Assembly: GCA_001602415.1 (NCBI GenBank)
Contig: CP012155.1
Location: 1,364,001 to 1,428,000, forward strand
Direction of reading: 5' to 3'
DNA: 64,000 nt
From: Bacteroidetes bacterium UKL13-3
GTDB taxonomy: Bacteria > Bacteroidota > Bacteroidia > UKL13-3
The notes beneath the pieces were generated by a model that was given only the letters and a program-made list of their open reading frames with translations, made no database searches and was not told where the DNA came from. Of this stretch, positions 1-64,000 are shown piece after piece. Position numbers and translations under genes: made by a program. Each line of letters starts with the position of its first letter. Position 1 is the stretch's first letter.

Positions 1-1
1 T

Positions 2-1090
2 GATGCGCATTTGGATGAACATGGATATGTTTACGCAAATATACCTTCCAATACCGACAAAAAAGTTCCGGTTATTTGTTTTTGCTCTCACTTGGATACC
101 TCTCCCGATTGCACGGGAGCTAACGTAAAACCCATTATTCACAAAAATTATGATGGCGGAAACATTGTATTACCTACCGATCATAAAATTGTGTTAAAGC
201 CAGATGAACACCCTGATTTGAAAACCCAAATTGGAAATGATATTATCACCGCTGATGGTACAACTTTGTTGGGTGCCGATAATAAATCTGGTGTTGCCGA
301 GATTATGGAAGCTGTTCGCTACTTAACAATGCATCCAAATGTTAAACATGGAACTATTCGTATTTTATTCACACCCGATGAAGAAATTGGTAGGGGTGTT
401 GATGCAGTAGACATGAAAAAACTTGCTGCCGATTTTGGGTACACCATGGATGGCGAAACAGCAGGGCATTTGGAAGATGAAACTTTTAGTGCCGATGGTG
501 TTGTGATTACCATAGATGGAGTGCCAGTGCATCCAGGTTTTGCCAAAAACAAAATGGAAAATGCACTCAAAATTGCATCCGAAATTGTAGCTACTTTACC
601 TAAAGATACACTATCGCCCGAAACTACAGAAAACAAGGAACCGTTTATGCATCCAACAGGAATTACAGGTAGTTTGGATAAAGCTGAATTAAAATTCATT
701 ATTAGAGCATTTGATACCGAAACACTTGTTAAGATTGAAAATCAATTGAAAGGAATAGTAGAGGCGGTAATAAAAAATTACCCAAACAGCACCTATACTT
801 TTAAAGTAATTGAGCAATACCGTAACATGAAACTGATATTGGACCAACATCCCGAAGTGAGTGCTTATGCCTTAGAAGCCATTACCCGTGCAGGTTTGCA
901 AGCACAACGAACCAGTATACGTGGCGGAACAGATGGTAGCCGTTTATCGTTCATGGGATTACCTTGCCCGAATGTTTTTGCCGGTGAGCATGCTTTTCAT
1001 GGTAAATATGAATGGGCTTCGGTTCAGGACATGGCCAAAGCTGCAGAAACCATTATCCATTTATGTGAAATTTGGGAAGAAAAATCTTAA
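2..1090 (+). CDS. pepT: Peptidase T (tripeptide aminopeptidase), 5' end outside window
   Basis: M20B zinc aminopeptidase that releases N-terminal residues from tripeptides in the cytoplasm. The frame is open to the first base (residues DAH precede the first possible start), so the gene begins upstream; about 45 residues are missing compared with the usual roughly 410. Visible family motifs, in order: HLDT (metal His), GADNKSG (bridging Asp), DEEIGRG (catalytic and metal Glu), a DGV segment after the lid domain, and a C-terminal GEHAFHGKYEW with the last metal His. RGGTDGSRLS is the usual substrate-side loop. All metal ligands that fall inside the window are present, so the enzyme is probably active. 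A small secreted protein follows 33 bases downstream on the same strand. Confidence 0.93.
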   Translation, partial: DAHLDEHGYVYANIPSNTDKKVPVICFCSHLDTSPDCTGANVKPIIHKNYDGGNIVLPTDHKIVLKPDEHPDLKTQIGNDIITADGTTLLGADNKSGVAEIMEAVRYLTMHPNVKHGTIRILFTPDEEIGRGVDAVDMKKLAADFGYTMDGETAGHLEDETFSADGVVITIDGVPVHPGFAKNKMENALKIASEIVATLPKDTLSPETTENKEPFMHPTGITGSLDKAELKFIIRAFDTETLVKIENQLKGIVEAVIKNYPNSTYTFKVIEQYRNMKLILDQHPEVSAYALEAITRAGLQAQRTSIRGGTDGSRLSFMGLPCPNVFAGEHAFHGKYEWASVQDMAKAAETIIHLCEIWEEKS

Positions 1091-1123
1091 GTTTTTATTT
1101 TGATTGTCTATAACGAAAAGCAG

Positions 1124-1639
1124 ATGCTAAAAAGAATTGCACTTTACATAACGCTATTACTATTGTTTATTCAAGCGGCAAAAGCTCAGGCTCTCAAAGC
1201 ATGGTTTGGAGAGTGGAAAGGTTCGCTTGAATTGTATAAAACAGATGGTTCGGTAGATAAAATTGTACCGATGGATCTGTTTATTAAACCTACAACAGAC
1301 AGCATGGTGGTTCAGTGGCGAATTGTATACAACAATCAAGGGGCAAGAGATTATAAAATGCGAACAAGTGATGCCGCAACAGGAAAGTATGTATTAGATG
1401 AACTTAACGGAATAAACATTGACGTTCGCAAGTTTGGAAACGTATTAATGAGTAGTTATGACGTACAAGATTACCAAATTTGGGACAGCTATGAAATGCG
1501 CGGAGTGACAATGATTTTTACACTTACTAGTTCAACTACTAAATTACACACAAGCAGTGGCAATGGAACCGAAGAAAGTCCAACAGTAAAATCGATGCCG
1601 CCAAATGTGTTTCAGCGGGCAGTGTTGTTTAGGCAATAA
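1124..1639 (+). CDS. Secreted protein of unknown function
   Basis: A 171-residue protein. I chose the ATG at 1124 rather than the upstream TTG at 1100 because it gives a clean signal peptide: MLKR, a hydrophobic stretch ITLLLLFIQ, then AKAQ-A as a signal peptidase I site. The mature part is rich in beta-forming residues (WFGEWKG, MVVQWRIVYN, YKMRTSD), which resembles small lipocalin-like or DUF-type periplasmic proteins, but I do not recognise a family. The stop codon at 1637-1639 directly abuts the stop of the converging GNAT pseudogene on the other strand. Confidence 0.7.
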   Translation: MLKRIALYITLLLLFIQAAKAQALKAWFGEWKGSLELYKTDGSVDKIVPMDLFIKPTTDSMVVQWRIVYNNQGARDYKMRTSDAATGKYVLDELNGINIDVRKFGNVLMSSYDVQDYQIWDSYEMRGVTMIFTLTSSTTKLHTSSGNGTEESPTVKSMPPNVFQRAVLFRQ

Positions 1640-1921
1640 TTATCTCAATACATCATCATATTCAGGAGTCTTGTCGAAAACATTTTTCGCAAACGGGCAC
1701 AAAGGTAAAATTTTAACGTTTAGTTTTCGGGCGAATGCAACACCTGCCTCAACTAATTTTTTTCCTGCTCCTTATCCTTTCAACTTCTCCGAAACTTCGG
1801 TGTGATCAATAATAAACATTGATTCTCCCGCCCAAGTGTAAGTCATTTCGGCTACACGTTCTCCGTCTAGTTCCATAAAGAAACTTCCTTTTTTTTCATT
1901 GTCTTCGTGTTGTATTTTCAT
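1640..1921 (-). pseudogene. GNAT N-acetyltransferase (short COG2388 type) with one internal stop
   Basis: Read on the minus strand from an ATG at 1921, 93 codons encode a short GNAT protein: a beta sheet with RVAEMTYTW, the HTEVSEKLKG segment, then GAGKKLVEAGVAFAR (acetyl-CoA pyrophosphate loop) and ILPLCPFAKNVFDKTPEYDDV at the end, all typical of the roughly 95-residue COG2388 acetyltransferases. Codon 50 is TAA (1772-1774), exactly where the family has Gln in the G-Q-G-x-G/A acetyl-CoA loop, so a CAA to TAA change explains it. No frameshift is present and both halves stay in one frame. It is either a recent nonsense mutation or a sequencing error. Not visible as a single long ORF. Confidence 0.8.
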
Positions 1922-1966
1922 TGAGGTTATTGATTTATTTTAGGTAAATCTATAAAATGAAAAGTA

Positions 1967-3373
1967 CTATTGAGCTGTTTTGTATAGTTTTTTTGTGAAG
2001 TGTAAATCACTGTCCATTCCAGTTACACGCAAAATGTAAACACCATTTTCCAATTCCGAAATATTGTGTTGCTCGTTGTTTTTCACACTTGATTGTTTGA
2101 GCAATTTGCCCTCTAAACTATAAATACTTAAGAAAAAATTTCCAGAGGGTAATTGTACCGTTATATAGTCACTGGCTGGATTGGGGTAAATAACAATATT
2201 TCCTGAATGAACTGTTTGTGATAAACCGGTTGTAATGGGTATGATGGTTAAATTTCCATTGGCATCAAAAGGGTTTGACCAACGTGTATTGGTGTATATA
2301 TCTGTTCCGGTTAAGGTTCTCAGGTAGGATATTAATGCGTTCTTTTGATCAGTGGTTAAGTTTAAATTTTGTCCCAAGCCTCCGGGTCTGAGTAACTTCG
2401 GGTCTAGATTAGTATTGGCGGCAACAGCAGAAATAGAATTATAGTGGTTTATTACTTGTAACAAACTTTTGAGTTTTCCATTATGCATAAACGGACCATT
2501 TGGAACACCTTGTGCATTTACAACGTCTCTTAAAGAAGGAGCTCGTGTATTGGTTAAATCTGTAACATTGCTATCGGTAGCATTAGCAATAATTCCATTG
2601 TTGAGGGTGTTTGGAGCGATATCAAATTCAGGAGCTCCATGGCAACCTTGGCAACCGGCTCCACCATTATTACCCCCGGGAGCGGCTAAATAAAGGCGTT
2701 TACCTTCGTTCTCAATGGTTGTAAAATTTGGAAAATCTACATTGTCAGAAGCAACTTGTGCTCTGCCAATATCATATTTTGAATCGAATGATTGGATACT
2801 TCTTACAAATTGAGCAAGTGCTTGCTGGATTTTAGTTTCTGTAATTTGAGTGCTGCCATACACAAACTGAAATAACTGTGGGTAGTATGAGATGGCTTGC
2901 ATCTTACTAATTAGTGAGTCTAACCCAGGATCTCCATTTGTATTACTAAAGCCCATTTCCACATGGTTTTGTATCGGTTGTGTGGTTTGATTTTCGAGAT
3001 TTGAGGCTCTCTCGTCCCAAAAAAACTTCATCTCATTACCAAATCTTGCATTCACTAAACGCATAGAATGACGATCAGTTAATTCTCCATTAAACCCAAT
3101 ACTCTGCGTTGCCGTATCGCCAAAGGCAAATTGCTGCTGGTGGCAGTTTGAGCAAGCAATGGTATTGTTTACCGACAGTTTTTTGTCGTAAAAAAGTACC
3201 CGCCCCAATGTTGCTCCTTTATCCGTTATAGGATTGTTATTGGGCGTATTGTTTTTGGTAATGTAAGTAGGGTGAGTTTGGGTTGAATATCCAATAAGAT
3301 TAATCAAATCAATATTTGCCGCTGCAAGTATAATTATACCAAGCATTCCTGTTAGGAGGAGAGTCTTTTTCAT
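1967..3373 (-). CDS. Di-haem cytochrome c peroxidase (MauG/CcpA type) with T9SS sorting domain
   Basis: Exported bacterial cytochrome c peroxidase that would reduce hydrogen peroxide with electrons from small cytochromes. A signal peptide or anchor is at residues 1-20. Two haem-binding motifs are visible: CSNCH at 74-78 and CQGCH at 241-245. The region between matches the family (RHSMRLVNARFG, FFWDERASNLENQ). Residues from about 385 to 468 form a type A T9SS C-terminal domain (IVIYPNPASDYI, LENGVYILRV), so the protein probably crosses the outer membrane through the type IX system and is surface-attached. This fusion is common in gliding Bacteroidota. Divergent from the ABC-F gene across 144 bases. 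Confidence 0.92.
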   Translation of the reverse strand: MKKTLLLTGMLGIIILAAANIDLINLIGYSTQTHPTYITKNNTPNNNPITDKGATLGRVLFYDKKLSVNNTIACSNCHQQQFAFGDTATQSIGFNGELTDRHSMRLVNARFGNEMKFFWDERASNLENQTTQPIQNHVEMGFSNTNGDPGLDSLISKMQAISYYPQLFQFVYGSTQITETKIQQALAQFVRSIQSFDSKYDIGRAQVASDNVDFPNFTTIENEGKRLYLAAPGGNNGGAGCQGCHGAPEFDIAPNTLNNGIIANATDSNVTDLTNTRAPSLRDVVNAQGVPNGPFMHNGKLKSLLQVINHYNSISAVAANTNLDPKLLRPGGLGQNLNLTTDQKNALISYLRTLTGTDIYTNTRWSNPFDANGNLTIIPITTGLSQTVHSGNIVIYPNPASDYITVQLPSGNFFLSIYSLEGKLLKQSSVKNNEQHNISELENGVYILRVTGMDSDLHFTKKLYKTAQ

Positions 3374-3504
3374 AGTGAGTGGTTTTCATTGTTAGAAGTA
3401 TATTATTTAAAAAACTTTCGGAATGTATAAAATTATTTTTTACTAAACAGATTTTCAGAATATTAAAAGAAGATAGGTACAGTCAATCCCAAAAGGGGAT
3501 GTAC

Positions 3505-3512
3505 TATCTTTG
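3505..3512 (+). promoter_or_regulatory. Bacteroidota -7 box of the ABC-F gene
   Basis: TATCTTTG matches the TAnnTTTG -7 consensus exactly. Only five bases separate it from the ATG at 3518, so the predicted transcript would start at or next to the start codon. No clear TTG -33 box is seen. Confidence 0.6.
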
Positions 3513-3517
3513 CGCGC

Positions 3518-5416
3518 ATGAATTATTTGTCGGTTGAAGGCCTTACCAAGAATTACGGAGAGAAAATCTTATTTAAGAATATAAACTTTGGACTAAGTAA
3601 AGGAGAAAAAGTTGCGCTTATTGCTAATAATGGAGTTGGTAAATCTACCTTACTTAAAATTTTAGGAGGAAAGGATACTCCCGACTCGGGTAAAGTTTCG
3701 TTGCGCAATGGAATACGCGTTGGTTTCTTAGATCAAGAACCTGATTTTGGTATGCATCTTACCATAAACGATTTGATTAATGGTGCTAATTCAAAATTGC
3801 TTTCAGCTATCAGAGAATATGAGGATTCACTAGTTGCACAAGGTGATGATTATAATGATGAAACTCACAGAAGGTTTGAACTTGCCAGCAACAAAATGGA
3901 AGAGTTGCAAGCGTGGGATTATGAACGCAGGCTCACTACCATTCTTTCTAAATTTAATATCACCGACCTCACCCAACATATCGACTCGTTAAGTGGCGGA
4001 CAAAAAAAGCGACTGGCACTGGCTCTGGTTTTGTTAGATAATCCGGAACTCATTATTTTAGATGAGCCTACCAATCATTTGGATTTAGATATGATTGAGT
4101 GGTTGGAAGAATACCTTTCACAAAGCACGCTCACATTGTTAATGGTTACCCACGATCGATATTTTTTGGATCGTGTTTGCAATAAAATATTGGAGTTAAC
4201 CGATGGTAAATTGTTCCGACACGAAGGGAATTATTCTTATTTTTTAGAGAAACGAGCAGAGCGTGAAGAGGTGTATGATGTTGAAGTTGGAAAGGCCAAA
4301 CAATTAATGAAAAAAGAATTGGAGTGGATGCGCAGAATGCCCAAAGCACGAGGAACAAAATCGAAAGCACGCATTGATTCCTTTTACGACATTCAAGACA
4401 AAGCCAATAGTAGAAGAAAAAAACAAGAGTTAAAATTAGAGGTGCGCATGAGTAGGATAGGAGGCAATATTCTCGATCTTAAAAAGGTGCGCAAAAGTTA
4501 TGATGATAAACTCATATTAGACGGATTTGAGTATTCGTTTAAGAAGGGCGAACGTATTGGTATTATTGGAAAAAATGGGGTAGGAAAAACCACTTTTCTA
4601 AATATCATCACGCAGAATGAACAACCTGATAGCGGCAAAATTAATGTGGGCGATACCATTGTGTATGGTTATTACTCGCAAAAAGGGATTGTGTTAAAAG
4701 AAGATCAACGTGTTATCGATGTGGTAAAAGATATTGCCGATGTGATTATTTTGGGTGATGGAACATCATTGCCGGCATCTCAGTTTTTAACACACTTTTT
4801 GTTCCCACCCGAAATGCAGTACACCTATGTTTCGAAATTGAGTGGAGGTGAGCGGAGAAGATTGTATTTACTGACTGTGCTAATTAAAAATCCTAATTTT
4901 TTAATTTTGGATGAGCCTACCAATGATCTTGATTTATTAACCCTTAATAAACTCGAGGATTTTTTGCACGCTTTCGGAGGATGTTTAATTGTTGTGAGTC
5001 ACGATAGGTATTTTATGGATAAATTGGTTGATCACTTGTTTATTTTTGAAGGAGATGGAAAGGTGCGCGATTACAATGGTACCTATAGCGAATACCGCGA
5101 GGAAGAAGAAGAAAAGGAAATGCTGATAGAAGCGGAGCGTAAAGCTGCCCAACAAAAAAAGGTTGAACCCGAGAAGCCGAAGGTATTGGTTGAAGCCAAG
5201 CGGAAAATGACTTTTAAAGAGAAGCAAGAATTCGAAAACCTTGAAAAGGAAATAGCCGATTTAGATGCCGAAAAAGCAGAATTAGAAAAGAGTTTGGCAG
5301 ATACCTCACTTAGTCATGAACAAATCGTGCACTTGGCCTCCCGTTTCGAAATTGTTAAAGATTCTATAGATGATAAATCCTTGCGCTGGATTGAGTTGAG
5401 TGAATTGGAAGGGTAG
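3518..5416 (+). CDS. uup: ABC-F family ATPase, Uup-like
   Basis: Soluble protein with two ABC ATPase domains and no membrane segments, the ABC-F layout; members act on the ribosome or, for Uup, also in DNA-related processes. First domain: Walker A NNGVGKST near residue 37, LSGGQ near 158, IILDEPTNHLD. Second domain: GKNGVGKTT, LSGGE, FLILDEPTNDLD. The linker between the domains carries the basic WMRRMPKARGTKSKAR segment typical of Uup, and a charged C-terminal coiled coil follows from about residue 540. At 632 residues it fits Uup (about 635). I cannot exclude another ABC-F subclass. It converges with the molybdoenzyme gene, leaving a two-base gap. Confidence 0.88.
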   Translation: MNYLSVEGLTKNYGEKILFKNINFGLSKGEKVALIANNGVGKSTLLKILGGKDTPDSGKVSLRNGIRVGFLDQEPDFGMHLTINDLINGANSKLLSAIREYEDSLVAQGDDYNDETHRRFELASNKMEELQAWDYERRLTTILSKFNITDLTQHIDSLSGGQKKRLALALVLLDNPELIILDEPTNHLDLDMIEWLEEYLSQSTLTLLMVTHDRYFLDRVCNKILELTDGKLFRHEGNYSYFLEKRAEREEVYDVEVGKAKQLMKKELEWMRRMPKARGTKSKARIDSFYDIQDKANSRRKKQELKLEVRMSRIGGNILDLKKVRKSYDDKLILDGFEYSFKKGERIGIIGKNGVGKTTFLNIITQNEQPDSGKINVGDTIVYGYYSQKGIVLKEDQRVIDVVKDIADVIILGDGTSLPASQFLTHFLFPPEMQYTYVSKLSGGERRRLYLLTVLIKNPNFLILDEPTNDLDLLTLNKLEDFLHAFGGCLIVVSHDRYFMDKLVDHLFIFEGDGKVRDYNGTYSEYREEEEEKEMLIEAERKAAQQKKVEPEKPKVLVEAKRKMTFKEKQEFENLEKEIADLDAEKAELEKSLADTSLSHEQIVHLASRFEIVKDSIDDKSLRWIELSELEG

Positions 5417-5418
5417 GA

Positions 5419-7728
5419 TTATACCTTTTGATGTTTCTTAATTTTTAGTACAACAAATTTACTGGTTGGGGTATTACTCTTATCAGCAACTGAATTGATG
5501 GGAACCAATACATTTGTTTCGGGAAAATAAGTTGCAGTGCACTGCTCGGGTATATTGTATTTTACAACAATAAAATTATGTGCCACCCTCTCAATTCCTT
5601 CATGGTAATTGTATAAATCCACCACATCACCTGCTTGTAAATGGTGTTTAATAATATCCTTCTCATTCATCAAAATAACCCTGCGTTCATTATAAATTCC
5701 TCTGTACCGATCATCTAAACCATAAATAGTGGTATTAAACTGATCGTGAGTCCGAATAGTCATCATCATCAATTCATCATCTGCTAAGTTATTTTTAGCA
5801 ATGGGGGCCAAATTAAAATTTGCTTTCCCCGTAAGGGTAAAAAACTTCCCTTCTCGCGCACCATTTGGTAGATAAAACCCTCCAGGTTTACGCACCCGTT
5901 TGTTGTAATCGCTAAATCCGTTAATGGTTTTTTCAATATCCTCACGAATAAAATCGTAGTGTTGTTGGTAATTATTCCAATCAATTTTAGTCTGGTTTCC
6001 TAAAGTTGCCTTTGCTAACTCACATACGATTACACTCTCACTAAGCAGTTGGTTGCTTACCGGTTTTAAGTTTCCCTTACTCATTTGCACAACTCCCATC
6101 GAGTTTTCGCAACTAATAAATTGCTCTAAACCATCAGCGTTAATGTCTTTATCACTGCGTCCGTATGTTGGAAGTATAAGAGCCTCTGTTCCCGTGATTA
6201 AATGACTGCGGTTAAGTTTGGTGCTAATGTGAACCGTTAATTTGCAGTTGCGAAGAGCTTGAGCAGTATAATTCGTGTCGGGTGTTGCCGACAGAAAATT
6301 TCCTCCCATAGCAATAAATACTTTCCCTTTTTCGGCATACATCTTCTTAATGCAATCTACCACATCCAACCCATGTGCATAAGGAGCGTTAATATTAAAC
6401 ACCGAGTTCAATTTGTCAATAAACGCTTGTGAAGGCTTTTCGTAAATGCCCATCGTGCGGTCACCTTGCACATTGCTGTGGCCCCTAACGGGACAGGTTC
6501 CTGCTCCGGGTTTGCCAATACTTCCTTTGAGTAATAAAAGGTTTACCACTTCTTTAATCGTATCAACAGCGTTTTTGTGCTGCGTTAAACCCATGGCCCA
6601 ACAAGCGATAATTTTGTTTTTATGTTTAAAGACTTCAGCTGTTTTGTAAAGATCCTCAACCGAAATGCCGCAGGCTTCGCTGAGTTCTGCCAACGAATAC
6701 TGATCGAAGGTTTTTACCAATTCCTCATATCCTGAAGTGTGTTCATCAATAAAATTCAGATCAAAAATGCTTCCCGGTTTTTGTTTCTCCTCTTCCCACA
6801 ATATTTTTTCGATGGCTTTAATTAAAGCTAAATCACTATTAATTTTTACTTGTAAAAAGATGTCGGTTAACTGCGCTTTAATACCCAATACACCATTTAA
6901 CTTTTGCGGATTATTAAATCCAACCAAGCCAGTTTCGCGCAACGGGTTTACCGAAACAATAGTGCATCCATTGGCTTTAGCTTTTTGTAAAGCGGTGAGC
7001 ATACGAGGATGATTTGTTCCTGGATTTTGGCCAAGAATAATAATTACTTCGGCTTCATAAAAATCTTCAAGTGTAACTGAACCTTTGCCAATACCAACAG
7101 TTTCGCTAAGTGCGACACCACTACTTTCGTGGCACATATTAGAACAATCAGGTAAGTTGTTGGTGCCAAATTCGCGCACAAAAAGTTGGTATAAAAATGC
7201 TGCTTCGTTGCTTGTTCGTCCCGATGTATAAAAAATGCCATCATCTGGAGTCTGAAGTTCATTGAGATTCTTGGCGATAAGGTTAAAAGCGTTTTCCCAA
7301 GCAATGGGTTGGTAATGGATACCACCTTCAGGTAAATACATGGGCTGTGCTACCCTGCCTTTTTTGCCAATTTCATAATCGTTTAGTTGCGAGAGTTCTG
7401 AAATACTGTGTTCGGCAAAAAAACTAGCCCATAATGCTTTTGTTGTAGCTTCTTCGGCAATAGCTTTGGCTCCGTTTTCGCAATATTCGGCAATGGGAGA
7501 GCGCTCGTCATCTGGATCGGGCCATGCACAGCCCGGACAATCAAACCCATCCTTTTGGTTCATTTTTAGCAAAGCTTTAGTTCCACGTATAGGATCCATC
7601 TCTGCAAAAACATGTTTAATAGATGAAATAACTGCTGGAATACCGGCCGCCACATCTTTGGGTTCTGTTAATTTAATATCCAAAAAAGTTTCGGGATTCT
7701 CGGGATTGGGTAGTTTTTCCTTTGTCAT
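5419..7728 (-). CDS. FdhF/YdeP-family molybdopterin oxidoreductase
   Basis: A 769-residue molybdopterin-dependent oxidoreductase alpha subunit of the FdhF/YdeP type. The N-terminal cysteine motif (CPGCAWPDPDD, from about residue 64) is the reduced form of the iron-sulphur site characteristic of YdeP-like proteins. The Mo-cofactor core follows (TSGRTSNEAAFLYQLFVREFGTNN region, LGQNPGTNHPRM, CPVRGHSNVQGDRTMG), and the C-terminal molydopterin-dinucleotide domain ends with TIRTHDQFNTTIYG. Formate dehydrogenase activity is often annotated but is unproven for YdeP-like members. No accessory, membrane or haem subunit is adjacent and no Tat signal is seen, so it is probably cytoplasmic. The substrate is unknown. 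Confidence 0.88.
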   Translation of the reverse strand: MTKEKLPNPENPETFLDIKLTEPKDVAAGIPAVISSIKHVFAEMDPIRGTKALLKMNQKDGFDCPGCAWPDPDDERSPIAEYCENGAKAIAEEATTKALWASFFAEHSISELSQLNDYEIGKKGRVAQPMYLPEGGIHYQPIAWENAFNLIAKNLNELQTPDDGIFYTSGRTSNEAAFLYQLFVREFGTNNLPDCSNMCHESSGVALSETVGIGKGSVTLEDFYEAEVIIILGQNPGTNHPRMLTALQKAKANGCTIVSVNPLRETGLVGFNNPQKLNGVLGIKAQLTDIFLQVKINSDLALIKAIEKILWEEEKQKPGSIFDLNFIDEHTSGYEELVKTFDQYSLAELSEACGISVEDLYKTAEVFKHKNKIIACWAMGLTQHKNAVDTIKEVVNLLLLKGSIGKPGAGTCPVRGHSNVQGDRTMGIYEKPSQAFIDKLNSVFNINAPYAHGLDVVDCIKKMYAEKGKVFIAMGGNFLSATPDTNYTAQALRNCKLTVHISTKLNRSHLITGTEALILPTYGRSDKDINADGLEQFISCENSMGVVQMSKGNLKPVSNQLLSESVIVCELAKATLGNQTKIDWNNYQQHYDFIREDIEKTINGFSDYNKRVRKPGGFYLPNGAREGKFFTLTGKANFNLAPIAKNNLADDELMMMTIRTHDQFNTTIYGLDDRYRGIYNERRVILMNEKDIIKHHLQAGDVVDLYNYHEGIERVAHNFIVVKYNIPEQCTATYFPETNVLVPINSVADKSNTPTSKFVVLKIKKHQKV

Positions 7729-7732
7729 AGTT

Positions 7733-7740
7733 CGAAAGTA
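7733..7740 (-). promoter_or_regulatory. -7 box of the molybdoenzyme gene
   Basis: Minus-strand TACTTTCG, one change from TAnnTTTG, ends four bases before the ATG at 7728. If used, the transcript would start at the start codon. Confidence 0.45.
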
Positions 7741-7930
7741 CTGAAATTATAACAACAATTTAAGGTGTGGTATTGTAGAACTCGTTTCCATGTTTAATAA
7801 TCAGACTGCTAATGACGAGTTGAGTGTAAATACCGCAAAGGCTTATTCGAAATGAGTCATTATGACACAAATTTAGGATTATATTCAAACTATTTTTACA
7901 ATAACTGTCAAAATGGCTTATTTTTCATAT

Positions 7931-7945
7931 TGGTACTGAAATTGA
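7931..7945 (+). promoter_or_regulatory. Weak sigma-54-like site upstream of hsp20
   Basis: TGGTAC, five bases, then TTGA: the spacing of a -24/-12 sigma-54 promoter is exact, but the highly conserved C of TTGC is A. No convincing TAnnTTTG box is visible upstream of the gene, which is the only reason to keep this candidate. Confidence 0.2.
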
Positions 7946-7976
7946 GAAGTATAAACATCAATTAATATTTAAAGAT

Positions 7977-8432
7977 ATGACACTTATAAAATTTAAACCA
8001 GCTAGCACAAGAGAGTTATTGAGGGATTCAATGATTCCAAGCAACATGATGAACGTATTCGACAGTTTATTTAATGATACTGCCGCGAAGTTTGAACGCA
8101 ATGTATTCTTTACTCCTCGCACGGATGTAGTTGAAAATGCCAAATCTTTTGATGTACATGTTTCGCTACCGGGCTTGAAAAAAGAAGATATTAAAATTGA
8201 TGTTGAAGGAGATATGCTAACCATAAGTGGGGAGCGTAAACTCAAAAATGAAACCAATGAAGAGAAGTTTCATATGGTAGAGAGTTTTTACGGTAAATTC
8301 TCTCGCTCATTCAACTTGCCTGAAAATGTTGACAAAGAGAACATTGATGCAGAACTAGCAGATGGCATCTTAAAACTTTCAATTCCTAAAATTGAAGTAA
8401 AAGAGAATAAAACAACAATCACCATTAAGTAA
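7977..8432 (+). CDS. Small heat-shock protein (Hsp20/alpha-crystallin)
   Basis: Cytoplasmic ATP-independent holdase chaperone of 151 residues. A variable N-terminal arm (MMNVFDSLFND) is followed by the alpha-crystallin domain: FDVHVSLPGLKKEDIKIDVEGDMLTISGER at about 58-87, SRSFNLPENVD, then AELADGILKLSIPK, the conserved A-x-x-x-n-G-v-L motif. It ends with a short tail containing ITI, the usual I-x-I oligomerisation motif. Length and order are standard. It stands alone, divergent from the molybdoenzyme gene over 248 bases, with a terminator 50 bases downstream. Confidence 0.95.
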   Translation: MTLIKFKPASTRELLRDSMIPSNMMNVFDSLFNDTAAKFERNVFFTPRTDVVENAKSFDVHVSLPGLKKEDIKIDVEGDMLTISGERKLKNETNEEKFHMVESFYGKFSRSFNLPENVDKENIDAELADGILKLSIPKIEVKENKTTITIK

Positions 8433-8481
8433 TTGTAACGAAATTTGGGGGGAGCCCCAAGTGTTTCATAGGGTAAGAATT

Positions 8482-8515
8482 AGGCTCGGATCGAAAGGTT
8501 CGGGCCTTTTCTTTC
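8482..8515 (+). terminator. Rho-independent terminator of hsp20
   Basis: Nine-base stem AGGCTCGGA / TTCGGGCCT (two G-U pairs in RNA), eight-base loop, followed by a T-rich tail (TTTTCTTTCT). Confidence 0.7.
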
Positions 8516-8596
8516 TCAAATGAGAAGATAAGCAGATATGTAAATGTGCTGATTAGAAGATGTGAAAATGATTAGCTAATTAGATGATGCGATGCG

Positions 8597-8759
8597 AAAA
8601 GGTGCTTGCGCTTCTGCGCAGCAGAATGGTCTGATAGAACTGAAAAAACGAGATGCCCTGAAAAGGTGCCTGAGCTTCTGCGCAGCAGAATGGTCTGATA
8701 GAACTGAAAAAACGAGATGCCCTGAAAAGGTGCCTGAGCTTCTGCGCAGCAGAATGGTC
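8597..8759. repeat. 64-bp tandem direct repeat, about 2.5 copies
   Basis: Copies start at 8597, 8661 and 8725. The first two are full 64-bp units; the third runs 35 bases and then diverges. Each copy contains the small perfect hairpin TTCTGC-GCA-GCAGAA. Copy 1 differs slightly (GCTTGCGC in place of GCCTGAGC); copies 2 and 3 are identical over their shared length. An ORF-like frame runs through it only because 64-bp units lack stops there; it is not a gene. The intergenic region 8433-8882 holds this repeat and two terminator-like hairpins and nothing else recognisable. Confidence 0.9.
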
Positions 8760-8774
8760 GAAGGCACCTTTTTT
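8725..8774 (+). terminator. Terminator-like hairpin formed by the last tandem copy
   Basis: AAAAGGTGCC (8725-8734) pairs perfectly with GGCACCTTTT (8763-8772), enclosing the TTCTGC/GCAGAA hairpin, and a T-run continues to 8774. Copies 1 and 2 of the repeat contain the left arm but no right arm, so only the last one can fold this way. Confidence 0.6.
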
Positions 8775-8882
8775 ACCTATATTCGCACTTTCTTTTCTGG
8801 GTTATGCCTAGTTTTATGTGCAGTCAGACGAAATATTCTAGGATAATGTGGGTTAAATGCTTGATTATTTAAAATAAAGACC

Positions 8883-8890
8883 TACTTTTG
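8883..8890 (+). promoter_or_regulatory. -7 box of the rpsF-rpsR-rplI operon
   Basis: TACTTTTG, an exact TAnnTTTG match, 24 bases before the rpsF ATG, predicting a leader of roughly 18-20 bases. That is too short for a large structured S6:S18-binding leader. Confidence 0.65.
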
Positions 8891-8914
8891 CCGTCCTTTA
8901 ATTATCCCAAGATA

Positions 8915-9316
8915 ATGGCAACAAAGAAAAACACAAACGAAGAAGTTGTCCTAAACGACTATGAATCAGTGATTATTTTCACTCCCGTACTCTCAGACGA
9001 GCAACTAAAAGACGCTCTGGCTAAGTACCGTAACATGATTATCGAAAACGGTGGAGAGATGGTTCATGAAGAAAACTGGGGCTTGACTAAATTGGCTTAT
9101 CCAATTAACAAGAAAACCACAGGCTTTTACCATATTTATGAGTATAAAGCCAATAACAGTTTTGTTTCAAAATTTGAACTAGCTTTCAGACGTGACGAGC
9201 GTATCATGCGTTTCCTCTCAACATCACTCGACAAGCACGCAGTGATTTACAACCAGCGCAAGCGCAATGGCGAATTCAATCAATCTAAAAAAGACAAACA
9301 ACAAGAAGGTAAGTAA
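8915..9316 (+). CDS. rpsF: 30S ribosomal protein S6
   Basis: Small-subunit ribosomal protein that pairs with S18 in the 30S platform. The ATG at 8915 (MATKKN) is preferred over a frame extension at 8888 because the extension overlaps the promoter. The core contains [15 protein letters not shown], the [24 protein letters not shown] segment, and [11 protein letters not shown], all typical of S6. A charged C-terminal tail (KKDKQQEGK) is present. At 133 residues it is normal for Bacteroidota. First gene of the rpsF-rpsR-rplI operon; rpsR starts two bases after its stop. Confidence 0.97.
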
Positions 9317-9318
9317 TC

Positions 9319-9597
9319 ATGGCAGCACCAAACAAACAAATTAATCCGGCTATGGTGTTTAATACCACACCCGAGGTTCAACAAAAGAAAAAATACTGCC
9401 GTTTTAAAAAGAACGGAATTAAGTATATTGACTACAAGGATGGTAACTTCTTATTGAAGTTTGTAAACGAGCAAGGTAAAATTTTACCTCGCAGATTGAC
9501 TGGTACTTCATTGAAATACCAACGTAAAATTGCTTTGGCAGTTAAACGTGCACGTCACTTGGCTATTCTTCCATACGTAGCAGATCAGTTAAAATAA
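9319..9597 (+). CDS. rpsR: 30S ribosomal protein S18
   Basis: Partner of S6 on the 30S platform. A 92-residue basic protein with the family core: [19 protein letters not shown], then the [26 protein letters not shown] region and the conserved C-terminal [14 protein letters not shown]. The order rpsF, rpsR, rplI is the common bacterial arrangement. rplI follows 21 bases later, with an unusually good ribosome binding site in that gap. Confidence 0.97.
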
Positions 9598-9602
9598 TTT
9601 AG

Positions 9603-9609
9603 AAGGAGG
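9603..9609 (+). promoter_or_regulatory. Strong Shine-Dalgarno sequence before rplI
   Basis: AAGGAGG lies nine bases before the rplI ATG. This near-perfect Shine-Dalgarno is unusual here: most genes in the window have none. Confidence 0.7.
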
Positions 9610-9618
9610 AACAAACAG

Positions 9619-10059
9619 ATGAAAATCATTTTAAAAGAAAACCTGAAAAACGTAGGACAGCAAGGCGATATCGTAACTGTGAAAGACGGTTATGCTAACA
9701 ACTTTTTGTTTCCAAAAGGTTATGCTATCATGGCAACTCCTTCAAACATCAAAGTTCTTGAAGAAAACAACCGTCAAGGTGCTTTGAAACGTACAAAATT
9801 AAAAACTGACGCAGAAGCAACAGCAGAAAAGTTAAAAGACTTAACCATTACTATCGGTACTAAAGCTGGTGCTAATGATAAGATTTTTGGTTCGGTTACT
9901 CCATTGCAAATTGCACAAGCTTTGAAAGTTCAAGGATACGATATCGACAGACGCAAAATTGAGCTTGGCGATATTAAGGTTCTTGGTTCATACGAAGCTA
10001 CTTTAAATCTTCACCGCGATGTTGTTGTAAACATCAAAATTGAAGTAGTTGCTGAGTAA
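9619..10059 (+). CDS. rplI: 50S ribosomal protein L9
   Basis: Large-subunit protein at the base of the L1 stalk, influencing reading-frame maintenance. A 146-residue protein with the standard N-terminal domain (MKIILKENLKNVGQQGDIVTVKDGYANNFLFPKGYA: RNA-binding, with the signature G-x2-G-x4-V-x2-G-Y-x-R/N-N-x-L) , a long connecting helix, and a C-terminal domain with GKAGANDKIFGSVTPLQIAQALK-like sequence. Last gene of the operon, followed by a strong terminator. Confidence 0.97.
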   Translation: MKIILKENLKNVGQQGDIVTVKDGYANNFLFPKGYAIMATPSNIKVLEENNRQGALKRTKLKTDAEATAEKLKDLTITIGTKAGANDKIFGSVTPLQIAQALKVQGYDIDRRKIELGDIKVLGSYEATLNLHRDVVVNIKIEVVAE

Positions 10060-10081
10060 TCCAACGGATTGATTACCCTTA

Positions 10082-10113
10082 AAAACCGACCATTAATTTG
10101 GTCGGTTTTTTTT
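10082..10113 (+). terminator. Rho-independent terminator of the ribosomal operon
   Basis: Perfect ten-base stem AAAACCGACC / GGTCGGTTTT with an eight-base AT loop and eight Ts. Confidence 0.9.
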
Positions 10114-10154
10114 ATGCATGCATAAGCTCAAAAGAATACACGTATCGGTAATCT

Positions 10155-10748
10155 TTACACTCTACCATCCATCATTTTGGCAATGTATTTTCCAATAATA
10201 TCAAATTCAATATTTACAATACTGCCCACATTTATTTGGTGCATGTTTGTGTGCTCATAAGTATAAGGGATAATAGCCACCGAAAAAATTCGGTCTTGAA
10301 TATCAACCACCGTTAAACTAATGCCATTGATACAAATAGAGCCTTTAGGAACAACAAGTGATGAATCACTATGTCCACTCAGCATAAATGAAAATACCCA
10401 ACTTCCTTGTTTATCTTCAACCGATATACAGGTCGCTGTTGAATCAACATGTCCTTGAACAATATGTCCATCAAAGCGTCCATGGGCTGGCATACAGCGC
10501 TCTAAGTTAATCTTTTGCCCAATTGTCCAATTGTTCAAATTTGTTTTGGTCAATGTTTCGTCAATAGCAGTAACAGTGTAGGAGTTGTCTTCAACTTTTA
10601 TCACAGTTAAACATACTCCGCTGTGAGCTACACTTTGGTCTATTTGCAACTCATCTGCAATGCTTGAAGAGATTGTAAAATGTTTGTTTCTACCTTCGGT
10701 GTTAATTTTTTTGATAACCCCCATTTTTTCTATAATTCCTGTAAACAC
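10155..10748 (-). CDS. ribE: Riboflavin synthase alpha chain
   Basis: Catalyses dismutation of two 6,7-dimethyl-8-ribityllumazine molecules to riboflavin. I place the start at GTG 10748, giving VFTGIIEKMGVIKKI, the canonical N-terminus; a longer frame runs upstream to 10874 but reads through the promoter. The 197 residues contain the two homologous barrels: repeat 1 with HSGVCLTV and repeat 2 with GSICINGISLTVVDI, plus GHIVQGHVDSTA. Length is normal. No FMN riboswitch is seen upstream; the space to the IS982 element is only about 170 bases. Confidence 0.93.
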   Translation of the reverse strand: MFTGIIEKMGVIKKINTEGRNKHFTISSSIADELQIDQSVAHSGVCLTVIKVEDNSYTVTAIDETLTKTNLNNWTIGQKINLERCMPAHGRFDGHIVQGHVDSTATCISVEDKQGSWVFSFMLSGHSDSSLVVPKGSICINGISLTVVDIQDRIFSVAIIPYTYEHTNMHQINVGSIVNIEFDIIGKYIAKMMDGRV

Positions 10749-10767
10749 GCTTGTATAATTTAGCCTC

Positions 10768-10775
10768 CAAAAATA
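10768..10775 (-). promoter_or_regulatory. -7 box of ribE
   Basis: Minus-strand TATTTTTG, an exact TAnnTTTG match, ends 19 bases before the GTG start. Confidence 0.5.
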
Positions 10776-10919
10776 GTGTAATTGCACTACACTTAAAATG
10801 CGAGAAGTAAAATTAAGGGCTGCATTAAACACTGAATGCTGTAAAGTGAAAATGACAGACTGAATGCCATTCATATATTATCCTAAGTTAGTCGTTCATA
10901 ACTAAGAATATTTGTTATA

Positions 10920-11989
10920 AACCTGAGTTCGGTTTAAGCAGCTAATGTCAATTGTTGTTCAAGTTGCTTGATAAGCTGAGGGTTTGTTTCCTCAATATCT
11001 TTTTTGATGGAAGGTTTTTTAGGAAAGAAAGAATACGCAGCAATTGCACTCATAACATTAAGAAGAAAACCGCTGATAGAGCGATGTCTTGTATGTTCAA
11101 CTTGACAAATGTTTTTTAACTCATCATTTACGGTTTCAATCACGGACCGTTTCCTTAAAAGAAGTTTCTCTTCATTGCTCAATGCTTTAGATTTCATGTT
11201 TCTTCTTACAGCTGTAATGAGTTGTATACCGTTGCCAAAAAGCAGATCACTCAATGCTTTTGAGATATATCCCTTATCTCCAAATAGTTTTCCGAAAAGG
11301 TCTTTAGTCATATTGGTAATTGTTTTAGCATCTCTATCATCCACATTTCCTTTGGTTAGAAAGAAAGATAATATCTCACCTTTGTCGTTTATAATCAGGT
11401 GAAGTTTAAAGCCAAAGAACCATCCCATTGATGATTTACCAACCTCTGCAAAGCCTTTAAATGTTTTATTACGCTTTATACTTTTGTTGTGACAAACACG
11501 CAGTACAGTAGAATCAATAAAGCTAATGCCAGTGCACTCGCCTTTGCAACAATGATGGAGAAACAATATGAATGCAATAGCACAACGATGACTCAATTCA
11601 ATAAACCTGTTATAGGAAACCAATCTGGGAAAATTTTCTCTTAAATGAACAGACACATAGTCTACATAAAAATGCTTGAAATTCCTGAATTGACCACCAT
11701 GAAACGCAATCAGGAGTGTGATAATTTCAGAGTCACACATTCCGGCTTTTCTATTTCTTGTTTTAAGGTTTGATGGTGCGGGTAATTGGTGTTTTGAATA
11801 CAAAATTTCAAATTCATTGCAGAAATCATCAACTTTTACAAAAGTTTCTGTAATTTTATCTCGTAGCATTGGTGTGTTTTTTATGTTTTTTTTGCACTAC
11901 AAAATTAACACTTCCAATGCTACTAATTATTTGATTACCAAATAATTATAAACAAAATAATCAACACTTTCTTATCCCGAACTCAGGTT
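10920..11989 (-). mobile_element. IS982-family insertion sequence, complete
   Basis: About 1,070 bp bounded by perfect 13-bp inverted repeats: AACCTGAGTTCGG at 10920-10932 and its complement at 11977-11989. It encodes one full-length DDE transposase. No target-site duplication is visible: the left flank (TTTGTTATA) and right flank (ACAAAGATT) do not match. The right terminus joins directly to a truncated IS91-family transposase while the left flank shows no trace of that gene, so DNA has been lost next to the element. Confidence 0.88.
10934..11869 (-). CDS. IS982-family transposase
   Basis: DDE transposase of 311 residues. The catalytic acidic residues are visible in family context: D119 in SFIDSTVLRVCHN, D198 in GDKGY, and a Glu in SVIETVNDELKN (E245 or E250, the family motif). 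The IS982 signature MGWFFGFKLHLIIN follows the first Asp. Length fits the family and there is no frameshift, so the element may be active. Its stop codon lies next to the left inverted repeat. Confidence 0.93.
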   Translation of the reverse strand: MLRDKITETFVKVDDFCNEFEILYSKHQLPAPSNLKTRNRKAGMCDSEIITLLIAFHGGQFRNFKHFYVDYVSVHLRENFPRLVSYNRFIELSHRCAIAFILFLHHCCKGECTGISFIDSTVLRVCHNKSIKRNKTFKGFAEVGKSSMGWFFGFKLHLIINDKGEILSFFLTKGNVDDRDAKTITNMTKDLFGKLFGDKGYISKALSDLLFGNGIQLITAVRRNMKSKALSNEEKLLLRKRSVIETVNDELKNICQVEHTRHRSISGFLLNVMSAIAAYSFFPKKPSIKKDIEETNPQLIKQLEQQLTLAA

Positions 11990-12351
11990 ACAAAGATTAC
12001 CGCAGTGGAGGGCAGCAAAAAGTAATGGAGTTAAGCGGGGTAGAGTTTTTGCGCAGGTTTAGTATGCATATACTACCAGCAGGGGTCAGAAAAATACGGC
12101 ATTACGGCATATTGGCCAGCCGTAACAAACCCAAGTTGCGCACCCAACAAATGCAAATGGGTATAATACCCAAACGACAACAAGCATTAATAACGTGGCA
12201 ACAAATGCTGTTGCAAAAGCATGGAATAGACATAGAAAAATGCCCATGCTGTAAAACCGGAGTAATGATACGCTTAATGAGTTTTGAAGCCAATGCACCA
12301 CCATTGGCATTGCTACACCAAGCCCGCCAGCAAGCGTTAAATATTGCATAA
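11990..12351 (+). pseudogene. IS91-family transposase, C-terminal fragment
   Basis: The frame enters from the IS982 terminus (YKDYRSGGQQKVM...) and continues 120 residues to a stop at 12351. The segment FLRRFSMHILPAGVRKIRHYGILASRNK and the later CPCCKTG zinc-type motif match the C-terminal part of IS91/IS801-type rolling-circle (Y2) transposases. The catalytic N-terminal two thirds, including the tyrosine motif, are missing. The truncation point coincides with the IS982 end. I see no matching N-terminal half on the far side of IS982, so an adjacent deletion or rearrangement occurred rather than a simple insertion. Confidence 0.82.
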
Positions 12352-12564
12352 CCTTAATTGCCTAAAACAGGCAACTAGGCCGCGCATTGCCCAAAACCTA
12401 AAACAACACACAAAAGTTACCAGCCTGCAAAACAAAAAGCACAAAAAAAGCGCATTAAAGCGCTAAAAAGTAAAGCTGCACCAACTAAAAATACACCCAC
12501 CAAGCAGCCAAAAATAATCCCAAACATTCAAAACACATAACTCGCAAAAAAACCCGTCACGCTT
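12352..12564. other. Non-coding remnant between IS91 fragment and attC-like site C
   Basis: No gene is recognisable. It holds a short hairpin TTGCCT/AGGCAA at 12358-12374 just after the transposase stop, possibly part of the IS91 terminus, and a minus-strand terminator-like hairpin at 12443-12464. The sequence is A-rich on the plus strand and low in complexity. Confidence 0.6.
12443..12464 (-). terminator. Possible minus-strand terminator
   Basis: Stem AGCGC / GCGCT with a six-base loop followed on the minus strand by seven Ts. It could end transcripts coming leftward from the cassette genes. Confidence 0.4.
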
Positions 12565-12624
12565 CAGTCAACACACGCTTAAAACGAAGTGGGTACACTT
12601 CGTTTAAGCGCTATTTGTTAACTG
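12565..12624 (-). repeat. attC-like site C (60 bp), 3' end of the OLD-family gene
   Basis: Imperfect palindrome laid out like an integron attC. Outer boxes: GTTAACTG (12617-12624) and CAGTCAAC (12565-12572), complementary except for one base. Then an unpaired spacer of unequal length, then inner arms CGCTTAAAACGAAGTG (12576-12591) and CACTTCGTTTAAGCG (12596-12610), which pair with a single bulged A, and a four-base loop. On the minus strand the first box contains the TAA stop of the OLD-family gene. The second box, GTTGACT, does not fully match the GTTRRRY core. Alternative: a hairpin of an IS91-type terminus. Confidence 0.55.
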
Positions 12625-14528
12625 CTGGCTTTTATTTCTTTTAGTTTGTCTGTCAACACCTTGTCTAATTGATTCTCATTGGTAATGTATTTTATTATCA
12701 ACCTGCCAGATTCTGTTCCTTTTGAAGGTAAGGCAGAATCTATTGTGTAATAATCATCTCTATCTAAAGCAATAAGTTTTTTACGAATTAAGTTTGTTAG
12801 GCTTGGGTAAAATTTCTTTTTACTTTCTTCTTCTGCATTATCTTTAATATTCTCCTTAATGGTGTTAATTTCTTCTAATGGAACTCTAAGCGACTCCTCA
12901 AAATTATCTATAATAATATTTTCCCAAACAGCAGAATCTATTGAGTCCTCTATGTCTTGCTTACCAATGAAAGTCGGTTTGTATTTGTCAATTTCGTGTT
13001 GTGTAAATTTGTATTTCGCATCATTATCAAGTAGAAAGTTAACAGTTGAATCAGTTTTTTTAAATTCACCTAAAACTCCATCAAGAATTATTGCGTTTTG
13101 AGCGATTTTATCTTTACCGCCAAGATTTATAATTCTAATATTGTCCGATTCAAGTGTAGTTCCGTTGACAATGTAATAAAAGTGAGGAATTAGAATTTCT
13201 TCTGTGTCACCTTCCACAACAATAAATTGGTCATAAAATAAGAAATCACTATTCTTTAATTTCAAACTTGAATAAATGTCATCTACGGACAAACATTTAG
13301 AATTTCTTGTAATTCCCTCAAGCAGATCAATTTTGTTAATGCTTTTAATAAGAGTTTTGTCAACGAAAATTGTAGAATGTGTACTTATTAACGATTGAAC
13401 ATTGGCAGTTGAAGTCTGCTTAATGATATTGTAAAACTCCCTTTGAGCTGATGGATACAAATGTGTTTCAGGTTCGTCAAAACACCAAATAAATTTTTTG
13501 TTTTTGTGTTCTAAATTTATTGAATTTAAAGCGTTCCATTTTATTAATGAAAACCAAATTTGTCTTTTTACACCTTCACCTTGTGAATCGATATGAATGT
13601 CACCAACACTGTTTTTTTTATTGATTACAATGTCTGTTATTCTTGGTTCAACATCAAAATAAATATTTGCCTTCAATTTTTCTATAGATGGTACGTCTTT
13701 TAGAAAAGTATCTGCAAAACCATCGAGTTCTTTATTTATTTTATCTTGAGCTAATTGTCTCTTTTCATTTGCATACTTCCTTGCTTCTTGCAATTCAATT
13801 TTCACTTGCTGTTGCATTGTATCTTTAGTGAACTGATTCAATTGCTCCATCGAAATGTTCCAATCTAAATAACGATATTGAGGGAAAATATTTTTGTCTA
13901 ATTTGTATTCAGCCCAACTTGGTTCCAATTTTATCGAGTTCATAATACTTCTTAAGAGCTCTAATGCTGAAAATCTTCCTGCATTATTCTCATTCTCGAT
14001 TTTCTCGATTTTCTTTTCCTTTGCAATCTTAGAAAGTGCTGTAGCCTTCTCCTTGTAATATTCATTTCTATCGTCAACACCTTGCGGAGTCAATAGATAA
14101 TGATTAGACGAATTGTTAGAATTATCCAATACTCTTGCAAGCCAAATTTTTTCAACTTCTTGTTTGTCTAGAACCCATTGTAAATGGGTAGAAAGGTCAT
14201 CATTAATATCGTTTTCTTCTAAAATTAACTCTCCAATAACGTAACAGCTTGTCTCAGAAAAATCAATTGGTCTAACTCTTAAATTTACAAATACTTGATT
14301 AAATTCTTCTTCGGTTATTATAGTGTTGGATAGGTCTTTTTTAGCTTTATCATCTTGAAAAAAATTAAACTTTTGTTTGTCATCTAAAAGCAATCCAATA
14401 GCACTAAGAATTGAAGATTTTCCAGAATCATTTATCCCAATTAAAATGTTGGGATTGTCCTTTTCTAAGTCCAAATAGATGTTGTTACAACTTTTATAAT
14501 TAATTATTTGAATTCTGGATAGTATCAT
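12618..14528 (-). CDS. OLD-family ATPase with TOPRIM nuclease domain
   Basis: A 636-residue ATP-dependent endonuclease-like protein of the overcoming-lysogenization-defect family, here class 1 (stand-alone). N-terminal ABC-type ATPase: Walker A GINDSGKSS at 31-39, signature-like DSQGEGVKRQ near 314-323, Walker B FIWCFDEPETH at 346-356, and H-loop His 384. C-terminal TOPRIM: VVEGDTEE at 437-444 and DND at 501-503. Relatives (P2 Old, GajA of Gabija, other phage-defence nucleases) cut DNA and act against phage; this role here is inferred. No UvrD-like partner is adjacent, so it is not Gabija. The gene starts 31 bases after attC-like site B and its stop sits inside site C, the arrangement of a one-gene cassette. 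Confidence 0.85.
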   Translation of the reverse strand: MILSRIQIINYKSCNNIYLDLEKDNPNILIGINDSGKSSILSAIGLLLDDKQKFNFFQDDKAKKDLSNTIITEEEFNQVFVNLRVRPIDFSETSCYVIGELILEENDINDDLSTHLQWVLDKQEVEKIWLARVLDNSNNSSNHYLLTPQGVDDRNEYYKEKATALSKIAKEKKIEKIENENNAGRFSALELLRSIMNSIKLEPSWAEYKLDKNIFPQYRYLDWNISMEQLNQFTKDTMQQQVKIELQEARKYANEKRQLAQDKINKELDGFADTFLKDVPSIEKLKANIYFDVEPRITDIVINKKNSVGDIHIDSQGEGVKRQIWFSLIKWNALNSINLEHKNKKFIWCFDEPETHLYPSAQREFYNIIKQTSTANVQSLISTHSTIFVDKTLIKSINKIDLLEGITRNSKCLSVDDIYSSLKLKNSDFLFYDQFIVVEGDTEEILIPHFYYIVNGTTLESDNIRIINLGGKDKIAQNAIILDGVLGEFKKTDSTVNFLLDNDAKYKFTQHEIDKYKPTFIGKQDIEDSIDSAVWENIIIDNFEESLRVPLEEINTIKENIKDNAEEESKKKFYPSLTNLIRKKLIALDRDDYYTIDSALPSKGTESGRLIIKYITNENQLDKVLTDKLKEIKASS

Positions 14529-14559
14529 TTTTTTGTGTTAATAGTGTTCTTTTAAGCTT

Positions 14560-14695
14560 GCACCCAACGGTTTGCAGCTACAAGAAGTTGGCGATTTCGG
14601 AGACGAAAACTGTCTGCCAGCTCAGAACTTGATACGAAGCACAAAGCTTCATTTAACCACTGAACCGCCAATTTCTTGTAGGTGCGGTTATGGGC
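14560..14695 (-). repeat. attC-like site B (136 bp)
   Basis: Imperfect palindrome between cassette-like units. Minus strand, in order: GCCCATAAC (14695-14687), inner arm CTACAAGAAATTGGCG (14681-14666), a 72-base central region, arm CGCCAACTTCTTGTAG (14593-14578), and GTTGGGTGC (14568-14560). The inner arms pair at 15 of 16 positions. GTTGGGT fits the GTTRRRY core exactly. GCCCATAAC is the exact reverse complement of GTTATGGGC at 16530-16522, the 5' end of the unit that this site closes. No gene overlaps it; the nearest stop is five bases away at 14701. Confidence 0.65.
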
Positions 14696-14700
14696 TGGTT

Positions 14701-14979
14701 TTATATTTGCGTCCAACTATAATTGGTCTGACCATTTGTAACATAATTTGGTATTGTCCTAGTTAATAAATCTTGAATAATAGTATTTTCAGATATACCA
14801 ATTGGATATGTCCAATTGTAATGGGATGATGATGAAATTAAAATCTGCGTTATGCTCTGCTGTTGGATTGTTTGATTTTGTAATATAACCCAATGAACTT
14901 CTATTGTCAAACTATTATTTGTAATTATTGCAATTCCAATTGAATTGCCTAAATATTGAACTCTGTATGTTGTTGTCAT
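14701..14979 (-). CDS. Orphan ORF in four-gene unit, 92 residues
   Basis: A protein of unknown function, rich in Gln, Ser, Thr, Ile and Asn (MTTTYRVQYLGNSIG at the start, HYNWTYPIGISENT later). No signal peptide, membrane segment or known motif is seen. The composition and the spaced W/Y residues suggest a beta-rich fold. Last gene of the unit; its stop is five bases before the core box of attC-like site B, a spacing typical of cassette genes. It is separated by 30 bases from the next gene upstream. That it is translated is likely but not certain. Confidence 0.5.
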   Translation of the reverse strand: MTTTYRVQYLGNSIGIAIITNNSLTIEVHWVILQNQTIQQQSITQILISSSSHYNWTYPIGISENTIIQDLLTRTIPNYVTNGQTNYSWTQI

Positions 14980-15009
14980 ATAAATATTTACTGAATTAGT
15001 AATTTTTGT

Positions 15010-15168
15010 CTATCTGTTTAAAATGTGCTCCAACTTAGCATCTCTAAGTTCTTGAAGAATCTTAGCCCTATTGTGTTCCGATAAAGGGTCATATTTGCCG
15101 TCAAATAAATCTTGAAAAATCTTGATTAATTTATCTATTTCTTCCGTTGTCATTTTAGAATAATCCAT
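15010..15168 (-). CDS. Small acidic/helical orphan protein, 52 residues
   Basis: I start at the ATG at 15168 (MDYSKMTTEEIDKLIK); an in-frame ATG at 15222 would add a segment (HPPLITLKKY) overlapping the inter-gene gap. The protein is helical and charged (EEIDKLIKIFQDLFDG, AKILQELRDAKLEHILNR), reminiscent of small antitoxin- or adaptor-like proteins, but no family is recognised. The third gene in a four-gene unit on the minus strand. Confidence 0.5.
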   Translation of the reverse strand: MDYSKMTTEEIDKLIKIFQDLFDGKYDPLSEHNRAKILQELRDAKLEHILNR

Positions 15169-15230
15169 GTTGTTATATTTTTTTAAAGTAATAAGAGGTG
15201 GGTGAAACCCACCTCTTTCCACCTCTTTAT

Positions 15231-16139
15231 TTAATTATTAGTAGTATCTGTTTCTGTTATGTTTTCAACTGGAACCTCGTCATTGATTTCCTCTTTAATT
15301 GGTTGTTCTTCTATTTTTACTTCTGGTTGTTTAAGTTCAGGCTTATCTCCCATTGCCATAATTTGGGTTTTATATTCTTCACGCTTTTTACTCCAATATT
15401 CATCATATTTAGGATAACCACTCCATGTGTCAAATTTTTGTGACTCCATTTCTTTGTGAGAAGGATGTACAAGTTGGTTTGCGAGTTCAAGTGCTTTATC
15501 TTGGTCACCTGATTGAATTGAAAGTTTTACTTTGTCTTCAATTTGTTCAAGTTGTTGGCTTAATTTCGCATCATCTTGTTTCGCATTACCATTGAAGTAA
15601 CTAAATATGCCAAAACCAATAATGGCAATAATTATTACTACAGTAATTGCTTTCCAATTCTTTTTTATGCTGTCAAAAAATTCTTTGTCTGATTTGTCCC
15701 GTGCAGCTTTTTTCTCCATCTCAATCTGATGTTTAACTTTTTCCGCTTCTGCCTCGGCTAAAATTTGTTCTGCTGTCTTTGGTGCTTCATGAACGATTAC
15801 CTGAGGAGAGCCTGAATTACCACCTGCGTGATGAGAACCTCCGCCACCTCTTGACCCAGAAATTCCTTGTTGCACCATTTGTTTAATCTCCTGTGCATCA
15901 TCTTTTGAAAATCCTGTAGCAATAATTCTGTCAAACCCTAATGTGTCAAAAGTGATTTTTGAATAACCCACCATCGGAGTATCAATACTTACAGAAGAAA
16001 TCTGTTGATAAGAAAGTGTCTTTTCTTTACCACCCAAAAGACCAGGTATTTTTAATGTTACACCGAAATTATCGATGTCAATTTTAGCAGGAAATACTTT
16101 ATTCCCGTCTGATAATCTACTTGCTTCAAATGTTTTCAT
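15231..16139 (-). CDS. Membrane protein with N-terminal bacterial PH-like domain
   Basis: A 302-residue single-pass membrane protein of unknown role. Residues 1-90 resemble a bacterial PH-like domain (VTLKIPGLLGGKEKTLSYQQISSVSID, then a long ending helix DDAQEIKQMV). A Gly/Ser/His-rich linker spans roughly 93-112. A charged helix (ILAEAEAEKVKHQIEMEKK) precedes one transmembrane segment, WKAITVVIIIAIIGFGIF, near 167-184. The remaining 115 residues form a helical segment (QLEQIEDKVKLSIQSGDQDKALELANQL) and an acidic, Pro-rich tail. Topology cannot be fixed from sequence; PH-like domains are usually cytoplasmic. It is the largest gene of the four-gene unit. Confidence 0.65.
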   Translation of the reverse strand: MKTFEASRLSDGNKVFPAKIDIDNFGVTLKIPGLLGGKEKTLSYQQISSVSIDTPMVGYSKITFDTLGFDRIIATGFSKDDAQEIKQMVQQGISGSRGGGGSHHAGGNSGSPQVIVHEAPKTAEQILAEAEAEKVKHQIEMEKKAARDKSDKEFFDSIKKNWKAITVVIIIAIIGFGIFSYFNGNAKQDDAKLSQQLEQIEDKVKLSIQSGDQDKALELANQLVHPSHKEMESQKFDTWSGYPKYDEYWSKKREEYKTQIMAMGDKPELKQPEVKIEEQPIKEEINDEVPVENITETDTTNN

Positions 16140-16140
16140 T

Positions 16141-16350
16141 TTAATTGTAATTATAGGTTAATGTTTTAGTTGATTGTGTTTGATTAGAAATAGTTACTCT
16201 TTGCTGATTTTCCAATAATGTTATTGCTTCCAGCGTTAAGGATGATACTATTGCTCTTGATATATGGTCTGATATATCATAGGGTCCAATTTGAATCTGA
16301 GGTTCAGTCATACCTGTTAGGTATTCAACTTTTATTTGCAAACTTTTCAT
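16141..16350 (-). CDS. Orphan ORF, first gene of the four-gene unit
   Basis: About 69 residues from MKSLQIKVEYL; the frame also allows a start at 16371 adding MIKKNNI. No signal, membrane segment or family is recognised. Thr, Gln and Ser are frequent toward the end (QQRVTISNQTQSTKTLTYNYN), recalling the composition of the last orphan of the unit. One base separates its stop from the next gene's start, so the two are probably co-translated. Preceded by a leader of about 150 bases without a clear TAnnTTTG box. Confidence 0.45.
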   Translation of the reverse strand: MKSLQIKVEYLTGMTEPQIQIGPYDISDHISRAIVSSLTLEAITLLENQQRVTISNQTQSTKTLTYNYN

Positions 16351-16521
16351 TATGTTATTTTTTTTAATCATCCTACTCGTATGGCTTTTCGGTGTCGCCC
16401 CGTTTTATTTAGTGGTCGCTGGTCTCCACATTTTAAAGTCGATTGGTCGTCAGTTGTTAGCTGTCGTTTTGTATTTGTGGCGGTTCTCTTGTCATTTGTC
16501 CGTTTGGTTTGTGTTAAACTT

Positions 16522-16598
16522 GCCCATAACTAGCTTATAGGAGCAATATTTGCATCCTTTAACTACCGTATTAGGAGTTAAAGGATGCAAAAGTGCTC
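16522..16598 (-). repeat. attC/attI-like site A next to the recombinase
   Basis: A strong inverted repeat 27 bases after the recombinase stop: arms 16541-16564 and 16576-16598 (24 and 23 bases, one mismatch plus one bulge) around an 11-base loop, followed on the minus strand by a 10-base spacer and GTTATGGGC (16530-16522). There is no T-run, so it does not look like a terminator. Only the GTT-side box is clear; no good AAC partner is seen on the recombinase side, as would be expected of an attI rather than an attC. The GTTATGGGC box is the 5' boundary of the four-gene unit. Confidence 0.55.
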
Positions 16599-16624
16599 TT
16601 TGTTTGCTCAAATGTATGTGGGGT

Positions 16625-17523
16625 TTAATAGTTATCCAAATCATCAAATGGACTTTTAATATTTTTAATACTTTTGGTAGACACATGCGTATATATTTCA
16701 GTCGTTTTTGAGTGGCTATGACCCAACAATTCTTGAATATACCTCAAATCAGTTCCGGCTTCCAATAAGTGTGTAGCATAGCTGTGGCGTAGTGTATGCA
16801 TCGAGGCCGATTTTTTTATATCGGTGCGTTTTAAGGCTTCGTTTATTACGTATTGTATGCTACGTTCGCCCATGGGTTGGCCGGGTGTTAATCCTTCAAA
16901 CAAATAAACTTGTGGGTTTACTTCGGCCAAATACATGCCTAACCTATCGGCCAATAATTTTGATAAAACTACATACCGATCTTTTTTGCCTTTACCTTGT
17001 CTAATGTGTATGCATTTGCGGTTTACATCTACATCACTTATTTTTATTAGCCTAAGCTCGTTCATGCGTAAACCTGCTGCATAAGCAAACGCTAACAAGT
17101 AACGATGTTTAAATGATGGTGGTGCTTTAAACAATTGTTTGCACTCTTGCTTTGATAATACTACTGGTAAGGTTTGGTTTTTTTTGATACTGGGTAGTTT
17201 AATGGCTGCATCTTCCATACCCAATATTCTGAACCAAAAACGTAATGCAAAAACTGCATGCTTAAAGTAGCTGATGGATTTTCCTTCTACCTCGGTGCTT
17301 CTGTAAAAATAAGCGTTTAACTCATCAATACTTATGTGATGAGGCAACCTATTAAAGTGCAAGGCTACGTAAGCCAACGAGCGACCATAGTTGGTTAACA
17401 ATCCTTTGCTTAATTGTTTTACCATTACCTGCTCTAAAAAATAATCGTAAGCTTGGCTAAAGCCTATTACCGATAACTTTGCTTGATGTACAATTGTTGA
17501 TGTTGTGTTTTTTTTAATGTCAT
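16625..17523 (-). pseudogene. Tyrosine recombinase, 5' end frameshifted at an A8 run
   Basis: The uninterrupted frame from an internal Met (17425) gives 266 residues with all catalytic residues: R120 in GLRMNELR, Lys in QGKGKKDR, H210/R213 in HTLRHSYATH, H236 in LLGH, Y245 in TEIYTHV. It ends with IKSPFDDLDNY, resembling the SPLD ending of XerD/IntI. The true N-terminus appears to lie at ATG 17523 (MTLKK): that frame stops after 18 codons, but a -1 shift on the eight-A run (17508-17515) joins it to ...STIVHQAKLSVIGFSQAYDYFLEQV and then the long frame. From the catalytic Lys to HTLR is about 60 residues, too short to hold the extra segment of IntI. It may be a pseudogene, a slippage-dependent gene, or a sequencing error. 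Confidence 0.75.
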
Positions 17524-17572
17524 AACTTTATTGTTTTGATTTTATTTCTTACAAAGTTTATCCTATTTTGCA

Positions 17573-18361
17573 ATGAAATGCTACCGCAGGTTTAGTTCAA
17601 CAGTTGGAATACCGCATGGTGCAAATGACTATCTCTATAGAAAAGATCAATCAATAAAAGGGATGATCGTTTTTGTGTTGAAATATCTTTTAATAATGAC
17701 CGTTTACTTAGGAGTTTGGTTTCTTGTTCCAACAATAGCATTAATTGCATTTTTCGTTGTTTCATTCCATCACTTTGGTCAATCAAATTTCAACAACCGA
17801 AACATAGGATATTATCCAGCCGTATTTTGGGGTGTTTGGGTGCTAGTTTGCCCTGTGCTATTGCACATAAAAGAAGCAAGTTCTATTTTACTCGAGATGA
17901 TGCAACTTTCATCAAAAAATGAACTGTATTCATATATAATATACTGGCTGTATAATTCAAAGTATTGGATACTCGGAAGTGTTGTACTCATCTACATTTT
18001 TTGCTTATACAAATTTGAAAAAGCAAACTTAAGGTATTATTTTTTTCAACTTTTATTGGTAACAGCCTGGCATGTATACACCCCATTGTTAACAGGATTT
18101 CTTGTTGTTTTTTGCTTGTGGCACGCAATACAATCTATAAAAGACCAGGCCAATTTTTATACTAAAGTTAAGGGACATAGTATTGAAAAATTTTGGCTAT
18201 TTATGGTTCCATTTGGTTTAATAGCATTAATTGCTTTTAGCTTGTTTCTTTATTTTTTCGGATTAACTACCGGACAGCTTTTAATGGTCTTATCCCTCAT
18301 TACTTTGCCTCATGTTTTTGTGATGAACGATTTGTATCACCAGCATGACGTTACTGCATAA
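17573..18361 (+). CDS. blh: Brp/Blh-family beta-carotene 15,15'-dioxygenase, probably N-terminally truncated
   Basis: Membrane enzyme that cleaves beta-carotene to retinal, supplying rhodopsins. The four conserved histidine regions are present: GIPHGANDY near residue 12, FHHFGQSN near 66, LWHAIQSIK, and TLPHVFVM near the end. About seven membrane segments are visible. Family members normally carry one or two membrane segments before GIPHG; here only MKCYRRFSSTV precedes it and the sequence upstream belongs to the recombinase, so the N-terminus looks cut off at the island edge. A TGA in frame lies shortly upstream. No rhodopsin or carotenoid gene is nearby. Converges with tsaE. Confidence 0.72.
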   Translation: MKCYRRFSSTVGIPHGANDYLYRKDQSIKGMIVFVLKYLLIMTVYLGVWFLVPTIALIAFFVVSFHHFGQSNFNNRNIGYYPAVFWGVWVLVCPVLLHIKEASSILLEMMQLSSKNELYSYIIYWLYNSKYWILGSVVLIYIFCLYKFEKANLRYYFFQLLLVTAWHVYTPLLTGFLVVFCLWHAIQSIKDQANFYTKVKGHSIEKFWLFMVPFGLIALIAFSLFLYFFGLTTGQLLMVLSLITLPHVFVMNDLYHQHDVTA

Positions 18362-18387
18362 TTGTTAGCTTGATTCAATTTAACCTT

Positions 18388-18828
18388 TTACACTATGCTC
18401 TCCACATGCAAATCCCTTGTGTTTTCAGATGTTTTGTTGATGGTAATATTGAATACAGATTCTCCCAATAGCAGTTCTGAAATATTTGAAGGCCATTCAA
18501 TCAAACAGATATTGTTGCTGTAAAAATAATCTTCGTAGCCAATATCATACACTTCATCGATGGATTTTATGCGGTAAAAATCGAAATGATAAATAGTTTT
18601 TCTGGATGCGGTTTGGTATTCATTTACAAGTGAAAACGTTGGACTTGTAATCTCTTGAGTAATGCCTAATGCTTTGCAAATGCCTTGAATGAGTGTGGTT
18701 TTGCCAGCTCCCATTTCTCCATAAAAGCACCATAAAAAACGACCATTTGATTCTTTTATAATCCAACGGGCAGCATCATCCAAGTTATCAAGGGTGATGT
18801 TAGATAGTGTTTTAGTTTGCATAATCAA
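18388..18828 (-). CDS. tsaE: tRNA threonylcarbamoyladenosine biosynthesis ATPase TsaE
   Basis: P-loop ATPase that works with TsaB/TsaD in making t6A37 of ANN-decoding tRNAs. Walker A GEMGAGKTT lies near residue 37; SPTFSLVNEY and YHFDFYRIKS are the family switch motifs; ICLIEWPSNI is the Walker B-like ending. At 146 residues (or 144 from the second Met) it is the usual size. It is followed 92 bases upstream on the same strand by a MacB-like permease gene, but the gap makes an operon uncertain. Confidence 0.95.
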   Translation of the reverse strand: MIMQTKTLSNITLDNLDDAARWIIKESNGRFLWCFYGEMGAGKTTLIQGICKALGITQEITSPTFSLVNEYQTASRKTIYHFDFYRIKSIDEVYDIGYEDYFYSNNICLIEWPSNISELLLGESVFNITINKTSENTRDLHVESIV

Positions 18829-18920
18829 TTAAACTTTTTTTGCTTGTATTTATTGCAACAATCAATGTTCGTGTATTACTGCATGTATTCTTCGTTTTCA
18901 ATCAATATTTAATAACGATA

Positions 18921-20183
18921 TTATTTTGAACGAATGGCAACAACCGGATCAAGTTTGGAGGCAGAGTATGCAGGAATAAATCCGGATACCAACCCAATGA
19001 TTACTGATACCAATATACCAGTAAAAATATTTGTTGCACTAAGGGCAATATTAAAATCGAGTCCGTAAGTTGCAGCAAGTGATAGTAGCCATACCAAAGC
19101 GATACCGATAGTTCCCCCAACCAAACACAGTATGATGGCCTCTACTAAAAATTCAATGAGTATAAAATAGTTTTTAGCACCTAATGATTTTTGAATACCA
19201 ATTTGATTGGTTCTTTCTTTTACCGAAACAAACATAATATTGGCAATTCCGAAACCGCCAACCAACATGGCAAATCCACCTATTATCCATCCGGCAAAAG
19301 TAATTACACCGAATACTTGCTTTAGAGGCTCAGCTATGAGGGTGGTTTTATTCAAGGCGAAATTTTCTTCTTCGCCCGGATGCAATTTTCGTTGAGAGCG
19401 CATGATACCTCTTAGTTCCTCTTCAAGCATATCAAGTGGAACAGTGCTTTTTGCTTTTACTTGTATTTGTGCGTTTACCCTATCAGAGTTAATGCGAACA
19501 TAATTGGCCACATTTTGAGCAGGCAGCATCATGGTATTGTCCATGCTGTTACCTAACATGCTTTCGCCTTCTTTTTCTATCACACCAATTACTTTATATT
19601 TTCTTCCTTTTAATAAAATGTATTTATCAATGCCACTGCTTGTGGGGAATAGTGTTTGAGCGATTGAATGTCCCAAAACAGCCACAGGCAATCCGTTTTG
19701 TGATTCGTTTTCGGTGAAATAACGGCCTTCTATCAAATTAAAACTTTTGATCTTATCATACGAGTGTGATACACCGAGTACATTAATTCCAGCGGCAGAG
19801 TTGCTCTCGTGTTTTACTGTAATATTTCCAAGTGTAACCACTAAAGCACTTGCATCCGACAAAGCAGATTTTTCGTTGAGAGTTTTGAGTTCGCTTAGTT
19901 TCGGATTTGGCCTATTCATGTATTTCCACCATTTGTAATCAGAACCAAATGTCCACGGCCACTTCTCTATAAAAACCACATCTTTTCCTAATGATTCAAC
20001 GCTGTTTTGAACATTGCGCTCCAACGAATCAACCATTGCCAGCACCATAATGATGCAAAAAATACCAATGGTAATTCCGAGAGTTGATAAGAAAGTACGA
20101 AGCTTATTGTTGCGCAGGGCCTCAACTGCAAAGGATGCACTCTCTGTTACTTGATTAAAGATGACAAGCGTATTGTTTCTCAC
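18921..20183 (-). CDS. MacB/FtsX-type ABC transporter permease
   Basis: Inner-membrane permease of 420 residues in the MacB architecture: one membrane segment (LSTLGITIGIFCIIMVLAMVDSL, about 32-54), a large periplasmic MacB_PCD domain, then three membrane segments in the FtsX domain (IIGGFAMLVGGFGIANIMFVSV; IEFLVEAIILCLVGGTIGIAL; IFTGILVSVIIGLVSGFIPA). KERTNQIGIQKSLGAKN is the classic coupling motif. The ATPase partner is not adjacent. The substrate is unknown; such permeases often drive lipoprotein, peptide or toxin extrusion. Confidence 0.9.
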   Translation of the reverse strand: MRNNTLVIFNQVTESASFAVEALRNNKLRTFLSTLGITIGIFCIIMVLAMVDSLERNVQNSVESLGKDVVFIEKWPWTFGSDYKWWKYMNRPNPKLSELKTLNEKSALSDASALVVTLGNITVKHESNSAAGINVLGVSHSYDKIKSFNLIEGRYFTENESQNGLPVAVLGHSIAQTLFPTSSGIDKYILLKGRKYKVIGVIEKEGESMLGNSMDNTMMLPAQNVANYVRINSDRVNAQIQVKAKSTVPLDMLEEELRGIMRSQRKLHPGEEENFALNKTTLIAEPLKQVFGVITFAGWIIGGFAMLVGGFGIANIMFVSVKERTNQIGIQKSLGAKNYFILIEFLVEAIILCLVGGTIGIALVWLLSLAATYGLDFNIALSATNIFTGILVSVIIGLVSGFIPAYSASKLDPVVAIRSK

Positions 20184-20226
20184 GTTTCGAATATAAGAGG
20201 AAAAAGTATTACTGCGTAATTCAGTA

Positions 20227-22671
20227 TTATCTTAGCAAAGTAACATTGCCTTTTCTTGTGCCTGTTTCGCCACTAAACGCTTCAAACTTTATGGTGTAAA
20301 CATATACATCTGAAGTTGCGGGTTTGTTTAAAAATGTTCCATCCCAACCTTCACCTAGTTTTTGGGTTTGGAAAAGTAATTCGCCCCAACGGTTAAATAC
20401 TTTAAATTCAATATCGCGAACATTTCGAGTAACAGGTATGAAGAAGTCATTTATACCATCATTATCTTGTGGAGTAAATGCATTGGGAACGAATATGTTT
20501 GGCGGACAGTTATTGGTAACTTCCAATCTTGCTATATTTGCACAGTTATTAGAGTCGGTTCCCGTAAAAGTGAACACCCCATATTCCATTACTCTAAATG
20601 AAGTATCTGTGCTACCATCTTGCCACAAATAGTTTTTAAATAAACCTTTCGGTGTGATAAGTGTGTCGGGATTACAAATGCGCAGTAATTTGAGCATTGA
20701 AATGGCTGGTTTGTTTTTAACTGTTAATGCTATGGTATCAGATGCGTTGCAGGAATTTTCGTCTTTTATACTAACAAAATAAATGCCTGCTATTGTTGCA
20801 TTGAAAATACGACTATTCGATCCATCTTGCCAGTTGTAATTATTGTAAACACCAGGGTCGAGCCTTAGGTAACTGTCTTCACAAATAAAACTATCATTTC
20901 CCAATGTTACAGTTGGCGAAGTAAACGTATCTAACTTTATTGTATCAATAGCAGAACAGTCATCATTATTCAAAATAGAAACATAAAAAATGCCTGGAGC
21001 TTTTAATTCTTTGTTGAGTTCGGTTGATGCATCATTCCATATTGCACTTTTTGCTATGTTGGTAAGGTTGATTGAGAGTGCTGCTTCTTTACAGATTTTG
21101 GTATCCGCTCCTAAATTTAACGTAGGTATTATTTTTTGCCTAAGTTCTATGGAATCTCTAACTGTGCATTTACCTTTTATAAGTTCCATCCTGTATATTC
21201 CGGCTTGTGTTGCTATAAAACTCGATTGAGTTGAACCATCTTGCCACAAATATGAATCTCCAATTATGTTTGAACTAAGCGTTACCGGCTGTTGAAAACA
21301 ATAGGCCGTATTTGGGCCAAGATCAAGATTGGGTTTTGGTTCAAATACCAAATCAACCGAATCTCGTGCCATACAAACTCCACTTTTAACCAATACGCTG
21401 TATTTTCCTGAGGTAGTTGCCGTATGTGAAGGCTCTATGGAACCATCCTGCCATAAATACGTTACGTTAGGAGAATAGGCATTCAGTTGTTTTTCCATTC
21501 CTTCACACAAGGTATCATTAGCTCCAAGGTCGAGGTATGGCAGGGTATCAACTGAAACGGTTAAACTATCATAAAAAGTGCAACCATTTTTGCTGATAGA
21601 AACATGATATTTCCCCTGTTGTGTTACAGTTATTTTTTGAGAGAATGCGCCTGTGCTCCAATTGTAAAATGCTCCAGTATTTTGGGCGTTAAGTTCTAGC
21701 GAAAATGGAGCATTGTTACAAAACGAGGTATCTGAACCTAAATCAACAACCGGTATTAATGGATATTCAATTTTTATGGTATCGTACCGGGTACAAAATG
21801 GGGTATTCACTTTTACAAAATAGGTTCCCGCTTGATTAACCGTAATAGTGGGTGTGGTTGCCCCTGTATTCCACAAATAAGCCCTTGCACCCGGACCTGC
21901 AGCCGATAATGTTACCGATGGAAAACTTGTAACACACTCATAAATATCGGGAGCTAATAACGTGTCGGGTAAATCGCAGGCTCTGGTTAAAGAAACATCA
22001 TCAATGTAATAGTAGCTAACTCCATTATAATTCGACCCTCCCGAACCGCCACTCACCGCTATTCTTGTATTGGTGGCTGCAGGCTCAAATACCCCAATGG
22101 TAATGTAACGCTCACCTCCCGTGGCAATGTAAACACCTGTAATTTTTGTCCATCCTACTTTATCAATTATATAAGCTGGCGAAATAATTTGAGGGATTAC
22201 ATTTAAGTAGGTGTCATTATTTGATGTCGGTTTGATTGCCGATATATGTGCCCCTATCTTATTTGATGCAAAATTACTATTGTCTGCTAAACTAACCCAC
22301 ATTTCAAAGGTGTAAATACCACCGGCAATGAGTAACGAATCAAGCGTAACTTGCATGTATTCGCGATATTCAAGAAATGGAGGTACGAAATTTAGACTGG
22401 CATACAATCCTGTGTAGGCATTCCCTGTTCGAGGCATTTGTGAGCCTGCAAAATTATTGGGAACATCAACGTTGCTGGCATTTGTTGCACAAGTGTTAAA
22501 ATAATCTGATGTTCCTAGTGTAGGAGCATCCCAATTAAAACATTTTCTGCCATCATTTCGTGAGGTTGGACAAAGAGGGTACAACTCAAAACTACCATTT
22601 GGTACAAAATTTTGCCCAAGCACATCTATTATGCTCAGTAGGGCAGAAATTATGATTAGTAACAACCTCAT
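20227..22671 (-). CDS. Large surface protein with gliding-motility-type C-terminal domain
   Basis: An 814-residue exported protein. A signal peptide ends near IDVLGQNFVPNGSFE. Residues about 25-230 form a carbohydrate-binding-like jelly roll (FVPNGSFELYPLCP, WVSLADNSNFASNKIGAHIS, YYIDDVSL). Then come some six to seven Ig-like repeats of about 75 residues, each with a 'LG..T.(I/Y)C' opening and a WQDGS or WNTGA turn. The last 85 residues are a gliding/T9SS type B (CHU_C) sorting domain (PPNIFVPNAFTPQDNDGINDFF, FNRWGELLFQT, YVYTIKFEAFSGE). It is probably secreted by the type IX system and acts at the cell surface; ligand unknown. Confidence 0.9.
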   Translation of the reverse strand: MRLLLIIISALLSIIDVLGQNFVPNGSFELYPLCPTSRNDGRKCFNWDAPTLGTSDYFNTCATNASNVDVPNNFAGSQMPRTGNAYTGLYASLNFVPPFLEYREYMQVTLDSLLIAGGIYTFEMWVSLADNSNFASNKIGAHISAIKPTSNNDTYLNVIPQIISPAYIIDKVGWTKITGVYIATGGERYITIGVFEPAATNTRIAVSGGSGGSNYNGVSYYYIDDVSLTRACDLPDTLLAPDIYECVTSFPSVTLSAAGPGARAYLWNTGATTPTITVNQAGTYFVKVNTPFCTRYDTIKIEYPLIPVVDLGSDTSFCNNAPFSLELNAQNTGAFYNWSTGAFSQKITVTQQGKYHVSISKNGCTFYDSLTVSVDTLPYLDLGANDTLCEGMEKQLNAYSPNVTYLWQDGSIEPSHTATTSGKYSVLVKSGVCMARDSVDLVFEPKPNLDLGPNTAYCFQQPVTLSSNIIGDSYLWQDGSTQSSFIATQAGIYRMELIKGKCTVRDSIELRQKIIPTLNLGADTKICKEAALSINLTNIAKSAIWNDASTELNKELKAPGIFYVSILNNDDCSAIDTIKLDTFTSPTVTLGNDSFICEDSYLRLDPGVYNNYNWQDGSNSRIFNATIAGIYFVSIKDENSCNASDTIALTVKNKPAISMLKLLRICNPDTLITPKGLFKNYLWQDGSTDTSFRVMEYGVFTFTGTDSNNCANIARLEVTNNCPPNIFVPNAFTPQDNDGINDFFIPVTRNVRDIEFKVFNRWGELLFQTQKLGEGWDGTFLNKPATSDVYVYTIKFEAFSGETGTRKGNVTLLR

Positions 22672-22753
22672 TGTTCAATCCGAAGATGCATCATTATTTT
22701 CTGACTAACAATACAATATTAACGATTGGTAGGAATGTTGTGATAAATTGACA

Positions 22754-23434
22754 CTAAACTTGCCAATCAATGGTTGCAACTCCCATTTTGCGTAGGTATG
22801 CATTGGTAGTTGAGAAATGTTTACATCCCAAAAAACCATTGTATGCAGAAAAAGGCGAGGGGTGCGCTGCTCTTAAAACCAAGTGTTTATTACCATCAAT
22901 CAGTGGCACTTTACTTTGAGCAAATTTTCCCCATAAAATAAAGACTAAATGTTCTTTGCTATCCGATAATTTTTTAATGACGGTATCTGTAAATTGTTCC
23001 CAACCTTTACCTTGATGTGACCCTGCTTTGTCTTTTTTAACAGTTAAGGTAGCATTTAAGAGGAGTACTCCTTGTTTTGCCCAAGCACTCAAATCTCCAT
23101 GTTGAGGAACAATAAATTCGGGTATATCATCTTGAAGTTCTTTGTAAATATTTTTAAGTGAAGGTGGAATGGCTATTCCTTTGTTTACGCTAAAACATAA
23201 TCCATGCGCCTTACCTGCTCCGTGATAGGGATCTTGCCCCAATATCACCACTTTTACATTTTCGAAAGGCGTGTGGTTGAATGCCGAAAAAATTTGAGGT
23301 TCCGGAGGAAAAATAACAATGCCTTTTGCCTTTTCTTGTTTTAAAAACAATCGTAGCGATTCAAAATATGGAAAATCAAATTCTTGCTGGAGTATCGATT
23401 TCCAGCTATCTGCAATGTTTACCTCAATACCCAT
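22754..23434 (-). CDS. ung: Uracil-DNA glycosylase
   Basis: Removes uracil from DNA in base-excision repair. The start at 23434 (MGIEVNIADSW) is chosen over an in-frame ATG at 23473 because the extra residues are not family-like. Motifs: GQDPYHGAGKAHGLCFSV (catalytic Asp and Tyr in the water-activating loop), LLLNATLTV, and the DNA-intercalation loop HPSPFSAYNGFLG. The 226 residues are a normal length for UDG family 1. No neighbour suggests an operon. Confidence 0.96.
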   Translation of the reverse strand: MGIEVNIADSWKSILQQEFDFPYFESLRLFLKQEKAKGIVIFPPEPQIFSAFNHTPFENVKVVILGQDPYHGAGKAHGLCFSVNKGIAIPPSLKNIYKELQDDIPEFIVPQHGDLSAWAKQGVLLLNATLTVKKDKAGSHQGKGWEQFTDTVIKKLSDSKEHLVFILWGKFAQSKVPLIDGNKHLVLRAAHPSPFSAYNGFLGCKHFSTTNAYLRKMGVATIDWQV

Positions 23435-23608
23435 GTGATCTGTTATTATCCATATCAATACGATTCGCAACATACAAATTTGGTTGTATTTATGGGAACA
23501 TCCTTTGCAGCTATTTCAGGTTCAGCATTTTTTTTATTTTTTTATGAGATAAAATGAATGTTCAATCAGAATTTATGTGCATTTTTGATTGTATACAATG
23601 CAATATTT

Positions 23609-24451
23609 ATGAAACTACATACCATAGAAACAGGACATTTTAAATTGGATGGTGGTGCCATGTTTGGCGTAGTGCCCAAAACCATCTGGAATAAACTTAA
23701 TCCCTCTGATGATAATAATATGATAAGCCTTGCTATGCGGTGTTTGTTGATTGAGGACGGAAACCGACTCATACTTATTGATAACGGAATGGGAAATAAG
23801 CAGGATGATAAATTTTTTGGATACTATTTTTTGCATGGAAATGCTACACTAGAGAAATCGTTGAATGCTGTCGGATTTGCATTGAGCGATGTAACCGATA
23901 TGGTGTTAACGCATTTGCATTTTGACCATTGCGGTGGGAGTATTAAATGGAATAATGATCGTACTCAATATCAAACTTCATTTCCAAATGCAACTTATTG
24001 GATCGGTGAAGAGCATTGGAATGAAGCACTTGCCCCCAATCCAAGAGAAAAGGCATCATTTCTTAAAGAAAATACTATACCCATTCAGGAAAGTGGTCAA
24101 TTGAAGTTGGTAAAAAGGGGAGATTCGATATACGAGAACATGGAATTGCGTTTTTCAAACGGACATACCCAAAGCATGATGCATCCAGTAATTCATTATA
24201 AAGGACACAAGGTATTTTACCTTGCCGATATGATACCAACTCAGGCGCATATTCCTACACCTTATGTTATGGGTTATGATGTAAGACCCCTTGATACGAT
24301 GGAAGAAAAAACAGCCACACTAACAGAGGCAGCTGCCGATGAGAAAATGATTTTGTTCTTTGAACACGATCCGTTAAATGAAGCATGCACGGTTATGCAA
24401 ACAGAAAAAGGAGTAAGAATAAAAGAGCAGGTATTATTGTGTGATTTGTAA
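23609..24451 (+). CDS. MBL-fold metallo-hydrolase
   Basis: Metallo-beta-lactamase-fold hydrolase of 280 residues, start at MKLHTIETG. Zinc motif THLHFDHCGG near residue 108, a second His in NGHTQSMMHP, Asp in YLADMIP, and a final His in FFEHDPL, so the full di-metal site is present. The architecture is like quorum-quenching lactonases and other MBL hydrolases (YtnP/AttM-type), which recognise many substrates; I cannot assign one. It is divergent from ung across 174 bases. Confidence 0.88.
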   Translation: MKLHTIETGHFKLDGGAMFGVVPKTIWNKLNPSDDNNMISLAMRCLLIEDGNRLILIDNGMGNKQDDKFFGYYFLHGNATLEKSLNAVGFALSDVTDMVLTHLHFDHCGGSIKWNNDRTQYQTSFPNATYWIGEEHWNEALAPNPREKASFLKENTIPIQESGQLKLVKRGDSIYENMELRFSNGHTQSMMHPVIHYKGHKVFYLADMIPTQAHIPTPYVMGYDVRPLDTMEEKTATLTEAAADEKMILFFEHDPLNEACTVMQTEKGVRIKEQVLLCDL

Positions 24452-24554
24452 TGCTAATGATACCGCAATAAATTATCATCATTGAATGTAAATCCTTTTC
24501 TGAAATAATGTTTGCGAGGAAGTTATCAGCCTCACAGGGTCTTTTATTAATTTA

Positions 24555-25142
24555 TTATGAATAACCCTTCAACTGGTGGTGCAACGAAATAACCTGAGGG
24601 ATGAGTAATTCTAATTCGTTGTTACGTATTTCATGTTGACCACGAGCCAACTTTTCTTCCTGCGATAGCTGGTTGTTCATTCTGCTTAATACTGCATTTT
24701 TGGATATACCATCGCGGTTCATTGTTCGTTTAATTCGAAGCCCTTCTGGAGCAGTAACCACAATTACTTCATCCAGTTGTTTGTAAGAATCACTCTCGAA
24801 CATGAGTGCTGCTTCTTTTAATACATATGGTGTTTTTTGTTGAGTACACCAATTGTCAAAATCACCAAAAACAGCAGGATGTACCAATGCATTTAATTGC
24901 GCTAAAACAGAAGTATCGTGAAAAGCAATGGACGCAATGTAAGTCTTGTTTAGTTCCCCAGATGGGAGATAGGCCTCTGATCCCAAAAGTTGTTTGATTC
25001 CGTTAACAAGACTAGTGTTGTAAATCATAAGGGATTTAGCACGCGAATCGGCATCATACACTGGTATTCCGAGTGCCGCAAAAATGTTGGATACGGTACT
25101 TTTACCGCTTCCAATACTACCGGTGATGCCAATTTTTTTCAT
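24555..25142 (-). CDS. coaE: Dephospho-CoA kinase
   Basis: Last step of coenzyme A synthesis, phosphorylating the ribose 3'-OH of dephospho-CoA. Walker A GSIGSGKST at 8-16, then VYDADSRAK (substrate-binding Asp), LVHPAVFGDF, and LKEAALMFESDSYKQLDEVIVVTAPE with family-typical positions. 195 residues. End of a minus-strand operon nusB, DUF1573, yajC, coaE, an order frequently kept in Bacteroidota. The 75-base gap before yajC holds a GCTGTTAGC inverted repeat. Confidence 0.95.
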   Translation of the reverse strand: MKKIGITGSIGSGKSTVSNIFAALGIPVYDADSRAKSLMIYNTSLVNGIKQLLGSEAYLPSGELNKTYIASIAFHDTSVLAQLNALVHPAVFGDFDNWCTQQKTPYVLKEAALMFESDSYKQLDEVIVVTAPEGLRIKRTMNRDGISKNAVLSRMNNQLSQEEKLARGQHEIRNNELELLIPQVISLHHQLKGYS

Positions 25143-25164
25143 TTGAGGAGGCTCTTAGTTGTTG

Positions 25165-25206
25165 GCTGTTAGCATGGCATCTTGCCAAAAGCTAACAGCT
25201 AACAGC
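25165..25206. repeat. Inverted/direct repeat of GCTGTTAGC between coaE and yajC
   Basis: GCTGTTAGC at 25165-25173 is the reverse complement of GCTAACAGC at 25191-25199, and a second GCTAACAGC overlaps it at 25198-25206. It can form either of two nine-base hairpins. Function unknown. Confidence 0.6.
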
Positions 25207-25217
25207 TAATGGCAAAC

Positions 25218-25547
25218 TTATTTCTTTTCTTCTTTCTTAGGAGCATTCAAAGCTGTTGATGCTTCCATGGAGATGGCAGTACGGTCTAATTTTAGGCGAG
25301 TACCTTCACTGTTAATGATAAAAGTGGTATCCATTAAGCGTTCAATTTTTCCATGAACACCGCCAATGGTAATAACTAAATCACCTTCTTTTAGTGCTTC
25401 TCTAAATTTCTTTTGAGCTTTGTTTTTCTTCATTTGTGGGTAAATCATGAAGAAATAAAATACTACCATGATAAGAATTAAAGGTAAAAAAGAAGCTATT
25501 CCTCCGCCACCTTGAGGGGCCATTAATAAAATGTTTAAAAGTGTCAT
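25218..25547 (-). CDS. yajC: Preprotein translocase subunit YajC
   Basis: Accessory subunit of the SecDF-YajC complex in the inner membrane. The 109 residues have one membrane segment (IASFLPLILIMVVFYFFMIYPQMKKNK, about 17-43) with the family motif YPQMKKNKAQKKFREALKEGDLVITIGGVHGKI, then a small cytoplasmic domain ending in Lys/Glu residues. It sits in the nusB-DUF1573-yajC-coaE operon, 43 bases after the DUF1573 gene. Confidence 0.95.
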   Translation of the reverse strand: MTLLNILLMAPQGGGGIASFLPLILIMVVFYFFMIYPQMKKNKAQKKFREALKEGDLVITIGGVHGKIERLMDTTFIINSEGTRLKLDRTAISMEASTALNAPKKEEKK

Positions 25548-25590
25548 TGTTGTTTATGTTTTTTAGAATTGTTTGAAATTGAATTGTTTG

Positions 25591-26088
25591 TTAAAACGTG
25601 AGTTTAGCTCCTGTTTCGGGTTTTGGATTAATAAATCCTCTTATTTTTAAAACTGTTTCAAGTGGTGTTGTGTTAGCAGTTATTACCACTGCTTTTTCAA
25701 AAGCATCTAAGCGGTAATCGCTGTTAAACTTAACCTTAATAGAGCCTTGTGCTCCCGGTTTTATGGGTTCTTTTGAATATTCGGGAACTGTGCAACCGCA
25801 GCTTGCTTGAGCCGATGATATAAGCAAATCCTGTTTTCCGGTGTTTCTAAATTTGAAATTGTACTCTGCTTGTTCACCTTGTGTAATGGTTCCAAAATCG
25901 TGATCTGTTTTTTCAAATTCAATTACGGCACCGCTTTGAGCTGATATTGTAGTTTGGTTGGTATCAGGTTTTGGAGCATCGGCAGTTACAGGATTGGTAA
26001 CAATATCTGTTGATGCCTTGGGTGTGGGTTCGTTATTGCAGGCAAACACCATGCTTGCCATTGCAAAAGTATATAATGTCCTTTTCAT
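25591..26088 (-). CDS. DUF1573 lipoprotein
   Basis: A 165-residue lipoprotein: MKRTLYTFAMASMVFAC gives a lipobox with Cys 17. After a Thr/Pro-rich linker, residues about 52-160 are a DUF1573 domain (FEKTDHDFGTITQGEQAEYNFKF, then SCGCTVPEYSKEPIKPG and the strand KVKFNSDYR), an Ig-like fold. Its function is unknown, although the position between nusB and yajC is commonly conserved in Bacteroidota. Ten bases separate nusB's stop from its start, so the genes are probably one operon. Confidence 0.92.
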   Translation of the reverse strand: MKRTLYTFAMASMVFACNNEPTPKASTDIVTNPVTADAPKPDTNQTTISAQSGAVIEFEKTDHDFGTITQGEQAEYNFKFRNTGKQDLLISSAQASCGCTVPEYSKEPIKPGAQGSIKVKFNSDYRLDAFEKAVVITANTTPLETVLKIRGFINPKPETGAKLTF

Positions 26089-26098
26089 AGGTTACGTA

Positions 26099-27043
26099 TT
26101 ATTCTACTAGGCCTCTACCTTGTTTATTAATTTTATTACCTTTTTTGAGTTCAATTTGAACTTTGTCTAAAACGCCATTAATAAATCCGTGACTGTTTGG
26201 TGTACTGTACAATTTAGCCAACTCAAGATACTCATTGATGCTAACTTTAATTGGAATATGCGGTTCGTTTAGAATTTCACATAATGCCATTTTCATTAAT
26301 ATCAAATCAATAATTGCAATACGATCGGTTTCCCAGTTTTTGGTTTTATCACCAATGAGTTTGGTTAATTCCTCATCTTGTTCAATCGTTTTGCGAAACA
26401 AATCAATCATAAACTTTTCATCCTCAGTTTTGAGTGTTGATTCAGTAACCAAGTAGTCTCCTGTTCCATCCTCAGTCATCATACTAATACTTTTAAGCAA
26501 TGCATTGGTAACCAAAACTTGGTCATCTTCCCAATTCATAAAGTGCTCTTCCATGTATTTTTCAAAAATGTCTGATTCGGCAATAAAAATCTGATAAATT
26601 TCGGATAGGATCTTTTTATCTTCACCAAAACTGTGATTTGGGCGTTTGCTGTAGTTGGTAAAAGCCTCGTTTTGATTTAGGTCGTTCCATGCATTTTTAA
26701 ACAAATCAGTAGTTCCAGTCCAATGAAGTTTGAGGTTCTTCATTCGCGAATTAATCTCGTCAGATTTTTCTAACACTGCAATGCATTTGTTGTTATGCAT
26801 GGCTTGCAGCGGAAGAATAATCTCTTCTGTAGGAAAGTATTTTGAGGTTTGTTTCTCTAATTCTTTGTCAATATAAAACCGAAATTCTGTTGGAAGCGAG
26901 AGCAAGTAAATATACAGCTCATATGCTTTATCAATACTTCTAAGCATAGCTCTTTCATGCATGGTGCGATTGGGATTTCCATCCTGGTGATGGGCATACA
27001 ATGCCTGTAGTACCTTTATTCGCAAAAATCTTCTGTTAAACAT
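26099..27043 (-). CDS. nusB: Transcription antitermination factor NusB (long form)
   Basis: Part of the rRNA antitermination complex with NusE/S10. The 314 residues are over twice the E. coli length; this long form is typical of Bacteroidota. The N-terminus (MFNRRFLRIKVLQALYAHH) is the usual RNA-binding start, an inserted helical region fills roughly 50-190, and the C-terminal part (WETDRIAIIDLILMKMALCEIL, PIKVSINEYLELAKLYSTPNSHGFINGVLDKV) is the canonical NusB core. First gene of the four-gene operon ending in coaE. Confidence 0.95.
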   Translation of the reverse strand: MFNRRFLRIKVLQALYAHHQDGNPNRTMHERAMLRSIDKAYELYIYLLSLPTEFRFYIDKELEKQTSKYFPTEEIILPLQAMHNNKCIAVLEKSDEINSRMKNLKLHWTGTTDLFKNAWNDLNQNEAFTNYSKRPNHSFGEDKKILSEIYQIFIAESDIFEKYMEEHFMNWEDDQVLVTNALLKSISMMTEDGTGDYLVTESTLKTEDEKFMIDLFRKTIEQDEELTKLIGDKTKNWETDRIAIIDLILMKMALCEILNEPHIPIKVSINEYLELAKLYSTPNSHGFINGVLDKVQIELKKGNKINKQGRGLVE

Positions 27044-27075
27044 GAAAAGAACCTTTTGTTGTATGTGAAAATTTA

Positions 27076-27101
27076 GGTAGCCGAAAAATTATCCGGCTAC
27101 C
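27076..27101 (-). terminator. Possible terminator of leucine dehydrogenase gene
   Basis: GGTAGCCG / CGGCTACC hairpin with a ten-base AT loop between the two minus-strand genes; the minus-strand tail (TAAATTTTC) is only moderately T-rich. Confidence 0.5.
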
Positions 27102-27162
27102 ATTTTTATTATTCTAAATCTAAAATGGTAACTCCCAAATCGGAATGCTCAATTCTCAAATT

Positions 27163-28260
27163 TTAATATGTTGCTTTAACGCTCTTCATATCTGCAATGC
27201 GTTTTTCAGCTAACTCAATAGCAGCACGTTGGGTATGAATGTTTTTACTTGCAGCAACTTTGTAAATATCCAATGTTACATTGTAAATGTGCTCAGTATT
27301 ACGGAAAGCAGTTTCGCGATTGTAACCGATATGCTCTTGGTAAACGTTTATTAAACCTCCTGCGTTAATTAAGAAATCGGGTGCATAAGCAATTCCTTTT
27401 TCAACCAGCATTGGTCCGTGTACGTTTTCATCAGCCAATTGGTTGTTTGCAGCGCCTGCAATTACCTTACATTTTAATTTGCTAATGTTTTCGGTATTTA
27501 AAACGGCACCCAAAGCACAAGGAGCGAACACATCTACATCTAGGCTATAAATTTCATCACCTTTTACAACTGTTGCTCCCAATTCTTTGGAGTAATGTTT
27601 TAAAACATCCTCGTTAATATCGCTAATAAAAAGTTGAGCACCTTCGGCATGCAATCTTTCGATTAAGTGACCACCAACTTTACCAATACCTTGAACAGCA
27701 ATCTTTTTACCACTTAAGCTATCATTTCCCCAAACAAATTGAGCAGATGCTTTCATTCCCATATAGGTTCCGTATGCTGTAACAGGAGAAGGATCTCCAC
27801 CACCACCCATTGATTCAGGTAAACCAACCACATGTTTAGTTTCCATGTTCACGTACTCCATATCTTTGGTAGTAGTATTTACGTCTTCAGCAGTAATGTA
27901 TTTCCCATGAAGATTCTCAACAAAACGACCAAACTTACGCATTAATGCTTCTGTTTTTACTGTTTTTGCATCACCAATGATTACAGCTTTTGCACCACCA
28001 AGATTCAATCCTGAGATGGCAGCCTTATATGTCATACCGCGCGATAAACGTAATACATCATTAATAGCTTCTGCATCCGAAGCATAGTTCCATACACGTG
28101 TTCCGCCTAAACCTGGTCCAAGTACTGTGTTATGAATAGCGATTATGGCTTTTAAACTGGTATGGTTGTCTTGGCAAAACACCAATTGTTCATGATCGTA
28201 AGTAGTTAACTGACTGAAAATGTCGGACGGTGTGCCTTGATTAGCTGCTGTTGTTGACAT
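27163..28260 (-). CDS. Leucine dehydrogenase (Glu/Leu/Phe/Val dehydrogenase family)
   Basis: NAD-dependent oxidative deaminase of branched-chain amino acids. 365 residues. The catalytic Lys lies in GLNLGGAKAVIIGD, and the substrate loop in LGPGLGGTRVW. The Rossmann motif GIGKVGGHLIERL and the ending of the cofactor domain (CALGAVLNTENI, AGAANNQLAD, PDFLINAGGLINVYQE) are all standard. The family is common in Bacteroidota upstream of an MsbA-like ABC gene, as here. An exact TACTTTTG box lies upstream. Confidence 0.93.
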   Translation of the reverse strand: MSTTAANQGTPSDIFSQLTTYDHEQLVFCQDNHTSLKAIIAIHNTVLGPGLGGTRVWNYASDAEAINDVLRLSRGMTYKAAISGLNLGGAKAVIIGDAKTVKTEALMRKFGRFVENLHGKYITAEDVNTTTKDMEYVNMETKHVVGLPESMGGGGDPSPVTAYGTYMGMKASAQFVWGNDSLSGKKIAVQGIGKVGGHLIERLHAEGAQLFISDINEDVLKHYSKELGATVVKGDEIYSLDVDVFAPCALGAVLNTENISKLKCKVIAGAANNQLADENVHGPMLVEKGIAYAPDFLINAGGLINVYQEHIGYNRETAFRNTEHIYNVTLDIYKVAASKNIHTQRAAIELAEKRIADMKSVKATY

Positions 28261-28296
28261 AGTGTTTTTGTATTACGGTTTTTTAATTGAAGTTTG

Positions 28297-28304
28297 CAAA
28301 AGTA
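28297..28304 (-). promoter_or_regulatory. -7 box of the leucine dehydrogenase gene
   Basis: Minus-strand TACTTTTG, exact TAnnTTTG, 36 bases before the ATG. Confidence 0.55.
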
Positions 28305-28344
28305 ATTCAAAATTCGGTATTTCATAAAACCTGAAAACAATCAG

Positions 28345-30129
28345 TTGAAAGCACTCAAACACCTCAATAAATATTTCTATAAATACAGACTTCGGTTTAT
28401 ACTCGGAATTCTGTTTGTAACAGCTTCAAATTTGTTTGCTGTTTTTCCAGCTCAATCGGTTCGTATTGCTATTGATTTGGTTCAAGAGAACTTGGCAACA
28501 TACAAATTATATGCAGGCACATCCTTGCAAATGGTTGTATATAAACAAGTAGGTTCAATTATCATATACTTCGCTTTATTGGTAATGGCATTTGCCCTCA
28601 TCAAAGGTTTCTTCATGTATTTAATGCGTCAAACGTTAATTGTAATGAGTAGGCATGTGGAGTATGACTTGAAAAATGAAATTTTTAACCACTACCAAAA
28701 CCTTCCATTATCCTTTTATCGAAAAAACAATACAGGTGACTTAATGTCAAGAATATCTGAGGATGTTGGACGGGTGAGAATGTATATTGGACCAGCTGTG
28801 ATGTATATTATTAACTTAACAGTTACAATTATTTTGGTGTTGTGGGCAATGTTTTCGGTAAACGTTAAGCTATCCATCATTGTGTTGTTGCCTTTGCCAA
28901 TTTTGTCGTTTGCTATTTTTAAAGTTAATACCATTATTAACAGAAGGAGTGATGCCATTCAATCACAATTATCAACGCTTACGTCCTTTGTTCAGGAGGC
29001 ATTTTCAGGTGTTAGGGTGATGAAAGCATTTGCTGTTGAGGATGATTCGAGACTAGATTTTGAAAAGGCTACCGAAGAATATTATCAACGTTCAATGTCG
29101 TTGGCCAAAGTGGATGCTATGTTTTTTCCGTTAATGGTTTTTTTAACCGGAATGAGCACGTTGCTTACCATTGGTGTTGGCGGTTTAATGGTTATAAATG
29201 GAGAAATTACCATTGGAAATGTTGCCGAGTTTGTGTTGTATGTGAATTTGCTAACCTGGCCTGTCGCTTCATTGGGTTTTACTTCATCTCTTATTCAACG
29301 AGCAGCAGCATCTCAGCAACGTATTAACGAATTTTTACAAACACAACCTGATATAGCTTCCGTTAAAGATGATTCTTTTGCTTTTGAACACGAAATCACT
29401 TTCAAAAATGTAAGTTACACGTATGAAGGAAAAACGATTCCAGCTTTAAGCAATGTTTCATTTGTTGTTCCCAAAGGAAAAACGTTGGCTATTTTAGGCT
29501 CAACAGGGTCGGGAAAAACAACCATTGTTCAACTTTTGTTGCGTATGATGGATGTTACCAATGGCCAAATATTGATTGATGGAAAAGAGTTAAAAGACAT
29601 TGACATTCGTAAGTTTAAAGCGCAAGTTGGTTATGCTCCGCAAGATGTATTTATGTTTTCGGATACGATTGCACACAATATTTCGTTCGGCTTAGCAAGC
29701 GATACCCCAGAATTGTCATCTCGCATTCAGAAGGCAGCGAAAAATGCAGCATTAACAGAAGCCATTGATGATTTTCAACAAGGGTTTGAAACAGTGGTAG
29801 GAGAGAGAGGAATTACCCTTTCGGGCGGACAAAAGCAAAGAGTTTCGATTGCAAGGGCACTCATTAAAGATCCAGAGGTATTGATTTTGGATGATTGTTT
29901 ATCGGCAGTTGATACCAAAACCGAGTCTGAAATCTTAAATAACCTTAAAAAACTAACCATAAAAAAAACAGCCATCATTATTAGTCACCGGGTATCATCG
30001 GTAAAAGATGCTGATTATATTATTGTATTGGATGCCGGTATGATTGTTGAAGAAGGCACTCATCAATCTCTTTTACACGATGGTAAACGTTATTTTGAGC
30101 TTTACCAACGCCAAATGACAGATGACTAA
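28345..30129 (+). CDS. MsbA-like ABC exporter (fused permease and ATPase)
   Basis: A half-transporter of 594 residues starting at TTG 28345. Six membrane segments in residues about 15-310 (for example FILGILFVTASNLFAVF, SIIIYFALLVMAFALIKGFFMY, MYIINLTVTIILVLWAMF). The C-terminal ATPase carries GSTGSGKTT, Q-loop, LSGGQKQR and LILDDCLSAVD. Members of this group flip lipids or other hydrophobic molecules; MsbA itself moves lipid A. The true substrate cannot be told from sequence. Diverges from leucine dehydrogenase across 84 bases. Confidence 0.9.
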   Translation: MKALKHLNKYFYKYRLRFILGILFVTASNLFAVFPAQSVRIAIDLVQENLATYKLYAGTSLQMVVYKQVGSIIIYFALLVMAFALIKGFFMYLMRQTLIVMSRHVEYDLKNEIFNHYQNLPLSFYRKNNTGDLMSRISEDVGRVRMYIGPAVMYIINLTVTIILVLWAMFSVNVKLSIIVLLPLPILSFAIFKVNTIINRRSDAIQSQLSTLTSFVQEAFSGVRVMKAFAVEDDSRLDFEKATEEYYQRSMSLAKVDAMFFPLMVFLTGMSTLLTIGVGGLMVINGEITIGNVAEFVLYVNLLTWPVASLGFTSSLIQRAAASQQRINEFLQTQPDIASVKDDSFAFEHEITFKNVSYTYEGKTIPALSNVSFVVPKGKTLAILGSTGSGKTTIVQLLLRMMDVTNGQILIDGKELKDIDIRKFKAQVGYAPQDVFMFSDTIAHNISFGLASDTPELSSRIQKAAKNAALTEAIDDFQQGFETVVGERGITLSGGQKQRVSIARALIKDPEVLILDDCLSAVDTKTESEILNNLKKLTIKKTAIIISHRVSSVKDADYIIVLDAGMIVEEGTHQSLLHDGKRYFELYQRQMTDD

Positions 30130-30273
30130 AAAGTTATAACAACGTTACCGTAAAATGCAATCCGAGTTGACGTCAGTGTTTACTCAATAAATGGTGAAAA
30201 AAATATTTTGAAATAAAACTTTCAAGCCCTATTTTCCCCGAAATTTAACTGAAAAAAACAACTGAAAAGAGAC

Positions 30274-30591
30274 ATGGAGGACTACAACAACAGTGACAGA
30301 CAAGAGATTTTTTCTAAAAAAATTAGAGCAGGAAAGAGAACTTATTTCTTTGATGTAAAATCAACAAAAGGTAACGACTACTTTATTACCATTACCGAAA
30401 GTAAAAAGAGATTTGAAGACGGAAGTTTTGTGAAACACAAAATATTCCTGTACAAAGAAGATTTTAACAAATTTATGGAAGCGTTAAATGACACTATAAA
30501 CCACGTTAAGACCGAATTAATGCCCGAGTACAATTTCGAAGAATTCAGTCGCGATAATTACTCAAGCCAATCGGAAGAAGAAGTGGCATAA
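30274..30591 (+). CDS. PUR-alpha-like nucleic-acid-binding protein (DUF3276)
   Basis: A 105-residue protein with the DUF3276/PUR core: IFSKKIRAGKRTYFFDVKSTKGNDYFITITESKK, then the second half of the repeat with KHKIFLYKEDFNKFMEALNDTINHV. PUR-repeat proteins bind single-stranded nucleic acids; the role in Bacteroidota is not settled. The last twenty residues are acidic (FEEFSRDNYSSQSEEE). It stands alone upstream of a lipoprotein gene. Confidence 0.92.
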   Translation: MEDYNNSDRQEIFSKKIRAGKRTYFFDVKSTKGNDYFITITESKKRFEDGSFVKHKIFLYKEDFNKFMEALNDTINHVKTELMPEYNFEEFSRDNYSSQSEEEVA

Positions 30592-30648
30592 TTTTTTCAA
30601 AGCCTAGATAAAACAAAAACAATTAAATAACTAAACCAAAAAAAACAT

Positions 30649-31548
30649 ATGAAAAAGCTAGTAAAATCAGTATTGATGCTTTCAATCGCATCACTTGCAA
30701 TTTTGTCTTCTTGTAAAAAGGAAACAACAGATGAGGTAACCGATGTTACCGTTACCATCACTCCAAGTCCATCAGCTTCACTTGTGGATGTTGGAACAGT
30801 TTTAACTTTAACGATTGAAGCTAAAGGAAATACAGACAACAAACTAAAGAAAATCACAGTAACTAGCACGCAGTCTGGTTCTGCATTATTATCAAAAACA
30901 TTGTCTGTTAACAGTACTACAGAAATTGTTAGAGATACATTAAAAAAATCAAACGAAACATATTCTTACACAGTTACAGTTGAAGGCGAAAAAGGTTCAC
31001 CAGCAACTAAAACGTACACAGTTAAAACCAAAACAGTTGCCGCAGGAGTTAATGTTACAAACGCAATTCCTTTATTTGGACAAACAAATGGTGCTGGTAC
31101 AAACGCTAACTTTATGCAATTAACAGATCCACACGGAACATTCAGCACTAGCACTTTTGTTGCAAATAAAGCTAAAGTTGATGTTGCTTTCTTCTATGGT
31201 TCTATAAACAAAGCTACTCTAACAAGTCCTTCTGATGCAACTATGCAAGGTTTGTATAGCGGTTTGAATTGGACAGGTGCAAATGTTACTAAGTTGTACA
31301 AAACGTCAATGACTGTGGCTGAATTTGATGCTGTTGTAACTGCAAACTCTGACGCAGCAATCACTACATTAGCCGCTTCTGTTGCTACTTCAGCATGGGT
31401 TTCAAGTATAAGCCAACTTTCAAGATATAATGTTATATTGTACAAAACTGCCGGTAACAAACTAGGTTTAATCAAAGTTGATAACTTATCAGCTACTGGA
31501 GCAAATGATGCTGAAATTAGCTTACAAATTATTTCTCAAAAGAACTAA
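30649..31548 (+). CDS. Lipoprotein of unknown function
   Basis: A 299-residue lipoprotein with signal MKKLVKSVLMLSIASLAILSSC and lipobox Cys 22. The mature part starts with a Thr/Val-rich, PKD/Ig-like domain (VDVGTVLTLTIEAKGNTDNKLKKITVTS to about residue 127), followed by a C-terminal region with many Ala, Asn and Thr and the turn FFYGSINKATLTSPSDATM. I do not recognise the C-terminal fold. Codon use and a very strong downstream terminator suggest a well-expressed gene. Confidence 0.82.
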   Translation: MKKLVKSVLMLSIASLAILSSCKKETTDEVTDVTVTITPSPSASLVDVGTVLTLTIEAKGNTDNKLKKITVTSTQSGSALLSKTLSVNSTTEIVRDTLKKSNETYSYTVTVEGEKGSPATKTYTVKTKTVAAGVNVTNAIPLFGQTNGAGTNANFMQLTDPHGTFSTSTFVANKAKVDVAFFYGSINKATLTSPSDATMQGLYSGLNWTGANVTKLYKTSMTVAEFDAVVTANSDAAITTLAASVATSAWVSSISQLSRYNVILYKTAGNKLGLIKVDNLSATGANDAEISLQIISQKN

Positions 31549-31569
31549 TCGAACGCTAACCGATTTTAT

Positions 31570-31607
31570 AATCCCCGCATACAACAAGTATGCGGGGATT
31601 TTTTTTT
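31570..31607 (+). terminator. Rho-independent terminator of the lipoprotein gene
   Basis: Perfect 13-base stem AATCCCCGCATAC / GTATGCGGGGATT, five-base loop, then seven or more Ts. Confidence 0.93.
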
Positions 31608-31710
31608 GAAACTAGTTTACTTATTGTATTTTTTACACTTACTTTGGTTTGTCATTTTAATTTAACATACAATTAGGCCTAATTATATTTTCTTTTACTA
31701 AATTGTGTTC

Positions 31711-32679
31711 ATGAAAAAAATTGCTGTATTTACCTCAGGAGGCGACTCTCCAGGAATGAATGCTTGTATACGCGCTGTTGTGCGAACAGCCATATTCAAT
31801 AAAATTGAAGTTACAGGTATTATTAGAGGATACAATGGAATGGTAGAGAATGATTTTATGGAGATGGATTCCCGCTCGGTTTCCAATATAATACAGCGAG
31901 GAGGTACCATTCTAAAAACTGCCAGAAGTCAATCATTTATGACCAAAGAAGGCAGGAAGCAAGCTTACGATAATTTGGTTAAAAGAGGTATTGAAGGTAT
32001 TATTTGTATTGGAGGAAACGGCACATTTACCGGGGCTAAGGTTTTTTACGAAGAATACGGAATCCCTTCCATTGGAGCTCCAGGTACTATTGATAATGAT
32101 TTATATGGAACTGATTTTACCATTGGTTTTGATACGGCAATCAACACGGCTGTTGAAGCGATTGATCGAATACGAGATACAGCCGATTCGCATGGCAGGG
32201 TTTTTTTTATAGAAGTAATGGGCCGACATGCCGGTTACATCGCTTTGGCAGCTGGAATTGCCGGTGGTGCTGAGGTTATTTTGGTACCCGAATCTACAAA
32301 TGATTGGCAAAAACTAAGCGATTATTTCATCAGAGATAAAAGTAAAAAAGCATTTTCTATTGTAGTTGTTGCCGAAGGCGATGAACAAGGGGGAGCATAC
32401 AAAATTGTAGATAAACTTAGGATGCAAATTCCCGACTTTGATCCACGGGTTAGTATTTTAGGTCATATTCAAAGAGGTGGTTCTCCAACAGCATACGACC
32501 GCGTGTTGGCATCAAGGATAGGTAATGCCGCAGTGGAGGCACTGCTCAGAGGTGAAACTAACAAAATGGCAGGACTGATTAATAACCAAGTTGCCCTCAC
32601 TTCTTATGATGATGCTATCAACAAAACAAAACAATTGAATGCCGACTTGTTAAGGCTTGTTGATGTTTTTAATACGTAA
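31711..32679 (+). CDS. pfkA: ATP-dependent 6-phosphofructokinase
   Basis: Phosphorylates fructose 6-phosphate in glycolysis. Start ATG 31711 (MKKIAVFTSGGDSPGMNACIR); the frame also extends to a GTG six bases earlier. The catalytic Asp is in GTIDNDLYGTDFTIGFDTA, and MGRHAGYIAL and GHIQRGGSPTAYDR are the sugar-phosphate motifs. GGNGTFTGA and the Gly after TIDNDLY support ATP rather than pyrophosphate as phosphoryl donor. 322 residues, standard for the family. Monocistronic. Confidence 0.96.
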   Translation: MKKIAVFTSGGDSPGMNACIRAVVRTAIFNKIEVTGIIRGYNGMVENDFMEMDSRSVSNIIQRGGTILKTARSQSFMTKEGRKQAYDNLVKRGIEGIICIGGNGTFTGAKVFYEEYGIPSIGAPGTIDNDLYGTDFTIGFDTAINTAVEAIDRIRDTADSHGRVFFIEVMGRHAGYIALAAGIAGGAEVILVPESTNDWQKLSDYFIRDKSKKAFSIVVVAEGDEQGGAYKIVDKLRMQIPDFDPRVSILGHIQRGGSPTAYDRVLASRIGNAAVEALLRGETNKMAGLINNQVALTSYDDAINKTKQLNADLLRLVDVFNT

Positions 32680-32828
32680 ATTTGTAATGATGCGAATTGT
32701 GTAGTGAGTATACTAGCTCATAACAATCTTCGAACTCATTGCAATCTTTATGGAATAGTTAGCAGATGACAATGTGTTATGAACCATGAATAAGTATCGG
32801 CTAAAATACTTTTGTACTAATGTCTGTT

Positions 32829-33443
32829 TTAATTTTTGGCCATGTTCCTTTCGGCTAACCCAAAGTTAAAGCTAATGGAAATAGTAATTCCACCCGGTTG
32901 TATAAATTGAAGTACACTTTTCGATGTTTTTGAGGGTTCTAAATTAGCGGGCAACTCATAATTGTTTTCTGCTCTTGATAAAGGTAAACTATACCCAAAT
33001 TCGATGTTAAATCGGTTGCGCTTCCCCATTGGCCAATACCTCAACCACGAAAGATGAATAAGATTTATTGGTTTTAAGTCGTAAGTAATTTCTTTTTCAA
33101 TGGTTTGTCCGCTTTCAATCACCTCCAATTTTCCGGTAAGACCATTTAATCCGGTTGCTTGCGCAAAACCAAAACCGAAAGCAGATCCTATGGCCCCGGT
33201 TAAATAATAACGCATACCTGCCGAGAGTTTATAACCCCAAGTACCCAAACCGGCACCTGCATAAACAGCAAATGGATCATTTAATTTTTGCTCAAACTGT
33301 ACGCCAACCAAGCCAGTATTACTGTTAATACCACCACCAACACTGATATACGACTTAATCTTGTCATAATCTCTAAATGATTGAGCATGAGTAGTTGAAG
33401 CAATCGTGTTGCAAAATATCAAAAGGGACAAAAGGTATTTCAT
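32829..33443 (-). CDS. Outer-membrane beta-barrel-like protein
   Basis: A 204-residue exported protein. The start at 33443 (MKYLLSLLIFCNTIASTTHAQS) gives a good signal peptide with cleavage after HAQ; in-frame upstream sequence is not signal-like. The mature protein has alternating strands (FAVYAGAGLGTWGYKLSAGMRYYL, FGFGFAQATG) and ends with GITISISFNFGL, a plausible beta-barrel ending although the last residue is not aromatic. Family unknown. Divergent from guaA by 116 bases. Confidence 0.72.
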   Translation of the reverse strand: MKYLLSLLIFCNTIASTTHAQSFRDYDKIKSYISVGGGINSNTGLVGVQFEQKLNDPFAVYAGAGLGTWGYKLSAGMRYYLTGAIGSAFGFGFAQATGLNGLTGKLEVIESGQTIEKEITYDLKPINLIHLSWLRYWPMGKRNRFNIEFGYSLPLSRAENNYELPANLEPSKTSKSVLQFIQPGGITISISFNFGLAERNMAKN

Positions 33444-33559
33444 GAAGCGGAATAATTTTTCAAAAATAAAATTATCACTCCTAAAAACAAATGCATTCGC
33501 AATATGAAGTAAAAAGATACGGTGGAAACAAAAAAATAACCGAAATTCGCCACCCAATT

Positions 33560-35086
33560 ATGGAAGAAAAAGTACTGATTATTGATTTTGGTTCGCAATA
33601 CACACAGTTGATTGCACGCAGATTGCGCGAGTTAAACGTTTACTCCGAAATTTATCCTTGTACACATTTACCCGAAATTAACGATGATACAAAAGCAGTG
33701 ATTCTCTCGGGTAGTCCATATTCTGTTAACGATGGATTACTGCCAAACATTGATTTGTCTAGTATTCGTGGCAAATTACCATTATTGGGTGTGTGTTATG
33801 GTGCTCAATTGTTGGCCAATCAAAATGGCGGACACGTGGCTCCGTCTAAAATAAGAGAATATGGAAGAGCTATATTAAAATCGGTTGATGATGATATTTT
33901 GTTTAAGGGTATTGTACCTGGTTCGCAAGTTTGGATGAGTCATGGCGATACCATACAATACATTCCCTCAAACTTTAAAGTGGTTGCTAGTACAGATGAT
34001 GTGCATGTTGCAGCGTTTAAAATTGAAGGTGAAAAAACATACGCTATTCAATTTCACCCCGAAGTTACACATAGTATTGACGGTAAGAAGTTGCTCGAAA
34101 ATTTTGTTAAACATGTTGCCGAACTCAAACAAGATTGGAATTCGAAGCACTTTATTGAAGCAACAACTGCTGAGTTAAAAGAAAAATTAGGTGATGATAA
34201 AGTAATTTTAGGTTTGTCTGGAGGGGTTGATTCCTCGGTAGCTGCAGTATTGTTGGATAAAGCCATTGGTAAGAACCTAACAGGTATTTTTATTGATAAT
34301 GGATTGCTGCGCAAAAACGAGTTTCAACAAGTATTAGATGCATACAAAAACATGAACCTAAATGTAATTGGTGTGGATGCCCGTTACCGTTTTTGGAATG
34401 AATTGAAAGGAAAAACTGATCCCGAGGAAAAACGCAAAACAATAGGGCGTGTTTTTATAGAAGTTTTTGAAGAAGAAGCCAAGAAGATTGAAGGAGCCAA
34501 GTGGCTAGGACAAGGAACAATTTATCCCGATGTAATTGAATCGGTGAGCGTAAAAGGTCCTTCAGCAACCATTAAGTCGCACCATAATGTTGGCGGTTTA
34601 CCCGAGAAAATGCACCTTAAAATTGTTGAGCCATTACGTGCATTGTTTAAAGATGAAGTGAGAGCAGTAGGAGCAGAGTTGGGTATGGAAAAAGTGATAT
34701 TAGGTCGCCATCCTTTCCCAGGTCCTGGTTTAGCTATTCGTATTTTGGGCGAGATTACAGAGGAAAAAGTTTCTATTTTGCAAGATGCGGATGCCATATT
34801 TATTGAGGAGTTAAAAGCCCATGGGTTATATGACCAAGTTTGGCAAGCAGGTGCCATTTTCTTACCGGTTCAGTCGGTAGGAGTAATGGGTGATGAGCGC
34901 ACGTATCAACATGTAATTTGTTTGCGAGCCGTAACTTCAGTTGATGGAATGACAGCCGATTGGTGTCATTTACCTTATGGTTTCTTAGCAGAGGTTTCCA
35001 ACAAAATTATCAATAAAGTTAAAGGAATAAACAGAGTTGTATACGATATTAGCTCTAAACCACCTGCAACTATTGAGTGGGAATAA
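33560..35086 (+). CDS. guaA: GMP synthase (glutamine-hydrolysing)
   Basis: Converts XMP to GMP. Class I glutamine amidotransferase first: catalytic Cys in LGVCYGAQ and the His/Glu of [11 protein letters not shown]-pyrophosphatase next: P-loop GLSGGVDSS, then the GMP synthase dimerisation domain with [11 protein letters not shown] and the C-terminal [11 protein letters not shown] that closes the active site. The ATG at 33560 ([17 protein letters not shown]) matches the family. 508 residues is normal. Confidence 0.97.
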
Positions 35087-35130
35087 TCTATTGGAGTTTC
35101 ATAAATACATTAAGCTTAATAACAAAACTT

Positions 35131-36261
35131 ATGCGTAAGGTTTTAACATTGTTTTTGTTTGGGTTGGCCATCTTTTCAAATAGCATAGTATTTGGACAAG
35201 AATCTCCACGAATGGTAATGTTGATGCCTTTTTGCAGTAAACAGATTTTAGCAAATCCTAACCATAGTGATGCTCAGTTAAGTAATTTAAGCAGAGAGTA
35301 CTACCAGGGTGCAATGATTGCAGCAGATTCTCTGGAGCGTGCTGCTATTCCTGTTTCACTTTCTGTTTTTGATACCGAAAACGATAGTTTAGTGTTGGTG
35401 TCACTTCTGAAAAAGAATGTACTAAAAGAGGCCGATTTTATTTTGGGTCCCGTTTTAAAAGGTGGAAACAAAGTAATGAGCGATTTTGTGAAAGGCAAAG
35501 ATGTTTTTCATGTTTCACCTTTAATGACACTCTCTAAATCGCCAATCAACGATCCTAATTTTATCTCAGCTAATCCCGACTTGCCTTTTTATGCCAAATA
35601 TATCATGCAATTCATTAGGGCTGAAAGTAACGATTCGGCTCAAATAATTGTGGTGAGTGATAAATCGGGTTTGGATAAAACCATTAGCACCGCCTTAAAA
35701 GGTTTGGCTGCTCAGGGTAAATTCTACAAAATAAAATACCTCGATTACCAAAAAGGAATGAGTTTGGATAACGTATTATCTAAAACACTCACCAATCATA
35801 TCATCATTCCATCTTCAAATGAGAATACGGTTAATGCAGCTATAAAAAGTATTAAAGATACCTCAGCCTTCAAGGGTTTGGTGGTTTATGGTTTTCCGCA
35901 ATGGCTTGAGTTTAAAAATCCAGACTACGTAAATTGGCAGCAGGTAAATGTTCGCATTGCTACACCGTTTTATGTTGATTATGGTAGAGAGGAGGTAAAA
36001 CGTTTTATTGCAGCTTACCGCGAACGTTATTATACCGAACCAACTGATGCTGCCTTCAAAGGCTACGATCAGTTTTTGTTTTTTGCGAGTCGTTTGCAAC
36101 TAGACGGAAAAAAGATAATGACCAAAGCAGAAGGTAATCCGCAGAAAATGCTCCACACTGTTTTTAATTTTAAGAAGCAGGATGATAAAAGCGGCTACAA
36201 AAACACATATCTCAATATGGTTGGTATTCGAAATTTTAGCTTTCAGCATTTCAATAAATAG
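35131..36261 (+). CDS. Periplasmic type 1 binding-protein-fold protein
   Basis: A 376-residue exported protein starting MRKVLTLFLFGLAIFSNSIVFGQ (signal peptide). The mature part has the layout of a type 1 periplasmic-binding-protein or receptor-ligand fold: two Rossmann-like halves (KNVLKEADFILGPVLKGGNK; AQIIVVSDKSGLDKT; FKGLVVYGFPQW; PTDAAFKGYDQFLFFASRL). Comparable proteins in Bacteroidota often follow a LysM domain, but no LysM is seen here. It lies 44 bases after guaA but belongs to no obvious transporter. Ligand unknown. Confidence 0.75.
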   Translation: MRKVLTLFLFGLAIFSNSIVFGQESPRMVMLMPFCSKQILANPNHSDAQLSNLSREYYQGAMIAADSLERAAIPVSLSVFDTENDSLVLVSLLKKNVLKEADFILGPVLKGGNKVMSDFVKGKDVFHVSPLMTLSKSPINDPNFISANPDLPFYAKYIMQFIRAESNDSAQIIVVSDKSGLDKTISTALKGLAAQGKFYKIKYLDYQKGMSLDNVLSKTLTNHIIIPSSNENTVNAAIKSIKDTSAFKGLVVYGFPQWLEFKNPDYVNWQQVNVRIATPFYVDYGREEVKRFIAAYRERYYTEPTDAAFKGYDQFLFFASRLQLDGKKIMTKAEGNPQKMLHTVFNFKKQDDKSGYKNTYLNMVGIRNFSFQHFNK

Positions 36262-36378
36262 TATAATTCTAAGAGTTATCTCAGCTTTAAAAAAATCGCA
36301 TTAAATAAGGGTGATTTAGCTAACATTGTATCCCTAAATATTCCTATATTTTCAACTTAAACCAAATCTACAGTAAAC

Positions 36379-37782
36379 GTGTCATTACCTGTAAAAAACA
36401 AGTACATTGATTTAATCAATCAAACCTTTTATTTCCCACGTCATGGTTTTGAAGTGCGCGAAAATAATTTGTTCTTTCATGATGTTGATTTAATGGAAGT
36501 TATCAAAGAGTTTGGAACGCCTTTAAAGTTTACCTATTTACCCAAAATTGGATCGCAAATTCGGAAGTCCCGAACACTGTTTAATCAGGCTATTGATAGA
36601 TATGGTTATAAAGGTAAATACTACTATTGTTACTGCACTAAAAGCTCTCATTTCTCATTTATTTTAGATGAAGTATTAAAAAATGATGCAGATATTGAAA
36701 CATCTTCGGCATTTGATTTAGACTTATTGCAAAACCGACACGAAAAGGGGCTGTTTGGTAAAGAGAAGTATATTATTTGCAACGGTTACAAAACAGATAA
36801 TTACGCTCAAAAAATGGGTGAGTTTGTAAAGAATGGTTTTGAAAATCTTATCTGCGTGTTGGATAATCCGGAGGAGTTGGCTGTTATAAACAAACATGCT
36901 AACACACCCATGAAACTGGGAATAAGAATTGCCACTGAGGAAGAACCTGGTTTTTTGGTGTATACATCACGTTTGGGTATGAGCTATAAAGTGGTTAAAG
37001 AGTTTTATGAAACACAAATTCAACATAACCCCGATTATAAATTGAAGATGCTCCATTTTTTTGTCAATTCAGGCATTAAGGATACAACATATTATTGGAG
37101 TGAATTAACACGATTGGTAAATGTTTATTGTGATGTGAAAGAAGTTTGTCCCGACCTGGATACGCTCGACATTGGGGGCGGTATGCCGATATATACATCC
37201 TTGGGTATTGAGCATGATTACCCATACATGATTGATCAAATTGTATATTATATTAAAACGATTTGCGATTCCCGCGGTGTTCCTGAGCCCAATATTTTTA
37301 CTGAATTTGGTTCGTTTACGGTTGGCGAGAGTGGGGGTTCCCTATACAGCATCATCGGCCAAAAGCAACAAAATGATAAAGAGTTTTGGTATATGATTGA
37401 TAGCTCATTCATTACTACGTTACCCGATACTTGGGGGATTGGCCAGAAGTTTATTTTATTGGCAATTAACCAGTGGGATAAAGAGTTTCAGCGTATCAAC
37501 TTGGGTGGATTAACTTGTGATAGTCAAGATTTTTATAATTCAGATACACATACCAACCAAGTTTTTTTACCAAAGCTACAAGATGGTGAGCCTTTATATA
37601 TGGGATTTTTCCATACAGGTGCTTATCAAGAATCATTAGGAGGTTATGGAGGTATTCAACATTGTTTGGTTCCAGCTCCTAAGCATATCATTATTGATAA
37701 AAAATCGGATGGAACGCTGGATTATAAAGTGTTTGCGCAGGAGCAAGACGCAGCATCAATGATGAAAATATTGGGATATTAA
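36379..37782 (+). CDS. speA: Arginine decarboxylase (PLP-dependent, fold III), SpeA-like
   Basis: Makes agmatine from arginine for polyamine synthesis. 467 residues from a GTG at 36379. The N-terminal barrel carries the PLP Lys in YYYCYCTKSSHFSF, His in the FFVNSGIKD region, and GGGMP in LDIGGGMPIYTS; the C-terminal beta domain has Asp/Glu and Cys motifs (NLGGLTCDSQDFYN, FFHTGAYQESLGGYGG). It is shorter than E. coli SpeA, as is usual for the Bacteroidota form. Diaminopimelate decarboxylase-like alternatives are less likely given size and motifs. Confidence 0.85.
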   Translation: MSLPVKNKYIDLINQTFYFPRHGFEVRENNLFFHDVDLMEVIKEFGTPLKFTYLPKIGSQIRKSRTLFNQAIDRYGYKGKYYYCYCTKSSHFSFILDEVLKNDADIETSSAFDLDLLQNRHEKGLFGKEKYIICNGYKTDNYAQKMGEFVKNGFENLICVLDNPEELAVINKHANTPMKLGIRIATEEEPGFLVYTSRLGMSYKVVKEFYETQIQHNPDYKLKMLHFFVNSGIKDTTYYWSELTRLVNVYCDVKEVCPDLDTLDIGGGMPIYTSLGIEHDYPYMIDQIVYYIKTICDSRGVPEPNIFTEFGSFTVGESGGSLYSIIGQKQQNDKEFWYMIDSSFITTLPDTWGIGQKFILLAINQWDKEFQRINLGGLTCDSQDFYNSDTHTNQVFLPKLQDGEPLYMGFFHTGAYQESLGGYGGIQHCLVPAPKHIIIDKKSDGTLDYKVFAQEQDAASMMKILGY

Positions 37783-37794
37783 TTTGAAAAATAG

Positions 37795-37824
37795 TTGTAA
37801 ACTTTAAAAAATTACTTATTTTCG
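37795..37824 (+). promoter_or_regulatory. Promoter of the small basic protein
   Basis: TTG at 37795-37797, a 19-base spacer, then TATTTTCG at 37817-37824 (one change from TAnnTTTG), 23 bases before the ATG. Confidence 0.5.
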
Positions 37825-37847
37825 CATCCCTTAAATAGAACAAAGTC

Positions 37848-37988
37848 ATGGCAGTTACACGTTTAAAAAGAAAAGATAGAAGAAACAAAAACGCTTCGAT
37901 GGATCGCAAGCAAGCTATCAAATTGAACACTTCATTGGTGAACGTTAAGTCGCCAAATACAGAGAAAGTAGTTATTATCGAAGACTAG
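37848..37988 (+). CDS. Small basic protein, 46 residues
   Basis: A gene too short for usual ORF thresholds. It encodes MAVTRLKRKDRRNKNASM followed by DRKQAIKLNTSLVNVKSP and an acidic end VVIIED. It has its own promoter-like element and a strong terminator immediately after, so it is very likely a real, independently expressed gene. Basic start and small size suggest nucleic-acid or ribosome contact. I do not recognise a named family; similar short Lys/Arg-rich proteins occur in Bacteroidota. Confidence 0.75.
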   Translation: MAVTRLKRKDRRNKNASMDRKQAIKLNTSLVNVKSPNTEKVVIIED

Positions 37989-38008
37989 TTTCCTGAGATA
38001 TTGTAAAT

Positions 38009-38045
38009 AAGAGCCCGGTTCCTAAAAGGAGTCGGGCTCTTTTTG
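38009..38045 (+). terminator. Rho-independent terminator of the small gene
   Basis: AAGAGCCCG / CGGGCTCTT stem, extended by TCCT/AGGA across a two-base mismatch, followed by Ts. Confidence 0.85.
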
Positions 38046-38299
38046 TTACTTTAAATGTAGTTATATATTAGCTCAAGTGGATCATTTAGAGCAATTCTGA
38101 GGTAGTTAAATGCTGTATGACGAAAAAGCGACTATAGTGCTTGTAATACAAATTCTATTCAAGAAGTTTTAAATGGTAATTACTTGAAGGTTAAGATGAG
38201 TGTATTATACTTTGTATATTATTTTTAAACAGTTGGTTAGAGTCGTCTACTAAATGCTTTATCTACTTCTAATAAGGGTTACGCCATTATTATGGAGTA

Positions 38300-39100
38300 T
38301 TAATGTAATCCGGTTTTGTGTTTTACTACGCTATCCAATAACAATTGTTTAAAATCTTTCAATGCAATCATGTTTGGTCCATCGCTTAAAGCTTGATCAG
38401 GATTTTCGTGCACTTCAAAAAAGAAACCATCAACACCAACGGCTGCAGCTGCACTTGCAAGGTAAATGGCATACTCCCTGTTTCCGCCACTTTTACCGTC
38501 CATTCCACCCGGTTTTTGGGTACTGTGGGTAACATCCATACAAACAGGATAACCAAAGGATTTCATATCAACAATATTGCGGAAGTCAACTACCAAATTA
38601 TTATAGCCGAACATGGTTCCACGCTCGGTAAGGATGATTTGTTTATTTTCTGTACTTTCAACTTTTTTAATAGCATGTTTCATTTCAATACCTGAGAGAA
38701 ACTGCGCCTTTTTTACGTTAACAATTCGTCCAGTATTTCCGCATGCTAACAATAAATCAGTTTGGCGACAGAGGAAGGCAGGGATTTGCAATACATCAAT
38801 AACCTCTGCGAGTTCTTCTGCTTGATGGCTTTCGTGAATATCAGTGGTAACTGGCAATCCGAAGGTGTCTTTCACCTTTTGCAAAATACGCAATCCTTCT
38901 TTTATTCCGTGACCACGATAGCTATCAACCGATGTTCTATTAGCCTTGTCAAACGATGCTTTAAACACATATGTGAGTTTCAATTCCTCAGCTATCAACG
39001 AAATCTTTTCGGCAAGATTCATTACCATGCTTTCGTTTTCGATAATGCAAGGTCCAGAAATTAAGAATGGGGTTGATTGTATTTTTTCGTAAAGTGTCAT
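38300..39100 (-). CDS. kdsA: 3-deoxy-8-phosphooctulonate (Kdo-8-P) synthase
   Basis: Condenses phosphoenolpyruvate with arabinose 5-phosphate to give Kdo-8-phosphate for LPS. 266 residues of a DAHP-type barrel: [78 protein letters not shown]. The Asn of KANRTS type positions supports a Kdo-8-P rather than DAHP synthase. Its partner enzyme KdsD is encoded two genes upstream on the same strand. Promoter TACTTTTG lies four bases from the ATG. Confidence 0.95.
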
Positions 39101-39104
39101 AATG

Positions 39105-39112
39105 CAAAAGTA
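39105..39112 (-). promoter_or_regulatory. -7 box of kdsA, near-leaderless
   Basis: Minus-strand TACTTTTG, exact match, ends four bases before the ATG at 39100, so the transcript probably begins at the start codon. This implies kdsA has its own promoter although kdsD lies upstream. Confidence 0.6.
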
Positions 39113-39123
39113 AATTTTTACGG

Positions 39124-39654
39124 TTAATTATCTGGGAACAACTTTGCCCATATTTCGAGGTTGTTGTATTTGCCGTTTCTGTATTCGTAATCTCTCAGGA
39201 AAGCTTCGCGTTCAAATCCTAATCTATCCAAAAGCGTGATGCTATCGGTATTTTCTGGTTCTACTTCAGCAGCTATTCGGTGAAGTTTTAAATCGTTCTC
39301 TACAAATTGTAAAATAGCGTTGATGCTTTCGGCTGCATATCCTTTACCCCAATATTCAGGAAAAAGCCAGTAACCGAGCTCGCAACGTTTATTTGTGTTA
39401 TCAATACGATAAATGCTGAATACACCCATAAAAGGATGTTCTATGTTTGATACCACCCAAGCATAACCTAATCCGGTTTCGCGGTTCTTCTTGTACCATT
39501 CAATTTGTACAACTGTATCTTCAAAAGTTGCATAAGTAATATCAAAAAACTTGGTAACCTTTGGGTGAGAAAAGCCTTCAAATACCTTTTGCTGATCGTC
39601 TTTTTCAACAGGTCGTAATAATAGGCGAGGAGTGGTAAGCGAAAGTTGGTTCAT
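39124..39654 (-). CDS. RimJ/RimL-type GNAT N-acetyltransferase
   Basis: A 176-residue GNAT protein: N-terminal [16 protein letters not shown] is the RimJ/RimL hallmark; GVFSIYRID and [25 protein letters not shown] hold the acetyl-CoA loop, and [39 protein letters not shown] the conserved ending. Such enzymes acetylate protein N-termini or small amines; no substrate can be inferred. Its start overlaps kdsD's stop at 39654, so it is co-transcribed with kdsD. Confidence 0.9.
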
Positions 39655-40604
39655 CAGTTATTTAGGCTGTATATCTGAACAATGCCCTCTAGTTTTCCTT
39701 TATTATCAGCAACAAGTAATGATGTTATTTTATGCGCATTCATTAATTCTTCCGCTTCGGCCATCATCATTTTTTTATTGATGGTACGTGGTTTCGCTGT
39801 CATAATATGTTTGGCTGTTAACGCAAATAATTTAGCAGTGTGTTTGTCCATTGCTCTGCGCAAATCGCCATCGGTTATAATACCCGCAACTTTATTTTGT
39901 GCAACAACAACTGCCAAACCAAGGCGACCGCTGCTCATGGTATTAATTACTTGCTGGATGCTGTCGGTTGGTTTTACTACTGGAAGTTTATCTTTAAACA
40001 TACAGCTTTCAACCGTTGTTAGTAGCTTTCGGCCCAAACTTCCACCAGGGTGAAATTTGGCAAAATCTTCGGGTTTAAAGTTGCGGGCTTTCATCAAGGC
40101 AACAGCCAGGGCATCGCCCATAGCAAGTGTAGCCGTGGTGGATGAAGTGGGCGCAAGTTCAAGTGGGCAAGCTTCCTTGTATACTTTTACATTTAGGTGG
40201 TAGTCCGAATTTTTTGCTAAAGTAGATTTGGGGTTACCACTCATTCCAATAACTTTTATAGATGCCGCTTTGATGTATGGAATGAGTTTTAGTAACTCTT
40301 CTGTTTCACCGCTATATGAAATAGCAACGAGTACATCTTCCTTTTTTAGCATTCCCAAATCGCCATGAAACGCTTCAACAGGATGCATAAACATACTGGG
40401 TGTTCCGGTACTAGCTAATGTAGCTGATATTTTTGCACCTACTAATCCCGATTTTCCTACACCACAAATAACCAAACGGCCTTTGCTTTTCAATACCGTT
40501 TCAACGGCTTTGTTAAAGTTTTCATCTAGCTGTTTGCTTAGGTCTGCCAATGCTTTGGCTTCTATTTGAAAAACCTCTTTTGCATATTTTTTATAGTCGG
40601 TCAT
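39654..40604 (-). CDS. kdsD: Arabinose-5-phosphate isomerase (KpsF/GutQ)
   Basis: Isomerises ribulose 5-phosphate to arabinose 5-phosphate, the KdsA substrate. 316 residues: SIS domain with VICGVGKSGLVGAKISATLASTGTPSMFMHP and DVLVAISYSGETEELLKL, then two CBS domains (MFKDKLPVVKPTDSIQQVINTMSSGRLGLAVVV; IMTAKPRTINKKMMMAEAEELMNAHKITSLLVAD). Its genomic closeness to kdsA supports a role in Kdo formation rather than capsule or sugar-alcohol metabolism. Confidence 0.94.
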   Translation of the reverse strand: MTDYKKYAKEVFQIEAKALADLSKQLDENFNKAVETVLKSKGRLVICGVGKSGLVGAKISATLASTGTPSMFMHPVEAFHGDLGMLKKEDVLVAISYSGETEELLKLIPYIKAASIKVIGMSGNPKSTLAKNSDYHLNVKVYKEACPLELAPTSSTTATLAMGDALAVALMKARNFKPEDFAKFHPGGSLGRKLLTTVESCMFKDKLPVVKPTDSIQQVINTMSSGRLGLAVVVAQNKVAGIITDGDLRRAMDKHTAKLFALTAKHIMTAKPRTINKKMMMAEAEELMNAHKITSLLVADNKGKLEGIVQIYSLNN

Positions 40605-40872
40605 GGTTTTGGTTTGCAGTTTACGATTTTAGGTTTGTTGCTGATTTGTTGTTTCTTCTTAATAGGTTAGTTCATGGTTCATAGATCAGGGTTTGATGAA
40701 TTGCGGTGCGGGTTGCGAGTTATTTATTGCGATTTACCTTGCCCACCTTATTTTTCTACCAATCAATTTATTCGGAGGTATGCTTCTATAAACTCAGCAT
40801 GACATCGCATTCAATAAATTACGAACCAATCAACACAATTAACATTTTACCATCAACTTTATCAAACAACCA

Positions 40873-41244
40873 CTAGTGAACATGATCAGGTCCAAACACC
40901 TCTGCTTTGTAACCAAAATGATGAGCAAACTCTCTTATTTCTTTGGCTAATTCGGGATTATTGGTTGCTCTTTCGTAGGTATCACCAAGTGTTGAAAGTG
41001 TTTGGAACATAAAAAGATTCATTTCTTCAACGTTCATATCTTTGGTCCATAAATCAATGCGCAAAGCATTTTGTTGCAAACCGTCCCACAATGAAAGAAT
41101 GACAGCTTTCGATTCCTGCAATCCGTCTACATCTGCATCATCTGCATCCCACTGGATTTGAACAGGTAAATTTTCTTTATCAAGCATCACATTAAAACGG
41201 ATTTGTGATGATTTTACAATTTCGTTGTTGGTTTCGTTGCTCAT
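40873..41244 (-). CDS. gldC: Gliding motility protein GldC
   Basis: A 123-residue cytoplasmic-type protein matching GldC: SSQIRFNVMLDKENLPVQIQWDADD, ESKAVILSLWDG, LRIDLWTKDMNVEEMNLFMFQTLSTLGDTYERAT and the C-terminal His-rich end. GldC is required for full gliding in Flavobacterium but its biochemical role is unclear. No other gld gene adjoins; porX lies 600 bases away on the same strand. Its presence supports a gliding lineage. Confidence 0.93.
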   Translation of the reverse strand: MSNETNNEIVKSSQIRFNVMLDKENLPVQIQWDADDADVDGLQESKAVILSLWDGLQQNALRIDLWTKDMNVEEMNLFMFQTLSTLGDTYERATNNPELAKEIREFAHHFGYKAEVFGPDHVH

Positions 41245-41308
41245 GTATCTTTGATTCTAATTTGAAAGTGCAATTATAAGGTGTTTTGTTTGATTGCTAA
41301 AATGCAGA

Positions 41309-41641
41309 TTATGAATCGAGTTTTTGCTTTATCTGAACCAAAAATCTGCGCAGCCGGGTTAATGAATCAACAACTGTTGCTATATCCTCAATATTGGATT
41401 GCTGCTTAATATAATCAGCTGCACCTTGCAAGGTATAACCTTTTTCTTTTACTAAATGATGAATGAGGCGGAGCAGTTGAATGTCTTTTTCGGAATATTT
41501 ACGTGTCCCTTTTTCTGTTTTCTCTGGCTTTAAAACAGAAAATTCCTTTTCCCAAAAACGTATCAATGAAGGAGCTTCGCCAATCATGGCCGATACATCT
41601 CCAATAGTGTAATATTTTTTGGTAATAGTTTCCTGATTCAT
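41309..41641 (-). CDS. MerR-family transcriptional regulator
   Basis: A 110-residue DNA-binding protein with an N-terminal MerR winged helix: YTIGDVSAMIGEAPSLIRFWEKEFSVLKPEKTEKGTRKYSEKDIQLLRLIHHLVKEKGYTLQGAADYIKQ. It ends after a short helix and has no sensor domain, the small MlrA-like or 'MerR-type HTH only' form found throughout Bacteroidota. Target unknown. Transcription is on the minus strand with gldC 64 bases downstream. Confidence 0.92.
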   Translation of the reverse strand: MNQETITKKYYTIGDVSAMIGEAPSLIRFWEKEFSVLKPEKTEKGTRKYSEKDIQLLRLIHHLVKEKGYTLQGAADYIKQQSNIEDIATVVDSLTRLRRFLVQIKQKLDS

Positions 41642-41654
41642 GGTATTGTTAGGG

Positions 41655-41662
41655 CGAAAATA
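41655..41662 (-). promoter_or_regulatory. -7 box of merR gene
   Basis: Minus-strand TATTTTCG, one change from TAnnTTTG, 13 bases before the ATG. Confidence 0.4.
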
Positions 41663-41684
41663 GGATTATTTTAGGTTACAGCAA

Positions 41685-41722
41685 GGTAGCTTCGGCCATT
41701 TCGGCTTCGCGGAAGCTCAGCC
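41685..41722 (-). repeat. Dispersed 36-bp palindromic repeat, copy 2
   Basis: Read on the minus strand, CTGAGCTTCCGCGAAGCCG then AAATGGCCGAAGCTACC. It aligns with 8733-8768 (plus) and 52913-52945 (plus). Inside are two small hairpins, GCTTCCGCGAAGC and AGCTTC/GAAGCT. Confidence 0.7.
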
Positions 41723-41845
41723 ACTTTGCAATAACTAAATCAATAGTTGTCTTTTTGTAAAAGAGACTTCTTCATATTTCTATAGATCTTTCGCATCACT
41801 TAACAGATTAACACAATAAACCAGTCAATGCAATTAACTAATCAA

Positions 41846-43402
41846 CTATGATTTGGTTTCCAAAATTACAAACGGCACAATCATCTCCTCCAAACTAATT
41901 CCACCATGCTGAAAAGAATTGTTGTACATTTTAACGTGGTAATTATAGTTGTTGGGGTAAGCCATAAAATGGTCTTCGGTGGCAAACACAAAACGTGAGC
42001 TGATGTTCTGTTTAGGTAAGTATGCCTCTGAAGGATCTTTGATAGTAAACAAATCACTTTCGTTGTAATTGAGGTTACGTCCTTGTTTGTAGCGTAGGTT
42101 AGTGCTTGTGGCTCTATCACCCACAATTTTCACAGGATTGCTTACGCGAATAGATCCATGGTCGGTGGTGATAATCAATTTTACTTTGTATTGCGCCAAA
42201 CGTTTTAAAGCATCAAACAGGGGAGAGTGCTCAAACCAACTTTGGGTGATGCTGCGGTAGGCCGCTTCGTCTTCGGCAAGTTCCTTCATTACGTTCATCT
42301 CAGTTCGGGCGTGGCTCAGCATGTCAACAAAATTGTAAACGATTGCGTTAAATTTATTGTTGAGCATATTCGGAATATCATCAACCAATCGTTTACCGGC
42401 ATCTAAATTGGTAATCTTGGTATAACTGAATTTATCTTTTATTCCAGCCCTTTGTAGTTGTGTTTGAAGCAACTCTTCTTCATGCAAGTTTTTACCTTCA
42501 TCTTCTTCCTCATCTACCCAAAGGTTAGGATATAATTTATCAATCTCTGAGGGCATCATTCCTGCAAAAAACGAATTGCGTGCATAGTGCGTTGTTGTTG
42601 GCAAAATTGTTAAGTATACATCTTCATTAATGGTACGAAAATATTCATTCAACATGCTTTGAATCACTTTCCATTGGTCAAAACGGAAGTTATCAAGCAA
42701 TAATAAAAAAACAGGTTCTTCTCCCTTGAGTTCTGGAATTACTTTTCGCTTCATCACTGTATGGCTCATGGCCGGGGTTCTATCGGTTGGCTTGCGCAAA
42801 AAGTTGATATAATTTTGTTTGACAAATTTTGTCCACGAGCGATTGGCTTCACTTTTTTGCATCAATAAAATCTCATCCATACCTGTATCTGGACTATTAC
42901 TCAATTCCAATTCCCAATAAATGAGTTTACGGTATAGTGTAACCCATGCATCAAAGTCGAGGTTATCGCTTAACTCCATACCAATTTGCCTAAATTCTTG
43001 CTGGTATCCTTGCGCTGTTTTTTCGGAAACTAAACGCTTATTATCCAATTGTTTTTTAATGGATAAGAGTATCTGATTAGAATTTACAGGTTTGATAAGA
43101 TAATCTGCAATTTTGCTTCCGATAGCTTCCTCCATTATATGCTCTTCTTCACTTTTGGTAATCATCACTACCGGCACTTCGGGTTTAATGGTTTTGATTT
43201 GGGCTAAAGCTTCGAGGCCAGAAATACCTGGCATGTTTTCATCTAAAAAAATAATATCAAAATCGTTGTTGCGACAGGCATCAATTGCATCCAACCCATT
43301 GGTTACTTTATGTACTTCGTAACCTTTTGTTTTTAAAAATAAAATATGTGGCTTTAACATTTCAATCTCGTCATCAGCCCACAGTATGTTTATGTTTTGC
43401 AT
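41846..43402 (-). CDS. porX: T9SS response regulator PorX (receiver plus PglZ phosphatase domain)
   Basis: A 518-residue regulator of the type IX secretion system, working with the sensor kinase PorY and sigma factor SigP in Porphyromonas. N-terminal receiver domain: acidic pocket WADDE near 8-12 and phosphorylated Asp 54 in IIFLDENMPG; Lys in LIKPV. The rest is a PglZ/alkaline-phosphatase-like domain (VFLLLLDNFRFDQWKVIQ with catalytic Asp/Asn; ILPTTTHYARNSFFAGMMP; LIITTDHGSIRV). It supports an active T9SS that exports the three cargo-type proteins of this window. Confidence 0.95.
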   Translation of the reverse strand: MQNINILWADDEIEMLKPHILFLKTKGYEVHKVTNGLDAIDACRNNDFDIIFLDENMPGISGLEALAQIKTIKPEVPVVMITKSEEEHIMEEAIGSKIADYLIKPVNSNQILLSIKKQLDNKRLVSEKTAQGYQQEFRQIGMELSDNLDFDAWVTLYRKLIYWELELSNSPDTGMDEILLMQKSEANRSWTKFVKQNYINFLRKPTDRTPAMSHTVMKRKVIPELKGEEPVFLLLLDNFRFDQWKVIQSMLNEYFRTINEDVYLTILPTTTHYARNSFFAGMMPSEIDKLYPNLWVDEEEDEGKNLHEEELLQTQLQRAGIKDKFSYTKITNLDAGKRLVDDIPNMLNNKFNAIVYNFVDMLSHARTEMNVMKELAEDEAAYRSITQSWFEHSPLFDALKRLAQYKVKLIITTDHGSIRVSNPVKIVGDRATSTNLRYKQGRNLNYNESDLFTIKDPSEAYLPKQNISSRFVFATEDHFMAYPNNYNYHVKMYNNSFQHGGISLEEMIVPFVILETKS

Positions 43403-43605
43403 AGTTTTTTTGTTTCATTATTGTTTGATGGTTTTGCCTTATTCAAACAAGAGTTCTCGAAGGTAAACGTATAATCTAAATTTTATTGTGCTCAGTAAAA
43501 ATATGTGTTGATAATGAATTTGATATACTTAACAATTCAATAAATCTCAATCCCAAGGAAACCAAATTATCAGTTAAGATTAACAAAAACTTGCCTAAAA
43601 ACGAT

Positions 43606-43613
43606 TAGTTTTG
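43606..43613 (+). promoter_or_regulatory. -7 box of the HD gene, near-leaderless
   Basis: TAGTTTTG, an exact TAnnTTTG match, seven bases before the ATG at 43621. Probably also the main promoter of the lpxD-lpxC operon. Confidence 0.6.
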
Positions 43614-43620
43614 CCAATAC

Positions 43621-44865
43621 ATGACCAACGCTGACAGGCAATTTAATAAAAAGAAAATCATCAATGATCCTGTATACGGATTTGTAACCATACCCAGTGA
43701 ACTTATTTATGATTTAATTGAGCATCCTTATTTTCAAAGGTTACGCAGAATAAAACAACTTGGGTTATCAAACTGGGTATATCCCGGAGCATTGCACACA
43801 AGGTTTCAACATGTTATTGGCGCAATGAGTCTTACTGCTCAAGCAGTTGATTTATTGCGATGGAAGGGTATTGTTATTTCGGACGAAGAAAAAGATGCAG
43901 TGTGTGCAGCTGTTTTATTGCATGACATGGGCCATGGTCCTTACTCGCACACGTTGGAACAAGTTTTGATAAAAGATGTTCATCATGAGTCTATTTCATT
44001 GGCATTTATGGAATTGCTCAACACCGAAATGAACGGCCGATTGGATATGGCTGTTGCAATTTTTACCAATAAATATCCACGCAAATTTTTGCACCAGTTG
44101 GTATCAAGTCAGTTGGATATGGATCGGTTGGATTATTTGCGCAGAGATAGTTTTTACACGGGTGTGCAAGAAGGTGTTATTGGTCACGATAGGATCATAA
44201 ACATGCTCAACGTATACGAGGATGAAATGGTGATTGATGAGAAGGGCATTTACTCTATCGAAAAATTTTTGATTGCACGCAGGCTTATGTATTGGCAGGT
44301 ATACTTGCATAAAACGGTTATTGCTGCCGAAAGTTTATTGGTAAAAATCATGCAACGAGCTGTTTCGCTTGCATCCAATGGAGTTGAACTCTTTGCCACT
44401 CCTGCCTTTCAAACGTTCTTGTACGAACGGCCAAATAGAGCGCAGTTCTTTACTGATCCGAGGTTTTTAACATTGTATAGTCAATTGGACGATTATGATG
44501 TTTTTACCTCTGTAAAAGTGTGGTGCAATCATTCCGATAAAATCTTGTCAATGTTGTGCAAACAGCTTGTAAACAGAGATTTGCCAAAGGTTGAAATTCA
44601 ATCAGATCCGTTTTTGATTTCAGATATTGATGCTCGTTTGGAGAAAGCAGCTACAAATTATGGAATAACGAAAGATGAAGCTTCCTTTTTTGTTTATTCA
44701 GAAAGTGTGATGAACAAGGCATACAGCCCAGAAGGTTTTACCATCAAGGTGTTATACAGAAACGGGGATGTAAAAGATATAGCTGATGCATCCGATCAGT
44801 ACAATATTTCAGCCCTTGCAAAGCCTGTTACTAAATACTTTTTATGTTATCCTAAAAAAGCATAA
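43621..44865 (+). CDS. HD-domain phosphohydrolase
   Basis: A 414-residue HD-superfamily metallophosphohydrolase, dNTPase/SAMHD1-like. The metal-binding residues are visible: His in ARF-like THTRFQHVIGAMSL, HD in LLHDMGHGPYSH, and the final Asp in LDMDRLDYLRRDSFYTG. FGFVTIPSELIYDLIEHPYFQRLRRIKQLGLS is the family N-terminus. The substrate (nucleotide or not) is unknown. The gene directly precedes lpxD with 32 bases between, an order often retained in Bacteroidota. Confidence 0.9.
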   Translation: MTNADRQFNKKKIINDPVYGFVTIPSELIYDLIEHPYFQRLRRIKQLGLSNWVYPGALHTRFQHVIGAMSLTAQAVDLLRWKGIVISDEEKDAVCAAVLLHDMGHGPYSHTLEQVLIKDVHHESISLAFMELLNTEMNGRLDMAVAIFTNKYPRKFLHQLVSSQLDMDRLDYLRRDSFYTGVQEGVIGHDRIINMLNVYEDEMVIDEKGIYSIEKFLIARRLMYWQVYLHKTVIAAESLLVKIMQRAVSLASNGVELFATPAFQTFLYERPNRAQFFTDPRFLTLYSQLDDYDVFTSVKVWCNHSDKILSMLCKQLVNRDLPKVEIQSDPFLISDIDARLEKAATNYGITKDEASFFVYSESVMNKAYSPEGFTIKVLYRNGDVKDIADASDQYNISALAKPVTKYFLCYPKKA

Positions 44866-44897
44866 ATTGCCAGCTAAAATTCGCCTACAAACATTAC

Positions 44898-45932
44898 ATG
44901 CAGATATCAGTAGCTGAGCTAAGTGCGTTGCTCCAAGGAGAAATTATTGGAGATGAAAAAGCCCTTTTAAACAAGGTTGCCAAAATAGAAGAAGGCGAGC
45001 CAGGAGCATTATCATTTTTGGCAAATCCCAAATATGAGACACATTTATACCAAACAAAATCAACAGCTGTTTTAGTTAACCGCAGTTTTACTCCATCGGC
45101 CCCAGTTGCTGCCACTCTCATCAAAGTGGATGATGCTTACGCTAGTTTTACCGCATTGTTGGAGCAGTATGCAAATGTTTCATTGCACAAAAATGGAATT
45201 GCCGAAACAGCAATCATCAACCCTCAGGCAAAATTAGGAAACAACATTTATGTTGGTGCTTATTCAGTAATTGAAGGAGGAGTAAGTGTTGGTGAGGGTT
45301 CAAAAATTTTCCCCCAAGTATATATCGGAGATAGAGTAACCATTGGAAAAAATGTTATATTATATGCTGGTGTTAAAATTTACCACGATTGCGTAATTGG
45401 CGACAACTGCATTGTACACTCGGGAACAGTTATTGGATCTGATGGTTTTGGGTTTGCGCCACTTGCTGATCGTTCTTATAAAAAGATTCCACAAACAGGA
45501 AATGTGGTTATCGAATCGGATGTTGAAATTGGTAGCAACTGCTCTATTGATCGGGCAACAATGGGAAGTACCATTATCCGCAGGGGTGCAAAATTGGATA
45601 ATTTAATTCAGATAGCACACAATGTTGAAATAGGCGAACATACAGTAATAGCAGGGCAATCGAGTGTTGCTGGAAGCACTAAAGTTGGTAAATATTGTGT
45701 AATTGCCGGACAGGTAGGAATATCAGGACATATTACCATTGCTAATGGAACCTCAATTGGAGCGCAATCAGGAATTATAGCAAGTATTGCAGACGAGAAT
45801 ACAAAAATATTTGGATCACCCGCATTCAATTACAAGGATAGTCTTCGTTCTAGCGCATTATTCAGAAAATTACCTTTAATGGAAAAAAGAATTCAAGATT
45901 TAGAAAAATTACTTAAAGAAATACAGAAGTGA
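44898..45932 (+). CDS. lpxD: UDP-3-O-(3-hydroxyacyl)glucosamine N-acyltransferase
   Basis: Third step of lipid A synthesis. 344 residues: N-terminal uridine-binding domain (MQISVAELSALLQGEIIGDEKALLNKVAKIEEGEPGALSFLANPKYETHLY), then a left-handed beta helix of hexapeptide repeats (for example VGAYSVIEGGVSVGEG, GDNCIVHSGTVIGSDGFGFAP), with the catalytic His in IQIAHNVEIGEHTVI, and a C-terminal helix (FRKLPLMEKRIQDLEKLLKEI). Four bases overlap the next gene (GTGA), so translation is coupled. Confidence 0.96.
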   Translation: MQISVAELSALLQGEIIGDEKALLNKVAKIEEGEPGALSFLANPKYETHLYQTKSTAVLVNRSFTPSAPVAATLIKVDDAYASFTALLEQYANVSLHKNGIAETAIINPQAKLGNNIYVGAYSVIEGGVSVGEGSKIFPQVYIGDRVTIGKNVILYAGVKIYHDCVIGDNCIVHSGTVIGSDGFGFAPLADRSYKKIPQTGNVVIESDVEIGSNCSIDRATMGSTIIRRGAKLDNLIQIAHNVEIGEHTVIAGQSSVAGSTKVGKYCVIAGQVGISGHITIANGTSIGAQSGIIASIADENTKIFGSPAFNYKDSLRSSALFRKLPLMEKRIQDLEKLLKEIQK

Positions 45933-47323
45933 GTTTAAACGTAAAACAAACAACCATAAAAAAAACCACCACACTTTCTGGTGTAGGATTACATACAGGT
46001 GTTGAGGTAACCCTAGCCTTTATGCCAGCACCCGAAAACCATGGGATTAAATTTCAACGTGTAGATTTGCCGGGTCAGCCAATAATTAATGCAGATGTTG
46101 ATAACGTAACCGATTTGTCGCGCGGCACAACACTTGAGCAAAATGGAGGTAAGGTAGCAACTGTTGAGCACGTTATGGCCTCACTTGCCGGTTTGGAGAT
46201 TGATAACTGTATGGTGCAAATTAATGCGGAAGAAACGCCAATTATGGATGGTAGTGCACGTTTTTTCATTAAAGCATTAAAAGAAGCAGGTATTGAACAG
46301 CAAGATGCCGATCGTGAATATTTTACACTCCCTCAAAACATTTATTACCACGAGAATGATCGTTCCGTGGAAATGATTGCCATGCCCTTGGATGATTATC
46401 GTTTAACGGTAATGGTTGATTATAACTCTCCGGTTTTGGGCAGTCAGCATGCTTCCATCACCAGTTTAAAAGAGTTTGAAACGGATATTGCATCTTGCCG
46501 AACTTTCTGCTTTTTACACGAATTGGAAATGTTATACAATAATAACCTTATTCGTGGAGGCGATTTGAATAACGCTATTGTTATTGTTGATAGGGTGATT
46601 GAAGATGATGAGTTGGATCATTTGGCTAAGATGTTTAACAAACCTAAAGTTGAAATTAAAAAAGAGGGAATTTTAAACAGCGACTTACGTTTTCACAACG
46701 AACCTGCACGACACAAGTTGCTTGATTTAATTGGTGATTTAGCATTGATTGGAACACCAATAAAAGCTCAGATCATGGCTGCTCGCCCCGGCCACGCGGC
46801 CAATGTTGCTTTTGGCAAGAAGATAAAAGCTTTAATCAAAAAAACGAAGGCAAATATTAATGTTCCCAAGTACGATCCAGGCAAAGAGCCACTCTATAAT
46901 ATTAATCAAATTAGTTCCATGTTGCCTCATAAATACCCGTTTTTGATGGTAGATAAGGTGATGGAAATGGGAAAAAATCACGTGGTTGCAGTGAAGAATG
47001 TAACCATGAATGAACCTTTTTTTCAAGGACATTTTCCTGGAAATCCGGTTATGCCGGGTGTGCTTATTATCGAAGCAATGGCTCAAGCAGGTGGAGTATT
47101 GATTTTATCGCAAGTGGAAGATCCCGAGAACTACAACACCTACTTTATGAAAATTGATAATGCTAAGTTTAAAGAGAAAGTACTACCTGGCGATACTTTG
47201 GTATTTCGTCTCGACTTAATTGGCCCAATTAGAAGAGGGGTGTGTATAATGAAAGGTGCCGCTTTTGTTGGAGATAAGATGGTGTGTGAAGCCGAACTGA
47301 TGGCTCAAGTGGCAAAAAAATAA
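45929..47323 (+). CDS. lpxC-fabZ: Bifunctional UDP-3-O-acyl-N-acetylglucosamine deacetylase / (3R)-hydroxyacyl-ACP dehydratase
   Basis: A 464-residue fusion characteristic of Bacteroidota. Residues 1-300: LpxC with zinc ligands in TVEHVMASLAG (His) and in FHNEPARHKLLDLIGDLALIG (His and Asp), plus SGVGLHTG. Residues about 320-464: FabZ with NINQISSMLPHKYPFLMVDKV, the active-site GHFPGNPVMPGVLIIEAMAQAGG (His and Glu). It starts with GTG overlapping lpxD by four bases. This fusion joins lipid A deacetylation with supply of acyl chains from fatty-acid synthesis. Confidence 0.97.
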   Translation: MSLNVKQTTIKKTTTLSGVGLHTGVEVTLAFMPAPENHGIKFQRVDLPGQPIINADVDNVTDLSRGTTLEQNGGKVATVEHVMASLAGLEIDNCMVQINAEETPIMDGSARFFIKALKEAGIEQQDADREYFTLPQNIYYHENDRSVEMIAMPLDDYRLTVMVDYNSPVLGSQHASITSLKEFETDIASCRTFCFLHELEMLYNNNLIRGGDLNNAIVIVDRVIEDDELDHLAKMFNKPKVEIKKEGILNSDLRFHNEPARHKLLDLIGDLALIGTPIKAQIMAARPGHAANVAFGKKIKALIKKTKANINVPKYDPGKEPLYNINQISSMLPHKYPFLMVDKVMEMGKNHVVAVKNVTMNEPFFQGHFPGNPVMPGVLIIEAMAQAGGVLILSQVEDPENYNTYFMKIDNAKFKEKVLPGDTLVFRLDLIGPIRRGVCIMKGAAFVGDKMVCEAELMAQVAKK

Positions 47324-47449
47324 ATACATTGTTTACTGAAAATTGCTCAACAGTAGTTTTCCGTAAACTAAACAAATAAATCCCGAAAGTTCGGGTAATA
47401 AAGAAGTTACTACCAAAGAGTTAATTCCCAATACCCACAAAATATACTC

Positions 47450-48232
47450 ATGATTCAAAGTTTATCATACATAGATCCTCAAGCAAAACTCTCGGCAAAC
47501 GTTGTAGTTGAGCCATTTACCGTTATTCATAAAAATGTTACAATTGGAGAGGGAACATGGATTGGCCCTAATGTAACGATTTTTGAAAATACACATATTG
47601 GAAAAAATTGTAAGATCTTCCCTGGTGCTGTGTTGGGTGCTGTTCCTCAGGATTTGAAATTTGATGGAGAGCAAACTACCGTTACCATTGGCGATAATAC
47701 AACCATTCGCGAATGTGTAACCATCAACCGTGGAACAAAGGATAAGTTTACCACATCTATTGGCAGTGGATGTATGCTTATGGCATATACACATATTGCC
47801 CATGATTGTGCTGTGGGGAACAATGTTATTATTGCGAATGGTGTGCAAATGGCCGGACATGTTACCGTTGAGGATAATGCCCGTATTGGTGGTCTGTCAG
47901 CATTGCATCAATTTGTTAAAGTTGGCCGTCATGTAATGATTGAAGGAGGAAGTATGGTGAGTAAAGATGTGCCTCCGTTTGTAAAAGCAGGTCGCTATCC
48001 ATTGGCATACGAAGGTGTGAACTCGGTTGGTTTGCGCAGATCCGGATTTAGCTCCGAAAAAATTAACGAAATTCAAGACATCTATAGAGTTCTCTTTGTG
48101 CATAACCGTAACCTTTCTAAGGCTATTGTAAAAGTTGAAGCAGAGATGCATGCAACACAAGAGCGTGATGAAATATTAAGCTTCATTCAAGATTCGGAAA
48201 GAGGTGTACTCAAGGGGTTTAGTGCCCGTTAA
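47450..48232 (+). CDS. lpxA: UDP-N-acetylglucosamine acyltransferase
   Basis: First committed step of lipid A synthesis. A 260-residue left-handed beta-helix protein: hexapeptide repeats from IDPQAKLSANVVVEPFTVIHKNVTIGEGTWIG, catalytic His in AYTHIAHDCAVGNNVIIANGVQMAGHVTVED, then the C-terminal helices (FSSEKINEIQDIYRVLFVHN). A 126-base gap separates it from lpxC-fabZ and holds a CCCGAA-AG-TTCGGG hairpin (47382-47395); whether transcription passes through is not clear. Confidence 0.96.
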   Translation: MIQSLSYIDPQAKLSANVVVEPFTVIHKNVTIGEGTWIGPNVTIFENTHIGKNCKIFPGAVLGAVPQDLKFDGEQTTVTIGDNTTIRECVTINRGTKDKFTTSIGSGCMLMAYTHIAHDCAVGNNVIIANGVQMAGHVTVEDNARIGGLSALHQFVKVGRHVMIEGGSMVSKDVPPFVKAGRYPLAYEGVNSVGLRRSGFSSEKINEIQDIYRVLFVHNRNLSKAIVKVEAEMHATQERDEILSFIQDSERGVLKGFSAR

Positions 48233-48243
48233 CCAATATTTGT

Positions 48244-48882
48244 GTGATAACCATCGAACTCAAAGGGGTTGGTAAAAAGTTTAACCGAAATTGGTTGTTT
48301 AAAGATGTAAACTTACTTTTTGTACCAAACAAAACATACGCACTTACGGGTTTTAATGGTAGTGGAAAATCTACCTTACTACAGGTAATTTATGGATATC
48401 AAGTAGTATCTTCGGGTGCTGTTTTATTGAGTAAGCCTAGTGAAACCATTTCTCCCGAATTGGCATACAAACATATCATGTTTGTGGCCCCATATCTAGA
48501 TTTTCCTGAGGAACTCTCGCTGTTAGAATTGCTCCATTTTCATTTTTCTTTCAAAGGTAAAGCAATTCAAATTTCCAATGATGCGATGATTGCGGCAGCT
48601 GGATTAAAAGGCAGCGAAAACAAGCACATCAAATATTTTTCATCAGGTATGAAACAACGCTTAAAGTTGATGTTGGCTTTTTATACTGAGTGTGAACTAC
48701 TGCTCTTAGATGAGCCTTGCAGTAATTTAGATGAATCGGGAATTGAGTGGTACCGCAATATGATGATGCAACAAAAAAACACCCGAACAATCATCATCGC
48801 ATCCAACCAAAAAGCCGAATATGACTTTTGTGACCAAGTATATGCAGTAACCGATTTTAAGCCTGTTGTACCAATCTTATAA
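48244..48882 (+). CDS. ABC transporter ATP-binding protein
   Basis: A 212-residue stand-alone ATPase starting at GTG 48244, 11 bases after lpxA. Walker A GFNGSGKST, a signature FSSGMKQR in place of LSGGQ, and Walker B LLLDEPCSNLD. No permease is adjacent. This gene often follows lpxA in Bacteroidota, but its partner and substrate are not known to me. Its 3' end overlaps lpxB's 3' end by 26 bases on the opposite strand, and the overlapped region is coding in both. Confidence 0.88.
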   Translation: MITIELKGVGKKFNRNWLFKDVNLLFVPNKTYALTGFNGSGKSTLLQVIYGYQVVSSGAVLLSKPSETISPELAYKHIMFVAPYLDFPEELSLLELLHFHFSFKGKAIQISNDAMIAAAGLKGSENKHIKYFSSGMKQRLKLMLAFYTECELLLLDEPCSNLDESGIEWYRNMMMQQKNTRTIIIASNQKAEYDFCDQVYAVTDFKPVVPIL

Positions 48883-49966
48883 TTTCATTAGCAGCTCTTT
48901 TACTTGCTCCAACTCCGCCCAATATTTTTCTAAGTTCAGCATAATCGCTCATCATACGATCTCGCTCATTTCCGTTGGGCAAAATCGCATTTAACTCCTT
49001 GGTTAAATTTTGTGTTGAAAACTCCTGTTGAATGAGCTCTGTTATGCAAGTTCGGTTGAGATTTAAGTTAACAAGTGAAATGTACTTTACTTTAACCAAC
49101 CACATGGCAATAGTATATGATAGTTGATTGGCAACATATCCGCATACCTGAGGTACGTTAAATAATGCTGTTTCTAATGTTGCCGTCCCACTACACACAA
49201 GGGCTGCTGTTGATTGCGACAATAAGTCGTAGGTTTCATTAAACACAATAGAAACACGCTCGTTTAAGTATGGTTTGTAAAATAGAGGATCTATTCCGGG
49301 AGCACCTGCAATTACCAATTGATAATCGGTGTAATCTAAAGTTGAGCCTATCATCATGGGTAATATTTTATTTATTTCCTGCTTGCGACTACCGGGCATT
49401 AATGTAATGATATTGCGGTTATCCAATTGATGTTTTGTTCTGAACTTAGCATCAGGAACAAACTGATTAATCGCATCAAGCAAAGGGTTTCCTACAAATG
49501 TTGCGTTCACTTTCCATTTTTTAAAATAATCTACCTCAAACGGAAAAATGATTAGCAGTTTATCGATATAGCATTCTAGTTTTTTTGCTCTACTCTCTTT
49601 CCAAGCCCAAACTTTAGGAGAAATATAATAAGCAGTTTTGATGTTTTTTTTCTTACAAAATTCAGCAATACGAAGGTTAAAACCCGGATAATCAATGAAC
49701 ACAACAACATCAGGATTATAGGCTTCTATCTGGTTTTTACAAGTGTTTAAGTTGGTGAAAATAGTGCGCACGTTCATCAAAACCTCCACAAATCCCATGA
49801 TGGCGACTTCTTTGTAGTGTTTTAACAAACCAGGAGCTTGGGCGGCCATATTATCACCTCCCCAAAACTGAAATTGGGCATTAGTATCTTGCTCTCTAAT
49901 TGCGTTAATAAGGTTGCCTCCGTGTAAATCTCCAGATGCTTCGCCTGCTATAATAAAATATTTCAC
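48857..49966 (-). CDS. lpxB: Lipid-A-disaccharide synthase
   Basis: Joins UDP-2,3-diacylglucosamine and lipid X to form the lipid A disaccharide. A GT-B glycosyltransferase of 369 residues: N-terminus YFIIAGEASGDLHGGNLI, FWGGDNMAAQAPGLLKHY, MGFVEVL, VVFIDYPGFNLRIAEFCKK, YYISPKVWAWKESRAKK, MPGSRKQEI and VCSGTATLETAL. All family motifs are retained. It converges with the preceding ABC gene with 26 overlapping bases. Confidence 0.96.
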   Translation of the reverse strand: MKYFIIAGEASGDLHGGNLINAIREQDTNAQFQFWGGDNMAAQAPGLLKHYKEVAIMGFVEVLMNVRTIFTNLNTCKNQIEAYNPDVVVFIDYPGFNLRIAEFCKKKNIKTAYYISPKVWAWKESRAKKLECYIDKLLIIFPFEVDYFKKWKVNATFVGNPLLDAINQFVPDAKFRTKHQLDNRNIITLMPGSRKQEINKILPMMIGSTLDYTDYQLVIAGAPGIDPLFYKPYLNERVSIVFNETYDLLSQSTAALVCSGTATLETALFNVPQVCGYVANQLSYTIAMWLVKVKYISLVNLNLNRTCITELIQQEFSTQNLTKELNAILPNGNERDRMMSDYAELRKILGGVGASKRAANEIIRLVQQA

Positions 49967-50003
49967 GTTTTACTTCGTTTTGTTGTTGGTTGAGAAATAA
50001 TAT

Positions 50004-50028
50004 TGTGTATTTTTTAGTACAATACACA
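50004..50028. other. Hairpin in the lpxB / coiled-coil gene interval
   Basis: TGTGTATT and AATACACA pair perfectly around a nine-base loop. There is no T-run on either side, so it is not clearly a terminator. It may be an operator-like element for one of the two divergent genes. Confidence 0.4.
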
Positions 50029-50081
50029 TTTCTTGTTTTATAAAGGACAAATCAATTATCGTTCTTAACGAAGCGAATATC

Positions 50082-50089
50082 TACATTTG
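50082..50089 (+). promoter_or_regulatory. -7 box of the coiled-coil membrane protein gene
   Basis: TACATTTG, exact TAnnTTTG, 17 bases before the ATG. Confidence 0.5.
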
Positions 50090-50106
50090 ATTAAAATAAA
50101 ACACAG

Positions 50107-51006
50107 ATGGAACAAAATAATACAAATAACAAAATGGCAATTCTTTTAGTAGCGTTGCTGTTACTTATTTCTGTTGGTGTAAATGTGTTTCAATGGAAAA
50201 AACAAAATAATACAGTTGTTACCTACGATATACAAATAGATAGTATGGTAACGGTAAGAGTAGAGTTAGAGCGTGAGCTGGCAACTACGGCTTTAGAACT
50301 CGAAAAATACAGAGGAATGTCGGTAACCTTAGATAGCTTGTTGAATGATGCTTCCGAAAAAATCGCCATACAGGAAGCTGAAATCCGAAATTTAGTAGCT
50401 ACTGAAAAAAACTCAGTTATTCTGAATGCAAAATTGAAAGCAGAGCTCTATCAATTGCGCAGATTAAAAGATGGTTACTTCGAACAAATTGATCAATTGG
50501 TCTCTGAAAACGAAGAACTAAAGGCCCAAAATGAAATTTTACAAGCTAGTATAGGTGGTTTAAAAAAGGAGAAAACTGTTCTAGAAACAAAGGTAACTTT
50601 AGCCGCTCAACTCAAAGCCGAATATCTTAAAGTAACATCTTTCAAGAAAAAGGGTAATGGTAAATTTATAGAATCGGCCACGGCCAAACGAACCAATAAG
50701 TTCGAAGTTTGCTTTACAATTATGGACAATTCGGTAGCTGAAAAAGGTAACAGAATGGTGTATTTGGTAATTAAGGAGCCAACGGGTAAAGTGTTGGCCG
50801 GATATTCGAAGGCAACCTTCAATGAAGCTAATACAGGTGATGAAATGCTGGCAACAGCAACCCAAAAGGTTGATTATACAGGATCTAAACAAAATGTTTG
50901 TGTAGCTTATGAAAATGAGAACCGAATTCTAACCTCAGGAACATATTCATGTTTACTTTATATTGATGGACACCTTGCAGGTGAGACGGCTTATATCTTA
51001 AAATAA
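50107..51006 (+). CDS. Membrane-anchored coiled-coil protein
   Basis: A 299-residue protein with one N-terminal membrane segment (MAILLVALLLLISVGVNVFQW, about 10-30), a long coiled coil from about 45 to 165 (VRVELERELATTALELEKYRG, QIDQLVSENEELKAQNEILQ), then a C-terminal beta domain of about 120 residues (KTNKFEVCFTIMDNSVAEKG-like, YLVIKEPTGKVLAG, GTYSCLLYIDGHLAGE). It would sit in the periplasm or on the inner membrane with the coil protruding. The family is not named to me, though this arrangement recurs in Bacteroidota. Confidence 0.78.
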   Translation: MEQNNTNNKMAILLVALLLLISVGVNVFQWKKQNNTVVTYDIQIDSMVTVRVELERELATTALELEKYRGMSVTLDSLLNDASEKIAIQEAEIRNLVATEKNSVILNAKLKAELYQLRRLKDGYFEQIDQLVSENEELKAQNEILQASIGGLKKEKTVLETKVTLAAQLKAEYLKVTSFKKKGNGKFIESATAKRTNKFEVCFTIMDNSVAEKGNRMVYLVIKEPTGKVLAGYSKATFNEANTGDEMLATATQKVDYTGSKQNVCVAYENENRILTSGTYSCLLYIDGHLAGETAYILK

Positions 51007-51040
51007 TCAACTACTCAAATACCTATGAATACGAGCAATG

Positions 51041-52059
51041 TTAATCCCTATCAATAGCTTTAAAGTCAATGAGGCAACCTTTTTTCAACGGTTCATTCTT
51101 TATTAAATCGGTGCTAAGGTATTTTTTGTTGCTATCACAAAAAATAGTCACTACATTTTTCAGGCCACCTAATTCGTTTTGAACTGTTACAGCACCAATA
51201 AAATTTGCGCTACTCGAAATGCCAACAGCCAAACCAAGTTGTTGTGAAAGTTTTTGCGACATCAAAATTGCATCAGTGTCAGAAACTGGGATTACTTCAT
51301 CTAATTCTTTTAAGTTTACAATTGCTGGGATAAACTCGTCAGAAATTCCTTGAATGCGGTATGCACCAACTTTATGTCCAGTTGTAAGTGTTGGTGATTC
51401 GGCAGGCTCCAGTGGATAAATTTTAACATTAGGATTTTTACTTTTGAGGTAACGCCCAACACCCATAACCGTTCCGCCTGTTCCAATACCTGCAATAAAT
51501 GCATCTACTTTTTTGGCAACCGATTGTAGTTGTTTAAATATTTCGGGACCTGTGGTTTTGGAGTGAGCCTCCGCATTATAAAGGTTGCTGAACTGTTTAG
51601 GTAAAAATGTATTGGGCTCACTTACTGCCTCCATCTTTTCGGATAAGGCTATACTGCCTATGAATCTACCTTATTCTTTGGATATCAATTGGAATTCGGC
51701 ACCTAAACTTTTTATAATGTCAATACGTTCTTTACTTAACCAATTTGGCATAATAATGCGTACATTGTTTTCCAACGCTCTGCACATAGCTGCAAAAGCA
51801 ATTCCTGTATTACCACTTGTGGCTTCAATGATGGTTTATTCTTTCGTTATATCTCCGTTTAAATTAGATTGCTCTAAAATGTATAAAGCCATTCTATCTT
51901 TTATGCTTCCTGTTAGGTTACAATGCTCAATTTTTCATAAATGATTCGTTCTTCGCCTTTGTATCGGTAATGAATTTTAAGCATTGTCGTGTTGCCCACC
52001 ATTTTCCAGAGATGCTTACACTTGTCTGCAGTAGATTGAGTAGTTTCTTCAATGTTCAT
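51041..52059 (-). pseudogene. cysM: Cysteine synthase (CysK/CysM family), decayed
   Basis: Read on the minus strand from ATG 52059, the gene encodes a PLP-dependent O-acetylserine sulphhydrylase-like protein of about 339 codons broken by three lesions. (1) A frameshift just after EERIIYEK, where one base is missing before CNLTGSIKDRMALY. (2) A TAA in place of a sense codon within GDITKE[15 protein letters not shown]. (3) A TAA after FQLISKE, before [10 protein letters not shown]. The 3' part (51041-51634) is still open, with [16 protein letters not shown] and SSANFIGAV. The PLP Lys (SIKDR) and TSGNTG are still legible. The promoter box remains intact. Confidence 0.88.
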
Positions 52060-52064
52060 GTTGG

Positions 52065-52072
52065 CAAAAATA
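52065..52072 (-). promoter_or_regulatory. -7 box of the decayed cysteine synthase
   Basis: Minus-strand TATTTTTG, exact TAnnTTTG, ends five bases before the ATG at 52059. Confidence 0.45.
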
Positions 52073-52096
52073 AAATAAGTTATACCTTCACGCCAA

Positions 52097-52453
52097 ATGA
52101 ATAAAATCAGTCGATTAATTAAAAGTTTTGACTACGCGATAAAGGGTATTTTAGCTGCAACTAGAACCGAGCAAAACCTTCAAATTCATTTATGGGCTGT
52201 TGCAGTTGTGAGTATTGCTGGAGTTGTATTCAATATTTCAGAAATGGAATGGATTATATTGTTAACCTGTTTCGGTGTTGTTTTAAGTGCAGAGTTATTT
52301 AATTCTGCAATCGAAAAATTGGTTGACTTAGTTTCTCCTGAATTCAATATAAAAGCTGGACTTATAAAAGATATAGCTGCTGGTGCTGTATTGGTTTTGG
52401 TCATAACGGCTGCTATAATTGGTTGTTTAATATTTATTCCCAAACTAATGTAA
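52097..52453 (+). CDS. dgkA: Diacylglycerol kinase (prokaryotic)
   Basis: Small inner-membrane kinase that phosphorylates diacylglycerol or undecaprenol. The 118 residues show the family core: SFDYAIKGILAATRTEQNLQIHLWAVA with the start amphipathic helix, then three membrane segments (AVVSIAGVVFNISEMEWIILLTCFGVVL) and the active-site motif AELFNSAIEKLVDLVSPEFNIKAGLIKDIAAGAVLVLVI. Followed by yraN-type UPF0102 gene 11 bases later. Confidence 0.94.
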   Translation: MNKISRLIKSFDYAIKGILAATRTEQNLQIHLWAVAVVSIAGVVFNISEMEWIILLTCFGVVLSAELFNSAIEKLVDLVSPEFNIKAGLIKDIAAGAVLVLVITAAIIGCLIFIPKLM

Positions 52454-52464
52454 ACCCTACACAA

Positions 52465-52845
52465 ATGAAAGAAATGAACCCCAACCACAACAAGCAATTC
52501 GGACAATTAGGTGAAGATATTGCTGTAAAATACCTTGAGCGAAAAGGTTATACCATTCTTGCCCGAAACTACCGATTTGGTCATGTTGAGCTTGATATTA
52601 TTTCTACGTATCAAAACGAGGTCGTTTTTGTTGAGGTTAAAACCAGAACGAGCGATGGAATGGCATATCCTGAGAAAGCAGTTGGGAAATCTAAACAACG
52701 TAATATCAGGCTTGCAGCAGAAAATTTCGTAGAAGAAAATCAAATTATACTCCCCGCGCGTTTTGATATTATTGCAATAGTTAAAGGTGAAAAGTTTGAA
52801 GTAGAACATATAGAAGATGCTTTTTATCCTTTTGATACCTACTAA
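52465..52845 (+). CDS. UPF0102 protein (YraN-like, predicted endonuclease fold)
   Basis: A 126-residue protein starting at ATG 52465 (or at 52474). GQLGEDIAVKYLERKGYTILARNYRFGHVELDIISTYQNEVVFVEVKTRT matches the YraN/UPF0102 domain, a RecB/restriction-endonuclease-like fold with the E-x-D-x(n)-E-V-K active-site triad. Its role is not settled; DNA repair has been suggested for the family. Eleven bases from dgkA. Confidence 0.93.
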   Translation: MKEMNPNHNKQFGQLGEDIAVKYLERKGYTILARNYRFGHVELDIISTYQNEVVFVEVKTRTSDGMAYPEKAVGKSKQRNIRLAAENFVEENQIILPARFDIIAIVKGEKFEVEHIEDAFYPFDTY

Positions 52846-52912
52846 ATGTGCAAACGATTAGATTTGAAAATGTGGTGATTTGATGATGAGATTAAGTGAA
52901 TGTAAAAATCAC

Positions 52913-52945
52913 ATCAACTTCTGCGAACCAGAATAGCCGAAGCAA
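52913..52945 (+). repeat. Dispersed 36-bp palindromic repeat, copy 3
   Basis: AACTTCTGCGAACCAGAATAG then CCGAAGCAAAC; shares the CTTCTGCG...CAGAAT..CGAAG frame with the copies at 8733-8768 and 41685-41722. It lies just upstream of the MoxR-like gene's start and is followed by a short direct repeat of AGCAAACAG. Confidence 0.55.
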
Positions 52946-52964
52946 ACAGCAAGCAAACAGAAAA

Positions 52965-54479
52965 ATGAACTATACAAAAATCAAAACACTCGGAGAGCTT
53001 AAGAAAGCAGGATATACACCCAAAAGTGTAAAAGAGGAAATGCGTGAAAATCTGATAACGATTTTACGAGAACGAAAGCAGGTATTTACCGGAGTAAAAG
53101 GTTACGAGGATACGGTTTTGCCGCAAATTCAAACAGCCATTCTCTCTCGTCACAATATGATTTTATTGGGTTTACGCGGACAAGCAAAAACCAGAATTGC
53201 TCGTTTAATGGTGCAATTATTAGACGAATACATGCCTATTGTTGCGGGCTCAGAAATTAATGATGATCCTATGCAGCCTATTTCTATTTATGCCCGTAAC
53301 CTAATTGCCGAAAAGGCAGATAATACTCCTATAGCTTGGGTTCACCGGGATGATCGCTATACCGAAAAATTGGCAACACCTGATGTGAGTGTTGCAGATT
53401 TAATTGGCGATGTAGATCCGATCAAAGCGGCAACTTTAAAATTAAATTATGCAGATGAGCGCGTTATTCATTTTGGCTTAATCCCTCGTTCACATCGTGG
53501 TATTTTTGTGATTAATGAGTTGCCTGATTTGCAAGCACGTATACAGGTTTCTCTGTTTAATATTTTGCAGGAAGGAGACATGCAAATACGTGGATTTAAG
53601 TTGCGTTTACCGTTGGATATTCAGTTTGTATTTACTGCAAATCCGGAAGACTACACCAACCGAGGAAGTATTGTTACTCCACTCAAAGATCGTATTGACT
53701 CGCAAATATTGACTCACTACCCTAAAACGCTGGAGTTGTCAAAGTCTATAACTTCTCAAGAGGCTCGTTTATCAGATGTTCAAAAAAACACGATTGAAAC
53801 AGCTGAATTGTTGAAAGATTTGGTTGAGCAAGTAGCAATGGAAGCGCGTAAAAGCGAGTTGGTGGATCAAAAAAGTGGAGTTTCAGCACGTTTAACCATT
53901 AGCGCAATGGAAAACTTGTACAGTCATGCCGAGCGCAGAATGCTCATTAATGGTGAGAAACAATCCTTTGCTCGTATTGGGGATTTGTATGGTATATTAC
54001 CGAGCATTACCGGTAAAGTAGAATTAGTGTATGAGGGTGAATTGGAAGGTGCATCAAGTGTTGCACAAATGTTAATTGGTAAGGCCATAAGAGTACAGTT
54101 TGAAAAGCAGTTCCCAAATCCCGAGAAAACAAAAAAATCTAAGAAACCAAATCCTTATGCCCGTATTTTAAATTGGTTTAACGAAGGAAATACCTTGCCT
54201 TTACTGAATACCGAAACCCAAATCGGTTACGAAAATTTATTGAAACAAGTTGATGGTTTAGCTGATATCGTAAAAGAACAGTCCCCTAAAACATCAAAAC
54301 AAGAACAATTTTTATTAATGGAGTTTGTTCTTCATGGATTGGCAGAGTTCAGTCAACTAAGTAAAAGTGGTTTAGAACGGGGTGTTGAGTTTAAAGATTT
54401 GATGAGTGGGATGTTTGATATAAAACAGGGTAGAGGCAATGATGAGGAGGATTATGGAGGATATTACGAAGATAAATAG
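52965..54479 (+). CDS. MoxR/ChlI-like AAA+ ATPase
   Basis: A 504-residue AAA+ ATPase, start at MNYTKIKTLGELKKAGY. The P-loop is GLRGQAKTR (Ala before the Lys in place of Gly), as in the Mg-chelatase-like group found in Bacteroidota. Further motifs: GIFVINELPDLQARIQVSLFNILQEGDM (Walker B with Asn/Glu) and FTANPEDYTNRGSIVTPLKDRIDSQILTHYP (sensor and arginine finger). Similar ATPases pair with a VWA protein, but none is present next door. The gene converges with the DUF4143 ATPase. Confidence 0.85.
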   Translation: MNYTKIKTLGELKKAGYTPKSVKEEMRENLITILRERKQVFTGVKGYEDTVLPQIQTAILSRHNMILLGLRGQAKTRIARLMVQLLDEYMPIVAGSEINDDPMQPISIYARNLIAEKADNTPIAWVHRDDRYTEKLATPDVSVADLIGDVDPIKAATLKLNYADERVIHFGLIPRSHRGIFVINELPDLQARIQVSLFNILQEGDMQIRGFKLRLPLDIQFVFTANPEDYTNRGSIVTPLKDRIDSQILTHYPKTLELSKSITSQEARLSDVQKNTIETAELLKDLVEQVAMEARKSELVDQKSGVSARLTISAMENLYSHAERRMLINGEKQSFARIGDLYGILPSITGKVELVYEGELEGASSVAQMLIGKAIRVQFEKQFPNPEKTKKSKKPNPYARILNWFNEGNTLPLLNTETQIGYENLLKQVDGLADIVKEQSPKTSKQEQFLLMEFVLHGLAEFSQLSKSGLERGVEFKDLMSGMFDIKQGRGNDEEDYGGYYEDK

Positions 54480-54487
54480 ATTAAATT

Positions 54488-54528
54488 AACCGTGAAAATT
54501 CAAATGTTAACTTTTGATTTTCACGGTT
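54488..54528. repeat. Palindrome AACCGTGAAAAT at 3' end of the DUF4143 gene
   Basis: AACCGTGAAAAT (54488-54499) and ATTTTCACGGTT (54517-54528) with further CAAA/TTTG pairing. The DUF4143 gene's stop codon lies inside the right arm. A second palindrome of the same arm sequence lies at the other end of that gene (55723-55766). Confidence 0.8.
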
Positions 54529-55705
54529 ATAATTTGCTTAATTTGGGTAACTCTTTCTGTAAAAAGTGAATAAGATTGCAGCATGTAACTTGTTTTTTTA
54601 TTGAATATTTTTCACTAGCTGGTGTAATAATATAATTACAGGCAGTACCCAAATCCTTAATGCACTCATAAAATCCACGACTCACATCCGGAGTGTTGAA
54701 CAGTTTTATTTCAATAGAGGCAATCGGTTTATTACCCTTCACTAATATTAAATCACATTCTGCTCCATGATGCGTTCGGTAAAAATAGGGTGTAAGTTGC
54801 ATGGGGAGTACTTGCCTTATTTGCTCAATTACATAGTTTTCCCAAGATGCACCTACAATAATATTTCCGAACAGGTCATTGTAACTTTGTACCCGTGTGA
54901 GGTAGTGTAAAATTCCAGTATCTCTTAAATAAATCTTAGGTGATTTAACCACACGTTTTTTTACATTAATCGACCACGGATTTAATCTACCGATCAGATA
55001 TGCTCCTTCTAAAAAATCAAGATAACGACTTGCTGTTGGACCGCTCACACCTAATGATCTTGCATAGGTTTCGGCATTCCAAAGATTCCCATTGTTACCT
55101 GCTAGCATCGTCCAAAAATTATTAACCAATGCAGGTGTAAACCTGGTTCCAAAAATCATATTCAAATCACGTTCTACGTAACTATGAAAAAAATGATCTG
55201 CCCATTCCAAAAATTTAGCGTCTGTTTTAGCTGTTAATGCTTCCGGAAATCCACCTCTATACCAATGCTTTTGCATTGTTAATCCATTTTTGAGAGCATC
55301 CAGCAAATGGATAGATGGTAACTCAAAGTAGGCAATTCTACCGGCTAAGGTTTCTGATACGCCTTTTATAAGGGAAGGAGAGGCGGAGCCCAACAGTATA
55401 AATCTGCCCGGCTTGCGGTATTCATCAATTTCAGGCCTCAATGCTGTAAACAGTTCGGGCATTTGTTGTACTTCATCTATAATCAAACACTCTTTACGGT
55501 GAGCCAGCAGATAACTTTCAGGATCTTGTAGCCGTGCCCGGTGAGATGCTTTTTCCAAATCGAGGTATAACGCTTTTTTGCCAAGTGCTTTGGTGAGCTG
55601 TTGTGCAATGGTAGTTTTACCAGTTTGACGGGCACCCAAAATGGCAACAGCTGGAAATTGCTGTACCAGTTTCTTTATTTTGCCCAATTGTAAACGGTCT
55701 ATCAT
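54527..55705 (-). CDS. AAA_14/DUF4143 ATPase
   Basis: A 392-residue ATPase: Walker A AILGARQTGKTTIAQQ at about 19-34, Walker B LIIDEVQQMP, then sensor GSASPSLIKGVSETLAGR; the C-terminal DUF4143 domain has IYLRDTGILHYLT, ASWENYVIEQI and HHGAECDLIL. This family is widespread in prokaryotic genomes, often in multiple copies, with no agreed function. In this window it is a single-gene unit bracketed by two copies of one palindrome. Its neighbours (MoxR-like ATPase and amn) seem unrelated. Confidence 0.9.
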   Translation of the reverse strand: MIDRLQLGKIKKLVQQFPAVAILGARQTGKTTIAQQLTKALGKKALYLDLEKASHRARLQDPESYLLAHRKECLIIDEVQQMPELFTALRPEIDEYRKPGRFILLGSASPSLIKGVSETLAGRIAYFELPSIHLLDALKNGLTMQKHWYRGGFPEALTAKTDAKFLEWADHFFHSYVERDLNMIFGTRFTPALVNNFWTMLAGNNGNLWNAETYARSLGVSGPTASRYLDFLEGAYLIGRLNPWSINVKKRVVKSPKIYLRDTGILHYLTRVQSYNDLFGNIIVGASWENYVIEQIRQVLPMQLTPYFYRTHHGAECDLILVKGNKPIASIEIKLFNTPDVSRGFYECIKDLGTACNYIITPASEKYSIKKQVTCCNLIHFLQKELPKLSKL

Positions 55706-55722
55706 ACAAGCAAATATATAGC

Positions 55723-55766
55723 CTAACCGTGAAATATCAAAATTAGACTTATAATTTTCACGGTTA
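55723..55766. repeat. Palindrome AACCGTGAAA upstream of the DUF4143 gene
   Basis: CTAACCGTGAAATAT (55723-55737) pairs with ATAATTTTCACGGTTAG (55750-55766) with two extra bases. It starts 18 bases before the ATG of the DUF4143 gene. It shares arm sequence (TAACCGTGAAA) with the palindrome at the other end. It could be an operator or a mobile-unit terminus. Confidence 0.8.
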
Positions 55767-55787
55767 GTAATACTTCTTATTTTATCT

Positions 55788-55795
55788 TATATTTG
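55788..55795 (+). promoter_or_regulatory. -7 box of amn
   Basis: TATATTTG, exact TAnnTTTG, 22 bases before the ATG. Confidence 0.55.
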
Positions 55796-55817
55796 ACCAA
55801 CAACATTATTATTTGTT

Positions 55818-56591
55818 ATGAAAACGAAAAAAGAAATTGTGGAAGATTGGCTTCCACGCTACACCGGAAGACCACTTACTGAATTTGGTGAATACATACT
55901 GTTAACCAATTTTCACAATTATGTAGAAATGTTTGCAGCTAAATTTGGTGTTGAAATATTGGGAAAGGACAAGCCCATGCAAACAGCTACTGCCGAAAAT
56001 ATTACGATTATCAATTTCGGAATGGGAAGTGCTATGGCCGCTACTTGTATGGATTTACTGAGTGCTGTTTCGCCTAAAGCTGCTTTGTTTTTAGGAAAAT
56101 GTGGAGGTTTGAAAAAAGTAACAAAATTGGGAGATATTATTTTACCAATAGCTGCCATCAGAGGCGAAGGAACGAGTAATGATTATATCATGCCAGAAAT
56201 TCCTGCTCTACCTTCTTTTAGGCTGCAAATGGCCGTATCGGCTACTATTGTTAAACATAACGTAGACTATTGGACGGGTACTGTTTATACAACCAATAGG
56301 CGCGTTTGGGAACATGATGAAGAGTTTAAACAATACCTTCAAAAAACCCGAGCTATGGGTATTGATATGGAAACCGCTACCATTTTTATTACCGGTTTTG
56401 TCAACAAAATACCTAAAGGTGCGCTTCTATTAGTGAGTGATAATCCAATGTCGCCCGATGGTGTAAAAACATCTAAGAGCGATAAATCGGTAACAGATAA
56501 ATTCGTAAAACGACATTTAGAAATTGGTATTGATTCGCTTGCAGAGTTGCGTGATTCAGGTGAATCGGTAAAACACCTACGTTTCGAATAG
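55818..56591 (+). CDS. amn: AMP nucleosidase
   Basis: Hydrolyses AMP to adenine and ribose 5-phosphate. The 257-residue short form, as in Bacteroidota, lacks the N-terminal domain of the E. coli enzyme. Motifs: ENITIINFGMGSAMAATCMDLL, KAALFLGKCGGLKKVTKLGDIILPIAAIRGEGTSNDY, and AMGIDMETATIFITGF with the catalytic Glu, then LLLVSDNPMSPDG. These fit a nucleoside phosphorylase fold specialised for AMP. Its stop abuts priA's stop on the other strand (56591/56592). Confidence 0.93.
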   Translation: MKTKKEIVEDWLPRYTGRPLTEFGEYILLTNFHNYVEMFAAKFGVEILGKDKPMQTATAENITIINFGMGSAMAATCMDLLSAVSPKAALFLGKCGGLKKVTKLGDIILPIAAIRGEGTSNDYIMPEIPALPSFRLQMAVSATIVKHNVDYWTGTVYTTNRRVWEHDEEFKQYLQKTRAMGIDMETATIFITGFVNKIPKGALLLVSDNPMSPDGVKTSKSDKSVTDKFVKRHLEIGIDSLAELRDSGESVKHLRFE

Positions 56592-59048
56592 TTACATTGG
56601 ATCTACATCTGCAAAGATGATAACCCTTTTAAATTCGGTTACTGTTTGGGTGCTAAAAACTTGCTCGCGAATGAACTTTTTTAAATCATTGAGGTATGTT
56701 GCATTACGCTCCACTTTGATGAGCATTTCTTTTATGTATTGATTTCGAATGCGCGAAACATAAGGACTTTCAGGACCAATGATGTGTTCTCCAAGCCTTT
56801 TGTAAAGTAAATCGCGTAAATGCTGAGCGGCATCTTGGGCTACTTTATAGTCTTTATGTTTTACAATTATTTTGATTAATCTATAAAAGGGAGGATACTG
56901 ATAACTCTTTCGTTCTTCCGTTTCGTTTGCGTAAATGTGCTCATAACGTTGGTGAATAACCTCTTGTATAACATGGTGGTTAGGAACAGATGTTTGCACA
57001 ATAACCTTCCCCTTTTTATTTTTTCTTCCTGCTCGTCCGCTCACTTGTGTAAGCAATTGGAACGCTCTTTCATGAGCCCTAAAATCAGGGAAAAACAATA
57101 GCTGATCGGCATTGATAATACCTACAATACTCACTTTTTCGAAATCGAGTCCTTTGCTTATCATTTGTGTACCTACCAAAATATCAGCTTCGTGCTTTTC
57201 AAAACTCTTAATAATTTGTTCATGTCCGTGTTTTGTTTTGGTTGCCTCTAAATCTAAACGGGCCACTCTTGCATTTGGGAAATAGATATTTAATTCATCC
57301 TCAACTTTCTCAGTTCCGAGTCCTTTTAGGTTTAATAAATGAGAACCACAAGCGTGGCAACTTTGTGGTACTTTTTGGGAATAGCCACAGTAGTGACACT
57401 TAAGCGAATTAATGTATTTATGGTACGTTAAATGAATATCACAATTGGTGCATTTGGGCATCCAGTGGCAGTTTTGACACTCAAGCATGGGAGCATAACC
57501 TCTTCTGTTTTGAAATAATATAACTTGCTCATGGTTGTTCACAGCTCGCTCAATTTCATTAAATAAAACGGAAGTAAAATGCCCTTTCATGGTTTTTACA
57601 CGTGTTTCTTCGGCAATATTGGCCGTAATCATCTCTGGCATATCAATCTCGCCAAAACGTTGTTTCATATTTACCAATCCATACCTTTCGATTTTGGCAT
57701 TGTAGTATGATTCAAAAGATGGAGTTGCCGAACCTAAAATGGTTTTACATTTCCAAATATGTCCGAGCATTATAGAAGCATCGCGTGCATTATACCTTGG
57801 TGCGGGATCGTTTTGCTTATAGCTTGATTCATGCTCTTCATCAACAATGATTAGGCCTAACTGATTAAATGGTAAAAATACTGCTGAGCGAGCTCCAATA
57901 ATAACTTGTACTTCGCCCGATTTAATTTTATGCCACAACTCGAAACGCTCATTTTGTGAATATTTTGAATGAAAGGCGGCTGCTTTATTACCGAAATATT
58001 TTTGAACGCGTGCAACTATCTGCGAGGTAAGTGCAATTTCGGGTAATAAAAATAATACTTGTTTTCCTTGTGCTATAATCTCTTCAATTAGTTTTACATA
58101 CACATGTGTTTTTCCACTCGAAGTAACTCCATGAATCAGTACAACATCTTTGCTTTTTAAATGTATTTTTGTCTCCTCAATAGCTTTTTCTTGAAATTCG
58201 TTCAACGAAAATGTTTCGCTAATGTTTAGATTATTATTTACACGATCAACCCGTAATTTATACTCTTCAAAAACGCTGTTCTTAACAAGTGTTTTCAGTG
58301 AACTCTCGCTTACACCACTTTTTTTAATCAGTTCACTCTTCTCAATATCTTTACCTTGTTGTTGCAAGTGCAAATAAGCAAGCAGGGCATCCGTTTGTTT
58401 GGGTTGTTTCTCAAGTTGTTTAAATAATTCCTCTAAGGCCGTTTCCTGCTCGTAAGTTGATGTTAATTTGATGCAAGAAACGGTTTTGGGTTTATAGGTT
58501 TCTTTAAGTTCCTCGCTTAATAAAATAGCTTCTTTTACATATAAACTTTTAAGCAGCGGAAAGATGTTTTTTTGCTGAACAATCTCTATAAGTTGCTCCA
58601 TGTTTAGTTCATCTTGAACCGTTAAAGCTTCTATTATGAGATATTCTTTATCACTTAATTCAAGGGCAGCTAAATCACAATCGGCATTCAGTTGGATTTG
58701 TGTTGTACTTTCTAAACGAAAGGAAGCGGGGAGGGCTGCATTCATTATATCTCCCAATGAGCACATATAGTAAGTTGCCATCCACTCCCAAAATTTCATC
58801 AGTTGTGGGGTTACCAAAATATCTTCATCTAAAATATCCAATAAGTATTTAGCCTCATACTCTTTAGGAGGTTTATCTGAAATGGAGTGAATAATGGCGG
58901 CATAAATTTTTCGTTTGCCAAACTGCACCGCTACTCGTTTTCCTGGCAAAACCTGCTTTGTCAGTTCCTGTGGTACTCTATACGTATAAAGTTTGGGAAG
59001 TGATAAAGGTAAGATTACATGTACAAATGTGGCTAAAGGTTCACTCAT
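56592..59048 (-). CDS. priA: Primosomal replication protein N' (PriA helicase)
   Basis: Restarts stalled replication forks. 818 residues: N-terminal 3'-OH binding domain (YTYRVPQELTKQVLPGKRVAVQFGKRKIYAAIIH), a central winged helix, helicase Walker A GVTSSGKTHVY, DEEH in LIIVDEEHESSYKQNDPAPRYNARD, the zinc-binding block CQNCHWMPKCTNCDIHL and KCHYCGYSQKVPQSCHACGSH, then motifs IV-VI (ILVGTQMISKGLDFEKVSIVG; QVSGRAGR). The size is larger than E. coli PriA (732), in line with Bacteroidota PriA. Confidence 0.97.
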   Translation of the reverse strand: MSEPLATFVHVILPLSLPKLYTYRVPQELTKQVLPGKRVAVQFGKRKIYAAIIHSISDKPPKEYEAKYLLDILDEDILVTPQLMKFWEWMATYYMCSLGDIMNAALPASFRLESTTQIQLNADCDLAALELSDKEYLIIEALTVQDELNMEQLIEIVQQKNIFPLLKSLYVKEAILLSEELKETYKPKTVSCIKLTSTYEQETALEELFKQLEKQPKQTDALLAYLHLQQQGKDIEKSELIKKSGVSESSLKTLVKNSVFEEYKLRVDRVNNNLNISETFSLNEFQEKAIEETKIHLKSKDVVLIHGVTSSGKTHVYVKLIEEIIAQGKQVLFLLPEIALTSQIVARVQKYFGNKAAAFHSKYSQNERFELWHKIKSGEVQVIIGARSAVFLPFNQLGLIIVDEEHESSYKQNDPAPRYNARDASIMLGHIWKCKTILGSATPSFESYYNAKIERYGLVNMKQRFGEIDMPEMITANIAEETRVKTMKGHFTSVLFNEIERAVNNHEQVILFQNRRGYAPMLECQNCHWMPKCTNCDIHLTYHKYINSLKCHYCGYSQKVPQSCHACGSHLLNLKGLGTEKVEDELNIYFPNARVARLDLEATKTKHGHEQIIKSFEKHEADILVGTQMISKGLDFEKVSIVGIINADQLLFFPDFRAHERAFQLLTQVSGRAGRKNKKGKVIVQTSVPNHHVIQEVIHQRYEHIYANETEERKSYQYPPFYRLIKIIVKHKDYKVAQDAAQHLRDLLYKRLGEHIIGPESPYVSRIRNQYIKEMLIKVERNATYLNDLKKFIREQVFSTQTVTEFKRVIIFADVDPM

Positions 59049-59136
59049 ATGCGGCCCTACGAAGTAATGGCATTAACAAGTAAAATGAAAGCAGTGTGGA
59101 TATTAAACCCTTTTAAATAATAAATTGTTCTGGGTA

Positions 59137-59631
59137 TTAATCCTTACTTTTAGGGAAATCAAACCACTCTAGGTTTCCAGATTGTTGAGCAACTTGTTTC
59201 CAACTTTTAATATCAAACCGAATAAGGGCAACTCCTGCTGTTGGTAGGTTTTCGATTAAACTGTTAGTGAGTGTGCCAATTAATCCTGTAAATCCTGGGT
59301 TGTGTCCAACCATTATAACATGGTTTTGTTCATCATCGAATGAACGAATGATGTAAAGTAAATCAGCAATATCAGCATCATACATGGCTGTCTCTAACAC
59401 AATTTCTTTTTCAGGAAACTTAAGTATTTCGGCTACCATTTTGGCTGTTTTTTGTGTGCGTTTAGCCGGACTGCATACGATAGATTGTGGAAGAAAGTTG
59501 TGTTTTTTGATGCGATGTGCCATTTCAGGCGCATCTTTTTTACCACGCTCATTCAGCGTTCTCTCAAAATCAGGTTGGCCTGGAATATCCCAACTGGATT
59601 TTGCATGACGCATGAGTAAAAGGTATTTCAT
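59137..59631 (-). CDS. SixA-like phosphohistidine phosphatase
   Basis: A 164-residue histidine-phosphatase-superfamily enzyme. LLLMRHAKSSWDIPGQPDFERTLNERGKKDAPEMA carries the RHG-type motif (RHAKSSW, the SixA version), and VIMVGHNPGFTGLI holds the second catalytic His. SixA dephosphorylates histidine on phosphorelay proteins in E. coli; in Bacteroidota the partner is unknown. Co-directional with the pRiA4b-like gene 15 bases upstream. Confidence 0.93.
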   Translation of the reverse strand: MKYLLLMRHAKSSWDIPGQPDFERTLNERGKKDAPEMAHRIKKHNFLPQSIVCSPAKRTQKTAKMVAEILKFPEKEIVLETAMYDADIADLLYIIRSFDDEQNHVIMVGHNPGFTGLIGTLTNSLIENLPTAGVALIRFDIKSWKQVAQQSGNLEWFDFPKSKD

Positions 59632-59646
59632 TAGCTATAATTTTTG

Positions 59647-60237
59647 CTAAAAGGTATCTTCTTCACCACCGGCTTCGCCTTGGTCATCTTCAAATAATCC
59701 GAACTCATCGGCTTCATCATCCGAAATTTCACCACCTGGATCTTCGCTTTTATCAAGGTAATTTTTTGTAATCTCGTCAAATTCATTGTCGTCAACCAAT
59801 CCGAAGCGTTGTACTTTGGCATATTGTTTTGGAGAGAGACCAACTGTTTTAGTGCAAACAGGATATTTTACACCAGCTTTTTCTTTTATTTCAATTCCAT
59901 TTAACTCAATAAGAATGGTCCACAACTCAATAAAATCGTAGATGTAAATCATCTTTTGGTGAGGATCAATGATGTAATCACACAACTTTGATTTACTCAT
60001 GATGGGCAACTTCTTTTCTGGTTCATCACCCTCTGTCATGTCTTCCAAAGTAATTTCTTGAAACCGTTTCCAAGAGTCGTTACTCATGTAAAAAGAGGCC
60101 ATTTGTTTTTGGTCGAAACCAATAGAGTCTAGTATTGCTTTATGCAAATCCAAAAATGTTTGTGTAGATTTAATTTCAATCACACGAAAAATGTCTTCAT
60201 AATCTTCAAAGGATATTTTGAATTTGTATACAGCCAT
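59647..60237 (-). CDS. pRiA4b ORF-3-like domain protein
   Basis: A 196-residue protein with the IS1096 TnpR/pRiA4b ORF-3-like fold: MAVYKFKISFEDYEDIFRVIEIKSTQTFLDLHKAILDSIGFDQKQMASFYMSNDSWKRFQEI, then YIYDFIELWTILIELNGIE and CTKTVGLSPKQYA. An acidic C-terminal tail (GEISDDEADEFGLFEDDQGEAGGEE) is present. The function of the family is unknown. Separated from the SixA-like gene by 15 bases, so probably an operon. Confidence 0.88.
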   Translation of the reverse strand: MAVYKFKISFEDYEDIFRVIEIKSTQTFLDLHKAILDSIGFDQKQMASFYMSNDSWKRFQEITLEDMTEGDEPEKKLPIMSKSKLCDYIIDPHQKMIYIYDFIELWTILIELNGIEIKEKAGVKYPVCTKTVGLSPKQYAKVQRFGLVDDNEFDEITKNYLDKSEDPGGEISDDEADEFGLFEDDQGEAGGEEDTF

Positions 60238-60259
60238 GTAGTAAATACTTTTAGTAGGG

Positions 60260-60267
60260 CAAAATTA
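60260..60267 (-). promoter_or_regulatory. -7 box of the pRiA4b-like/SixA operon
   Basis: Minus-strand TAATTTTG, exact TAnnTTTG, 22 bases before the ATG at 60237. Confidence 0.5.
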
Positions 60268-60335
60268 CATTTTTAACTGAAACAACTAAACCAAATTTTT
60301 AAAAGATAAAGAATTTGGAAATGAGGAGAGTAGCC

Positions 60336-63300
60336 CTATTTCAATAAGGTTACATTGTCCTTTACGGTATGTGTTGATCCATCCCAACCAGTATAAGTGA
60401 TAAGGTACACAAATACATCACAAGTGGCAGGATCATTCATAAATTCATCTGTAAAGTGGTGATGTTTATCCGTTGTTTCAAAGATGAGTTGCCCCCAGCG
60501 GTTAAATAATTTCAGGTGAAAATCTTTTACAAACGCTGGAACTGGTTTCCAAGTATCGTTAATATTATCATGGTTAGGAGTAAAAGCATTGGGAACATGC
60601 AGCAATGGTGATTGTATGAGTTCAATGGTGTTGGATATACTTTTAAATATTGAATTATTCTCAGAGGCTTCTATGGTGTAGTAATACAATCCGTTATCAA
60701 CGTTCAAACGATTATCAGTAGATTGAGTTGTTTTGTAATAGGTGGTGTTTGCAACAACGGCCTCTAAAGTTGGTTCCTTCTTAATGATGGCATATTCATT
60801 CAGCCCCTTTTTCCAATAGTCATATTCATTCCATTGTAACGAGTGCTCAAAGGGTTTACTCATTCCTTTGAGTAAAATTGAGCATGCGTGGTGCGAATCT
60901 GTATTTGTGATGCCACAATCATTGGTTTGTTTCAATTGGTAACAGTATACATGCTTATGTACGTTAACTTTTTCGTCTGTTAGCACCGTGTCATTTATAT
61001 CATTAATGGTTGTAAGCAGCCTATAATCAGCATTTTGGTCATCGTCTTTCTTAAAAACACTGTAATTTAAAAAATCGAATGCACTACTTTTTTGCCATTG
61101 TAAGCTGATTTTTTTGTTTTCTTTTACAGATGTTGTATAAATATAAATGGGCGGAGGAGGAAAAATGTTTTTGATAACGGTACATGTCAATGGGGCAGTA
61201 TCTCCCGCTATGCCGCATACATTAACAGCACAACTGCTGTAGCATATATTTTGATTCACATTGTCTGTGGCTTCATTGTCTTCAAAAACAAAAGCGGAGT
61301 CGTGCTTAACAATTGCGAGTTCTTTCCACAAACCATTGTTGTTTTTTCGAAGCAATACATAGTGTGAAAAATATTTTCGGGTTGGGTTGGGTTTATTCCA
61401 TTTTACCAAAACACTGTTTACTCCGGTTGATCGTGTGCATTGCATACTAGGTGGAAAATCAGTAGGTGGTGGTAAAACGATAATTCTTATTTCGGCCTTT
61501 TGGGTTCTTGATTGTGGACACTCATTGTCGCGTATCAATAATTGTAACTTTATAGTATCTGTTGATCTTTTCATATCATCGCAAATAGATCGCCATGTAA
61601 AGAAATAGGAGGCTTTTTTAAGGCTCGAAATTGCTTGAGTGGAGAGCACTCTGTTTGTTGCGAAAATATTGCCGCCCACCGAAATAAAAACAGAGTCGAG
61701 AGGATCGATAGATTCTGCCGAGAAAGTATACGTTAGAGTATCTGTTGCTATAACATACAAAATGGTATCTGCGTATGCGAATAAAGATTGGTTGGTATCA
61801 TTTTGAAAAAGGGAACAAATGGTACGCGAAGGTGATGAGCTGCTGTCGCAAGTATTGATGGTTTTTATAAAGTAGCAATAATTTTCGGTGAGATGTTGGC
61901 GGGCAAGGGTATCAATAAATTGGGTATCGGTAGCGCTGGTTGATATACTGTATACCGTATAATTATCATTTCCTTTTTTACGATAAATTTCATACTGTTT
62001 AAAATACTTAACAGTTGAAGGCGATGTCCATTTTAAGGCTACAGTTGAGTCGTTTATTGTTTGCAAACACTGCGGATAAGGTGCATCAAGAATGGGAGGT
62101 GGAGTAATCAAAAGTTTAATTGTTGCATTCGAACTATTAGGAGTTGGACAAGCATTATCAGTTGCTTTGATGTTAATCGTCATAGTGTCTGTATTGCTAT
62201 GTGAACATAATGTTTGCCAAATGAGTGTAATTAAGGCATTACTTTTACCTTTATTGATAAGTAGCGATGGAGGATTAATTGAACTAAAAACATTTCCCGA
62301 AAAATCAATATTAACCGAATCTCCATCAGGGTCAGTTACATTGAATACATAGTTTAACAGATCAGTTGCTGTAAGCGAAATAAAAGTATCGCGAACAATT
62401 GGCGCATTATCCGATACGTTTAAACTGAATTTAAACAAAGCATTGTTGCATCCACCAACTGTTGGATTGTTGGGGCGTTTGCCATTATTTATTTTACTGT
62501 ATGCATCGGGTGTAGTAGGGAAGTCGGAATAACCGCCACAGCCTGCACAAACCGATTGATAAACAATTCCTTTTTTATCGAATCTACTTGTTCCGCCATC
62601 AACGTGCTCGCTACTTAGTGATCCACCATAGTATGTTGCGTAGGAAAGTTGCTTCATATCGGGTGTAAAAACAGCCAAATAAAAATCACTTCCGTCAGTT
62701 GTTTTTTGAAATGCATTGGATGTTATCGCACAATTTTGTGTACTGCCTGTATTTGAATTGTAACTGTTGTTGGATGCTCCGCCCCATCCCGAAAAATAAA
62801 CCCTATCACATTCGTCAACCATAAATGCCGAAGGTGATAATCCTGGGAAACTATTATTGGGTGCGCCAAAAACGGTTGAATATCTTATAGAATCTAAGTT
62901 GTTATTAAGGGTGGTAATAAATTGCTTAGCTAATATGTTTGTGTATACAACACCTTTTACAGGGAAATTACCTTCTGTTTGTCCGGTTATGAAAATATTA
63001 AGTTTACTATCAATATCAATAAAATAAGCCTGATCGTAGGCTGAGGTTCCAATATATATCAGTTTTTGCAAACTGTTTCCCAATGCACCTATTTTGGCAA
63101 CAAAAGCATCAACATTTCCTCTGTATGATAATGCGCCTTCAAATTTTCCTAAATTACTGCTTTGTGTTCCTCCGCATACAAATATGTTGTTAAACCGATC
63201 CAACACAATACTGTAAGCAGCGTCATCTGCATCACCTCCAATATAACTTGAAAATAAAACAGTAGAAAGATTTGAGGTTAACTTGAACACGCATCCGTCT

Positions 63301-64000
63301 TGGTTGCCACCTCCAAAGGTTGGTTGAAAGGCATTTGAAATGGTATATCCATCAGCCATTTTTGATTCGGTTACAGATGCAATGCATACATTTTCGTTTT
63401 GATCGAGTACAATCGATCCTCTGTAAGTATCTCCATAATTATAGGCTAACGGACTTGAAAGCGAATATCGAGATGGTGATTTTCCGTTGATTCCATCGTT
63501 TTGCGCCCCACCCCAGTAGGTAGAGTTTTTTAAGGTTGAACCATCTGCCGAAAGGCACGACACATAAATATCATAATTGCCATTGTACGAGCGATCGAAA
63601 GCTCCCGTAGTTGTTGGGAAATTGGAAGAGTTTGTTGTTCCAAAAATATATAAATCTCCTGCTCCATTACAAATAATGCTGTGAGGTTGCTCGTCTCCAT
63701 TTCCTCCTAAATACGTTGCGTACAATAATTGAGAGCCATCACTGCTAAATTTTAAAATACCTACATCTTTGGAGCCGCCTGCTGCAAAATTTATTTGATA
63801 AGAGCCAAATGTAGCAGGAAAACCACTGCTAAAAACAGTACCTCCTGCAAAACCATTTCCAAGATAATCGTATGTAGCTGTGAATCCGAAATTATCGGCT
63901 ACGGAGCCTGAAAATGTTCCAAAAACAATATTGGGATCAATAATGATTGGTTGCTGTTTGTTATAGCTTGCAAGGTTGAATGAAACTTCATTTCCTTTTA
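60336..64000 (-). CDS. Giant surface protein: beta-propeller repeats, Fn3/cadherin-like domains, gliding C-terminal domain (5' end outside window)
   Basis: The frame is open to the right edge (KGNEVSFNLASYNKQQ is the first readable stretch), so more than 1,221 residues of the C-terminal part are in the window. Order from the N-terminal side: an SBBP-type beta-propeller with repeats of YATYLGGNGDEQPHSI, STYWGG, LFSSYIGGDADDAAYSI, VGTS(A)YDQAYFIDI and ATYYGGSLSSE; then alternating Ig/cadherin-like and fibronectin-type repeats (VKWNKPNPTRKYFSHYVLLRK), and a C-terminal gliding/T9SS type B sorting domain (LHVPNAFTPNHDNINDTWKP, LFNRWGQLIFETTDK). Probably exported by the type IX system to the cell surface. 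Ligand unknown. Confidence 0.92.
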   Translation of the reverse strand, partial: KGNEVSFNLASYNKQQPIIIDPNIVFGTFSGSVADNFGFTATYDYLGNGFAGGTVFSSGFPATFGSYQINFAAGGSKDVGILKFSSDGSQLLYATYLGGNGDEQPHSIICNGAGDLYIFGTTNSSNFPTTTGAFDRSYNGNYDIYVSCLSADGSTLKNSTYWGGAQNDGINGKSPSRYSLSSPLAYNYGDTYRGSIVLDQNENVCIASVTESKMADGYTISNAFQPTFGGGNQDGCVFKLTSNLSTVLFSSYIGGDADDAAYSIVLDRFNNIFVCGGTQSSNLGKFEGALSYRGNVDAFVAKIGALGNSLQKLIYIGTSAYDQAYFIDIDSKLNIFITGQTEGNFPVKGVVYTNILAKQFITTLNNNLDSIRYSTVFGAPNNSFPGLSPSAFMVDECDRVYFSGWGGASNNSYNSNTGSTQNCAITSNAFQKTTDGSDFYLAVFTPDMKQLSYATYYGGSLSSEHVDGGTSRFDKKGIVYQSVCAGCGGYSDFPTTPDAYSKINNGKRPNNPTVGGCNNALFKFSLNVSDNAPIVRDTFISLTATDLLNYVFNVTDPDGDSVNIDFSGNVFSSINPPSLLINKGKSNALITLIWQTLCSHSNTDTMTINIKATDNACPTPNSSNATIKLLITPPPILDAPYPQCLQTINDSTVALKWTSPSTVKYFKQYEIYRKKGNDNYTVYSISTSATDTQFIDTLARQHLTENYCYFIKTINTCDSSSSPSRTICSLFQNDTNQSLFAYADTILYVIATDTLTYTFSAESIDPLDSVFISVGGNIFATNRVLSTQAISSLKKASYFFTWRSICDDMKRSTDTIKLQLLIRDNECPQSRTQKAEIRIIVLPPPTDFPPSMQCTRSTGVNSVLVKWNKPNPTRKYFSHYVLLRKNNNGLWKELAIVKHDSAFVFEDNEATDNVNQNICYSSCAVNVCGIAGDTAPLTCTVIKNIFPPPPIYIYTTSVKENKKISLQWQKSSAFDFLNYSVFKKDDDQNADYRLLTTINDINDTVLTDEKVNVHKHVYCYQLKQTNDCGITNTDSHHACSILLKGMSKPFEHSLQWNEYDYWKKGLNEYAIIKKEPTLEAVVANTTYYKTTQSTDNRLNVDNGLYYYTIEASENNSIFKSISNTIELIQSPLLHVPNAFTPNHDNINDTWKPVPAFVKDFHLKLFNRWGQLIFETTDKHHHFTDEFMNDPATCDVFVYLITYTGWDGSTHTVKDNVTLLK

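Follow-up and report, generated by a model that had tools for sequence, protein, structure and literature searches.

The question raised by this locus is how four short open reading frames (ORFs A to D), tightly packed on one strand, came to lie together in the genome of Bacteroidetes bacterium UKL13-3, and whether they act together. They are found in a 64,000-nucleotide stretch of contig CP012155.1, which was analysed as a whole and is referred to here as the window. An earlier note on this DNA had placed all four in one integron cassette and had suggested that they form a functional module, perhaps a membrane-acting defence or stress system. Judged from sequence, the four ORFs are very probably the cargo of the cassette that sits at the attI of an integron in the chromosome, one that would be served by a Xer-like integrase without an I2 helix.

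When the reading frames were recomputed, the four ORFs were found in the order and on the minus strand previously described, with stop-to-start gaps of 1, 62 and 30 bases. Codon bias is strong in ORF B (z 7.4 and 10.4), weak in ORF C (z 2.2 and 2.8) and absent from ORFs A and D (z 1.1–1.7). In this AT-rich DNA the chance of an open frame as long as ORF A is 0.012, and as long as ORF D 0.006. On these values ORF B is certainly a gene, and ORFs A, C and D probably are, short of proof. The small proteins A, C and D had been said to belong to no known family, and family-model searches indeed gave none; no credible homologs of A and D were present in 295 genomes of the class. Look-alikes of ORF A elsewhere run antisense to a conserved membrane-protein gene and were thus dismissed as chance, and those of ORF D were rejected as weak matches within long unrelated frames.

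The ends of the unit can be placed to the base. On the minus strand, the 3' side of the recombinase gene is followed by a hairpin, then by CTATAAGCTAG and then by TTATGGGCAAG. At the far end of the unit come AGCCCATAAC, an inverted repeat of 23 nt with 87% complementarity, and GTTGGGTGC, in that order. Read as its reverse complement, the 3' R'' of the unit, GCCCATAAC, agrees with the unit's 5' boundary, G^TTATGGGC, at 6/6 positions, and GCCCATAAC is likewise the exact reverse complement of GTTATGGGC. A circular cassette, after its insertion, bears at its 5' boundary the R' half that is the pairing partner of its own R''. As such complementarity is the hallmark of a circular cassette, it delimits cassette 1 and shows that the cassette assignment was right: there is a single cassette, with exact boundaries (Table 1), that holds exactly ORFs A to D. 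The crossover within the window attI falls between 16530 and 16529, and 21 copies related to the attC of cassette 1 are present in the genome. The 3' end of cassette 2, GCAGTTAAC, does not pair with its 5' boundary, GTTGGGTGC, so the array in the window is partly degraded.

Table 1. Positions, within the window, of the four ORFs, the recombination sites and the neighbouring mobile elements
Feature	Position	Strand	Description
ORF A	16371-16141	minus	76 aa, or 69 aa from inner ATG; orphan; coding probable
ORF B	16139-15231	minus	302 aa; N-terminal PH domain (1-97), one TM helix, C-terminal helical part
ORF C	15168-15010	minus	52 aa; helical; no family
ORF D	14979-14701	minus	92 aa; Gln/Thr-rich orphan; coding probable
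Cassette 1	16529-14568	minus	1962 bp; four-ORF unit; 5' boundary TTATGGGC complements own R'' GCCCATAAC
attI	16528-16604	minus	long hairpin, arms 16549-16564 / 16576-16591, then CTATAAGCTAG^TT
attC of cassette 1	14560-14697	minus	R'' CAGCCCATAAC, hairpin arms, R' GTTGGGTGC
Cassette 2 cargo	12618-14528	minus	636-aa AAA_15 ATPase with OLD-like TOPRIM domain
Integron integrase gene 3' end and attI region	16526-16786	minus	99-100% identity to L043, L044, L045
Chimeric tyrosine recombinase	16625-17425	minus	266 aa from first ATG; Pfam Phage_integrase
Recombinase 5' part and IS91-like element end	16745-17603	minus	858-859 nt aligned, ~98.5% identity to three full copies
Second IS91-like copy end, transposase C-terminus	11988-12620	minus	inserted just after TTAAC of cassette 2
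IS982-type element	10912-11990	minus	within IS91-like fragment; transposase 11869-10934

The same architecture recurs at other loci. Six copies of the integrase gene, comprising that of the window and others in the genome, were compared; five are near-identical and one, L034, has diverged. They share a common sequence through ...TATAAnnTAG and diverge directly after G^TTA, each being followed by a different first cassette, which fixes the crossover point. In the L044 array of the same genome, which is intact, the integrase gene, attI and five cassettes stand in a row, and the 5'/R'' complementarity is perfect in four of the five cassettes, with one mismatch in the fifth. The integrase gene comes first, attI follows some 100 nt further on in the same orientation, and then come the cassettes. 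In each of these the 3' R'' gives, as its reverse complement, the cassette's own 5' boundary, TTRRRY. Complementarity that is kept cassette by cassette implies that the cassettes passed through circles joined at G^TT.

Relatives of the integrase (E<1e-55) are encoded in 191 of the 395 genomes of the class, for which gene content (C-terminal domains of the gliding/T9SS type) points to Bacteroidota. Palindromes were scanned downstream of the 32 integrases with usable DNA, which yielded 103 sites and 74 adjacent pairs. The boundary rule is obeyed at all six positions in 39 of these pairs, where permutation predicts 0.94, and no perfect pairs were found in reversed DNA, in shuffled DNA or in the remainder of the window; the opposite strand was dropped as a control, since the sites are palindromic. 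At least one perfect pair is present at 16 of the 32 loci. At 23 of 44 loci, one of the first three sites has its 5' partner no more than 400 nt after the integrase, mostly at about 100 nt. Some half of all adjacent pairs depart from the rule, for the most part because the site finder is a heuristic, tuned on L044, that misses sites and adds false ones; its stem search allows an unpaired spacer, as a version without the spacer missed most sites. Many further integrase copies lie at contig ends, and for the family members L142, L143 and L149 no array was seen.

The integrase lacks the additional domain of about 41 residues that is specific to IntI (the I2 helix). Alignments of the integrase copies to the IntI model TIGR02249 skip model positions ~179–237. 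Of 66 family matches, 64 have 91–94 aa between the first catalytic arginine and the HxLRH motif and two have 98; the corresponding distance in the one canonical IntI found in the class is 133 aa. Alignment with IntI4 (2A3V) is split around residues 202–242; that with archaeal XerA runs from end to end without an insert, and a 28-sequence model of the family is closest to XerA. Archaeal XerA and the XerC-like recombinases (4a8e, 5hxy; NF040815) are the closest solved relatives and share the same catalytic core, the window recombinase scoring 180 against NF040815, for which the cut-off is 220. XerA and the XerC-like recombinases are dif-type resolvases, whereas the integrase family adjoins cassette arrays and occurs in several copies per genome, beside other Xer-like genes (L028). 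The I2 helix may have been lost or never gained; both readings stand in a tree with one IntI, one Xer and long branches.

It might be argued that the window holds an ordinary array (CALIN), the cassettes of which were moved by a canonical IntI encoded elsewhere, with the Xer-like gene as a bystander. Arrays without IntI are common in surveys (PMC9024848), and in their R' and R'' the attC sites are like those of canonical integrons. However, the TIGR02249 model detects no IntI above cut-off in the whole genome, and a canonical IntI in only one of the 395 genomes of the class. Moreover, the attI junction is found some 100 nt beyond the integrase gene in many genomes as well as at the six copies here, and the attC stems lack regular extra-helical bases. 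The bystander reading is consequently very unlikely.

The attC sites have features of their own. Among 62 sites the arms are mostly of equal length and align without gaps, no regular extra-helical bases were found in the stems, and a conserved A-C mismatch stands some 15 nt past AAC in 49. Folding prediction gives the bottom-strand hairpin as the more stable in 52 of 58 arms and in 43 of 58 full sites, because the A-C mismatch becomes a G-T pair on that strand; the orientation of the sites was taken from the strand of the integrase and not from the mismatch. The attI hairpin (window 16549-16591; L034 7222-7265) has kept its stem in the diverged copy despite changed inner bases, CTCCTAATACGGTAG versus CCGGGATATTTCCGG, which suggests that the fold of attI also matters.

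These features bear on whether the sites recombine as double-stranded DNA, like Xer/dif modules, with no hairpin folding. The integrase would fit such a reaction in being Xer-like and in lacking the I2 helix, which goes with single-strand recombination (PMC7790495). Yet the 6 nt after GTT differ between the partners, and an exchange of two strands would leave mismatches, which makes the double-stranded route less likely. Nor would it account for R''/R' complementarity maintained cassette by cassette or for a stem asymmetry that favours one strand, and we consider it unlikely.

The history of the window has been complicated by mobile elements. Comparison with three full copies of an IS91-like element located elsewhere in the genome (L035, 6821-9237; L041; L042) indicates that the window recombinase is a chimera of the tyrosine recombinase of this element and of the integron integrase proper (the gene of L043, L044 and L045), from which approximately its last 54 residues derive. 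The chimera may be inactive. The source of its 5' half is an IS91-family element with an accessory tyrosine recombinase; the element encodes a recombinase of 269 aa and a transposase of 390 aa. The integrase gene of the window was thus partly overwritten by the IS91-like element, and the window cassettes would depend on the integrase copies elsewhere in the genome.

The IS91-like element sits in attC sites (L035, as above, and L030, L034, L037 and L039–L042). Of its 13 A-ends, 12 abut attC just after the AAC of R'', as do about 20 of its 21 D-ends, a pattern by which the element is attC-targeting; no report of an attC-targeting IS91-like element was found among open-licence papers. This bears on whether the element itself gathered the genes by rolling-circle, ISCR-like capture in place of site-specific recombination. 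The 5' half of the recombinase and the D-end at 12620 are IS91-like, and many IS91-like copies are scattered across these arrays. However, cassette 1 ends in attI and attC and not in IS ends, the G^TT junctions are common to the six integrase copies, and insertion of the IS into attC marks it as the later event. Elements of the IS91 family make no attI/attC cassettes and in this genome insert into attC. Capture by the IS is therefore scarcely credible, and the four ORFs are better regarded as cargo taken up at attI.

Several further observations concern these elements. At the end of cassette 2 the IS91-like copy was inserted first and the element at 10912-11990, which we take to be of the IS982 type, afterwards. 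The resulting composite (window 12646-10912) recurs at L035 4530-2797 with 98% identity, and pieces of it are present in L036 and L039; given its recurrence at a second locus, it may be mobile as a unit. About ten copies of IS91-like deletion forms, of some 805 bp, were seen (L034 8056-9165, L037 16218-17022 and others), in which recombinase residues 1-104 are joined to the transposase C-terminus. A Brp/Blh beta-carotene dioxygenase gene at window 17573-18361 starts inside the IS91-like end, its N-terminus apparently truncated and its first codons IS-derived. At L044 12373-13371 an IS110-type transposase lies after the last attC, which is interrupted at R' (GAACGTC); this resembles the IS1111 group, whose members target attC. 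Within the window, a 64-bp repeat is present in three tandem copies at 8596-8787, upstream of a small ORF.

As to the cargo, ORF B had been described as a PH-like single-pass membrane protein, and structure prediction bears this out, with a PH fold and one hydrophobic stretch at ~164–180. The model contains a seven-strand PH barrel with a C-terminal helix (pLDDT mostly 80–95 over residues 1–97), and its best match among solved structures is the bacterial PH protein 3dcx (Foldseek probability 1.00). The fold is like that of bacterial PH proteins of the DUF1696 type over these residues. In contrast to 3dcx-type proteins, with which identity is about 13%, ORF B has an added transmembrane helix and a C-terminal helical region. 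We regard the protein as, most probably, an adaptor or sensor with a PH domain, anchored in the membrane. ORF B is modular, its PH-only relatives of about 100 aa being common; homologs are present in 28 of the 395 genomes of the class, its own genome counted, and a relative in another family (L054) shares 45% identity over residues 1–280. No match was obtained in plasmids and phages with ORF B as a tblastn query, and scans of genome-contig collections, with ORF B and with the integrase, and one of viral contigs revealed no relatives. Since a recombinase of this type is also followed by a PH gene at L058, PH proteins may be a recurrent cargo.

Are the four genes a module with a shared function that has been conserved and has moved as one, perhaps an anti-phage system acting at the membrane? 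Such a module would explain their tight packing on one strand, would make sense of a PH domain joined to a TM helix, and would sit next to a cassette with an OLD/AriA-like ATPase. That ATPase matches Old (4.6e-36), AriA (6.5e-32) and many GajA models in PADLOC, and because it matches all of these together no system is named. The conservation of gene neighbourhood that the earlier note had proposed as a check speaks against the module: no relative of ORF B in other genomes has A, C or D nearby, and A and D are without credible homologs. PADLOC has no match for A to D, so that a defence role, although possible, is unsupported. Four co-oriented genes in one cassette had been viewed as exceptional, yet 10 of 39 verified cassettes hold at least two co-oriented ORFs and five at least three. 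Median spacing among verified cassettes is 1025 bp; the four-ORF cassette is thus a large one, though unremarkable for this type of integron. Verified cassettes with four and with five co-oriented ORFs were also observed at L144, downstream of an integrase. A joint module is hence distinctly improbable, and cassette cargo remains the preferred description of the four ORFs.

How such an integrase would work can be framed by comparison with canonical (IntI) integrons. The two are alike in having an attI with tandem cassettes, a G^TTRRRY crossover, per-cassette R''/R' complementarity and a hairpin attC with a bottom-strand bias. They differ in that the integrase here has no IntI additional domain but an extra N-terminal domain, its gene points towards the array, attI is itself a long hairpin, and attC has a conserved mismatch in place of extra-helical bases. 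The architecture, crossover point, complementarity, strand asymmetry and missing I2 region are read directly from the DNA and its translations. Beyond them, the integrase would, like IntI, recombine attI with a folded attC bottom strand, and would read the site by means of the conserved mismatch, the additional N-terminal residues, or both, in place of the docking of I2 that is known from IntI (PMC7790495).

The extra N-terminal domain comprises about 65 residues (L045 6814-7896, residues 1–65), carries the motif RWSxTLKAWHxPD and is predicted to fold as beta-beta-alpha-beta-beta-alpha. One of ten fragments gave a weak match to the HARP domain, with an E value of 6e-4, which falls short of the cut-off. 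As HARP binds forked DNA, it is possible, by analogy, that the N-terminal domain acts as a hairpin reader. Taken further, these integrons would represent a separate class, widespread in the class of bacteria to which the source genome belongs, in which folded single strands are recombined by an integrase that lost or never acquired I2 and that recognises its sites by their conserved stem mismatch and by its added N-terminal domain; we lean towards this broader interpretation.

The I2 helix has been presented as the innovation that enabled integrases to use folded single-stranded DNA (PMC7790495), and surveys define and select IntI by its additional domain (PMC2426708, PMC9024848, PMC9668308). 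With such a selection, integrons of the window type would stay hidden. No published account of an integron type with an I2-less integrase was found among open-licence papers, and it is not certain that the type is new. If arrays served by an I2-less integrase are indeed present in about half of the genomes of the class, integrons there are undercounted and those of the window type would constitute a large, little-read store of cassette genes. The evolution of single-strand recombination would also become directly testable, with two solutions available for comparison.
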